Shown here piece by piece: positions 1 to 33,145 of a stretch of 33,145 nt of DNA. The notes beneath the pieces are model-generated. The model saw nothing but the letters and a program-made list of their open reading frames with translations. It made no database searches and was not told the origin of the DNA. Position numbers and translations under genes: made by a program. Source of the DNA: a virus; IMG/VR virus record IMGVR_UViG_3300034102_002582, positions 1-33,145 of that record, one strand, 5' to 3'. Numbering within the stretch: position 1 is the stretch's first letter; each line of letters begins with the position of its first letter.

Positions 1-3000
1 ATGTTACTCCTAAACCAAGATTTACTGCTTCGCCTAATCCTAAAAATGTAAATATAACTTCGTCATTAATTGGATCTCGTCCTATTGTAACGCCTCTTTG
101 TAAAATTGGATTGTCTCCTGCAGAATCTAGTTTACGATAAAAAATAGCTTTTGGTAAATTTTGTAACCAAGAGTGGATCCCTTTTAATTCAGACAATGGT
201 GCATTCTGAGACTGTGTCCCAGAAGAAGCAAACATAAATAATTTACGATTAATTGCATCAAAAAAGTAAACTCCTGTATCAGTAGCTTTAACTCCCCATT
301 GATGTATGCTTCCATTTGTTTTAGAAAAATATTGATGCTTTCCAAAACCTTGACCTGTTCCAAGTTGAGTAGGCACTCCGTCAGCAGTAGTAGTGATAGC
401 AGCTCTGTTAATAGCATAAGCGCCAAACCCTCGATCTTGGAAGAAGTAAACAGTATCTTTGTAATTTAGAATTTTATTAATGGGGCCGTAGTCATCTATG
501 TCGTAAAAATTATTAACTCCGAATTTAGTCCAAGAGTCTATTGTTTCATCGTTAATTTTAACATTAGACAAATAAGCTCTAATGTCATTTACTTTACAAT
601 CTTTAATATTTTCGGGCTCTATTACAAAAGTTACTTCTTGATTTTCTCTAGTATACAAAGGATTGTAAGCATACATGCTTAAACTTTTTCCATATGTAGT
701 ACGACTATTATCATTTTCTTGTCGAAGTATTACTGAATCTACTATGCTGTTATAAGTGTAAAATACTCCAGTTCTTAAAGTTGCTCCGTAAGCTAGCTCT
801 AAATTCATTACAGTTTCTACAGGAAACACATCTGTTCTTGATCCTGCTCTCCCGTAGTATTTATCTAAATTTGAAAAAGTCCGCTCAAAAAATGCTGGAT
901 CTAGTGGAATAGTTCCTGTTTGACAAGTAAACATTGTTACAAATATATCTCCGCCAAATACTTTTGGACTAGTATTTGCCAGTTCAATAGCAGGAGAAGC
1001 TCCTATAAAAGTATTTCCTTCTAAGGCACTAGTACTATATCCACCGTATACTTCTTGTTTAGGTAAAACTAAATCTAATATAGGGTAATATTCATTAATA
1101 GCGCTGTTAGGATTAGTACCATATAAAGCTTGAATTCCTCCAGGTATACTTGTATTATTTGCTATTCTAAAAAAATCTGTAGGAGCTGAAGTTATAGTAT
1201 TATTAGTTAATGGATCATTAAAAAATTGATTGGTAAGTGCTAATAAACTACGACCCCCTTTTGTAACTTCTGCTATACTTTGGATAATATTACCTCCATT
1301 CGGATCATTAAGATGATCGCTGCCGTCTAGGGTATTATCTATAGCCCAATAATTTCTCATATGGTAGCCTCCAGAAGTACCAGTATTCCATAATGGAGTT
1401 ACTACTGCTTGAAAATCTGTATTATCAGGCATAGAATAAAAAGCAGTTTCTTTTAACTTTTTAATATTTTCTATGCTGTTATAATTAATAGCTACGCTTC
1501 TGCAATATTTTTTTCTAACATCTACAGCTGTTTTTGCTAAATCTTCTCCAGTTAGATCAACAAAAATAGGAGTACCTGCTTCATTGTCTGCTGGAAAATT
1601 TTGATATACTCCTGTACCTGCAAGAGGTGTTCCAGAAGCGGCACTTGGGCTATAAAGTGTAACTCCATCAAATGCACCTGTCATTAATAAACAAGGATTG
1701 CCACTTTGCTGAGAAGCAAGATTTCTATAGTTTTCAAAATTAAATGAAAGTTCTGGAGCATAAAATCCTATAAACTGAGATTTCATTAAATAGTCTCCCG
1801 TAGAAGCAGGTAAAGTATTAAAAGTATTTTCACTGTCTCCTAGTAATGCAAAACTATGAGGGAATCTACTAGGAGAACCAAATACTCTAGAGTTTGGCAG
1901 AATATGAAGAACATTAGTATTGTTTCCATAACCAACTGCTCTAAAATCAAAACTTCCTACGGGACTCTGGATATTATTAAAAAAGAAGCTTTTCATGATA
2001 CCTTGCATAGCACGGCGTCTGTCTGCATCAGTTCTTTTAACTCTTACTATTTGATAGCTTTCTATTGTGTTAAAAATACTAGGACAAGAACTAAAATCTA
2101 TAGTAAACTCAATTCCCATAGAATATCCAATTGTATTTCTATTATTAGTTGGATCTGCTTGTGCTATTGGCCAGTACTTAGTTCCTGATATATTTACTGT
2201 TGAATCTTCTTCAGAAATATCAGGAAACTTAATATCGCCTATATACTCTACAAAAGTTGCTTCCCCTTTATTTGTATAGAAAATAATTCCAAATCTATAA
2301 GTCTCTCCTCTTTTATATCCACGAAGTAATCCTGATATAAACGGTGATGCATTATTAGGAAACGTAGTATTAGCGTAAGTTCCATAGCCATCATTTAAAT
2401 CATGGGTTAAAGTAAAATCTGGAGTATTACTTACATTAGCAAACCCTCCTTGTCCAGTTGCTTTTTCACCGTCTAAAGTAAAAGGTTCTAAATGAAATTT
2501 ATAACTAATATTCAGACCTTCTCCTCCTAAAGTAGCTCCATCTGATTGATATCTATATTGTTCATTTATATGCCAATTAGTATCCCAGTGAGCATCTTTG
2601 TTATATAAAATATTAAAAGCATTATTAAGATTGTTTCCACTTGGGTCTAATGGACTAGGATCAATGGGATTAGGAGGAGTTATTATTCCTCCTATATTTC
2701 TATACCTTCTAGTTTTAGCATCAAAAGTTTCTCCTGCAGATAATAAATCATTAAGACTAATAGATGATCCTTTTATATTAGCTATTACTAGTGAACTATC
2801 TTTTTGTGTAATAGTTTTAGGAGTTTTAAAAGGATGATTTTTAATAGTAAACTCTAAAAGATCAATTGGAAAAGTATTTCCTTCATTTCCAGTATATGTA
2901 AATGTAATAGGAGAAGACGGAGTAATAGTCTGTTCTTCTACTGATAAAACTAAAGGAGTCGAGTTTAAAGTTTCATGGTAAATAACAATAAATTCGATCT

Positions 3001-3790
3001 TGTAAAAATCTTGATAATCAGTTGTGTCAAGTTCTATTTGAATACCTTTTCCTGAATTAATAGTATTACCATCTCCATTATACTGAGCAGATTGTCCTAA
3101 TGTTTCAGAATCTGAAACAATGTGAATAATATTTCCAGGAGGAGCTATTAAAGTTTCTTTACCATCTAAAGTTTTTAATCGATAACTTACTTGATATAAA
3201 CCAGTAGCTAGACTGCCGCTAGTTATAATTTTTAATAATGGTTGTTTATAAATTATATCTGGAAAAATATCTACTTGTCCTACAGGGAAAGTTTCTAAAT
3301 CAGGCTCTTCTAGATTAATTGTTCTAAAATAATTATTATAATCACTCCAATAAACTCTTTGAACGCAATCTGTTTCGTAGCGACCTAAAGCTTCAATAGG
3401 CCATTCTTTTTTAAAACTTAATTGAGGATTGTAATATTTTAAACTAGGAAATCCAGGTAAAATATCTCTAGTCGCAGTATCATATTGCACATCATAAATC
3501 CAACCTTGTGCCCCAGAGTCATCTGCTACAAAAAGTATAATTCTGTTTCTTATAGTAGTGTATCCTATAATTTCTGGATTAACAGCAGTCCAAGAATTAC
3601 TATTGAAAGTTCCCGAAGTAGGAATAGTAAACATTTGTTTATTGCCTTTGATATTAGTCCATGCTCCCATAGACTCTCCGCTTGTAGTTGTTATCCTAAT
3701 ATCAACGGCATCAATATAAAAACTAGCTGCTATACTATCGTAAGCAGTGTCTTTATTTAATCCTTGGTATGTGTTAATATGTCTTTCCAT
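1..3790 (-). CDS. Muzzle/tail-end structural protein, crAss-like (partial, runs off left edge)
   Basis: An uninterrupted minus-strand frame of 1,263 codons runs from the ATG at 3790 to the window edge without a stop, so the C-terminus is missing. The protein starts MERHINTYQGLNKDTAYD and is rich in Asn, Thr, Tyr and Gly, as expected for beta-rich virion proteins. Near the left edge it carries GVYFFDAINRKLFMF followed by LSELKGIHSWLQN, a pattern I associate with the very large conserved tail proteins of crAss-like phages (the muzzle protein at the distal end of the short tail). The start ATG shares one base with the TAA stop of the upstream gene (TAATG), so translation is probably coupled. It is the last gene of the visible late array. 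The role in the tail channel is inferred from family and position; the size and single frame are seen directly. A non-muzzle tail stabilisation protein is the main alternative. Confidence 0.8.
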   Translation of the reverse strand, partial: MERHINTYQGLNKDTAYDSIAASFYIDAVDIRITTTSGESMGAWTNIKGNKQMFTIPTSGTFNSNSWTAVNPEIIGYTTIRNRIILFVADDSGAQGWIYDVQYDTATRDILPGFPSLKYYNPQLSFKKEWPIEALGRYETDCVQRVYWSDYNNYFRTINLEEPDLETFPVGQVDIFPDIIYKQPLLKIITSGSLATGLYQVSYRLKTLDGKETLIAPPGNIIHIVSDSETLGQSAQYNGDGNTINSGKGIQIELDTTDYQDFYKIEFIVIYHETLNSTPLVLSVEEQTITPSSPITFTYTGNEGNTFPIDLLEFTIKNHPFKTPKTITQKDSSLVIANIKGSSISLNDLLSAGETFDAKTRRYRNIGGIITPPNPIDPSPLDPSGNNLNNAFNILYNKDAHWDTNWHINEQYRYQSDGATLGGEGLNISYKFHLEPFTLDGEKATGQGGFANVSNTPDFTLTHDLNDGYGTYANTTFPNNASPFISGLLRGYKRGETYRFGIIFYTNKGEATFVEYIGDIKFPDISEEDSTVNISGTKYWPIAQADPTNNRNTIGYSMGIEFTIDFSSCPSIFNTIESYQIVRVKRTDADRRRAMQGIMKSFFFNNIQSPVGSFDFRAVGYGNNTNVLHILPNSRVFGSPSRFPHSFALLGDSENTFNTLPASTGDYLMKSQFIGFYAPELSFNFENYRNLASQQSGNPCLLMTGAFDGVTLYSPSAASGTPLAGTGVYQNFPADNEAGTPIFVDLTGEDLAKTAVDVRKKYCRSVAINYNSIENIKKLKETAFYSMPDNTDFQAVVTPLWNTGTSGGYHMRNYWAIDNTLDGSDHLNDPNGGNIIQSIAEVTKGGRSLLALTNQFFNDPLTNNTITSAPTDFFRIANNTSIPGGIQALYGTNPNSAINEYYPILDLVLPKQEVYGGYSTSALEGNTFIGASPAIELANTSPKVFGGDIFVTMFTCQTGTIPLDPAFFERTFSNLDKYYGRAGSRTDVFPVETVMNLELAYGATLRTGVFYTYNSIVDSVILRQENDNSRTTYGKSLSMYAYNPLYTRENQEVTFVIEPENIKDCKVNDIRAYLSNVKINDETIDSWTKFGVNNFYDIDDYGPINKILNYKDTVYFFQDRGFGAYAINRAAITTTADGVPTQLGTGQGFGKHQYFSKTNGSIHQWGVKATDTGVYFFDAINRKLFMFASSGTQSQNAPLSELKGIHSWLQNLPKAIFYRKLDSAGDNPILQRGVTIGRDPINDEVIFTFLGLGEAVNLGLGVT

Positions 3791-4632
3791 TATGGAGTAT
3801 TAGATGGTATAACCGTCGCTGGATTAGGTCCTTGTGCATCCGCAGAAAGAGAATTTATAGTAGATACAAGAGCCACTCCTGATTTAGGTCTAAACTTACG
3901 TTGTTCAGGAAGTTGCATATTGGCAAAGAAACTTGCATGTGCTTGAAGATCTGGAATAGTTCTTACTACAGAGTTTTTAACAGATTCTGCTTCGTCTACG
4001 CCGTTCCATTGTTTAGCATGGTTAACTGCTTGTGCAAAATACCAATCACGATCACGCTCGATAATTTGATATTTATCTCCAGCAAGTTCATTTCTAATCC
4101 AAAGCTTTCTAGCAATTTTGTGGGCTATATAATGAGCTCCTGCTTCCATCCATTGCTGCTCTGCAGGAATAGTAGGATAGCCGCAATCGTCGGTAGGTAT
4201 AGCAGAGTAGCTCATTGCCATGAATCCTTCATTAAAAGAAGGAAAAATGTAACCAGTACCTACTGTATAAGTTTCACGAGATTCTGTTGTATAGTCTCTT
4301 GTATCATGATGATACCGTTTATGAAAGTAATCAGTTTTCCAACGCATTGGATACAGTCTACCTTTTCCACATTCAGCTTCTTCTAAATTAGCGACTCCGA
4401 CTAAGTGAGCAGTTTGGCCAATTTTGTATAAATCAAAAGGAAGATCTCCACGACCGTCGCACGCGTGTATGTAAGCAATCTTTTCTTCCATTACTACTCC
4501 TACGTTAGTATGGGCCATAAACTCAGCCAACCATTCTATCCCTTCTTCATCATGGATATCATAGTTAAAGCCGAAATCCCTGATAACTTTATCAAGGATT
4601 GCTTTGTATGAAACGGTCTTTCCTGCGTACAT
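3790..4632 (-). CDS. Conserved crAss-like tail/ring structural protein
   Basis: 280 residues, starting MYAGKTVSYKAILDKVIRDF. The order of motifs matches a conserved crAss-like virion family that sits between the IHF-like gene and the muzzle gene: an N-terminal helical part, then DGRGDLPFDLYKIGQ (about 58-72), then GYIFPSFNEGFMAMSYSAIPTDDCGYPTIP (positions about 127-156, key part AIPTD.GYP.IP), then a helical C-terminal half with KLWIRNELAGDKY. There are no membrane segments or enzyme motifs. The last ~40 residues are low in complexity (Ser, Ala, Pro). The stop overlaps the start of the muzzle-like gene by one base, and its own start overlaps the stop of the 90-residue gene upstream. It is most likely a ring or connector protein of the short tail. 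The family match is from memory of the motif pattern, so the exact ring position is not known. Confidence 0.75.
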   Translation of the reverse strand: MYAGKTVSYKAILDKVIRDFGFNYDIHDEEGIEWLAEFMAHTNVGVVMEEKIAYIHACDGRGDLPFDLYKIGQTAHLVGVANLEEAECGKGRLYPMRWKTDYFHKRYHHDTRDYTTESRETYTVGTGYIFPSFNEGFMAMSYSAIPTDDCGYPTIPAEQQWMEAGAHYIAHKIARKLWIRNELAGDKYQIIERDRDWYFAQAVNHAKQWNGVDEAESVKNSVVRTIPDLQAHASFFANMQLPEQRKFRPKSGVALVSTINSLSADAQGPNPATVIPSNTP

Positions 4633-4904
4633 TACATTAGTCCTTTAAGCACTGATTCTAATCTTTCAGCAATTCCTGCAGAAGACTCATCTTTTATAGG
4701 ATTTTCGGTAGAAACAGATTTCTCAGTTTTCCATTCCCATTCTCCTTTGTCATTTTTACAACGACATTCTTTTGTAATAATATATCCTCCATCAACTTGT
4801 TCAATACGAGTTTCTTCAGAAGATCCATCTTCAAATTCTTTGCGTTTAATTGTAACAGTAGTTTCTACTTCTTTACTTCCTGTTGACATGATCATATCAT
4901 CCAT
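4632..4904 (-). CDS. Small hypothetical protein in tail module
   Basis: 90 residues, acidic and lysine-rich, starting MDDMIMSTGSKEVETTV. The first half alternates hydrophobic and charged residues (TTVTIKRKEF, GGYIITKECRCK), which suggests a small beta-sheet. A CRC motif lies near residue 47, and the C-terminal 15 residues (AGIAERLESVLKGLM) should form an amphipathic helix. I do not recognise a family. It overlaps the end of the IHF-like gene by 8 bp and the next gene by 1 bp, so it is embedded in the translationally coupled tail module and is probably expressed with it. The start could also be the internal Met at residue 4 or 6. The tight overlaps on both sides make it a real gene; its function is not visible. 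Confidence 0.65.
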   Translation of the reverse strand: MDDMIMSTGSKEVETTVTIKRKEFEDGSSEETRIEQVDGGYIITKECRCKNDKGEWEWKTEKSVSTENPIKDESSAGIAERLESVLKGLM

Positions 4905-5439
4905 AATAAAAAACTTTACGATTAGGGTCTTTAACTACTTGAGCAATAAGTCTTAAATATTGTCTCGAAGCTTTAAAGTTATAAAATGTTTTGTAACGTA
5001 ACGACACTGTCATATTATCCCAATGATGAGAATAAAACTCTTGACTGCTATGTTCGTTTTCGTGGTATATTAAAGGTTTGTTTTCAATTTCTGTAATTTC
5101 CTGACGAGTTAATTCAGGATATTTAGTATGCCAGTTTGCCCAAGTAGCTTCCCAGTTTACCTTTAAACTTTTGTACTTTTCACCGTTCTTATTAAAAAAC
5201 TTAAGTGGATTACTCTTTACTCTTAGTTTTCCTAGTTTATTTAATTTTAATTCTAAACCTTCAGTTACAATAGCATTACTGTATTTGTCTAGAAGCTCTT
5301 TAATAAAATGATTATAGACTTTTTTATCTACAATAGACTCTTTAGCATTTTGTTTATAAAACGCAAAGAAAGCGTCTTTTTTGACACTTCCTGTATTCTT
5401 GCCTTTGCCTCTTTGAAGATATGTGTTATTCTTTTTCAC
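4897..5439 (-). CDS. IHF/HU-like protein of crAss-like phages
   Basis: 180 residues. The segment KKVYNHFIKELLDKYSNAIV (about 40-59) followed by EGLELKLNKLGKLRVKSNP (about 61-79) has the helix-helix-beta pattern of HU/IHF proteins, with LGKLRVK standing in for the canonical GFGSF.V.. strand and an Asn-Pro at the point where HU/IHF arms turn. Crassvirales carry conserved IHF-like genes beside their tail genes, and this one sits in that position. After the HU-like part come a tryptophan-rich stretch (VNWEATWANWHTKYP) and a basic aromatic C-terminus, both longer than a bacterial HU of about 90 residues. It is likely to bind or bend DNA, perhaps during packaging or at the tail-head junction. The family is fairly secure and the role is inferred. 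The start lies inside the upstream gene (14-bp overlap). Confidence 0.7.
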   Translation of the reverse strand: MKKNNTYLQRGKGKNTGSVKKDAFFAFYKQNAKESIVDKKVYNHFIKELLDKYSNAIVTEGLELKLNKLGKLRVKSNPLKFFNKNGEKYKSLKVNWEATWANWHTKYPELTRQEITEIENKPLIYHENEHSSQEFYSHHWDNMTVSLRYKTFYNFKASRQYLRLIAQVVKDPNRKVFYYG

Positions 5440-6142
5440 GAGGTCCCATTAATGGTTGATCTGCTCTTTGATCTTCTGCGTTAATAGAATCATCATAAAC
5501 CTGAGTACCTTTTTGCATTAGTTGCTGTAAAATATACGGCTTAATGTAACTCCAAGTCCATTGATTCATCGGATACGGATCAGAAGGTTTCCAACAAGTT
5601 TGTTTTGTTTCGCAATTAATATACTCTCCTAGAGCAGTAGGGTCTTCAAAAATTCCTCTTACTGTGATAGCTTTTATTAAGTTCACAGTAGGATTTTTGC
5701 TAAAAACGTACATGTAGCCATCATAAAGAAAACCGTACACAGCATTGTGTGTAGTTCTTCCATTACCTGCATAAGGCACTCTAGAATAATCGATTAGTAA
5801 AAACCTAGGTTGTAGTATGTCAGCAGGACCTACTGATGTAATGCCTTTAGTAAAGAAAAATTCTATAGTGTTAGGAATTTTCTTTTTTGTTCTTAAAACT
5901 TTACATCCAGTAGAAATAGGTACACAACATTGTATTGGATCCACTAGTTCTAACTCCATGCATTCTAAAGTTTGAATCACATAAGGATCTACGCTCCTAT
6001 TTTTATTATACTCATTACGTAACCATAAGGCTCTTTGCTCATTAATAAAATCTGTGTACATCTCATAAGAGTATGAAGACTCTACTGAGTTTATAGCGAG
6101 CATCTCGTCTATCTGAGCGTGGTAATCGTATAGAGACAGCAT
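5426..6142 (-). CDS. Conserved crAss-like ring/tail structural protein
   Basis: 238 residues. It has the ordered motifs of a widely conserved crAss-like virion protein: INEQRALWLRNEYNKNRSVD (about 33-52), then LECMELELVDPIQCC and GCKVLRTKKKIPNTIEF (about 58-95), then the RVPYAGNGR loop and NAVYGFLYDGYMYV strand, then VRGIFEDPTALGEY. The first part is helical and the middle is beta-rich, which fits a ring or tail-stabilising protein that stacks under the portal. It lies directly before the IHF-like gene, as is usual in this phage order. A TATATTTG box (a match to the Bacteroidota -7 element) lies 5 nt before the ATG. I am confident of the family and less sure which ring of the tail it forms. 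Confidence 0.8.
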   Translation of the reverse strand: MLSLYDYHAQIDEMLAINSVESSYSYEMYTDFINEQRALWLRNEYNKNRSVDPYVIQTLECMELELVDPIQCCVPISTGCKVLRTKKKIPNTIEFFFTKGITSVGPADILQPRFLLIDYSRVPYAGNGRTTHNAVYGFLYDGYMYVFSKNPTVNLIKAITVRGIFEDPTALGEYINCETKQTCWKPSDPYPMNQWTWSYIKPYILQQLMQKGTQVYDDSINAEDQRADQPLMGPREKE

Positions 6143-6166
6143 AATAACAAATATACAATAAATTTT

Positions 6167-6307
6167 TTATCTACCTTGGGCTTTATAAGTCTTCTTGTAG
6201 TTCTTAGACGTTTTACACTTAGATATCTTTGTCTTCGCGTGTACGCCTGGGCGAGAGACTTTTACTTTAGCCTTTCTACCAATCGATGTTGAGTTAGCTT
6301 TAGCCAT
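6167..6307 (-). CDS. Small, highly basic conserved phage protein (46 aa)
   Basis: 46 residues, starting [18 protein letters not shown] and ending KNYKKTYKAQGR. About a third of the residues are Lys or Arg. The pattern (basic repeat, GVHAKTK, SKNYKK.Y..QGR at the C-terminus) is one I associate with a small basic protein found in crAss-like and other Bacteroidota phages, usually in the tail or packaging region. The ATG shares a base with the TAA stop of the M15 peptidase (TAATG), so it is coupled to the lysis genes although it leads into the tail module. The basic, unstructured composition suggests nucleic-acid binding, for example DNA condensation or packaging. It lacks a membrane segment, so a holin role is unlikely. 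Confidence 0.75.
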   Translation of the reverse strand: MAKANSTSIGRKAKVKVSRPGVHAKTKISKCKTSKNYKKTYKAQGR

Positions 6308-6774
6308 TATTCTTTTATTTCAAAGTGCATCCAATCATAGTCTTTTTCTACTCCTAAAGAAATAAATCCATGTTTGTAGAAAATATCAATCATTGATTTG
6401 TATTCAGGTCTAGCAAAACGTGCAGTACGTTTTGTTTCTTTTAGAGTATTTCTAGCAGGATCAAGATCTATTGCAATACCCCATGCATGCTTGCTCCAGG
6501 AAGTTCCTCCACGCATTTTGCGGTAGTTAAAACATCCTCCATATAGATCTATTCCTAATGCTTTTATTTGTGCAGAGCCATAGTGAGACAAAATATCATT
6601 AAATACAGCAAGAAGATTATCTGCTATATCTTTATGACATCTTACTCTACTTGTTGTAGTATCAGTATCCCATGCTATGCGCAATGGATAAGGACATATA
6701 ATTGTGGTTAAATAACCTGCTCCTGTTTCGTTAGGCTTGCCGTATTTAGCTATTGCCTGCGCTGTCGTCATCAT
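6307..6774 (-). CDS. M15-family peptidoglycan peptidase (endolysin)
   Basis: 155 residues with the zinc-peptidase M15 signature. [12 protein letters not shown] supplies two ligands (His96 and Asp103, spacing H-x6-D) and DWMHFE near the C-terminus supplies the third ligand (His150), followed by acidic Glu152. The family cleaves peptidoglycan stem peptides (L-Ala-D-Glu or D-Ala-D-Ala type bonds). There is no signal peptide, so it needs a holin to cross the inner membrane. The gene start lies 29 bp inside the upstream holin gene, the classic coupling of holin and endolysin. A second, different M15 enzyme lies at 7557-8018. The precise bond cleaved cannot be told from sequence. A structural tail-associated hydrolase is possible but less likely given the holin overlap. 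Confidence 0.88.
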
Positions 6775-7297
6775 TTTTTTTCTCGTCTTGATTTATTTTT
6801 AAAATACTACTAAGCTGAGAAATAAGAGGTAAAAAATTTCCCCAACCCAATCTCACAAAGTTCTCTAAATTAGAGATAAAAAGCTGTAGTATAATAAAGT
6901 TGTAAAATAAATAGTGAAGCCAATCGTAGATATTAAATTGAAATCCTAGAAAACCTTTGTTGGGAATATATTTTGCTGCAAGGTTAGAACAAATAATAAA
7001 CACCATGTAGATAAAAAGTTTTAACCAACCTTTTTGGAATTTTTCAGAAGAGAATCCTTTACCTTCTTTAATCGATGCTCTTATGCCTGTAAAAAGTTCT
7101 AGACCAAATAAAATAATAATTAAAATTCCTACAGGAATAGTAATGCCCATAATAGCTTCAAAGTAGTAAGCGGTAGAAGCTGCTACAGAACTGATTCCTA
7201 AAGCTATAGGCAAACTGTTAGGATGAAAGGTACTATCAATTAAATGACTTCCGTTGTTGTATCCACTTACTTTTGCTATACTTTCTAAAACTTTCAT
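6746..7297 (-). CDS. Phage holin, Phage_holin_4-like
   Basis: 183 residues with three or four hydrophobic segments: about 30-50 ([20 protein letters not shown]), 52-68 ([17 protein letters not shown]), about 90-107 ([17 protein letters not shown]) and about 124-142 ([18 protein letters not shown]). The ELFTGI.AS..EG motif after the second segment is typical of the Phage_holin_4 (toxin secretion/holin) family, where a D/E-x-x-TG motif precedes a basic loop. The C-terminus is charged and acidic ([11 protein letters not shown]), as is common for cytoplasmic holin tails. It overlaps the downstream M15 endolysin by 29 bp. The expected role is inner-membrane pore formation that releases the endolysin. 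The family is well supported. Confidence 0.85.
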
Positions 7298-7327
7298 GGT
7301 CTAAAAAATTTTAACCGTAAAGATATA

Positions 7328-7552
7328 CTATTTTTCTAAATCTTCTTTATCTTCTACTGTTAATTGAGACAGCGCTGCCGCTACTCCTCCTGCGGTTACT
7401 AAGTATCCTCCTAATGTTACTAGAGTAACGGGCAAGGTTATAGGCGCAGCTATAAGCACGCCTCCTACTGCTCCTGCTACCAAACCCACCTTTTGTATCT
7501 TTTTCCAAAATGTTGGAGTTTTAGAACTCCATCTGTCTTTAAGTGTTTTCAT
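7328..7552 (-). CDS. Small Gly/Ala-rich membrane protein, candidate second holin
   Basis: 74 residues. A basic N-terminus (MKTLKDRWSSKTPTFWKKIQK) is followed by a Gly/Ala/Leu/Val/Thr-rich hydrophobic stretch of about 40 residues (about 23-64, starting GLVAGAVGGVLIAAP), interrupted by Pro residues and enough for one long or two short membrane passes. An acidic tail (VEDKEDLEK) ends it. Small size, a basic head, a glycine-rich membrane part and a place between an M15 peptidase and a holin fit a small holin, pinholin or antiholin. No family is recognised with certainty. Its first 19 nt are identical to the start of the gene at 9435-9671, but the rest differs. Confidence 0.7.
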   Translation of the reverse strand: MKTLKDRWSSKTPTFWKKIQKVGLVAGAVGGVLIAAPITLPVTLVTLGGYLVTAGGVAAALSQLTVEDKEDLEK

Positions 7553-7556
7553 TTTT

Positions 7557-8018
7557 TTACTTATACGGTAAATAAGAAGTTCCCTTAGCTGACTTAACTG
7601 CTTTTAGAATTTGTTTACGTTGTTTGCCTGTAGACTCATAAGATACATGAACCCAGTCAGGATTAGTATCAGTTCCAAACTCCCAAATCATTTGGTCAAA
7701 ATTCAAATTATCTTTGATATAGTTAAAGATTTGAGCATTGGTTACTGATGTACCATCCATATCAATATCAATCGCTTCACCAGAACAATGCTGTGAGGAC
7801 AAACTTCCCCCGACAGCAGTATTGAGAGCTTTGCTTCTGTAGCCAGATGAGATATGAATTGGAACTCCAAAGTGTTCTCTAATTGGTTGGAATACATTCT
7901 CAGCCAATAATTTAAAGTTCTCAATATGCTCTGGTGTAGGCATATTACTAATTCCTTTTCTTTTAGCAGTTTCTGATCTCATTACTTCTGCTAATGCTAA
8001 ATTTTTACTTAGTTGCAT
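7557..8018 (-). CDS. Peptidase M15A-like peptidoglycan hydrolase (second M15 enzyme)
   Basis: 153 residues. The M15A pattern is complete: ISSGYRSKALNTAVGG (about 57-71), SSQHCSGEAIDID with ligands His77 and Asp84, and DWVHVSY with ligand His124. Many Bacteroidota phages carry this family as an endolysin or virion-associated hydrolase. There is no signal peptide. The leader contains ACAAAGTAAA just before the ATG, also seen before the capsid gene and the 434-residue virion gene, which hints at high expression. The gene sits between two small membrane proteins (89 and 74 residues). Having two M15 enzymes of different subfamilies within 1.3 kb is unusual. They could cleave different bonds, or one could act during entry; the sequence does not decide. 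Confidence 0.88.
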   Translation of the reverse strand: MQLSKNLALAEVMRSETAKRKGISNMPTPEHIENFKLLAENVFQPIREHFGVPIHISSGYRSKALNTAVGGSLSSQHCSGEAIDIDMDGTSVTNAQIFNYIKDNLNFDQMIWEFGTDTNPDWVHVSYESTGKQRKQILKAVKSAKGTSYLPYK

Positions 8019-8036
8019 TTTACTTTGTTTTTATTG

Positions 8037-8306
8037 TTAGTCAATTACTTCTTCTGAAGCTTCTTCTTTATTCTCTTTTTTGCTTGACATGATTCTACCA
8101 ACAGTTGTAATTCCAAATGCTCCAAGAGTAATAATCATAAATCCATCAAAGATAAACTCTTTTATGACAAGTTCTTTACCCCAAATACCTGTAACTACAT
8201 CAACTATTAAAATAAACACCATAGCAAAGAATGCTACTACTCCTACAAAAGTTTGTTCATTTATCTCATTAGCATCTGATACTAATTCTTTAAAAATTTT
8301 TTTCAT
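8037..8306 (-). CDS. Two-TM small membrane protein, candidate holin
   Basis: 89 residues. Two hydrophobic helices are visible: about 19-41 (TFVGVVAFFAMVFILIVDVVTGI) and about 51-74 (EFIFDGFMIITLGAFGITTVGRIM). They are joined by a short charged turn and followed by a Lys/Glu-rich tail (SSKKENKEEASEEVID). This size and topology (both ends cytoplasmic) fit class II holins. The D-x-x-TG motif at the end of helix 1 (DVVTG) is like that of other Bacteroidota phage holins. It begins three bases after the stop of the tandem-PAS membrane protein, so the two are surely co-translated. Its second helix resembles the last helix of the PAS protein (F.....L..AF.I.G.IM then a charged tail). Holin is an inference from topology and place. 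Confidence 0.72.
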   Translation of the reverse strand: MKKIFKELVSDANEINEQTFVGVVAFFAMVFILIVDVVTGIWGKELVIKEFIFDGFMIITLGAFGITTVGRIMSSKKENKEEASEEVID

Positions 8307-8309
8307 AAT

Positions 8310-9425
8310 TTATTTTTTTTCTTTACTGCCTTCTTGAGTAGCATATTTGATACCCATGATTGTACCAACTATTGAGAAGGCATTTGTTAATAATACACTA
8401 AACATATTACTCCAAGTTGAACCAATAATTTGTGTGTCTTGATTGGTTATAATAGCCATCCAATATAATACTGTAGTTACAACTCCTACTCCAACTATAA
8501 CAGCCAATGCAACTTTAACAATAATTTTAATCAGCTCACTTTGACTTTTCTTCATCATGACATCTAAGTCATTTAGTGCTGCATCCTTTTCTATCTCAAT
8601 TGCATTTTTAAGCTTTTGAGAATTATCAAGTTCTATTTGCAAATTCTTTGAAAGATCTTCTATTTTCTTCTCATTATTTACAGCAGCAGTAACATCAGTT
8701 GCAATCTTAACTACATCTGTAATATTACCTTTACTGTCAAACACAGGATTGTAAGAGGCTTGTAAGTAGACAGTAGAACCATCTACCTTTCTTCTTTCAA
8801 ATATTCCATCAAAGTACTTACCTTTTTTTAAGCTTTCCCAAAACTTAACATATTCATCAGATTTAGAGTACTCATAACTTATAAAAACACTGTGATGTTT
8901 ACCAATGACTTTAGCTTTTTCATTGGCTTTGTAGCCCATTGTTTCTAAGAAGATGGAATTTACATCTGTTATAAACCCATCAATGTTGAAACTAATCAGA
9001 GCAGTACTTCTGTTGATTGCATCTATTTGTTTTTTGCTATTGACAATTAAACTAACATCAGTAGCAATCTTCATTACTTTGGTAATCTTACTATCCTCAT
9101 TCAAAATTGGATTATAAGTTGCCTGTAAGTTAATGAGAGTACCATCTTTTCTTCTTCTCTCAAACTCACCAGTATAGTGTTTACCACTTCTTAATATATC
9201 CCAAAACTTTTCATATTCAAGTGATCTTGCATAATCATCACATACAAAAATGCTATGGTGTTTGCCAATAATATCATTATGGTTTCCTTTACCATAACCC
9301 ATTGCCTCCAAAAAAATGTCATTAACACCTGTGATAATACCACCAAGGTCAAAGTAGATAATAGCGTTACTTCTATTAATTGCTTCTAATCTACTTAGTA
9401 ACTCTTCTTTTGGTAGATTTTTCAT
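8310..9425 (-). CDS. Tandem-PAS sensor with C-terminal two-helix membrane hairpin
   Basis: 371 residues. Two PAS domains follow one another (about 15-125 and 135-247), each with the order AINRS, IGKHHS.F near the middle, KFW..L..GK, a basic strand ending ERR..DG, LQA.YNP and KIATDV. They resemble the PAS domains of methyl-accepting chemotaxis proteins. Next comes a coiled coil (about 250-297), a first membrane helix (about 300-326, IIVKVALAVIVGVGVVTTVL), a short loop with Asp/Gln and a second helix (about 338-362, SNMFSVLLTNAFSIVGTIMG), then a charged end. No kinase, methyl-accepting, GGDEF or HTH output domain is present. Topology predicts the PAS part and both ends in the cytoplasm. It is the first membrane protein gene of the lysis region, 3 nt before a two-TM holin candidate. 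The ligand or cofactor is unknown. A signal-gated holin or antiholin is my inference. Confidence 0.85.
   Translation of the reverse strand: MKNLPKEELLSRLEAINRSNAIIYFDLGGIITGVNDIFLEAMGYGKGNHNDIIGKHHSIFVCDDYARSLEYEKFWDILRSGKHYTGEFERRRKDGTLINLQATYNPILNEDSKITKVMKIATDVSLIVNSKKQIDAINRSTALISFNIDGFITDVNSIFLETMGYKANEKAKVIGKHHSVFISYEYSKSDEYVKFWESLKKGKYFDGIFERRKVDGSTVYLQASYNPVFDSKGNITDVVKIATDVTAAVNNEKKIEDLSKNLQIELDNSQKLKNAIEIEKDAALNDLDVMMKKSQSELIKIIVKVALAVIVGVGVVTTVLYWMAIITNQDTQIIGSTWSNMFSVLLTNAFSIVGTIMGIKYATQEGSKEKK
8685..9383 (-). repeat. Tandem duplication of a PAS-coding unit
   Basis: Two units of about 110 residues (9051-9383 and 8685-9023) share many residues in the same order: AINRS, GK-HHS, KFW, ERR..DG, LQA.YNP, KIATDV. 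This points to a duplication within the gene. Confidence 0.85.
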
Positions 9426-9434
9426 TACAAGTAA

Positions 9435-9671
9435 TTACTTGTTTAATTTTTTCACTAAAACTTTAGATAACAACTTACCTGCTATTTTTAGCAAAGGATT
9501 TTTAGCATCAACTGTTACACTAGTGCCTTCTTCAGTTTTAACTACATTAACATCTAGTTTTTCACTGTCAAGTTTAAATTCTTTTTTTTCACCGTCAATA
9601 TTGACTTCTACATCTACCTTTGGGGTATCAACTACAACATTAACTTTTTTATTGTCTTTAAGTGTTTTCAT
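9435..9671 (-). CDS. Small protein with cationic amphipathic C-terminal helix
   Basis: 78 residues, no recognised family. The first 55 residues alternate Val/Ile with Asp/Lys/Glu (VNVVVDTPKVDVEVNIDG and KLDVNVVKTEEGTSVTVD), which predicts an exposed beta-sheet. The last 20 residues (59-78, starting PLLKIAGKLLSK) contain seven Lys or Arg-like charges on one face and Leu/Ile/Val on the other, like a membrane-active amphipathic helix. There is no signal peptide. It ends 9 bp before the PAS membrane protein, so it is probably co-transcribed with the lysis genes. Its first 19 nt equal those of the 74-residue gene at 7328-7552 (both start MKTLKD). A membrane-perturbing or regulatory role in lysis is possible but not shown. 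Confidence 0.65.
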   Translation of the reverse strand: MKTLKDNKKVNVVVDTPKVDVEVNIDGEKKEFKLDSEKLDVNVVKTEEGTSVTVDAKNPLLKIAGKLLSKVLVKKLNK

Positions 9672-9673
9672 AA

Positions 9674-9913
9674 TTAAGGGTTAAATGCTACTGAATTATA
9701 TTGTGCTTTTATTGTTCCGTCTTGCAATGTAAAATTGTATAAATAAGGAAAATCAGGAACAATGTAAATATTTGCAATTGATTCAAATGTTGCTGCGTCT
9801 GAAGTCCAATCAGACATTACAACAAGATAACTTATTTCATTGTTTTGGTCACAAAAAACAACGCTTCCGTATTGTTCTAGTTCTTGCAATAAAGCATTTC
9901 TATCTACTGCCAT
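9674..9913 (-). CDS. Hypothetical small protein at fibre-lysis junction
   Basis: 79 residues, starting MAVDRNALLQELEQYGSVVF. It has an N-terminal helix, then beta-type segments with many aromatic residues (SYLVVMSDW, IYIVPDFPYLYNFTLQDG) and ends SVAFNP. There are no membrane segments, signal peptide or known motif. The short spacing on both sides (2 bp each) shows it belongs to the same operon as the beta-sandwich protein and the lysis genes. Size and aromatic content would fit a small chaperone or accessory of the fibre proteins upstream, but this is only a positional guess. I do not recognise a family. Confidence 0.6.
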   Translation of the reverse strand: MAVDRNALLQELEQYGSVVFCDQNNEISYLVVMSDWTSDAATFESIANIYIVPDFPYLYNFTLQDGTIKAQYNSVAFNP

Positions 9914-9915
9914 AT

Positions 9916-10509
9916 TTAATATTTAAAACGTATATTCATTCTATAACTATATCTAGATCCATTACCTGTAGGAAAAGCAGGATCATTATTTGCATAAGCC
10001 CCTTTATTTGTTATTAAGGTTGACTCTGCAGAACCAAATCCACTTGTCCAACTTCCATCACGATTTTCCCATCCTAATATTAAATTGCTTGTCCCATTAT
10101 AACAAAAAGGCGTATCAAAATTAATAACTAACCATCCACTTGTTGATATAGTCCAATTAAATGTTTTTACTGCTGTTATATTACTAACAGATAAATCACT
10201 CCAGTCAATAGCAGGAGTAGATGTAGGAAATGTAGTTGTTGCAGGTGCTAAATGAGCTAATTTAATTGTTTGGTTGTTGTATGTGTAAGGAACAGTATAC
10301 CCACCTATTTCTATCTCTATTCCTGTAATTTGTTTTGCTCCTGCCATTTCAGCAGCATCCCAAATCATAGAAGTCCAAGAAAAATTAAATAACCCATAAG
10401 CAGGATATTGAAAAATGTTAGTCGTGCCAGTACCAACTTGAAGGTTTAAACCTTGAACATTTACACAGCCTCCTAAATTGCTGAAATATGGATTAATAAT
10501 CATTGACAT
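9916..10509 (-). CDS. Beta-sandwich surface/adhesion protein (cleaved-adhesin-like fold)
   Basis: 197 residues, almost entirely beta-type sequence rich in Thr, Asn, Gly, Trp and Tyr. The part WLVINFDTPFCYNGTSNLIL, then ENRDGSWTSGF, and the end SRYSYRMNIRFKY follow the pattern of beta-sandwich domains in secreted Bacteroidota surface proteins (TPF.Y.GTSNLL..... DGS..... R....RPNI.F; cleaved-adhesin/T9SS cargo type). There is no signal peptide and no T9SS C-terminal sorting domain, so it is not a host-type secreted protein; it is most likely a virion adhesin. It sits 3 bp after the long tail fibre gene and could be its tip or a receptor-binding accessory, possibly taken from a host surface protein. 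The fold call is from pattern only. Confidence 0.65.
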   Translation of the reverse strand: MSMIINPYFSNLGGCVNVQGLNLQVGTGTTNIFQYPAYGLFNFSWTSMIWDAAEMAGAKQITGIEIEIGGYTVPYTYNNQTIKLAHLAPATTTFPTSTPAIDWSDLSVSNITAVKTFNWTISTSGWLVINFDTPFCYNGTSNLILGWENRDGSWTSGFGSAESTLITNKGAYANNDPAFPTGNGSRYSYRMNIRFKY

Positions 10510-10512
10510 AAC

Positions 10513-13500
10513 TTATGCTCTAGTTCCTATTAAAGTTACTTTTAAACCTTTTGCCGTTCCGTCACCTACTTGAATTATGTCAACCCTCATTTCTGAATCG
10601 TCAGCAAGTGCGCTAACTGATATAACTGGCAAAGTTGTAGCCATCGTTGAAGTTCTTTCAGTGTTGTCAATTGTGCATTTTGTTGAAAGAACCGAAACGC
10701 CATTTTGAATCACGTCAATTCTAAAAATTGCACCGCTTACTTGTGCGGTTGTTAAAGAGGCGCGAACTTCGGTTAGTGTCATTCCGTGCGGCATCCTAAA
10801 CGTTATTTTTCCATTTCCTAAAGTCAAAGGTGTTGTTTCGTCTGACGCGGCAACCTGAATTTCAACTGGCAACGATTGAAAAGAAACTATTCCTGAACCA
10901 TTCGTTCGCATTACTTGACCAAGTGTTCCAGCCGCCGTTGGTAAATTATACGCGTTGTTTAATCTGAATGCGCCGTTTGTTCTTGAAATTGAAAATGCCG
11001 TTCCTTTTAAAACACCAGCGTCGTCGTAATATTGCATTGCCAATTGGCTACCAATATCTCCACCAATTTCACTACCTGACACTTGTTGTTTCCAACGAAG
11101 ACCTGAACCAACTTTAAAATTAAGCGCTTTGCTTCTGTTTGGATTTGGTGCTGTTAAATTCAATTGTGTACCGTTAGCACCAGCAAGACCGTCAAAAGTC
11201 AATCCGAAGTTATTCATAGTTACAACGCGATCTGCATTCAGAGTTCCATCAGTGTTGTATATGTTAACCCCACCACTTGCTGCTTGCCAAGTACCATTAC
11301 CACTAGCATCAGATGTAAGAACATATCCTGCCGTGGGTGTTGTAGTTAATTGGAATGTAGTGGTTTTTGTCTTACCTGCTACATCTAATTTTTCTGTAGG
11401 TGTAGTAGTTCCAATTCCTAAATTACCATTAACGACATTTGAAGTTAATCCATTAGTTATATACTTTTCATTCCAAGGATCATTTGGTTGACCTGCTAAA
11501 GAAGCACCAATAATAGTTCCATAATTAACAAGACCAGCAGGTGAATTACCTAAATACGTATATACGGGATTTGAATAATTTTTAACTATTTTATGATAAA
11601 CAGTAACTGTTTCAGTTGCAGAGTCTAATAGTATTTCAAAATCAGATACATCTAATGGTGTTTTTCCATAATTAATAATATTTGCATATACATACCAATT
11701 TGAAGATTGTTGTTTATATGAAATATATACATCTGCAGAAGTATTTGAGTGATCTGTACTACCACCAACATCAACTCTCATTACAAATGTTGCATAGTCG
11801 AATAGATTAGCTGGATTCCCAAAAGAACAAACTTTTTGCCATTGATTTGTATATGTGCCTGCATCAGTATTTATTCCACTAAAAGAATACATTCCTTTAT
11901 CTGCAATCAGCAATGTGTGTCTTGATGTACCAACAACTTGTAATGTATCCGTAGGAGTTGTAGTACCAATACCAACATTACCGCCAGAAAAATTTAATGT
12001 ATTACCTACCATAGTAACGGTTCTGTTACCTGCAAGGGTTCCATCTGTGTTGTAAATATTAGTATTTATATCTACTAATTCAGTAAACACTATATTAGTT
12101 GTACCTATAGCTGTATTTGCTAAGCTAAGTAAGTTTGTAGAGTATCTTGCTCCATACTTAGCACTAGCAGGGTTATTTACTTTCCATTCTCTATCTAAAA
12201 CTGTAAAGTTACCTCCCCAAGCATCAACGCGTATTAATCTCCATTTTGAACTAGCACTTCCAACTGAAGATACAGTATATGTTCCATTATGTGCTTGATT
12301 AACTTGATCTTTAACAAGAAATCTTCTGCCAGCAGTTAATGTTACGCTATTTATAGCAGGGAGAATTCCATTTACATCTGCCTCTAAAAATGCACCCTGA
12401 CCAGGTAATGTTGGGTTTGTTCCAGATGTATACGTACAAGTAGGAAGAGCAGCAGAAGTAGCTGTGTCTACATGTAAGACGGGTGTATTTGTAATTCCTA
12501 AAGCTGTTGTAGTAAATACAATATTATTTGTGCCAACAATTGGATCAATTGTTTTTTGAAGATATGCTAAGTTAGCTTGAGTTTGACCCCCAAAAACATT
12601 TACTTGTAGTGGATATAGTTCAGCCTGTGTATCAGAATCAGTTGTTCTAGTAATAATAAATGGTTGTGTAGGACTTCCAAGCTGTGTTACAATATATAGA
12701 CCGTTTTGAAAACCTCTATTTGTTAAAGGATTTGAAGTAATAGGTTGGTTTTTAACAAGAATAATTTGACCTAATGCAGTTACAACATTGTCAATTCTAT
12801 CTGTAAAAGATACAGTTGCTAGCTGACCATTAGCATTACCAGTAAGTGTAGCACCTACACCTAAAGCCCCATTATTATACGTACAAGGTTTTAATGCTTC
12901 TGTAGTGGCTAAATCAGCAAATAATACTACTTGATTTGTTGGAGTATTGTTTGGAGGTTCATTTTTCCAAAGTCCTGATACTCCATCATAAGTAAGAATT
13001 TCACCATCTCCTAGCGGAGTCGTAACAATATCTACATCATTAAGTTGACTAAGATTATCAGGTTTGTTATTAAATGTAGTCCAATCAGCTGAATCTAAGT
13101 AGCCATCAGTAGTTCCATTAGCTTGTGGAATACTAATAGCTGGCGTTGTTCCACCTGAAGATACTACTGGTGCTGTACCTGTTACAGATGTTACCGCACC
13201 TGTTGGTACTATTTGATTAAGGGTAGTTAAACCTACTGAATAGTTTGTAGAACCTTCTGTATGAAAAGTAATTGAGTTAGTTGTAGAGTCTGTATTAGTT
13301 ACTCTAACTTTAACTACAATTCTATCTGTTGTAAGTAGGGTTGATGCAGGAAACACACCATCTGTAAGAATCATAACTGCTGTTCCTGTAAGAGTTGATG
13401 TAGGAACAGCATCTGTTGTCAATAACAAAGTTTCTACACCTCCTAAATCTCTTTTGTATACTTCAGTAAATATACTCCATGTGTCTGTTGTAGTACCTGA

Positions 13501-13860
13501 AAAGTGTAGATAAAAAGACCATAATCCTCCAGGAATATTAGTAGTACCTGGTACACCTGATGGTGTTTGAAATGATTGAACAGTTACTGTTGCTCCCGCT
13601 GCTACTGAAGTTACAATAGTTTGTTCAGCAACAACTGTAGGTATAGAAGAAAACTCTTTATACGGCGCTTGATTTACTGTTTGATTTAAGTAATATGTAG
13701 TAGTACCTGATCCTCCTGATATATTTACTGTAACATCATTACCTGTTGAACTTGCAGTAACTCCTGAACCTACAAAGTTTATACTATTTACATCAGGTGT
13801 AATTGATACTCCTTCTTCTTGAATATCAATTCTCTTCTTTATGTTGATTTCTGTACTCAT
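10513..13860 (-). CDS. Long tail fibre / receptor-binding protein
   Basis: 1,115 residues, Thr/Ser/Asn/Gly-rich with very few charged helices. Visible parts: an N-terminal attachment region (1-250); two related modules (about 312-455 and 461-595), each with an A-x-A.LP.CTY start, ILVK/FLVKDQ in the middle and VGTNNIVFT or IGTTNIVFT at the end; two fibre-type repeats GIGTTTPT..L.V.G (about 630 and 815) with nearby IYNTDGTL..(N/D)R.VTM; and a C-terminal domain from about 997 (EIQVAASDETTPLTLGNGKI). That C-terminal domain is common at the ends of phage tail fibres and, with the repeats, marks this as the adhesion fibre. The last ~730 bp are richer in G, C and CpG than the rest, which suggests module exchange. 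It is followed by an adhesin-like gene. Confidence 0.87.
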   Translation of the reverse strand: MSTEINIKKRIDIQEEGVSITPDVNSINFVGSGVTASSTGNDVTVNISGGSGTTTYYLNQTVNQAPYKEFSSIPTVVAEQTIVTSVAAGATVTVQSFQTPSGVPGTTNIPGGLWSFYLHFSGTTTDTWSIFTEVYKRDLGGVETLLLTTDAVPTSTLTGTAVMILTDGVFPASTLLTTDRIVVKVRVTNTDSTTNSITFHTEGSTNYSVGLTTLNQIVPTGAVTSVTGTAPVVSSGGTTPAISIPQANGTTDGYLDSADWTTFNNKPDNLSQLNDVDIVTTPLGDGEILTYDGVSGLWKNEPPNNTPTNQVVLFADLATTEALKPCTYNNGALGVGATLTGNANGQLATVSFTDRIDNVVTALGQIILVKNQPITSNPLTNRGFQNGLYIVTQLGSPTQPFIITRTTDSDTQAELYPLQVNVFGGQTQANLAYLQKTIDPIVGTNNIVFTTTALGITNTPVLHVDTATSAALPTCTYTSGTNPTLPGQGAFLEADVNGILPAINSVTLTAGRRFLVKDQVNQAHNGTYTVSSVGSASSKWRLIRVDAWGGNFTVLDREWKVNNPASAKYGARYSTNLLSLANTAIGTTNIVFTELVDINTNIYNTDGTLAGNRTVTMVGNTLNFSGGNVGIGTTTPTDTLQVVGTSRHTLLIADKGMYSFSGINTDAGTYTNQWQKVCSFGNPANLFDYATFVMRVDVGGSTDHSNTSADVYISYKQQSSNWYVYANIINYGKTPLDVSDFEILLDSATETVTVYHKIVKNYSNPVYTYLGNSPAGLVNYGTIIGASLAGQPNDPWNEKYITNGLTSNVVNGNLGIGTTTPTEKLDVAGKTKTTTFQLTTTPTAGYVLTSDASGNGTWQAASGGVNIYNTDGTLNADRVVTMNNFGLTFDGLAGANGTQLNLTAPNPNRSKALNFKVGSGLRWKQQVSGSEIGGDIGSQLAMQYYDDAGVLKGTAFSISRTNGAFRLNNAYNLPTAAGTLGQVMRTNGSGIVSFQSLPVEIQVAASDETTPLTLGNGKITFRMPHGMTLTEVRASLTTAQVSGAIFRIDVIQNGVSVLSTKCTIDNTERTSTMATTLPVISVSALADDSEMRVDIIQVGDGTAKGLKVTLIGTRA

Positions 13861-13871
13861 CTTAATATGTT

Positions 13872-15122
13872 TTATCTACTTATTTCTTCCCAATCTACTG
13901 AAGCATAAGCTCCTAAAGTTCCTCCTGTAGCATCAATAGCCATTTCAATAACTATTTCAAAAGGAGTACTTGTAAAAGTATTTCTTTCTAGTTGAGCTGC
14001 AAACAAAGCTTCTTTTAGTATATCCATACTTGGAGAACCTTGATTGGATGAATTTATATATCCTTGTGCTAATACTCTACCACCTGTAGTTGAGGTACCT
14101 GTAAGATTATATTCTACTGAGGAATCAGCTGAAGCAGGATTCCAAGCTCCGCCAGTTATTGCAGTTCCATTTAAAACTCTCCATGCATAGTTTTTACCAT
14201 TACCTAATCCTAACAAAGATACAGCAGTAAGAATAACAACAGCATCTAATGTAGTAGCTTTAAGTCTTATTCCTACAATAGGATAAAATGTTCCTGCTAC
14301 AGGAAAAGTTCTAGGAGTAAGTATAGGTGTTCCAATAGCTTGTTGCGCTCCTCTAAGTTCATATCCACCCTCAGATATTGCAGTAGAGCAAACTTGTTTT
14401 AATGTGCTTGGACTAGCTGTTACTCCTGTATTAGTTATCTCATATCTTAATGGTAATGAAGCTGTAGTAATATAAGTAGAAGTAATAAGGTTAGCATGGT
14501 TAAATCTGTGACATACAATAAAGTTACCGTCTATAACAAATCCTAATCTTACAGTACCTTCTCCTAACCACTCAATATCCATGAATAATATCTGAGCTTT
14601 AGTTATATCTAAAGTTATTCCTGATGGACCATTACCATCTAAGGTGTCCGCATTCCAAGAAGCTTGATTAACTACTGATTCTGTAACTACACCTGTAACT
14701 AAACTTCTTTCTACAAAGCTTAAAGTACTATTATTTAACTGAATGTATATTCCATTGCTTGTACCAAAGTATCCTACTCTTTGTCTAAGATTAGTTTTAG
14801 CAGGATTCATTACAAACGTATTCATGACCAACAAAGATTTTCCTGGTTGATATGACATTACTTTAAAGGTTTCCCTTAATACTTCTGATCCACTTGTGGT
14901 GTCTACATTTAAATTTACTAATCCTTCATTTGAGCTAAATACAGCTGCTCCTCCACTTGCTGTTGAAGTAGCCCATAGACCATTATCTCTGTATCTATGT
15001 GAAGAATCAAATAGTGTTAATGGATTTGAAACACGTAATCTACCAAAGGCATCAGCAAGCATAGGCTCGCCTTTTAAGATTGAAAAGTTAGATAATCCTG
15101 ATGTAGATATTATAGTGCTCAT
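13872..15122 (-). CDS. Virion structural protein, DAFGRLRVS family
   Basis: 416 residues. The N-terminal ADAFGRLRVSNPLTLFDSSH (about 23-42), then the YQPGKS loop, RQRVGYFGTSNGIYIQ, ILFMDIEWLGEGTVRLGF and CHRFNHANL follow, in order, a structural protein seen in many large tailed phages, including marine ones. It is predicted to be beta-rich throughout with no enzyme motif. It starts exactly at the stop of the upstream gene (1-bp overlap) and lies directly before the long tail fibre. It probably forms part of a fibre, baseplate-like or head decoration assembly; the family's exact role is not something I can state. The family is not specific to crAss-like phages, so the adhesion module is mosaic. 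Confidence 0.75.
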   Translation of the reverse strand: MSTIISTSGLSNFSILKGEPMLADAFGRLRVSNPLTLFDSSHRYRDNGLWATSTASGGAAVFSSNEGLVNLNVDTTSGSEVLRETFKVMSYQPGKSLLVMNTFVMNPAKTNLRQRVGYFGTSNGIYIQLNNSTLSFVERSLVTGVVTESVVNQASWNADTLDGNGPSGITLDITKAQILFMDIEWLGEGTVRLGFVIDGNFIVCHRFNHANLITSTYITTASLPLRYEITNTGVTASPSTLKQVCSTAISEGGYELRGAQQAIGTPILTPRTFPVAGTFYPIVGIRLKATTLDAVVILTAVSLLGLGNGKNYAWRVLNGTAITGGAWNPASADSSVEYNLTGTSTTGGRVLAQGYINSSNQGSPSMDILKEALFAAQLERNTFTSTPFEIVIEMAIDATGGTLGAYASVDWEEISR

Positions 15123-15721
15123 TATGAATTATAAACAATTACTAATTCAGTTCCTGTACCATCGTAACTAATACTATTTGCTGTGTAGTAATTATTTAAA
15201 GCTCCTGCAGCAAAATTAAGTGTTTCTCCTGGTTTGATTACTCCTCCTAATATAGTACCATTTGCAGATCCAACATTAGATACAGAAAAATCATATACAA
15301 TAGGTACAATAGTACCTGCTCCAGTAGCACGCAGTAAATTAGGAGTGCGAGATGTTTGTGTTAGAGTAGAAAGTATCTGAGTTAAAACACTTTGATTGTT
15401 AATGTAAGAGATAGGTAATACAGGAGAACCTGGTGTTGTAGAACCAGGTAAATAATATTGTGGAGCACCTAAAGCTCCTGATTGAGCATCCCAATATCTT
15501 ACCTCTAACCAAGTTACTTTAGTCGGAGTAGTACTATCTTCTACAAGTCTTACTTCGTAATCGCGCATATTATCTACAGCAGAAAGAACTTGCTGTAGTG
15601 TTGCTTCCGTAGCAAGACCTATTGCTCCGATAGAGCCAACTTTAACTAATAGTTCGTTTTGGCCAGTTACTTCTGCTTGGGTATTATTTCTGCCTACAAC
15701 GGCTACTAATCTTTGACTCAT
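15122..15721 (-). CDS. Virion-associated beta-rich protein
   Basis: 199 residues, starting MSQRLVAVVGRNNTQAEVTG. The N-terminal 50 residues include NELLVKVGS and a helix (ATEATLQQVLSAVDNMRDYE), followed by beta-rich sequence. The motif TPTKVTWLEVRYWDAQSGALG (about 66-86, given here in part) and a Gly/Asn-rich end are typical of small structural proteins that precede fibre genes in large phages of Bacteroidota and marine bacteria. There are no catalytic motifs or membrane segments. It is coupled to the DAFGRLRVS protein by a 1-bp overlap, so the two may form one substructure. The functional call is from place and composition. Confidence 0.65.
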   Translation of the reverse strand: MSQRLVAVVGRNNTQAEVTGQNELLVKVGSIGAIGLATEATLQQVLSAVDNMRDYEVRLVEDSTTPTKVTWLEVRYWDAQSGALGAPQYYLPGSTTPGSPVLPISYINNQSVLTQILSTLTQTSRTPNLLRATGAGTIVPIVYDFSVSNVGSANGTILGGVIKPGETLNFAAGALNNYYTANSISYDGTGTELVIVYNS

Positions 15722-15779
15722 GGTATTTTAAATTTAATTGCTAATTTAAGAATTTAAAAGTTTATTATTGAAATAATCT

Positions 15780-16340
15780 TTATCCTACAGCTTCAGCCCA
15801 CTTTAAATAAGTTTCTACACTTGCTATGATAATTTCACCTGGAAAACAACTTACTACTATTCCTTTATCTAATAATACAGCTAGTATTTCTACTAATTGT
15901 TCTTCATTATATGTGGAATCAACAAATGCTAAAACCATTGCAGTAAGATCAGAAATACTAGAACTTAAATCTGGATTTAAAGCGCCTGATTCTACAATAC
16001 CTTTATCTAAGATAATATTTCTATCTTCTCCTGATAAGTTATCAAGTAAAGCTGTTGATTCAGCACTAAAACCATTTGAACAAGCTCCAGATCCTCCAGT
16101 TGCTTCTGAATATTTTAGATAAGTTTCAACACTTGCACGCACATTAGTACAACAAGAATTAGAAATTCCAGTTGCTTCAGCGTATTTTAAAAATGTTTCT
16201 ACAGATGCAAGAACATATGGTCCACATACAGGACAACAAATAGAGCCTGTACCAGAGGATGTTAGAATACCATCATCTAGAGCATTTACTAAAACCTCTA
16301 AAGGAGAAAGAACAGGGTTTGTAGGCGTTTCTTCTGCCAT
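15780..16340 (-). CDS. Cys-containing repeat protein (three ASVETYLK repeats)
   Basis: 186 residues. A 14-15 residue unit ASVET(F/Y)LK(Y/W)(A/S)EA(T/V)G occurs three times: about 43-57, about 67-81 and at the very C-terminus (172-186). A CCPVC motif comes before the first copy and a CC pair before the second. Between copies 2 and 3 is a helical acidic segment (LLDNLSGEDRNIILDKG and EQLVEILAVLLDKG, themselves related). There are no membrane segments. It sits in a run of four Cys-rich virion genes. The repeat may be an assembly or docking peptide for symmetrical attachment to the virion. I do not recognise a named family. The 34-bp gap on its upstream side and 58-bp gap downstream hold no hairpin that I can see. 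Confidence 0.68.
   Translation of the reverse strand: MAEETPTNPVLSPLEVLVNALDDGILTSSGTGSICCPVCGPYVLASVETFLKYAEATGISNSCCTNVRASVETYLKYSEATGGSGACSNGFSAESTALLDNLSGEDRNIILDKGIVESGALNPDLSSSISDLTAMVLAFVDSTYNEEQLVEILAVLLDKGIVVSCFPGEIIIASVETYLKWAEAVG
15783..16210 (-). repeat. Three copies of a ~42-bp coding repeat (ASVETYLK unit)
   Basis: Copies at about 15783-15823, 16096-16136 and 16170-16210 each encode ASVET(F/Y)LK(Y/W)(A/S)EA(T/V)G inside one gene. The copies differ at several third positions, so the peptide, more than the DNA, is conserved. Confidence 0.8.
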
Positions 16341-16374
16341 TTTTTTTAATTTAAAAGTGATTATCTATTATTAA

Positions 16375-17034
16375 TTATGCAGGAGTGTCAGCAGTGGTAA
16401 AAGTCCAAGTAGGACATCCTGTTGCCGATCCTCCAGCATTTTTTGGAACAATTTTCCAATAGTAAGTTGTAGAAGGACTAATTGGCGGCGATATTGTATA
16501 AAAAGATGCAGGCTGATTAGCGGAAACTAAAGGTGGCGGAGAGACAGCTCCAAAATAAACATCGTATCCTGTTGCTTCAGCTACTCCTGCCCAGTTTAAA
16601 GCTAAAAGTGCATCTGTTATATCTATTGCATTATTAGGTGGATCGATAGGCACTAACGAACATGCTGGTGCAGGAGGTATTATTGGACCTGCTCCGTCTA
16701 ATCCGATTTCAGTCAAATACTCAAATGCATATGTACACCCGACTGAAGGACACGGCGGACACGGCGGACATGGAGGCGTCGGAGGAAGAGGCGGTTGAGG
16801 TGTTGGAGGGCATCCACAAGATTTACAACCGTTTATTAGTTTTAACTTTTTCATCTCTAAATTTAATTCATTAAGTTCATCACAACAGTCTATTATACTA
16901 CTATATTGAAGTTTTTGTATATATTTTAATACACACTTAGAAAACTCACATTGCATTTGCCATATTAAAAGGCTATTGCAGCAATCTTCGTTTTCTGTGC
17001 CTAGGAATTCTGATATGATAGTATCGCAATTCAT
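16375..17034 (-). CDS. Cys-rich head + proline linker + FN3-like domain surface protein
   Basis: 219 residues. The N-terminal 75 residues are helical and hold about ten cysteines (ENEDCCNS, IIDCCDEL, CKSCGC). A proline-rich linker follows (about 76-98, with PCPPCPPCP). The C-terminal ~95 residues form an FN3-like domain: LNWAGVAEATGYDVYFG, then PSTTYYWKIVPKNAGG and WTFTTAD, the standard Bacteroidota FN3 pattern. The likely role is a virion surface adhesin: the Cys-rich head anchors it, the linker extends it and FN3 displays it. It overlaps the collagen/collar gene by one base. Immunoglobulin or FN3 domains on virions commonly bind glycans; this function is known for the class, not shown here. 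Confidence 0.75.
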   Translation of the reverse strand: MNCDTIISEFLGTENEDCCNSLLIWQMQCEFSKCVLKYIQKLQYSSIIDCCDELNELNLEMKKLKLINGCKSCGCPPTPQPPLPPTPPCPPCPPCPSVGCTYAFEYLTEIGLDGAGPIIPPAPACSLVPIDPPNNAIDITDALLALNWAGVAEATGYDVYFGAVSPPPLVSANQPASFYTISPPISPSTTYYWKIVPKNAGGSATGCPTWTFTTADTPA

Positions 17035-17894
17035 TATAGTTTAATAATGTATCTCATAATTACAAAAGGTTGCATATTTCCATGTGCTTCTCCTTGTAGT
17101 TGAGGAGAACCATCACTGATAGTACCCGTTACAGATCCTGTAAAAGTTCCTGTAGCTGTACCTGTTACTGTATGGGAGTGGGCGCCATCTTGTATCCATG
17201 ATACATTATCGAATCCATTTGGATTATTAAAGTTTGTTAACTGAAATCCTGTAGGAGAGCCTCCTGTTCCACCATTTAAGTCTCCCGTAATATCATGAGT
17301 ATGACTTCCGCCGCTTGCAGTACCTGTTACTGTAGCATTAATAGGACCTGTTACTGAACTACTTTGTAAACTGTGTAAGTGAGGGGGTATCTTTGCAGTC
17401 GTTAGTGTTATACTAACATCTCCACCTGTTGCTCCTATTGTATCTAAGTTATAACCTCCAGCATCTAAACCTTGTCCTACAGGAATTTTAGTTCTAAGAT
17501 CAGGAACTTTAAAATAAGTATTTCCTGAAACTATTTCACTTCCATAAGTAAATCCAATAGCTGCGAACAAAGCAGCATGAGTGGTAGGTAAGTAATTTTG
17601 ACCATCACAGAATAACCAACCTGCAGGTGGATCTACAATACTACTTTTTCCTGCCCATGCTAATACTACTCCTGTTGGTCCTGCTGGCCCTTGCGGACCT
17701 ATAGGTCCTTGAGGACCTGTTGCACCTGTGGGCCCAGTCGGTCCTGCTGGACCTGTTAGATTTCCTGTAGTAAAAGTAGTTCCGTCAGAATAAGTAAATG
17801 TATAAGTACCATCTCCATTGTTTATGGTAGCTATAATTCCTTTTCCGTCTTTTCCTTTTAAAAGTGTAATCTCACAGCAATTATTAGAGCACAT
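17034..17894 (-). CDS. Collagen-repeat fibre with phage tail-collar domain
   Basis: 286 residues. A short Cys-rich N-terminus (MCSNNCCEITLLKG) is followed by a beta segment, then about nine collagen triplets (GPAGPTGPTGATGPQGPIG and on, about 48-75), then a tail-collar domain (PF07484 type): GWLFCDGQNYLPTTHAALF, YFKVPDLRTKIPVGQG, and the end HGNMQPFVIMRYIIKL. His-rich HSH/HTH motifs in the C-terminal half match the family's metal-binding pattern in short tail fibres. The collagen part gives trimerisation. This is a short trimeric fibre, probably for host attachment. The Cys-rich head resembles those of neighbouring proteins, which suggests a shared anchoring platform. Confidence 0.87.
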   Translation of the reverse strand: MCSNNCCEITLLKGKDGKGIIATINNGDGTYTFTYSDGTTFTTGNLTGPAGPTGPTGATGPQGPIGPQGPAGPTGVVLAWAGKSSIVDPPAGWLFCDGQNYLPTTHAALFAAIGFTYGSEIVSGNTYFKVPDLRTKIPVGQGLDAGGYNLDTIGATGGDVSITLTTAKIPPHLHSLQSSSVTGPINATVTGTASGGSHTHDITGDLNGGTGGSPTGFQLTNFNNPNGFDNVSWIQDGAHSHTVTGTATGTFTGSVTGTISDGSPQLQGEAHGNMQPFVIMRYIIKL

Positions 17895-17904
17895 ATATTA
17901 ATTA

Positions 17905-18735
17905 TTAACACCCAGTGCAGCCGCAACCACAATTGGATATAGTTTGACAATAAGTTGTAGCAGATGTTAAAATTGCATCTGCAGTATCAAGATCTCCACA
18001 AGCAAAAGCTGTTTTAATACCATAGATAAATACTTCCATTTGATCTACGTATTCTTTGAGTTTTTTTGCTTCATTGCTAGTACTAGCATTTATTAGTTTT
18101 AGTACTAAATCATCTTTGCAAGCACATAAATTGCAAATAGACAGTTCGTACTGTCTTTCATTACTGTAGATTAAACTGCTAGTTTCTACTATATAATCAA
18201 CATAATAGATTCCATCTCCTGCAGGCCAATCAGCATTGTAGATAATAGTGCCCTCAATAGGAGTAGGATTATATTGCAAATAGTTATATAAGTTAACAGT
18301 TGAATCTTTAATGATAAAATTAGCTATAGCATTACTTCCTGTTATTGTAACAGGGCCCATTGTTTGGGAAATATTTACAGTATATGTACCACCGTTATTG
18401 CTTCCCGTACCTGTTCCTAAAGCTACGATTTGAGTACCTGGTAAAATTCCAGGGCCTGTAAGATATTGGCCTACTGCAAAAGTTCCTGAAGTATGTGTAG
18501 TATCAGTAAAAGTAGTACCTGAAATTGTACCTACGCCTACTGCTAAAACTACAGAATCTTCTGAAAAAGGCAAAACATTTACATATGCACTCGTAATATC
18601 TGCGGTTGTAACAGTATTTGCTCCGCCCCAACCTTCTGGATTGCTTAGTGCATTATAAGGATTTGTAGTTTCAATTAAAGAAACTTTATTACAAGCGTTG
18701 CAGAATGATAGTGAGATGCTGGGAACTAAAGGCAT
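17905..18735 (-). CDS. Cys-rich virion protein with inserted beta module
   Basis: 276 residues. The N-terminus (SISLSFCNACNKVSLIETT then NPEGWGGANTVT) matches a family I recognise as common next to capsid genes in Bacteroidota phages. At about 68-134 lies a beta module (TISGTTFTDTTHTSGTFAVG and on to TMGPVTITGS) that also appears inside other phage surface proteins and looks like an insertion into the core fold. The C-terminal part has CNLCACKDD, a helical segment and a terminal CGCGCTGC cluster. It may be a base for the fibre proteins encoded next (head fibre or collar). No enzymatic motif was seen. The gene lies just after an intrinsic terminator, so it may have its own promoter or rely on readthrough. 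Confidence 0.7.
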   Translation of the reverse strand: MPLVPSISLSFCNACNKVSLIETTNPYNALSNPEGWGGANTVTTADITSAYVNVLPFSEDSVVLAVGVGTISGTTFTDTTHTSGTFAVGQYLTGPGILPGTQIVALGTGTGSNNGGTYTVNISQTMGPVTITGSNAIANFIIKDSTVNLYNYLQYNPTPIEGTIIYNADWPAGDGIYYVDYIVETSSLIYSNERQYELSICNLCACKDDLVLKLINASTSNEAKKLKEYVDQMEVFIYGIKTAFACGDLDTADAILTSATTYCQTISNCGCGCTGC

Positions 18736-18757
18736 GCTAAAATTTTTATTAAAGTTA

Positions 18758-18810
18758 ATAAAAAAAATAGTAGCCCGCCACTGAAGACAGCAAATGTGGC
18801 AGGCTACTGG
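18758..18810 (-). terminator. Intrinsic terminator after the 434-aa virion gene
   Basis: On the minus strand AGTAGCCTGCCAC (18808-18796) pairs with GTGGCGGGCTACT (18781-18769), a 13-bp stem with a single T-G wobble and a 14-nt loop. It is followed directly by ATTTTTTTTATT (about 18768-18757). The hairpin begins 13 nt after the stop codon of the gene at 18822-20126. This is a textbook Rho-independent terminator and it would separate the strongly expressed virion gene from the surface-protein genes. Confidence 0.9.
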
Positions 18811-18821
18811 GGGTTGGAGAA

Positions 18822-20126
18822 TTACTCGTTAAAGCTTGCTGGAGTAAGACCAAGAGCAAGAACCAATTCTTCACCAGAAGAACCAGAACCAGCAAGAGTT
18901 CCTACACCTGCAGTGTTTGCAAGGTTAGCGTAGAATACTACGTTTCCTTGTCCACCGTCTGTAGATACAAGACCGCGGATATCTTCTTCCCAAGCTACGT
19001 TAAGAGCAGAGTATTTACTAGTAAGTGCAGTTGCTCCTACAGTAATTCCAGGAATCTTAACTTCTTGATCTCTTGGAATAGAAGGAACAGCCAATTGGTT
19101 GTTTTCTCCTTCGTATCCGTAAGAAAGATACTCATCCATAGCAACTTGTTGCCACACACCATTTCCGTTGAAAGCTCCTTGTACATGTGTTACAAGTGTA
19201 GAAGAATCAGAGAAAGTAGCTGTAAAACGATTTGCGTAGTAATCACGGAATTGATTTACATCAAATGGTGCTTGATTACCTGTGATAAGTACACCAAAGT
19301 TAGCAGTAGCTGCAGTAGCTGCAGTAATACGACGAACGTTAGCAACTGCAATAGAAGCTGTGTCTCCTACATAAGCACTATCAAGAGTGATAGAGTTAGG
19401 CGAGTTAACTGCAACTACTTTGTATACAGGAGTGTTAAGAGTAGTACCTCCTAAACGGATGTAATCTCCTACAGCAACGTTGGTAACAGTACCGTTAAGG
19501 ATTACTGCTTTAGAACCTTTAGTTACACCAAAAGTTGTAACAGTACCTGTAATTGCTGCACCTGCGTTATCACAGATAGCTTCAAATTTCAAGTAGTTAT
19601 TAGCAGGCTCATCCTTAAAGTTAAGGTATCCGTTTTTAACTAAAGCTGAAGCAAGCTCTGCTTGAGTAGCTGTAGCATCAGTTTTAACAGGACCAGCAAA
19701 CAAACTCATTGGCTGAGAACGGTTACCTGCATCGTTATCACGCTTACGGATTTTGATCCAGAAATCAGTAAGGTTAGCTACTGGAAGTGCTCCTGCTGCT
19801 GTACCGTTAAATCCGATTGCTGTAATTTGCTGCGAAGCAGATTTAAACTTAGAAACAGTAGCTTTTACTTTTCCTTTAGTTAATACAGGAGTTTTCATCA
19901 AAGGTACACCTGCTCCTTTACCTTGTACAATACGGAATTGATCACCGTTTGCAAGAGCTGTATAAGCTGCTGCGTTAAGACGACGGTTTCCAAGATCAGT
20001 AAGAACTACTGCTCCTTTTGCTAAGTTTACATCAGTTACGATTGCACCAGCTGCTGGCAAACCTGCCGCGGTTTGTGCGTTATCATCCAAGATAACTGAA
20101 AACACTTTGTTTGCTTTTCTAAACAT
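18822..20126 (-). CDS. Abundant virion protein (auxiliary capsid/head protein candidate)
   Basis: 434 residues, starting MFRKANKVFSVILDDNAQTA. It is Ala/Gly/Thr/Val-rich with a beta-barrel-like middle (VGDYIRLGGTTLNTPVYKVVAVN) and a conserved-looking C-terminal part with DEYLSYGYEGENNQLAVPSI. Codon use is richer in G and C at third positions than in neighbouring genes and resembles that of the capsid gene, a sign of high expression. Its leader shares the element TAACAAAGTAA with the capsid leader, and it has its own strong terminator. Place after capsid and ring genes, size and expression signs suggest a major structural protein, such as an auxiliary capsid protein. I cannot name the exact family, and a tail protein is possible. 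Confidence 0.72.
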   Translation of the reverse strand: MFRKANKVFSVILDDNAQTAAGLPAAGAIVTDVNLAKGAVVLTDLGNRRLNAAAYTALANGDQFRIVQGKGAGVPLMKTPVLTKGKVKATVSKFKSASQQITAIGFNGTAAGALPVANLTDFWIKIRKRDNDAGNRSQPMSLFAGPVKTDATATQAELASALVKNGYLNFKDEPANNYLKFEAICDNAGAAITGTVTTFGVTKGSKAVILNGTVTNVAVGDYIRLGGTTLNTPVYKVVAVNSPNSITLDSAYVGDTASIAVANVRRITAATAATANFGVLITGNQAPFDVNQFRDYYANRFTATFSDSSTLVTHVQGAFNGNGVWQQVAMDEYLSYGYEGENNQLAVPSIPRDQEVKIPGITVGATALTSKYSALNVAWEEDIRGLVSTDGGQGNVVFYANLANTAGVGTLAGSGSSGEELVLALGLTPASFNE

Positions 20127-20158
20127 GTTGTTTTTGTTTTTAAATTATTACTTTGTTA

Positions 20159-20923
20159 TTATTCTAGTTCCTTAAGCGGTTCTATTATTTGCAATTTTTG
20201 TTCTTTTACTCTCTCCATCATTATATCTCCTGCCATTTGTACTATTACTAAATGAGTTGATTCATCTAGTTCTGAGTTTCTTTGGTTAGCAGGTGTTGCT
20301 CTATCTACTACAATTTGAGAAGGATTCTTTAAATAACGCATATGATATTCAACAACGTTAAAAGTTCCATCTGTAAAAAGTTCATGGCGTTTTGCTGTGA
20401 TTGGCGTAGCAGGATTAACTCCATCTACAAGTCTAGAAAATTCTGACCTCCAAACTCTCGCATCTCCATAAGATTTGAAGTAAGGTTTTTTGTACTTACT
20501 CCAATTAAATCGTTGCATTTCGTTATGAGCTATAGGCACAACGTATGCATAGATAGAATTTGTAGTTCCACATTCTATTTTATCTATCTTACATTCTTCG
20601 TAGATAGTATACATGTGGTCTGACGGTAAATCAAAGAACTTGCCTACAACACTTGAATTAGTAATAACACCAACCTGCGATGCTGAAGGAGTTAAGGAAG
20701 GAGCGTCTTTAATCAACGCTCCCAATCCTTGGTTTCTTATTTCAATTTCCTGAAAGCCTTTGCCTTTTCGGTTATTTAACTCATCGTAGAACTTTTTGAT
20801 ATACAAAGTCTCGGCCATCTGAAGCACTGAAGATATTTCAAAATCTTCATATCCTGGGGAACCAAAACTACTAGATCTATCTAGTATTCGTTCCACTTCA
20901 TCACCCATCTGATTTGCAGTCAT
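20159..20923 (-). CDS. Portal-proximal ring/adaptor protein, crAss-like
   Basis: 254 residues. Helical N-terminus (VERILDRSSSFGSPGYEDFEI then ETLYIKKFYDELNN), then FFDLPSDHMYTIYEECKID (about 96-114), then VPIAHNEMQRFNWSKYKKPY and a C-terminal region with VVEYHMRYLKNPSQIVVD and HLVIVQMAGDIMMER. The pattern (helical start, strand-rich middle, KNP...V, then a helix with H.IV..A) corresponds to a conserved crAss-like protein that follows the capsid gene and serves as a ring below the portal. The ATG overlaps the stop of the upstream gene by one base. No enzymatic motif. The adaptor role is inferred from family and position. Confidence 0.72.
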   Translation of the reverse strand: MTANQMGDEVERILDRSSSFGSPGYEDFEISSVLQMAETLYIKKFYDELNNRKGKGFQEIEIRNQGLGALIKDAPSLTPSASQVGVITNSSVVGKFFDLPSDHMYTIYEECKIDKIECGTTNSIYAYVVPIAHNEMQRFNWSKYKKPYFKSYGDARVWRSEFSRLVDGVNPATPITAKRHELFTDGTFNVVEYHMRYLKNPSQIVVDRATPANQRNSELDESTHLVIVQMAGDIMMERVKEQKLQIIEPLKELE

Positions 20924-21861
20924 TAGTTACGTTTTGCTAAATCAATTTTTGCTTTTACTCTTAATTTTACCTCTTGATTGTCTGGGTTAAGTAGGTAGTT
21001 TACAACATCTGTAAGTTCTCCTAACTCAGCACCATTATCAAGTGTGTATCTTTTTTCACCTTTGCGGATAATTGCTCCGACTTCAACAGCCTCTTGAACA
21101 AATATACGCTCATTATATTGAGGATGGTTTACAATTTCTAAGAAGTATTGAGGGTTGTTTTCAACAACTGTTAGTACTTCATTTTTCAACCAGTCCTCAG
21201 TAGCAGTTGCTGGAATTGTTCTACCAAGAGATTTGATAAATCCGATGGTGTTTTTCTTACTGTTTGTTACTTCTGCGAATTTAATATACGCACTAGCTTT
21301 AACAGATGCTTCTTCCAACTTCTTAACTGTTACTTTGCTTTCTTCTACTATCATAAACTCGTAGCTGGCTTTTAAAGTCCTGTCTTCGTAAGAAGGCGCT
21401 ACCATTGTTTTATTAGATAGAAGAATCTTATATTTTAACATGTCAAGAGAATAGTTTAAATTTAAGGTAGTACCTTCTTTTGTAAGAACTACTCTACCTA
21501 GCCTATCATTTCTCCAGAAATTTTTATCTGCAGGTAATGTAGGATTTAAGTCTACTCCTAACTCTTTTTCAAAGAACTCTTTTTCTGTCATCCCGTTTGG
21601 ATAACTTTCCATGTACTTTTGAATTTTAACTCTGCGTTGGTCATCCAAAATTACTTTAACTCCTCCACCTCTTGTTTCGCTATTAAGCGGCACTTGGTAG
21701 CTTCGTTTTACTTTGTTGAGCAAGAAAGGATCTTTTGCTCGATCTTGTCCTGCTACTAATAGGGTACTCCATTTCCCTGCTGATTCTACGGGTTTTACTG
21801 TAACTATTTTGTCAAGTAAAAAACTTCCGTAAACTACTTTTTCTTTTTCTGCTGTCTCCAT
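20923..21861 (-). CDS. Conserved crAss-like head/packaging module protein
   Basis: 312 residues. Mixed alpha/beta, no signal peptide, no membrane segments. Segments such as KVIEDD-like VKVILDDQRRVKIQKYM (about 90-106), FWRNDRLGRVVLTKEGTTLNL (about 130-150, partly quoted) and a basic C-terminus (LRVKAKIDLAKRN) are seen. A protein of this size with a LNYSLDMLKYKILLSNK core is conserved after the capsid gene in crAss-like phages, but I do not know a demonstrated function. It may be an assembly factor, internal virion protein or ring. It starts after a terminator and shares a leader element (AACAAAGACAGCA) with the scaffold-like gene (AATAAAGACAGCA). Its stop is coupled to the ring protein gene by one base. 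Confidence 0.65.
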   Translation of the reverse strand: METAEKEKVVYGSFLLDKIVTVKPVESAGKWSTLLVAGQDRAKDPFLLNKVKRSYQVPLNSETRGGGVKVILDDQRRVKIQKYMESYPNGMTEKEFFEKELGVDLNPTLPADKNFWRNDRLGRVVLTKEGTTLNLNYSLDMLKYKILLSNKTMVAPSYEDRTLKASYEFMIVEESKVTVKKLEEASVKASAYIKFAEVTNSKKNTIGFIKSLGRTIPATATEDWLKNEVLTVVENNPQYFLEIVNHPQYNERIFVQEAVEVGAIIRKGEKRYTLDNGAELGELTDVVNYLLNPDNQEVKLRVKAKIDLAKRN

Positions 21862-21887
21862 TTTATTTGCTGTCTTTGTTAATTCTC

Positions 21888-21928
21888 TTTTAAAAATGCC
21901 CCCTCGGAGTGATTAGCTCCAAGGGGAT
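21888..21928 (-). terminator. Intrinsic terminator after the major capsid gene
   Basis: On the minus strand CCCCTTGGAG (21926-21917) pairs with CTCCGAGGGG (21909-21900), a 10-bp stem with one T-G wobble and a 7-nt loop, followed by GCATTTTTA. It starts about 20 nt after the capsid stop codon. The T-run is short (five), so partial termination with readthrough into 21861 is likely. Confidence 0.85.
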
Positions 21929-21945
21929 ACATTTTTATACCTTTA

Positions 21946-23457
21946 TTATCTTTCGATATTTAATCTAAGGTCCACAACTTTAGTTGGGTCTTCGATCATC
22001 ATACCTCCCCATTTCTGGAAATGTACTTCATAACCGTCAACTCGTGATGCAACCATTTTAGGTGATCCTTTTCCTGCAGGAGAGAATGGATCTCTCATAC
22101 CTGGGATATATGCCCAGTTGTAATCTGGAACTCCTTTTGGTTTAACTCGGTAGATACCAGCAGTATCGCCATAATCCAAAGCAAGGATACGGTGAGATTC
22201 TACGATACCTTTTCCATCAGGGTGACGTTGTGGGAAGTATACATCATCATCGAAGAAATCAAGGATCTCAACCATGATAACAACTCCATTGTACCACTCG
22301 TATACGTTCCACTGAGGCTCGATAGCACCTTTAGTGTTTTTACCTCCAAGGTTTCCTGGATCAGTATCACGATACAAGAATTTATCAGAGATAACTGTGA
22401 ATTTACCAGAACCTTGTTTAGCTTGGATTTGTTTAGAGATTTCGATAGCACCGAATTCACCTGTTAGCAAGTGGATAACACGTTTTCCACGCTCGATTTT
22501 ACCAACACCCATATCCAACAATAACTCAAGATGCCAATCAAGGTCATAAGTATTGTAGTAGTGAACGTTAGAAGGAGCGATTTGCTCAAAGAAACCTGAA
22601 CCTGACTCAACAGCATATTTAGTCTTGTCATCTTTGTTCAAGTACTTGTGATCAGATGTCCAGTTCTTCTTACCATACAACAACATACGAGCAAACATTT
22701 CTTCACACTGGTGGTGAGCAACCATATCTTGGTAGTTAATCCAGATAGATTCTGTTTGTCCTTTGTAGTTAAATCCGAACTCAAGTGGTTCGTTTTTACC
22801 TTTGTTAATTGTGTTACCTGCTACTTCATACTCCATACGTAGAGTAGAAGGACGGTTTTCCATTCTCCAAGGAGAAGTGAAGTAAGGCTTCGCTCCTTGA
22901 TAAGAAAGAGTAGAAGGAGACAAAGAGTAGAATTTAGACCATCGTGAACCGATAGCAAGTTCTTCAGAAGGAATAGTCTTGTTAGCGTTGTCAGTCAACA
23001 ATTCAACTTCAACTTTGTAACGAGATCCAGCATCCATTGCTTTTTTAACAAGAAGATGATAATCATCAAGATCTCCACGAAGTACGTTTGTTTCTTCAAA
23101 CAAAGGTTCGTCAAAGATTAGATAAAAACGCTGTCCGTTAGCTCCTACGTTTGCAGGGAAAGTACCTGCAGAAATAGTAAGTCCGTCGATAGTTTCAGCA
23201 TCAACTAGGGGAAGGTTTTTATCATGTTGACCTTGCAACATCCAGTTGTAGAAACCATTTTCTTGTTCTACTTCTTTAACTGGAAAACGATCTACGAATT
23301 CACGTAGTTTACCTTGAAGATTAGTTTTGTAGATTTCTTTAATTACATTGCTAATCAACTGTGGTTTTTGTTGGTACAAAGAATGGAAGTGGTTATCTGT
23401 AACCAATCCGTTGTAATCTTTTGCCTCGTACCTTTGTAATGGAAGTAATTGAGCCAT
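21946..23457 (-). CDS. Major capsid protein, crAss-like
   Basis: 503 residues, starting MAQLLPLQRYEAKDYNGL. It has the expected length for crAss-like capsid proteins (about 500) and the HK97-type order: helical N-arm, then a P-domain with QCEEMFARMLLYGKKNW, the segment ESGSGFFEQIAPSNVHYYN, the spine region KRVIHLLTGEFGAIEI, and a C-terminal YIPGMRDPFSPAGKG (450-464) followed by VDGYEVHFQKWGGMMIEDPT, which I recognise from crAss-like capsids. It has no signal peptide or protease motif. Codon use suggests high expression. It has an A-rich leader with TAACAAAGTAA before the ATG and a terminator after the stop. The scaffold-like gene lies directly upstream and the ring proteins downstream. Confidence 0.9.
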   Translation of the reverse strand: MAQLLPLQRYEAKDYNGLVTDNHFHSLYQQKPQLISNVIKEIYKTNLQGKLREFVDRFPVKEVEQENGFYNWMLQGQHDKNLPLVDAETIDGLTISAGTFPANVGANGQRFYLIFDEPLFEETNVLRGDLDDYHLLVKKAMDAGSRYKVEVELLTDNANKTIPSEELAIGSRWSKFYSLSPSTLSYQGAKPYFTSPWRMENRPSTLRMEYEVAGNTINKGKNEPLEFGFNYKGQTESIWINYQDMVAHHQCEEMFARMLLYGKKNWTSDHKYLNKDDKTKYAVESGSGFFEQIAPSNVHYYNTYDLDWHLELLLDMGVGKIERGKRVIHLLTGEFGAIEISKQIQAKQGSGKFTVISDKFLYRDTDPGNLGGKNTKGAIEPQWNVYEWYNGVVIMVEILDFFDDDVYFPQRHPDGKGIVESHRILALDYGDTAGIYRVKPKGVPDYNWAYIPGMRDPFSPAGKGSPKMVASRVDGYEVHFQKWGGMMIEDPTKVVDLRLNIER

Positions 23458-23492
23458 TTTTTGTTTTTGTTACTTTGTTAAACGGTATATAT

Positions 23493-24662
23493 TTATTTTC
23501 TATTTACTGCTTTTTCTAGAAGGCTTAAAATTCCTTCTGTTTTTTGTGAAGTTTCAACCGAAGTATTTCGGCCTACACCTCTTTCATCTTCTGCTGCAAT
23601 TATTTTGTCAAGCTCTGTAATTGCTGCAGTTTTTGCAACTGATTTTAATTTAGAAATATCTGGTTTAAACTTACCTTCTTTGTCTAAATTAAACAGTCCT
23701 AATGTGTCGTAGTAATTAATCAACATTTCAAATTCAACTGGATTTCTCTGTTGTTTGTACATTAGAGAGTTAAATTCTTTACCCGATTTAGGATCTTTAT
23801 AAACAGGGTTCATAATGTTGTTTTTAAGTTTATCTCTGGATATCTTGTTTAGATTTAATCCATCTATAAAATTTTCTCTTGCATCGATATTATCAAGCAA
23901 CTGTTTAAAAGCCTGTGTTTGTGCTTCGATTTCTGCTTTTGTTTTTGCTTCTTTGCTAGCTTTAGCTTCATTAACAACTTCTTTAGCTTGAGTTTTTAAC
24001 TCAGGTATTGCTTTAAGAGCTTTGTCTTCAAGTTTATTAACTGCAACTGCATCTTCAATAGCTTCTATTGCTTGTTCATGGGTAAAGTTTTTTGCAATCA
24101 ACTGATCATAATAAATCTGTTTTTGCAATTGCTCATTACCTTCGATGTCTTCTTTAGACACATTTTCAAAGAACTCTAATCTCTGTGCCATCAAGATTGC
24201 TTGATCTGTCTCATCAAAAGCATCCTCTATTTCTAGGAATCTTTTCTTTTCAGGAGACAAACTTTTTTTCCAATTCTCTTGTTTGGCATTGACATTCGTT
24301 TCAACTGTTTTGTTTACTAACTCTTTGATTGAGTCTAGAGTTCCTGGAAGTTCATCAAGTTTTTCCATTTCTTCTACAGTTAATACTCCCGCATTAACTA
24401 ACTCTTTCATTAGAGCTTTGTAAACTACTTCATTCTTACTCTCGTTTGAGTTAGAATCTTCTGAAGGTTTGTTTATTATTTTTTCTGTAGTACCAGAGTC
24501 TCCACTCTCTGTTGCTACAGGTTTAAATAACTCAACCTCGCCTTTTAATTCTTCTGCCCCTTGGTTTCCTTCTGAATCATCGCTGGTTTTTACTGCAGCG
24601 TTTAATTCTTCTGGCGACATTATTTGAAGTCCTTCAAATAGGTCGTTGGTACTTTCACTCAT
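23493..24662 (-). CDS. Scaffold-like protein between portal and capsid genes
   Basis: 389 residues, very rich in Glu, Lys and Ala. Predicted to be mostly helical with long coiled-coil stretches (AKEVVNEAKASKEAKTKAEI, about 220-240) and a low-complexity acidic N-terminus with Ser, Asp, Glu and Asn. The C-terminal part (GLNLNKISRDKLKNNIMNP and on) is more ordered, as expected for a capsid-binding end. Place between portal and capsid, acidity and helical content are typical of phage scaffolding proteins, which guide capsid assembly and then leave. No protease catalytic motif is seen. The leader has AATAAAGACAGCATAT before the ATG. An internal head protein is the alternative. Confidence 0.72.
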   Translation of the reverse strand: MSESTNDLFEGLQIMSPEELNAAVKTSDDSEGNQGAEELKGEVELFKPVATESGDSGTTEKIINKPSEDSNSNESKNEVVYKALMKELVNAGVLTVEEMEKLDELPGTLDSIKELVNKTVETNVNAKQENWKKSLSPEKKRFLEIEDAFDETDQAILMAQRLEFFENVSKEDIEGNEQLQKQIYYDQLIAKNFTHEQAIEAIEDAVAVNKLEDKALKAIPELKTQAKEVVNEAKASKEAKTKAEIEAQTQAFKQLLDNIDARENFIDGLNLNKISRDKLKNNIMNPVYKDPKSGKEFNSLMYKQQRNPVEFEMLINYYDTLGLFNLDKEGKFKPDISKLKSVAKTAAITELDKIIAAEDERGVGRNTSVETSQKTEGILSLLEKAVNRK

Positions 24663-24751
24663 ATATGCTGTCTTTATTTAGTTACAATATTAAAATTATT
24701 TTTATAAAGCGTTTTAAATATATTTATAGTATTTCATATAGTCTTATGGCT

Positions 24752-27202
24752 TTATTTTGATTCGCTTGGTTTCTTTTTTAACGCTAATCGAGCTAAATCT
24801 TCTTTTGCTAAATTTGCTCTTTGAGTTTCTGCTAGTTTATTTTCTGCTATGCGAACTTGTTCTTTTTTGTAATACTCATCAATTTCAGTACGACGTACAT
24901 CTAAATAATCGTCTATACCATTAGCATCTGAGTCTATTCTTCTAGCACCTTCTTCTTTATCTGCTGAATGTCTTAGACTAGCGCCGCTTTCTCTTAATCC
25001 AGCAATTGTCAAGTCTGCTTCTATCTGCTCTCGTTTAACAGCAATTTCATCATCATGACGTTTAGCGTCTAAAGCAAGTTTAGCTTGAGCTTGCTTATCT
25101 GCAAGTTGAGCAGCTTCGCGTTGCGCGGCAATCTGTTGTTCTTGCATTTTAGCTTGCTCTTCTTTAATTTTCTTAGCAGAATCTTCTAGACGACGAGCTA
25201 CTTCTTGTACAGATTCAGACTGACTAATAGAAATTAGATCAGAAATAGTTGCTTGTCCGTTTTGAATTGCCGCCTGTGAAAGGGCTCTAAGATCTTGATA
25301 CAACTGAGTATCATTAGTAGAGTTAGAAACATGTACATCATATTCTGTGAGAACAAACTCATCAAAATTATTTACAATTTGCTGACCCATATCATCTAGC
25401 AAGAATTGGCCTTTTTTAGGATTTTTCTTGTAGGCATATTTACAGCACTCTAAGAATTTAGTAAGTACTCGTTTGCGGAAGTTAGCATCAATTGCAAACC
25501 ATTTTTCTGTAATATGTGAAGTTTGTGAAAGCTCGCGTTCCACATTGCCTACTGCTTCTCTATTATCAATTTGTCCTTCTCTAGCACCTGTAACTCCTGC
25601 AAGCTTACCAAGAGTATTTTCAATATCTAACATTAAGTTAGTATACATCATAATCTCATTAGGATCTCCTACTTGTATTTGTTGTGCTGTTAAAGTGTTA
25701 AATGCTCCTGCAGACTTACCTTGAGAAGGCCCTTTAAGAATTTCGTTAGTAGGATCTAACCATGCAAATTTGTTAACAGTAACATAGCGCATCCATTCTT
25801 TTGGATCCCAACCAGATGGCACCAGTGAAGAGTTTAAAGCAGTGAATGACCCTTTGTATGTAGCAATTGCTAGTTCACGTTTGTAGTATGCGATGTCGTA
25901 AGAATAAGCCAAAGGCTTCATGACATCCATTAAACTTTGTACTTTGTAGTCGTTAGTAGAGTTTACTGATCCTACATAAGGAGGTGTTCCTTTTGATTTG
26001 TTAACGATAGACTTACTAGCATAAGGCACTGGTCTTAGTACTGTGTAAATATGGTCAGCTATTTTAGTACCTTCCATCCATTCGTTTACCCAAATCCATT
26101 TTACAGTTTCTCCAAGATCTTTGTTTGGTTTGTAGTCTTCAGGTACCCAATCTTTTTGTTCGTTACCGTCTTCGTCGAAATAAGTAAGTTCACCAATTTT
26201 GCGTCTAGATCTCCAACATACTTTAAGTACTCGCACGTTTCCGTAAGTATCAAAAGCTCCTGCAAATGTTCTAGTACCCATTTCGTTTGGATGGAAAATA
26301 CTTAAAGCTCCTTGTTCACCGTAATAGTCATAAACAGAAATATCTCTATTAAGACCAATACCTCCGCCTCCCATAGAAGCATCTACTTTACCGCGCTCTA
26401 AGAAATCTATATCTTCTTCAGTAATTTCATCCCAATAATCATCTACAATCTGTCCTACTGATTTATATCCGTATTCAACAATAATATCTGCATCTTCAAT
26501 ATACATAGAGTTTCCTCCCATTGTATAAAGGTTCATTGGGTTTACTCTTCTCATTACTGGGTTACCTCCCAGTACACCGCAATACATTATCTCTTCGCCT
26601 CCTGTAAGTAAATCTTCAAATGTGCGTAAGAATACAAAATCAAAATCTCCTTCTTTGTATTCTTTCTTTAAGATTTTATTAGCAGTAATTTCGGCTACAT
26701 CTTGAAAATCGTAAGTTTGATATTGCTCAAGAGCTTTTAGTCTTTTTACTATTTCTTCTTCTGAAATAGAATCTGCTTGAATAATATTTGTAAGCTCTGC
26801 TCGGATTTGCTCCATTAAGGTTTCTTCTTTTCTAGAAATTCCGTCACGGTCATTGGCAGAAATATAAGCTTTAAATTCTTTTTTTCTTCTAGAATACTCA
26901 CCAAGTAGCAAGTTAATTTTAGAATTTTCTATACCAACGTGCTGAAAACTTGCAGGCAATGATTCCAGATCTAGGTTATCTGGATTGATATATTTTTCAA
27001 AATCTTTAGAGTTAATTATATTAGCTCTTAGATTATAATTACTTTTTTTATTCTTGAAATTAGAACGTAGGTTTACATCTGAGGTCAACAAATGCTCTGC
27101 GAAGTCTATATTTTTCTTGAACCAATTATCATCTTTTTTGCTATCAGGTAGCTTCTGACGAGGGAAGCTAATATAACCTTGCATCTTAACTGGTGAACTC
27201 AT
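24752..27202 (-). CDS. Portal protein, crAss-like
   Basis: 816 residues, the usual size for crAss-like portals. N-terminal part has FQHVGIENSKINLLLGEYSRR (about 86-106, partly given) and a helical stem region; the middle has FDFVFLRTFEDLLTGGEEIMYCG and RRVNPMNLYTMGG, the core of the portal wing and clip regions; GKLAGVTGAREGQIDNREAVG lies in the second half. The last ~150 residues are a long coiled coil (EEQAKMQEQQIAAQREAAQL and on), then a basic end (ALKKKPSESK), fitting the barrel helix. Upstream lies TerL and downstream the scaffold and capsid genes, the standard packaging order. A dodecameric DNA channel at one capsid vertex is the expected role. The start is preceded by a TAGCTTTG box at 27224-27231. 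Confidence 0.9.
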   Translation of the reverse strand: MSSPVKMQGYISFPRQKLPDSKKDDNWFKKNIDFAEHLLTSDVNLRSNFKNKKSNYNLRANIINSKDFEKYINPDNLDLESLPASFQHVGIENSKINLLLGEYSRRKKEFKAYISANDRDGISRKEETLMEQIRAELTNIIQADSISEEEIVKRLKALEQYQTYDFQDVAEITANKILKKEYKEGDFDFVFLRTFEDLLTGGEEIMYCGVLGGNPVMRRVNPMNLYTMGGNSMYIEDADIIVEYGYKSVGQIVDDYWDEITEEDIDFLERGKVDASMGGGGIGLNRDISVYDYYGEQGALSIFHPNEMGTRTFAGAFDTYGNVRVLKVCWRSRRKIGELTYFDEDGNEQKDWVPEDYKPNKDLGETVKWIWVNEWMEGTKIADHIYTVLRPVPYASKSIVNKSKGTPPYVGSVNSTNDYKVQSLMDVMKPLAYSYDIAYYKRELAIATYKGSFTALNSSLVPSGWDPKEWMRYVTVNKFAWLDPTNEILKGPSQGKSAGAFNTLTAQQIQVGDPNEIMMYTNLMLDIENTLGKLAGVTGAREGQIDNREAVGNVERELSQTSHITEKWFAIDANFRKRVLTKFLECCKYAYKKNPKKGQFLLDDMGQQIVNNFDEFVLTEYDVHVSNSTNDTQLYQDLRALSQAAIQNGQATISDLISISQSESVQEVARRLEDSAKKIKEEQAKMQEQQIAAQREAAQLADKQAQAKLALDAKRHDDEIAVKREQIEADLTIAGLRESGASLRHSADKEEGARRIDSDANGIDDYLDVRRTEIDEYYKKEQVRIAENKLAETQRANLAKEDLARLALKKKPSESK

Positions 27203-27223
27203 ACTAATAATTTATTTAATATA

Positions 27224-27231
27224 CAAAGCTA
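27224..27231 (-). promoter_or_regulatory. Possible promoter box (TAGCTTTG) before the portal gene
   Basis: TAGCTTTG matches the Bacteroidota -7 consensus TAnnTTTG and lies 21 nt before the portal ATG; its TAG is also the TerL stop codon. I see no clear -33 TTTG element at the expected distance, so it is only a candidate for an internal promoter. Confidence 0.35.
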
Positions 27232-29406
27232 TGAATAAAAATTATTATTTATCGTGCCTATAGGTGTCTTTTTTAAAACGCCCATTTGAGACCAATATTC
27301 ATGGTCCATAAAACCTTTAATTTCTTCTACTCTTAAAGTACTCTCTTTATACATCGTAGAGTCTAGCCACATTAACATACCTAGCGCAGATACTCTATCA
27401 AAGTTACCGTCAGGATTCCACATAATTAACTCTGTAATCAAAGCAGGAGAATACAACGTTTCATATACTCTTGTCTCTGATTTGTCTGATATTCTTTCTT
27501 GTAACCAAGATTTAATCATATTACGTCCTTCAGCGTTTACTGATCCAGAGGCGTTAATACCTTTAGCTGTGTTAGTACCTGCACGATAAGTATCTGCAGA
27601 TCTTAATTGATATGGCGTTTCTGCTAGCAGATAAGTACATTTGTTTTGGTCAAAGTGGTTGTATAAACCAATCAAGTTCTTTTCATACATGCCTATAGCA
27701 TTGTAGTATAAAAGCAACTTTCTACAAACTTCGTAAAAATCTTTTGCTTCTCCTGTGCGCCCAGTGTATTCAGCAACTATTTGTCGTGTAAACCTGTTCA
27801 TTATTATTATACATGGCAAAGAATCAGTAGTGGATTTATCTTTATCTACGACGTCGATGCCTGCTATGTAAGTTCCGCGTTGAATTACTCCCTCTGGATT
27901 TCTTTGTGGTTTGACCCAGATTTCTATACATCCACGTTTTTCATCATTGCGACTAAGAGGATATTTTCTAATTGGCAGTTTGTCTTGTTCTGTGTAAAAT
28001 TCTAGTTCTTGTTTTTCATTAAAAGACAAATGTCCCTTAAAACTAGCTTCAAGATATTTACTGTATTTACCTCCTTCAACTTCTGCTAACTGTTCTTTTA
28101 ATTGCAAAGTTGGGAAGAAAGCGCCTTCAAGTACTAAGAAAGCTTCTGAAGGAACCATCGGTCCGTTAATGATCTCTGTTTGATATACAGTCGGATCAGG
28201 AGATTTCTTAGCTATCTGTCTTTTATTTTCTATAAAAATATTAGCAAGATTTAAATCTGTATCTAAGTTGGGACTTGTCTTAAACTCATTCATGGTTTTA
28301 GAATAAGGTACGAAGTATCCTATCTTACCACGATGTTCAAATACATCTTCAAACTCTACGCAATTATAATCGTTAGGATTTCTAAAAATACTTTCAGCAT
28401 ATAGAGCTGCTCTACCAGATACAAGACCCCCTGTACCTAGCGCCCATATAACAAGGTTTTTCTTTGCCTTAGATGCTTGAATTGCTTCAATGGCTCCCCA
28501 AGATTCTTTAATATTATACATGAAACCTACCTCGTCTAGTGCTACTAAGTTAGCACGAGTACCGTTGGCGGCTAGTGGATTATCTTTAAAGGTTCTATGG
28601 TATAACTTTGATTTAGATTGATTTGAAGTAATATACTTGTTAGGCTGCAAAGATCCTGAAAATCCTACTGCAAGTGGTGCGGGATATTCTTGATCTCCCA
28701 TCTGGAACGCCCCTGGCAGCAATTCAAATGCTGTCTTCACTTTTGCTACCAAGGGCTCCGTATATTTAGTATCAATCGCTCCAATAATACTTTCAGAAGA
28801 AGTAAACTGTTTTAATTTTCTTCTGTCTAAATAATCATCATAATCTGTGGCTCCGTCAAATAAAAAGTTATGGGCAACAATACCAGATGTAGAGTAACTC
28901 TTTCCAGATCCACGCGCTTGAATACTCATAAAATGTTTAGCGGCGTTTCTATATAAAGGCTTTCCTAAATCTTTACCGTGATTTTTTCTGAGATATTCTC
29001 TAGCAGAGATATATTCCATTGAATTAGCTTCAGCCTCTGTTATACGTTTAAGTTTAATACTTAACTCTTTTTCTGGCCCATAACGTCTGTCGCAAGTATA
29101 CCGCGTGTCATTTGTAAATCCTGAAAAGCCACGGCATTCTTCATAAATTAAAAACAACTCCCAATCTATATCTCTAAGAAAAGGCAAACCAAAAGCTTGT
29201 GCTACTGACGAATCATCTTCAAACTGGATGTTATGGAAGTTGACATAATAATACAATGGACCTGGCATCCATTTGCCAGATGACCACATACCTTCTATGC
29301 ATTTGCGCTTTTCATCTTTCCAAAAACTAACGCGTTCATAGTATTCTAACTCTGGATGGTAGTTAGGAATATCCTTAAGTCTAAAGTTAGAGTTGTTAAC
29401 AATCAT
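27229..29406 (-). CDS. terL: Terminase large subunit (TerL), crAss-like
   Basis: 725 residues. N-terminal region has GMWSSGKWMPGPLYYYVNF (about 39-57), a pattern of crAss-like terminases. The ATPase part has the Walker A motif QARGSGKS (163-170), Walker B VALDE (288-292) with the catalytic Glu, and the coupling motif WALGTGG (about 321-327). The nuclease part has YIAGIDVVDKDKSTTDS (513-529) with the first catalytic Asp (Asp518), the usual RNase H-like strand, and further conserved acids downstream. The enzyme pumps DNA into the head through the portal and cuts concatemers. It overlaps the upstream Cys-rich gene by 4 bp (ATGA) and is followed by the portal. All expected catalytic residues that I can locate are present. 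Confidence 0.93.
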   Translation of the reverse strand: MIVNNSNFRLKDIPNYHPELEYYERVSFWKDEKRKCIEGMWSSGKWMPGPLYYYVNFHNIQFEDDSSVAQAFGLPFLRDIDWELFLIYEECRGFSGFTNDTRYTCDRRYGPEKELSIKLKRITEAEANSMEYISAREYLRKNHGKDLGKPLYRNAAKHFMSIQARGSGKSYSTSGIVAHNFLFDGATDYDDYLDRRKLKQFTSSESIIGAIDTKYTEPLVAKVKTAFELLPGAFQMGDQEYPAPLAVGFSGSLQPNKYITSNQSKSKLYHRTFKDNPLAANGTRANLVALDEVGFMYNIKESWGAIEAIQASKAKKNLVIWALGTGGLVSGRAALYAESIFRNPNDYNCVEFEDVFEHRGKIGYFVPYSKTMNEFKTSPNLDTDLNLANIFIENKRQIAKKSPDPTVYQTEIINGPMVPSEAFLVLEGAFFPTLQLKEQLAEVEGGKYSKYLEASFKGHLSFNEKQELEFYTEQDKLPIRKYPLSRNDEKRGCIEIWVKPQRNPEGVIQRGTYIAGIDVVDKDKSTTDSLPCIIIMNRFTRQIVAEYTGRTGEAKDFYEVCRKLLLYYNAIGMYEKNLIGLYNHFDQNKCTYLLAETPYQLRSADTYRAGTNTAKGINASGSVNAEGRNMIKSWLQERISDKSETRVYETLYSPALITELIMWNPDGNFDRVSALGMLMWLDSTMYKESTLRVEEIKGFMDHEYWSQMGVLKKTPIGTINNNFYS

Positions 29407-29666
29407 ACTGTTGATTTAACTGCTGACCATTTATTATTAGGACAAGAAGACTGCATTGATCTTGTTTTAAATTCTATCATACAGCCACATACTCCACAAC
29501 AATCTTTTATGGCACTATTACACTGATTATTTAACTCAGGACAACTATTACATATAGCTCTTCTTTGTTCTGCAATTAGTTCTATAGTTTCGTCTTTGAC
29601 TATACTATTTTTAATGCCTTCTGCAATAGCTTTTCTATTTTGCCATATATTACTTATTTTTTTCAT
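29403..29666 (-). CDS. Cys-rich zinc-binding-like protein next to TerL
   Basis: 87 residues. Eight cysteines lie between 39 and 75 in the pattern C39-x2-C42, C49, C56-C57, C60-x-C62 (CCGVCGC) and C75 (SSCPNNKW). The ending R..Q.SCP..KW with a zinc-ribbon-like CGxCGC centre is a family I recognise beside terminase genes in phages of Bacteroidota. Likely a small zinc-binding protein; a role in packaging, nuclease regulation or DNA binding is inferred from place only. It overlaps TerL by 4 bp and the upstream gene by 4 bp, so it is tightly coupled to both. Confidence 0.72.
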   Translation of the reverse strand: MKKISNIWQNRKAIAEGIKNSIVKDETIELIAEQRRAICNSCPELNNQCNSAIKDCCGVCGCMIEFKTRSMQSSCPNNKWSAVKSTV

Positions 29667-30184
29667 AGTTCTCCTGAATCTGATAGTGAAGCAATAGTCT
29701 TGCCTTTTTTAGTAACCTTTTCTTCTTCGTAATCTTTCTTAATTTTTTTGTAGTCTTCGAACATCTTAGGAGTATTAGCTAGCATTTTGTCAATTTTAAC
29801 TAACTCGTCAGTGTCTGATTCTTCTATAGCTTTCTTGTAAAGATCTTTAATAGACTGGTCCCTCATTGTCATAATTTCGTTCCAATTGATTAAGGCTCGT
29901 TCTGCATCTGTAAGAACTACGTTCTTGTAAGCTTCAATTAGATCTTTATAATCTTCCCATTTAAATTTAGGATCTTTAATAAAACTTTGAGAGATTACGT
30001 CTTGTTTGTTAGGATAATTAAAAAACTTAGATTCTGGATTATAAGCATAAAAGATAGCCCAAAGAATCTTAGAGCTATCTTGTTTGTCTTTAGACTTGTC
30101 TTTATAGTATAACTTACTAAACTCGTCTAGTATAATTAAATCAGAGTTTAACTCCCAAAAGTTATTATCATGAGTTGATTTCAT
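29663..30184 (-). CDS. Hypothetical protein upstream of TerL (small terminase candidate)
   Basis: 173 residues, helical and charged, starting MKSTHDNNFWELNSDLIILD. Features include FSKLYYKDKSKDKQDSSKIL, then AIFYAYNPESKFFNYPNKQD and a C-terminal coiled-coil-like part (KMFEDYKKIKKDYEEEKVTK). No HTH or enzyme motif is seen. Place two genes before TerL and the helical, oligomer-like C-terminus make it the best candidate here for a small terminase subunit, which I could not find otherwise. The family is conserved near TerL in crAss-like phages as far as I recall. Function is inferred from position only. Confidence 0.6.
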   Translation of the reverse strand: MKSTHDNNFWELNSDLIILDEFSKLYYKDKSKDKQDSSKILWAIFYAYNPESKFFNYPNKQDVISQSFIKDPKFKWEDYKDLIEAYKNVVLTDAERALINWNEIMTMRDQSIKDLYKKAIEESDTDELVKIDKMLANTPKMFEDYKKIKKDYEEEKVTKKGKTIASLSDSGEL

Positions 30185-30371
30185 CTAAACGTCTTTTAAT
30201 TTTTTCCCATATTTCTCCATAACTTGCTACGGCTACCCATTCTTTTCCTCCTGATACAATTATAGTTCTATCATCTCCTTTAGAAGTAATTGCATCTATG
30301 TGATAAAAAGTCACAGGTTTAGTTTCTTTTGCGTCAGTTATTTGAAATGTAATATTAAGCGTTTTGCTCAT
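30168..30371 (-). CDS. Small hypothetical protein
   Basis: 67 residues, starting MSKTLNITFQITDAKETKPV. It appears beta-rich (alternating hydrophobic residues up to VSGGKEWVAVASY) with a short C-terminal basic helix (IWEKIKRRLDEINS). No known motif is seen. It overlaps its neighbours by 17 bp on both sides, so it is embedded in the operon leading to terminase. The overlaps support a real gene. The function cannot be stated. Confidence 0.6.
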   Translation of the reverse strand: MSKTLNITFQITDAKETKPVTFYHIDAITSKGDDRTIIVSGGKEWVAVASYGEIWEKIKRRLDEINS

Positions 30372-30624
30372 CTTGTTTTTGTTTTAATGTGAGACAATGG
30401 TTTGCGTGTCGTAGTTTACGCTGATTAGGAATAAACTTTCCAAAGTTATCTATATGTATTACAGGAAACTTCTCTGAGATATATTGATTATTAACAAGCT
30501 TATCTTGTTTAGAAATAGTTTCTGCTATTTTGGCGCCAAATAGATTCCAAATTTCTTCAGCCTGAGCCAGAGTCAGACCGTGGCGTCTTGCCGTTTGTTC
30601 TAATATTTCGCGTTGTTTACTCAT
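30355..30624 (-). CDS. HU/IHF-like small protein
   Basis: 89 residues. A helix-turn-helix start (GLTLAQAEEIWNLFGAKIAE, about 16-35) is followed by FPVIHIDNFGKFIPNQRKLR (about 53-72). The second part matches the strand pattern of HU/IHF (I.I..FG.F....R), with the first helices in the same place as in HU. Small proteins with this FG(K/S)F motif are common in crAss-like phages near the terminase. Likely a DNA-binding or DNA-bending protein, perhaps at packaging sites. It is distinct from the longer IHF-like protein at 4897-5439. The HU match is short, so confidence is moderate. Confidence 0.58.
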   Translation of the reverse strand: MSKQREILEQTARRHGLTLAQAEEIWNLFGAKIAETISKQDKLVNNQYISEKFPVIHIDNFGKFIPNQRKLRHANHCLTLKQKQDEQNA

Positions 30625-31237
30625 TAGGCGGAGCTATGCTAATACCAAAATCTTCTTCCTCAAGTACAGGTGCTTTTGCTGCATCGTACTTATACTCTAT
30701 AGGAGTAGTAATGGGTTCAGCAACTGGGGCTGTCCATATCTGTTCTTCAATAAACTCTTGTTCTTGAGCATGGTTTTCCATGATTTGCTTATCTAACTGC
30801 TGAGTAAATGGCTTTGGTGCTATAGCAGTCATGACGAAGTTAACCTCGAACTTAAAGCCGTCATTGTCAGGCTTAAACTTTAACTCAGGATGAATAATAT
30901 TATTATCGTCTATAAGCGTCTTGCCCATGAAAGATTTCTTAGGACTCTTTAATCTAGATAAGATAACATTAAACTGTTTCTCTTCTATATTTAAATTCTC
31001 TCTGATTTCTTTACGCATATCAGTAGAGAGTATAAACTTACCGCGTTTCTCAGCTGGCAGAGCTTCGTACTCATTATCTAGCTTTATAACTTCTGCTAAT
31101 ACATCTCGCTCTTGAGGAGTAAGATTCAACATGAAGTTCATAAAGGCCAGGATCTGTCTATATATCTTTCCTTCGTTAGTAGGAAGGGATATCACCTTTT
31201 TTTGCTTCATCAATAATAGCTTTTTGTAATGACTCAT
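30617..31237 (-). CDS. Winged-helix-like conserved phage protein
   Basis: 206 residues. The N-terminal half has LTPQERDVLAEVIKLDNEY (about 39-57), then LSTDMRKEIRENLNIEEKQFNVILSRLKSPKKSF (about 70-103), which reads as a winged-helix: a helix-turn-helix with a recognition helix (EKQFNVILSRLK). The C-terminal 70 residues are acidic and Pro/Glu-rich, possibly disordered. It overlaps the upstream gene by 62 bp, so the true start may be the Met at residue 10 (MKQKKVIS). A role in transcription or DNA packaging is possible. This gene type is common before terminase in crAss-like phages. I cannot name a tested function. Confidence 0.6.
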   Translation of the reverse strand: MSHYKKLLLMKQKKVISLPTNEGKIYRQILAFMNFMLNLTPQERDVLAEVIKLDNEYEALPAEKRGKFILSTDMRKEIRENLNIEEKQFNVILSRLKSPKKSFMGKTLIDDNNIIHPELKFKPDNDGFKFEVNFVMTAIAPKPFTQQLDKQIMENHAQEQEFIEEQIWTAPVAEPITTPIEYKYDAAKAPVLEEEDFGISIAPPNE

Positions 31238-31562
31238 CTGTGGCTAGATACTTAGCTAGCTCGTACCAAGATATAAGTGCTCCTTGTGTCAAGGCGCCAA
31301 TCACGTCTACAATAACATGATACTCCATGTTTTTAGCGTCTATGTTTGCAGGACGTTGATACTTAAACTGCTGAATAGTACGCTCGCCATAGCCAGCTTC
31401 TTTAACTAAGATATCTATTACCCAGCCTTTGAACTCTTCTTCTTCTACAGGATAAGATTTATAAGCATACTGTAAGCCTGATGCCATAGATTTTTCTGTA
31501 GCGTTAATAAAACTAGTAGCTAAAATCTCCTTTGCTATCTTCAATTTGTCTGTCGTCGTCAT
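31176..31562 (-). CDS. Hypothetical helical protein in the pre-terminase operon
   Basis: 128 residues, mostly helical, starting MTTTDKLKIAKEILATSFIN. Centre has FKGWVIDILVKEAGYGERTI (about 44-63), then NMEYHVIVDVIGALTQGALIS and a helical C-terminus. No membrane segment, no zinc motif, no clear HTH. It overlaps the upstream gene by 50 bp and the downstream gene by 62 bp. These long overlaps in different frames suggest coupled translation. The function is unknown. Confidence 0.55.
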   Translation of the reverse strand: MTTTDKLKIAKEILATSFINATEKSMASGLQYAYKSYPVEEEEFKGWVIDILVKEAGYGERTIQQFKYQRPANIDAKNMEYHVIVDVIGALTQGALISWYELAKYLATDESLQKAIIDEAKKGDIPSY

Positions 31563-31728
31563 CTTTAATTATAATTTCAAGTGCGAACAAAGAATCGGGC
31601 CTTAAGCTGTAACGGTTATTTAAAACCTTACCATGTTCCCAACAGTACTTTTTGTACTGGTCTACAATTCTTTGTTCGCGGTTAAACAATTCTCCTATTT
31701 CTTCTGATATGAACTCTCCAACGATCAC
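31513..31728 (-). CDS. Small hypothetical protein with GTG start
   Basis: 71 residues from a GTG start at 31728 that lies 1 nt after the TGA stop of the upstream gene, so coupling is likely. Sequence begins MIVGEFISEEIGELFNREQR and has IVDQYKKYCWEHGK, a helical part, then a charged C-terminus (IIKDDDDRQIEDSKGD). No known motif is seen. An alternative later start would shorten it to a fragment. It overlaps the next gene by 50 bp. Confidence 0.5.
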   Translation of the reverse strand: MIVGEFISEEIGELFNREQRIVDQYKKYCWEHGKVLNNRYSLRPDSLFALEIIIKDDDDRQIEDSKGDFSY

Positions 31729-31729
31729 C

Positions 31730-32002
31730 TCAGTAGCCTTCTATTAACTCAGGACAGAGTTTGTATATTCCTCGCTGTTTAGGAATTATTATCTCTCTGT
31801 CTTTGAGACTCGCAAGCATTTTCTCTAAAGCGGGCAATGATACGCTGAGCTTCTCACAAACTGCTGTCTTGTTTGTTTTATCCGCGTACCATGTGTTAAG
31901 CTCTAGGTCCATCTGCTTGATGATATAATACAACGCATGGAAACTTGTGTCATTAGACTTTAAAAGTATGCTGTCGTATGTGTCCAAGTGTACTACAATC
32001 AT
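31730..32002 (-). CDS. Winged-helix-like small regulator or replication protein
   Basis: 90 residues. The segment NKTAVCEKLSVSLPALEKML (about 44-63) reads as a helix-turn-helix, followed by LKDREIIIPKQRGIYKL, the wing strand pair, as in MarR/RepL-type winged helices. Small size and place after the RepL-like gene suggest a DNA-binding regulator. A TATATTTG box (a Bacteroidota -7 match) lies 4 nt before the ATG, so a leaderless transcript is possible. The family is not named; the fold call is from pattern. Confidence 0.58.
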   Translation of the reverse strand: MIVVHLDTYDSILLKSNDTSFHALYYIIKQMDLELNTWYADKTNKTAVCEKLSVSLPALEKMLASLKDREIIIPKQRGIYKLCPELIEGY

Positions 32003-32051
32003 AAGGCAAATATATAAAAAATATAATAACTAGTATGATCTTATAAAAAAT

Positions 32052-32567
32052 TTATAAAAAAGGTTTAAATACTTCAAATACTTCTTTATCAAGAGATTTA
32101 CGTTTTCTAGCTAAAAAAGGATTTAGCATATAAACTACTCTAACACTACCTGATATATTGCCTTTAATCTGATATATTATACCAAGCTTCATTAGTTTTC
32201 TAATGAGTTTTAAAAACGTAGACTCTGAAGTATAGCCCAGTAGTTCTTGAAGAGATTTATTAGAATGCGGATAAGGACCGTTATAGATTAAGTTTAATGG
32301 AGTTTTTAGATCTGCTGTCATCTTAACAACATGACCCATTTCGCTAGCAGACAATACATCATTTAGATATCTTACAGTGTTAGCGTCTAGAATAATAAAA
32401 TTATCAGAAGACATTATAATCATCTTACCTTCTTCAGTCATTGTTATTTTCATTTTGCCTCCTTCTAGCTCAGACGATAATAACTCTCCTGTTTCAGAGT
32501 TTACGTATTTAGTGTAATCTATGCTGATCTTCTTATTTACTTTAGGCTTTAAAATTATATTTCCCAT
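32052..32567 (-). CDS. RepL-like winged-helix protein, first gene of the late array
   Basis: 171 residues. Helical winged-helix region in the second half: SNKSLQELLGYTSESTFLKL (about 102-121) is a helix-turn-helix, followed by IRKLMKLGIIYQIKGNISGSVRVVYMLNPFLA (about 122-153, quoted in part), a typical wing and end of RepL-type plasmid replication initiators and related phage proteins. The N-terminal part is strand-rich. As the first minus-strand gene beside the divergent control region with operator palindromes, it could be the regulator of late genes or of replication. A TATCTTTG box lies 20 nt before the ATG. The RepL-like call is moderate. Confidence 0.65.
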   Translation of the reverse strand: MGNIILKPKVNKKISIDYTKYVNSETGELLSSELEGGKMKITMTEEGKMIIMSSDNFIILDANTVRYLNDVLSASEMGHVVKMTADLKTPLNLIYNGPYPHSNKSLQELLGYTSESTFLKLIRKLMKLGIIYQIKGNISGSVRVVYMLNPFLARKRKSLDKEVFEVFKPFL

Positions 32568-32587
32568 AGGTGTTAGTTTTAATTAAT

Positions 32588-32595
32588 CAAAGATA
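32588..32595 (-). promoter_or_regulatory. Promoter box TATCTTTG for the late array
   Basis: TATCTTTG on the minus strand matches the Bacteroidota -7 consensus TAnnTTTG, 20 nt before the ATG of the first minus-strand gene. No clear -33 TTTG is seen at the right distance; the two palindromes lie about 50-100 bp further upstream and could be activator or repressor sites. Confidence 0.5.
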
Positions 32596-32643
32596 AGATA
32601 TTTTCTGTTAGTTATGATAAAAATATTATAATAAAATTGCTAA

Positions 32644-32663
32644 AACTGTCATTTATGACAGTT
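32644..32663. promoter_or_regulatory. Operator-like palindrome 1
   Basis: AACTGTCATTTATGACAGTT: two perfect 9-bp inverted arms around TT. The size and symmetry fit the site of a dimeric HTH regulator. Its centre lies 32 bp from that of the second copy, about three helical turns, so two dimers would sit on the same face of the DNA. Confidence 0.75.
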
Positions 32664-32675
32664 ATACGGCCCTAT

Positions 32676-32695
32676 AACTGTTATTTATGACAGTA
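32676..32695. promoter_or_regulatory. Operator-like palindrome 2
   Basis: AACTGTTATTTATGACAGTA: the same element with two changes from copy 1. Together with copy 1 and the TTATA/TATAA arms between them (32662-32677), the whole 52 bp is a larger imperfect palindrome about 32669-32670. Confidence 0.72.
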
Positions 32696-32755
32696 GTACA
32701 AATCTTCTGTAGCCTTAGAGCAGTAAGGGATATAGAAGCTTTTTTGCATTTTCAT
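32681..32755 (-). CDS. Possible leader peptide (24 codons)
   Basis: Minus-strand ATG at 32755 opens 24 codons (MKMQKSFYIPYCSKATEDLY then YCHK) and ends inside palindrome 2. It has two cysteines and several aromatics. There is no clear ribosome site, and an ORF this short is not strong evidence. It would lie upstream of the late array, in the place of a leader peptide. Confidence 0.22.
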   Translation of the reverse strand: MKMQKSFYIPYCSKATEDLYYCHK

Positions 32756-32921
32756 ACTTATTTATTATTTGGAATCAATTTTTATACCTACCCCGTAGGG
32801 CATAAAGTTTAGAAAAAGTTCCCCCCTATAAACTACCCCCTGTGTGTAAATTTTATATTCTGAAAATATTTTAAGATACGTCAGTAGTGGTTACCACCAA
32901 TACCTCAGACCCCTACTAAAG

Positions 32922-32948
32922 TTGGGGAGGGGAAAGTCCCCGACCCAA
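32922..32948 (+). ncRNA. Strong leader hairpin with tandem G-A mismatches
   Basis: TTGGG (32922-32926) pairs with CCCAA (32944-32948) and GGGG (32929-32932) with CCCC (32938-32941), with an AAAGT loop and a central GA/GA internal step that could form two sheared G-A pairs. It lies 27 nt before the plus-strand start codon. There is no T-run after it, so a terminator is unlikely. It may stabilise the mRNA or be a protein-binding site. Confidence 0.55.
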
Positions 32949-32975
32949 ATTCTAACTCTTTAATACCAAGAAACC

Positions 32976-33145
32976 ATGGGATTAAATCTTCAAGTTTTGG
33001 AAGGCATCGTTAAGGTATACGGTGCTCCATTGTACAACGCTCAGCCTGATGTTGACGCAGGCGACGTACAGCCAGGTGCGTACACACTGATGGAGGACGG
33101 ACGTACTATCATGGTCATCGACCAAGGTAACACGTTCTACTTCCC
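32976..33145 (+). CDS. Plus-strand gene start, unknown product (partial, runs off right edge)
   Basis: ATG at 32976 with an in-frame TAA at 32961-32963, so this is the first possible Met. The 56 visible codons run open to the window end. The product begins MGLNLQVLEGIVKVYGAPLY and continues with beta-type, acidic sequence (DVDAGDVQPGAYTLMEDGRT, MVIDQGNTFYF). No motif is recognised. Base composition is clearly richer in G and C (GAC, GTC, ATC, CGT codons) than that of most minus-strand genes, which may mean high expression. It is the only gene here transcribed to the right. It probably opens the opposite (early or other) transcription unit of the phage. Confidence 0.7.
   Translation, partial: MGLNLQVLEGIVKVYGAPLYNAQPDVDAGDVQPGAYTLMEDGRTIMVIDQGNTFYF

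What the first reader, a model, noticed from the sequence alone, without database searches (positions are those of the whole stretch)
8310..9425. Tandem-PAS sensor fused to a holin-like membrane hairpin in a phage lysis region
Two chemoreceptor-type PAS domains, a coiled coil and two closely spaced membrane helices make up the whole protein. It has no kinase, cyclase, HTH or methyl-accepting output, and it sits 3 nt before a two-TM holin candidate and just upstream of an M15 peptidase. PAS domains sense redox state, oxygen, light or small ligands through a bound cofactor or metabolite. The simplest reading is a lysis-timing switch: the cytoplasmic PAS dimer senses the host's state and sets whether the membrane hairpin forms, or blocks, a holin pore. 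I do not know of a described PAS-gated holin. The domain layout is seen in sequence; the function is inference.
Basis: partly seen in the sequence, partly recalled or inferred. Interest (0 to 1): 0.88.

Follow-up and report, generated by a model that had tools for sequence, protein, structure and literature searches.

The report
Phage sensor wired to lysis genes
Many uncultured phages carry, beside the genes that burst the host cell, a membrane hairpin protein whose input is a redox-type sensor (or, in relatives, a whole two-component signalling system), which suggests that these phages sense the state of the host cell before deciding when to lyse it.

Summary
ORF 8310-9425(-), 371 aa, has two AerC/NifL-type PAS domains, then one helix (246-326) running through a coiled coil into a first membrane helix, a 5-residue turn, and a second membrane helix. 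It has no known output domain. Relatives occur in at least 551 IMG/VR contigs, including crAss-like and T4-like phages, but none was found in 84,980 bacterial genomes or in named phages. In whole contigs, 30 of 33 M15/GH19/holin Pfam hits lie within 1.2 kb of the gene. The second membrane helix is invariant (213/213 loci) while silent sites vary. Unexpectedly, the same hairpin also occurs without PAS in a second large set of viral contigs. There it follows a response regulator (72/74, usually overlapping it) and a histidine kinase (72/74), and an endolysin is usually near. Three contigs fuse it to a GAF domain resembling the GAF of those kinases. PAS-type loci never have the kinase or regulator (0/214). 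So the hairpin is most likely the output of a phage sensory pathway built into lysis cassettes. Whether the hairpin is itself a pore, a depolarising trigger or an anti-holin is not shown. FAD/redox sensing is inferred from an invariant Trp and His in each PAS.

The parts
8310..9425 (-). PAS-PAS-coiled coil-membrane hairpin protein, 371 aa
   Evidence: at least 551 viral relatives of its C-terminal part
9045..9377 (-). PAS domain 1 (residues 17-127); W75 in helix F-alpha and H57 invariant in 81 homologues
   Evidence: FAD determinants as described in PMC10468136
8682..9032 (-). PAS domain 2 (residues 132-248), a duplicate of PAS 1; W196 and H178 invariant
8448..8690 (-). Single predicted helix, residues 246-326: coiled coil running into membrane helix 1 (about 299-326)
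   Evidence: AlphaFold2, hydropathy
8334..8432 (-). Membrane helix 2 and its start (residues 332-364, QIIGSTWSNMFSVLLTNAFSIVGTIMGIKYATQ), invariant core with a small/polar face
   Evidence: invariant in 213/213 loci; 4-fold sites differ by 46%; polar stripe
8037..8306 (-). 89-aa two-helix membrane protein (family c1), holin candidate; starts 3 nt after the PAS gene
   Evidence: c1 within 3 kb in 64/79 loci; homologue gp192 in the lysis region of Flavobacterium phage immuto
7557..8018 (-). M15 peptidase endolysin
   Evidence: Peptidase_M15_3 7.4e-21; PHROG endolysin 9.4e-39
7328..7552 (-). 74-aa membrane protein (family c12) of the lysis cassette
   Evidence: homologues in 19 loci
6746..7297 (-). 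Phage_holin_4_1 family holin
   Evidence: Pfam 2.3e-9; 8/8 such hits in 40 contigs lie within 1.2 kb of the hairpin gene
6307..6774 (-). Second M15-type peptidase (Peptidase_M15_4), a second endolysin candidate
   Evidence: Pfam 7.7e-10; PHROG endolysin 2.4e-56
9435..9671 (-). 78-aa protein (family c14) directly upstream in many PAS-type crAss-like loci; function unknown

Best explanation
The protein is a phage-encoded, membrane-anchored sensor that sets lysis timing. (1) Shown from sequence: a tandem PAS unit of the AerC/NifL/MmoS flavin type is joined by one continuous helix to a two-helix membrane hairpin, within the holin/endolysin cassette. (2) Shown by comparison: the hairpin is a portable output module. 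In other phages it receives input from an adjacent, usually overlapping, response regulator with a histidine kinase, or from a fused GAF domain, and these usually lie beside an endolysin too. (3) Inferred: the PAS pair binds FAD and reads the redox or energy state of the cytoplasm. A change in it is passed through the coiled coil to the hairpin, which assembles through its invariant small/polar second helix and lets ions pass. The loss of membrane potential then triggers whatever holin the phage has. This would explain why helix 2 is the same in phages with unrelated holins and endolysins. I give about 0.75 to signal-controlled lysis, 0.65 to a flavin/redox input, and 0.4 to the depolarising-trigger form of the output.
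For: Location: an endolysin within 3 kb in 72/79 distinct loci. In 39 loci with at least 9 kb on both sides, 41 of 42 endolysin genes lie within 2 kb. A whole-contig Pfam check puts M15 10/11, GH19 12/14 and Phage_holin_4_1 8/8 within about 1.2 kb of the gene. Different phages: crAss-like Ring_2 in 9/30 contigs and T4 Gp23 in 5/30, with at least 7 switches of phage type on the PAS tree. Output module: sensor-less relatives follow a response regulator in 72/74 and a kinase in 72/74, against 0/214 PAS loci. All 104 kinases keep the H-box, and the receiver Asp region is conserved. Pfam confirms HATPase_c, PAS/GAF, Response_reg, GH19 and Phage_holin_10 in such operons. GAF-fused forms have no kinase or regulator in the stretches read, and their GAF is 57-64% identical to the GAF of the kinases. 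Selection: helix 2 is invariant in 213/213 loci while 4-fold sites differ by 46%. Sensor: the best PDB relatives are MmoS, Aer and NifL; W and H are conserved in both PAS, the reported FAD determinants for the AerC cluster. Cultured relative: Flavobacterium phage immuto has c1-endolysin-holin without the PAS gene.
Against: No experiment and no cultured carrier. 7 of 79 PAS loci (mostly large T4-like contigs) have no endolysin nearby by my models, and 16 of 58 loci of the kinase type have none within 3 kb. No holin family matches the hairpin. Other holin candidates are usually present, so the hairpin need not be the pore. The polar stripe in helix 2 was chosen after looking at the sequence, and one of its five Ser/Thr positions (S343) is Gly in the kinase-type relatives. 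The structure model has modest confidence in the membrane part and says nothing on oligomers. FAD binding is inferred.
Confidence: 0.6

Rival explanations
1. Sensor-controlled anti-holin: the hairpin pairs with the membrane helices of the resident holin (c1 or Phage_holin_4_1) and holds it back until the sensor switches, as in lysis inhibition.
For: A 2-TM c1 gene lies within 3 kb in 64/79 loci and often overlaps by 4 nt. Holin families (4_1, 10) occur beside the hairpin. Anti-holins classically sit next to holins.
Against: c1 diverges widely (37-96% identity) and other holin families occur instead, while helix 2 never changes; a partner-specific inhibitor should track its holin. Some loci lack a recognisable holin partner nearby (14/79).
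Confidence: 0.25
2. PAS-gated holin proper: the hairpin alone makes the lesion through which the endolysin leaves.
For: Class II holin topology (two helices, N and C termini probably inside); 14/79 loci have no other small 2-TM candidate within 3 kb; tight linkage to endolysins.
Against: Other holins are usually present; no similarity to any holin family; a large cytoplasmic domain on a holin is unusual.
Confidence: 0.2
3. Not a lysis factor: a membrane signalling or superinfection-exclusion protein that travels with the lysis cassette, or one that interferes with host signalling through its PAS domains.
For: Seven PAS loci and about a quarter of the kinase-type loci are not beside a recognisable endolysin. 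The protein is an accessory that a cultured relative lacks.
Against: Association with lysis genes across phage types with unrelated backbones and four endolysin families; the same hairpin beside endolysins with three different inputs.
Confidence: 0.2
4. Same architecture but another cue: the PAS pair senses oxygen through haem, or a small ligand, not redox through FAD.
For: Foldseek also matches DosP and FixL haem PAS domains. PAS cofactors can differ between close relatives.
Against: Best sequence matches are FAD PAS domains; the F-alpha Trp and the His reported for the AerC cluster are invariant. NCBIfam gives NifL among its matches.
Confidence: 0.2

Closest known systems
AerC / BdlA / McpS-type tandem-PAS cytoplasmic chemoreceptors (FAD PAS, cluster 9 of PMC10468136 for AerC)
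   Same: Two N-terminal PAS domains with the F-alpha Trp and His; 41-43% identity over the tandem PAS to bacterial MCPs.
   Different: The MA signalling domain is replaced by a coiled coil and a membrane hairpin; found in viruses and in lysis cassettes.
GAF-PAS hybrid histidine kinases of Bacteroidota (Flavobacterium, Winogradskyella, Chitinophagaceae)
   Same: Among the nearest bacterial PAS domains, 49-51% identity.
   Different: They phosphorelay; the phage protein has no kinase part.
Class II holins / pinholins and anti-holins (own knowledge)
   Same: Two membrane helices, lysis-cassette position, short loop.
   Different: No sequence relation; large cytoplasmic sensor or phosphorelay input; an ultra-conserved second helix shared by unrelated phages.
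Vibriophage VP882 VqmA (PMC8284805, found; details partly from own knowledge)
   Same: A phage-encoded PAS-family receptor that affects lysis.
   Different: It is a transcription factor acting on the lysogeny-lysis choice; here the sensor is joined to a membrane hairpin beside the endolysin.
Flavobacterium phage immuto lysis region (NC_055915)
   Same: c1 homologue, GH19 endolysin and holin in the same order.
   Different: No PAS-hairpin; it has a separate 67-aa hairpin protein gp189, with only a marginal similarity.

Membership tests
FAD-binding PAS of the AerC type | Trp in helix F-alpha | tested here: met
   W75 and W196 invariant in 81 homologues and placed in helices 69-79 and 190-200 of the model; criterion from PMC10468136
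FAD-binding PAS of the AerC type | Conserved His (clusters 9 and 14) | tested here: met
   H57 and H178 invariant; aligned with the His of the Aer PAS
FAD-binding PAS of the AerC type | Flavin bound in the purified domain | not testable with these tools
   needs a spectrum
Methyl-accepting chemotaxis protein | MA signalling domain | tested here: not met
   no MCPsignal hit
Holin (class II) | Two membrane helices in a hairpin | tested here: met
Holin (class II) | Small protein made of little but the helices, similar to a holin family | tested here: not met
   371 aa; no holin family in Pfam, PHROGs, NCBIfam
Holin (class II) | Gene beside the endolysin | tested here: met
Holin (class II) | Makes membrane lesions that release endolysin | not testable with these tools
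   needs expression
Anti-holin | Binds and delays the cognate holin | not testable with these tools
   only adjacency known
Two-component output protein (window protein) | Coupled to a response regulator and a kinase | tested here: not met
   0/214 PAS-type loci have either
Two-component output protein (sensor-less relatives, not the window protein) | Response regulator directly upstream and kinase nearby | tested here: met
   72/74 and 72/74; Pfam HATPase_c and Response_reg
Host (bacterial) gene | Hairpin present in bacterial genomes | tested here: not met
   0 relatives in 84,980 genomes by pattern scan; 0 of 395 genomes of the Flavobacterium phylum by profile (no positive control in that search)

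The most novel reading that the evidence does not exclude
A previously undescribed class of phage lysis control: an ultra-conserved viral membrane hairpin serves as a common output that can be plugged to redox PAS domains, a GAF domain, or a complete phage-encoded two-component system, and decides lysis timing from the host's internal state, independently of which holin and endolysin the phage uses.
Probability: 0.5. Interest if true: 0.93.

Novelty: categorically new. Interest (0 to 1): 0.85.

Why it matters
How lytic phages choose the moment of lysis is thought to depend mostly on holin sequence and accumulation. A phage-encoded sensory pathway wired into the lysis cassette would mean that some lytic phages read the host's redox or energy state and act on it. 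Hundreds of viral contigs from environmental metagenomes carry it, across unrelated phage groups, so it may bear on when infected cells burst in nature. The exchangeable inputs make the idea directly testable: delete the sensor or exchange inputs in a laboratory phage-host pair and measure lysis time. It would also give an output to phage-encoded two-component systems.

Tried and rejected
Named-phage hits to the PAS part (MT836939, OR848218/OR848229) are bacterial chemoreceptor genes in unannotated records, that is, contamination. PHROG 1544 matched the C-terminal part weakly, but the profile also rings in 11 of 14 control genomes, so it was dropped. A link to immuto gp189 is only marginal (E 0.04), and its phage matches did not help. 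PADLOC found no defence-system relation beyond a weak coiled-coil hit. Paper searches found no PAS-holin, no sensor-domain holin and no phage two-component lysis system in the open library; subscription papers are not covered. A very recent transfer as the whole cause of the high identity was rejected because silent sites are well diverged. The count of phage-type switches on the tree uses partly heuristic labels, so the profile-confirmed contigs are the firm evidence of distinct phages.

Full report
OBSERVATION. The ORF at 8310-9425(-) is real: ATG start, 371 aa, in a 33-kb virus record whose tail-ring gene marks it as crAss-like (PF25702). Pfam finds two PAS domains and no known output domain. 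The two PAS domains are duplicates of each other. AlphaFold2 predicts PAS (about 17-127), PAS (132-248), a single helix 246-326, a short turn and a helix 332-364; hydropathy agrees with two membrane helices. The next gene starts 3 nt later (8037-8306, two hydrophobic helices), followed by an M15 endolysin (7557-8018), a small membrane protein, a Phage_holin_4_1 protein and a second M15 peptidase.

A VIRAL FAMILY UNDER STRONG SELECTION. A scan of IMG/VR found 180 relatives of the full protein, the best 80 at 82-96% identity, and 551 relatives of its C-terminal part. No relative of the C-terminal part turned up in 84,980 bacterial and archaeal genomes, nor in 395 genomes of the Flavobacterium phylum by profile (no positive control), nor in 50,697 named phage records. 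Most other genes of the window are absent from the related loci. The carriers include contigs with the crAss Ring_2 protein (9 of 30) and with the T4 capsid protein Gp23 (5 of 30), never both, and the two kinds are interleaved on the PAS tree (labels partly heuristic). Four-fold sites differ by 37% (median pair) while the protein differs by 12%; in the second membrane helix the protein differs by 0% while silent sites differ by 46%. The core TQIIGSTWSNMFSVLLTNAFSIVGTIMGIKYAT is identical in 213 of 213 loci with an intact end. The first scan's patterns did not include that helix, so its invariance there is not a selection effect. Every fourth residue of helix 2 from S339 to T355 is Ser or Thr (shuffle P 1.3e-4, post hoc). 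In the kinase-type relatives S343 becomes Gly, but a small/polar face remains.

IT BELONGS TO LYSIS MODULES. Neighbour families are GH24, M15, GH19 and PG-binding endolysins, Phage_holin_4_1 proteins and a 2-TM family, c1; one neighbour (c30) has the lipobox plus C-terminal helix of a unimolecular spanin by eye. In 79 distinct loci with 3 kb on both sides, 72 have an endolysin and 64 have c1 within 3 kb. In 39 loci with 9 kb on both sides, 41 of 42 endolysin genes lie within 2 kb. These counts use models seeded from the same loci, so I repeated the test with Pfam models over 40 whole contigs: M15 10 of 11, GH19 12 of 14 and Phage_holin_4_1 8 of 8 lie within about 1.2 kb of the hairpin gene. 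Exceptions are mostly large T4-like contigs. The cultured Flavobacterium phage immuto has c1, a GH19 endolysin and a holin in the same order but no PAS gene, so the PAS gene is an accessory of such modules.

THE HAIRPIN IS A PORTABLE OUTPUT. About 70 loci carry a single PAS instead of two. A DNA pattern scan for helix 2 then revealed another set of proteins (182-229 aa) with the same hairpin but no PAS. Their genes follow a 145-aa receiver protein, usually overlapping it by 4 or 1 nt, and a histidine kinase with PAS and/or GAF domains; an endolysin often follows directly. Pfam confirms HATPase_c, PAS, GAF, Response_reg, GH19 and, in one operon, Phage_holin_10. Of 74 distinct loci with 3 kb upstream, 72 have the receiver within 0.6 kb upstream and 72 the kinase within 3 kb; none of the 214 PAS-type loci has either. 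All 104 kinases keep the H-box, and the receiver's acidic pair and FVDLN motif are conserved. An endolysin lies within 3 kb in 42 of 58 such loci. Some of these contigs exceed 290 kb. AlphaFold2 of this form gives a small N-terminal domain, a 149-residue helix and the second helix. Three contigs fuse a GAF domain to the hairpin, with c1 and/or a GH19 endolysin beside it and no kinase or receiver in the stretches read. That GAF is 57-64% identical to the GAF of the kinases (those ORFs confirmed as kinases). So one output is fed by fused PAS, fused GAF or a two-component relay. Domain fusion replacing a signalling chain is good evidence that the chain ends on the hairpin.

THE CUE. The nearest solved relatives are the FAD redox sensors MmoS, Aer and NifL. 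[quoted passage not shown] Both are invariant in both PAS domains (W75/H57, W196/H178), and the Trp lies in the right helix of the model. AerC is a soluble tandem-PAS FAD receptor (PMC13401364), and BdlA and McpS PAS domains are predicted FAD binders (PMC8694187). The nearest bacterial PAS domains are in Bacteroidota kinases and proteobacterial chemoreceptors at about 50% identity. Flavin binding itself is untested.

MECHANISM. Steps shown: sensor, continuous helix, hairpin, lysis cassette, exchangeable inputs. Steps inferred: redox change moves the helix, and the hairpin acts on the membrane. Among actions, I prefer a gated, depolarising trigger. Holins respond to loss of membrane potential (established knowledge of the lambda system), so such a trigger works with any holin, which fits an invariant helix 2 beside holins of unrelated families. 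An anti-holin or a holin proper remains possible. A non-lysis role remains possible, above all for the loci away from endolysins.

NOVELTY. No family in Pfam, PHROGs, NCBIfam or PADLOC describes the hairpin, and the open literature searched holds no sensor-coupled holin or phage two-component lysis system. Parts are known; the wiring is, as far as I can tell, not. I rate it categorically new as an arrangement, with the function still to be shown.

Noticed in passing
L320, L344, L350, L400-L476, L490 and others (viral contigs, some above 290 kb): Phage-encoded histidine kinase - response regulator - hairpin protein - GH19 endolysin operons; the two-component counterpart of the window protein.
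   Followed up: yes
L553/L555, L556, L557: GAF domain fused to the same hairpin, beside c1 and/or a GH19 endolysin; the GAF resembles that of the kinases in the two-component operons.
   Followed up: partly
L132, L174, L184 and about 65 other loci: Natural single-PAS versions of the protein; PAS copy number changes several times on the tree.
   Followed up: partly
window 6307-6774 and 7557-8018: Two different M15-type peptidases in one lysis cassette; the first overlaps the Phage_holin_4_1 gene (6746-7297) by 29 nt.
   Followed up: no
L217:6304-6504 (immuto gp189): 67-aa 2-TM protein after the holin of a cultured flavophage; weakly similar to the hairpin of the PAS protein (E 0.04).
   Followed up: partly
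MT836939.1, OR848218.1, OR848229.1 (named phage records): Unannotated 'phage' records that hold bacterial chemoreceptor genes, probably bacterial contamination.
   Followed up: yes
L121:370-1475: One locus has the PAS protein split in two frames; frameshift or assembly error.
   Followed up: no
L328, L394: Kinase-regulator-hairpin operon followed by a DnaK gene instead of an endolysin.
   Followed up: no
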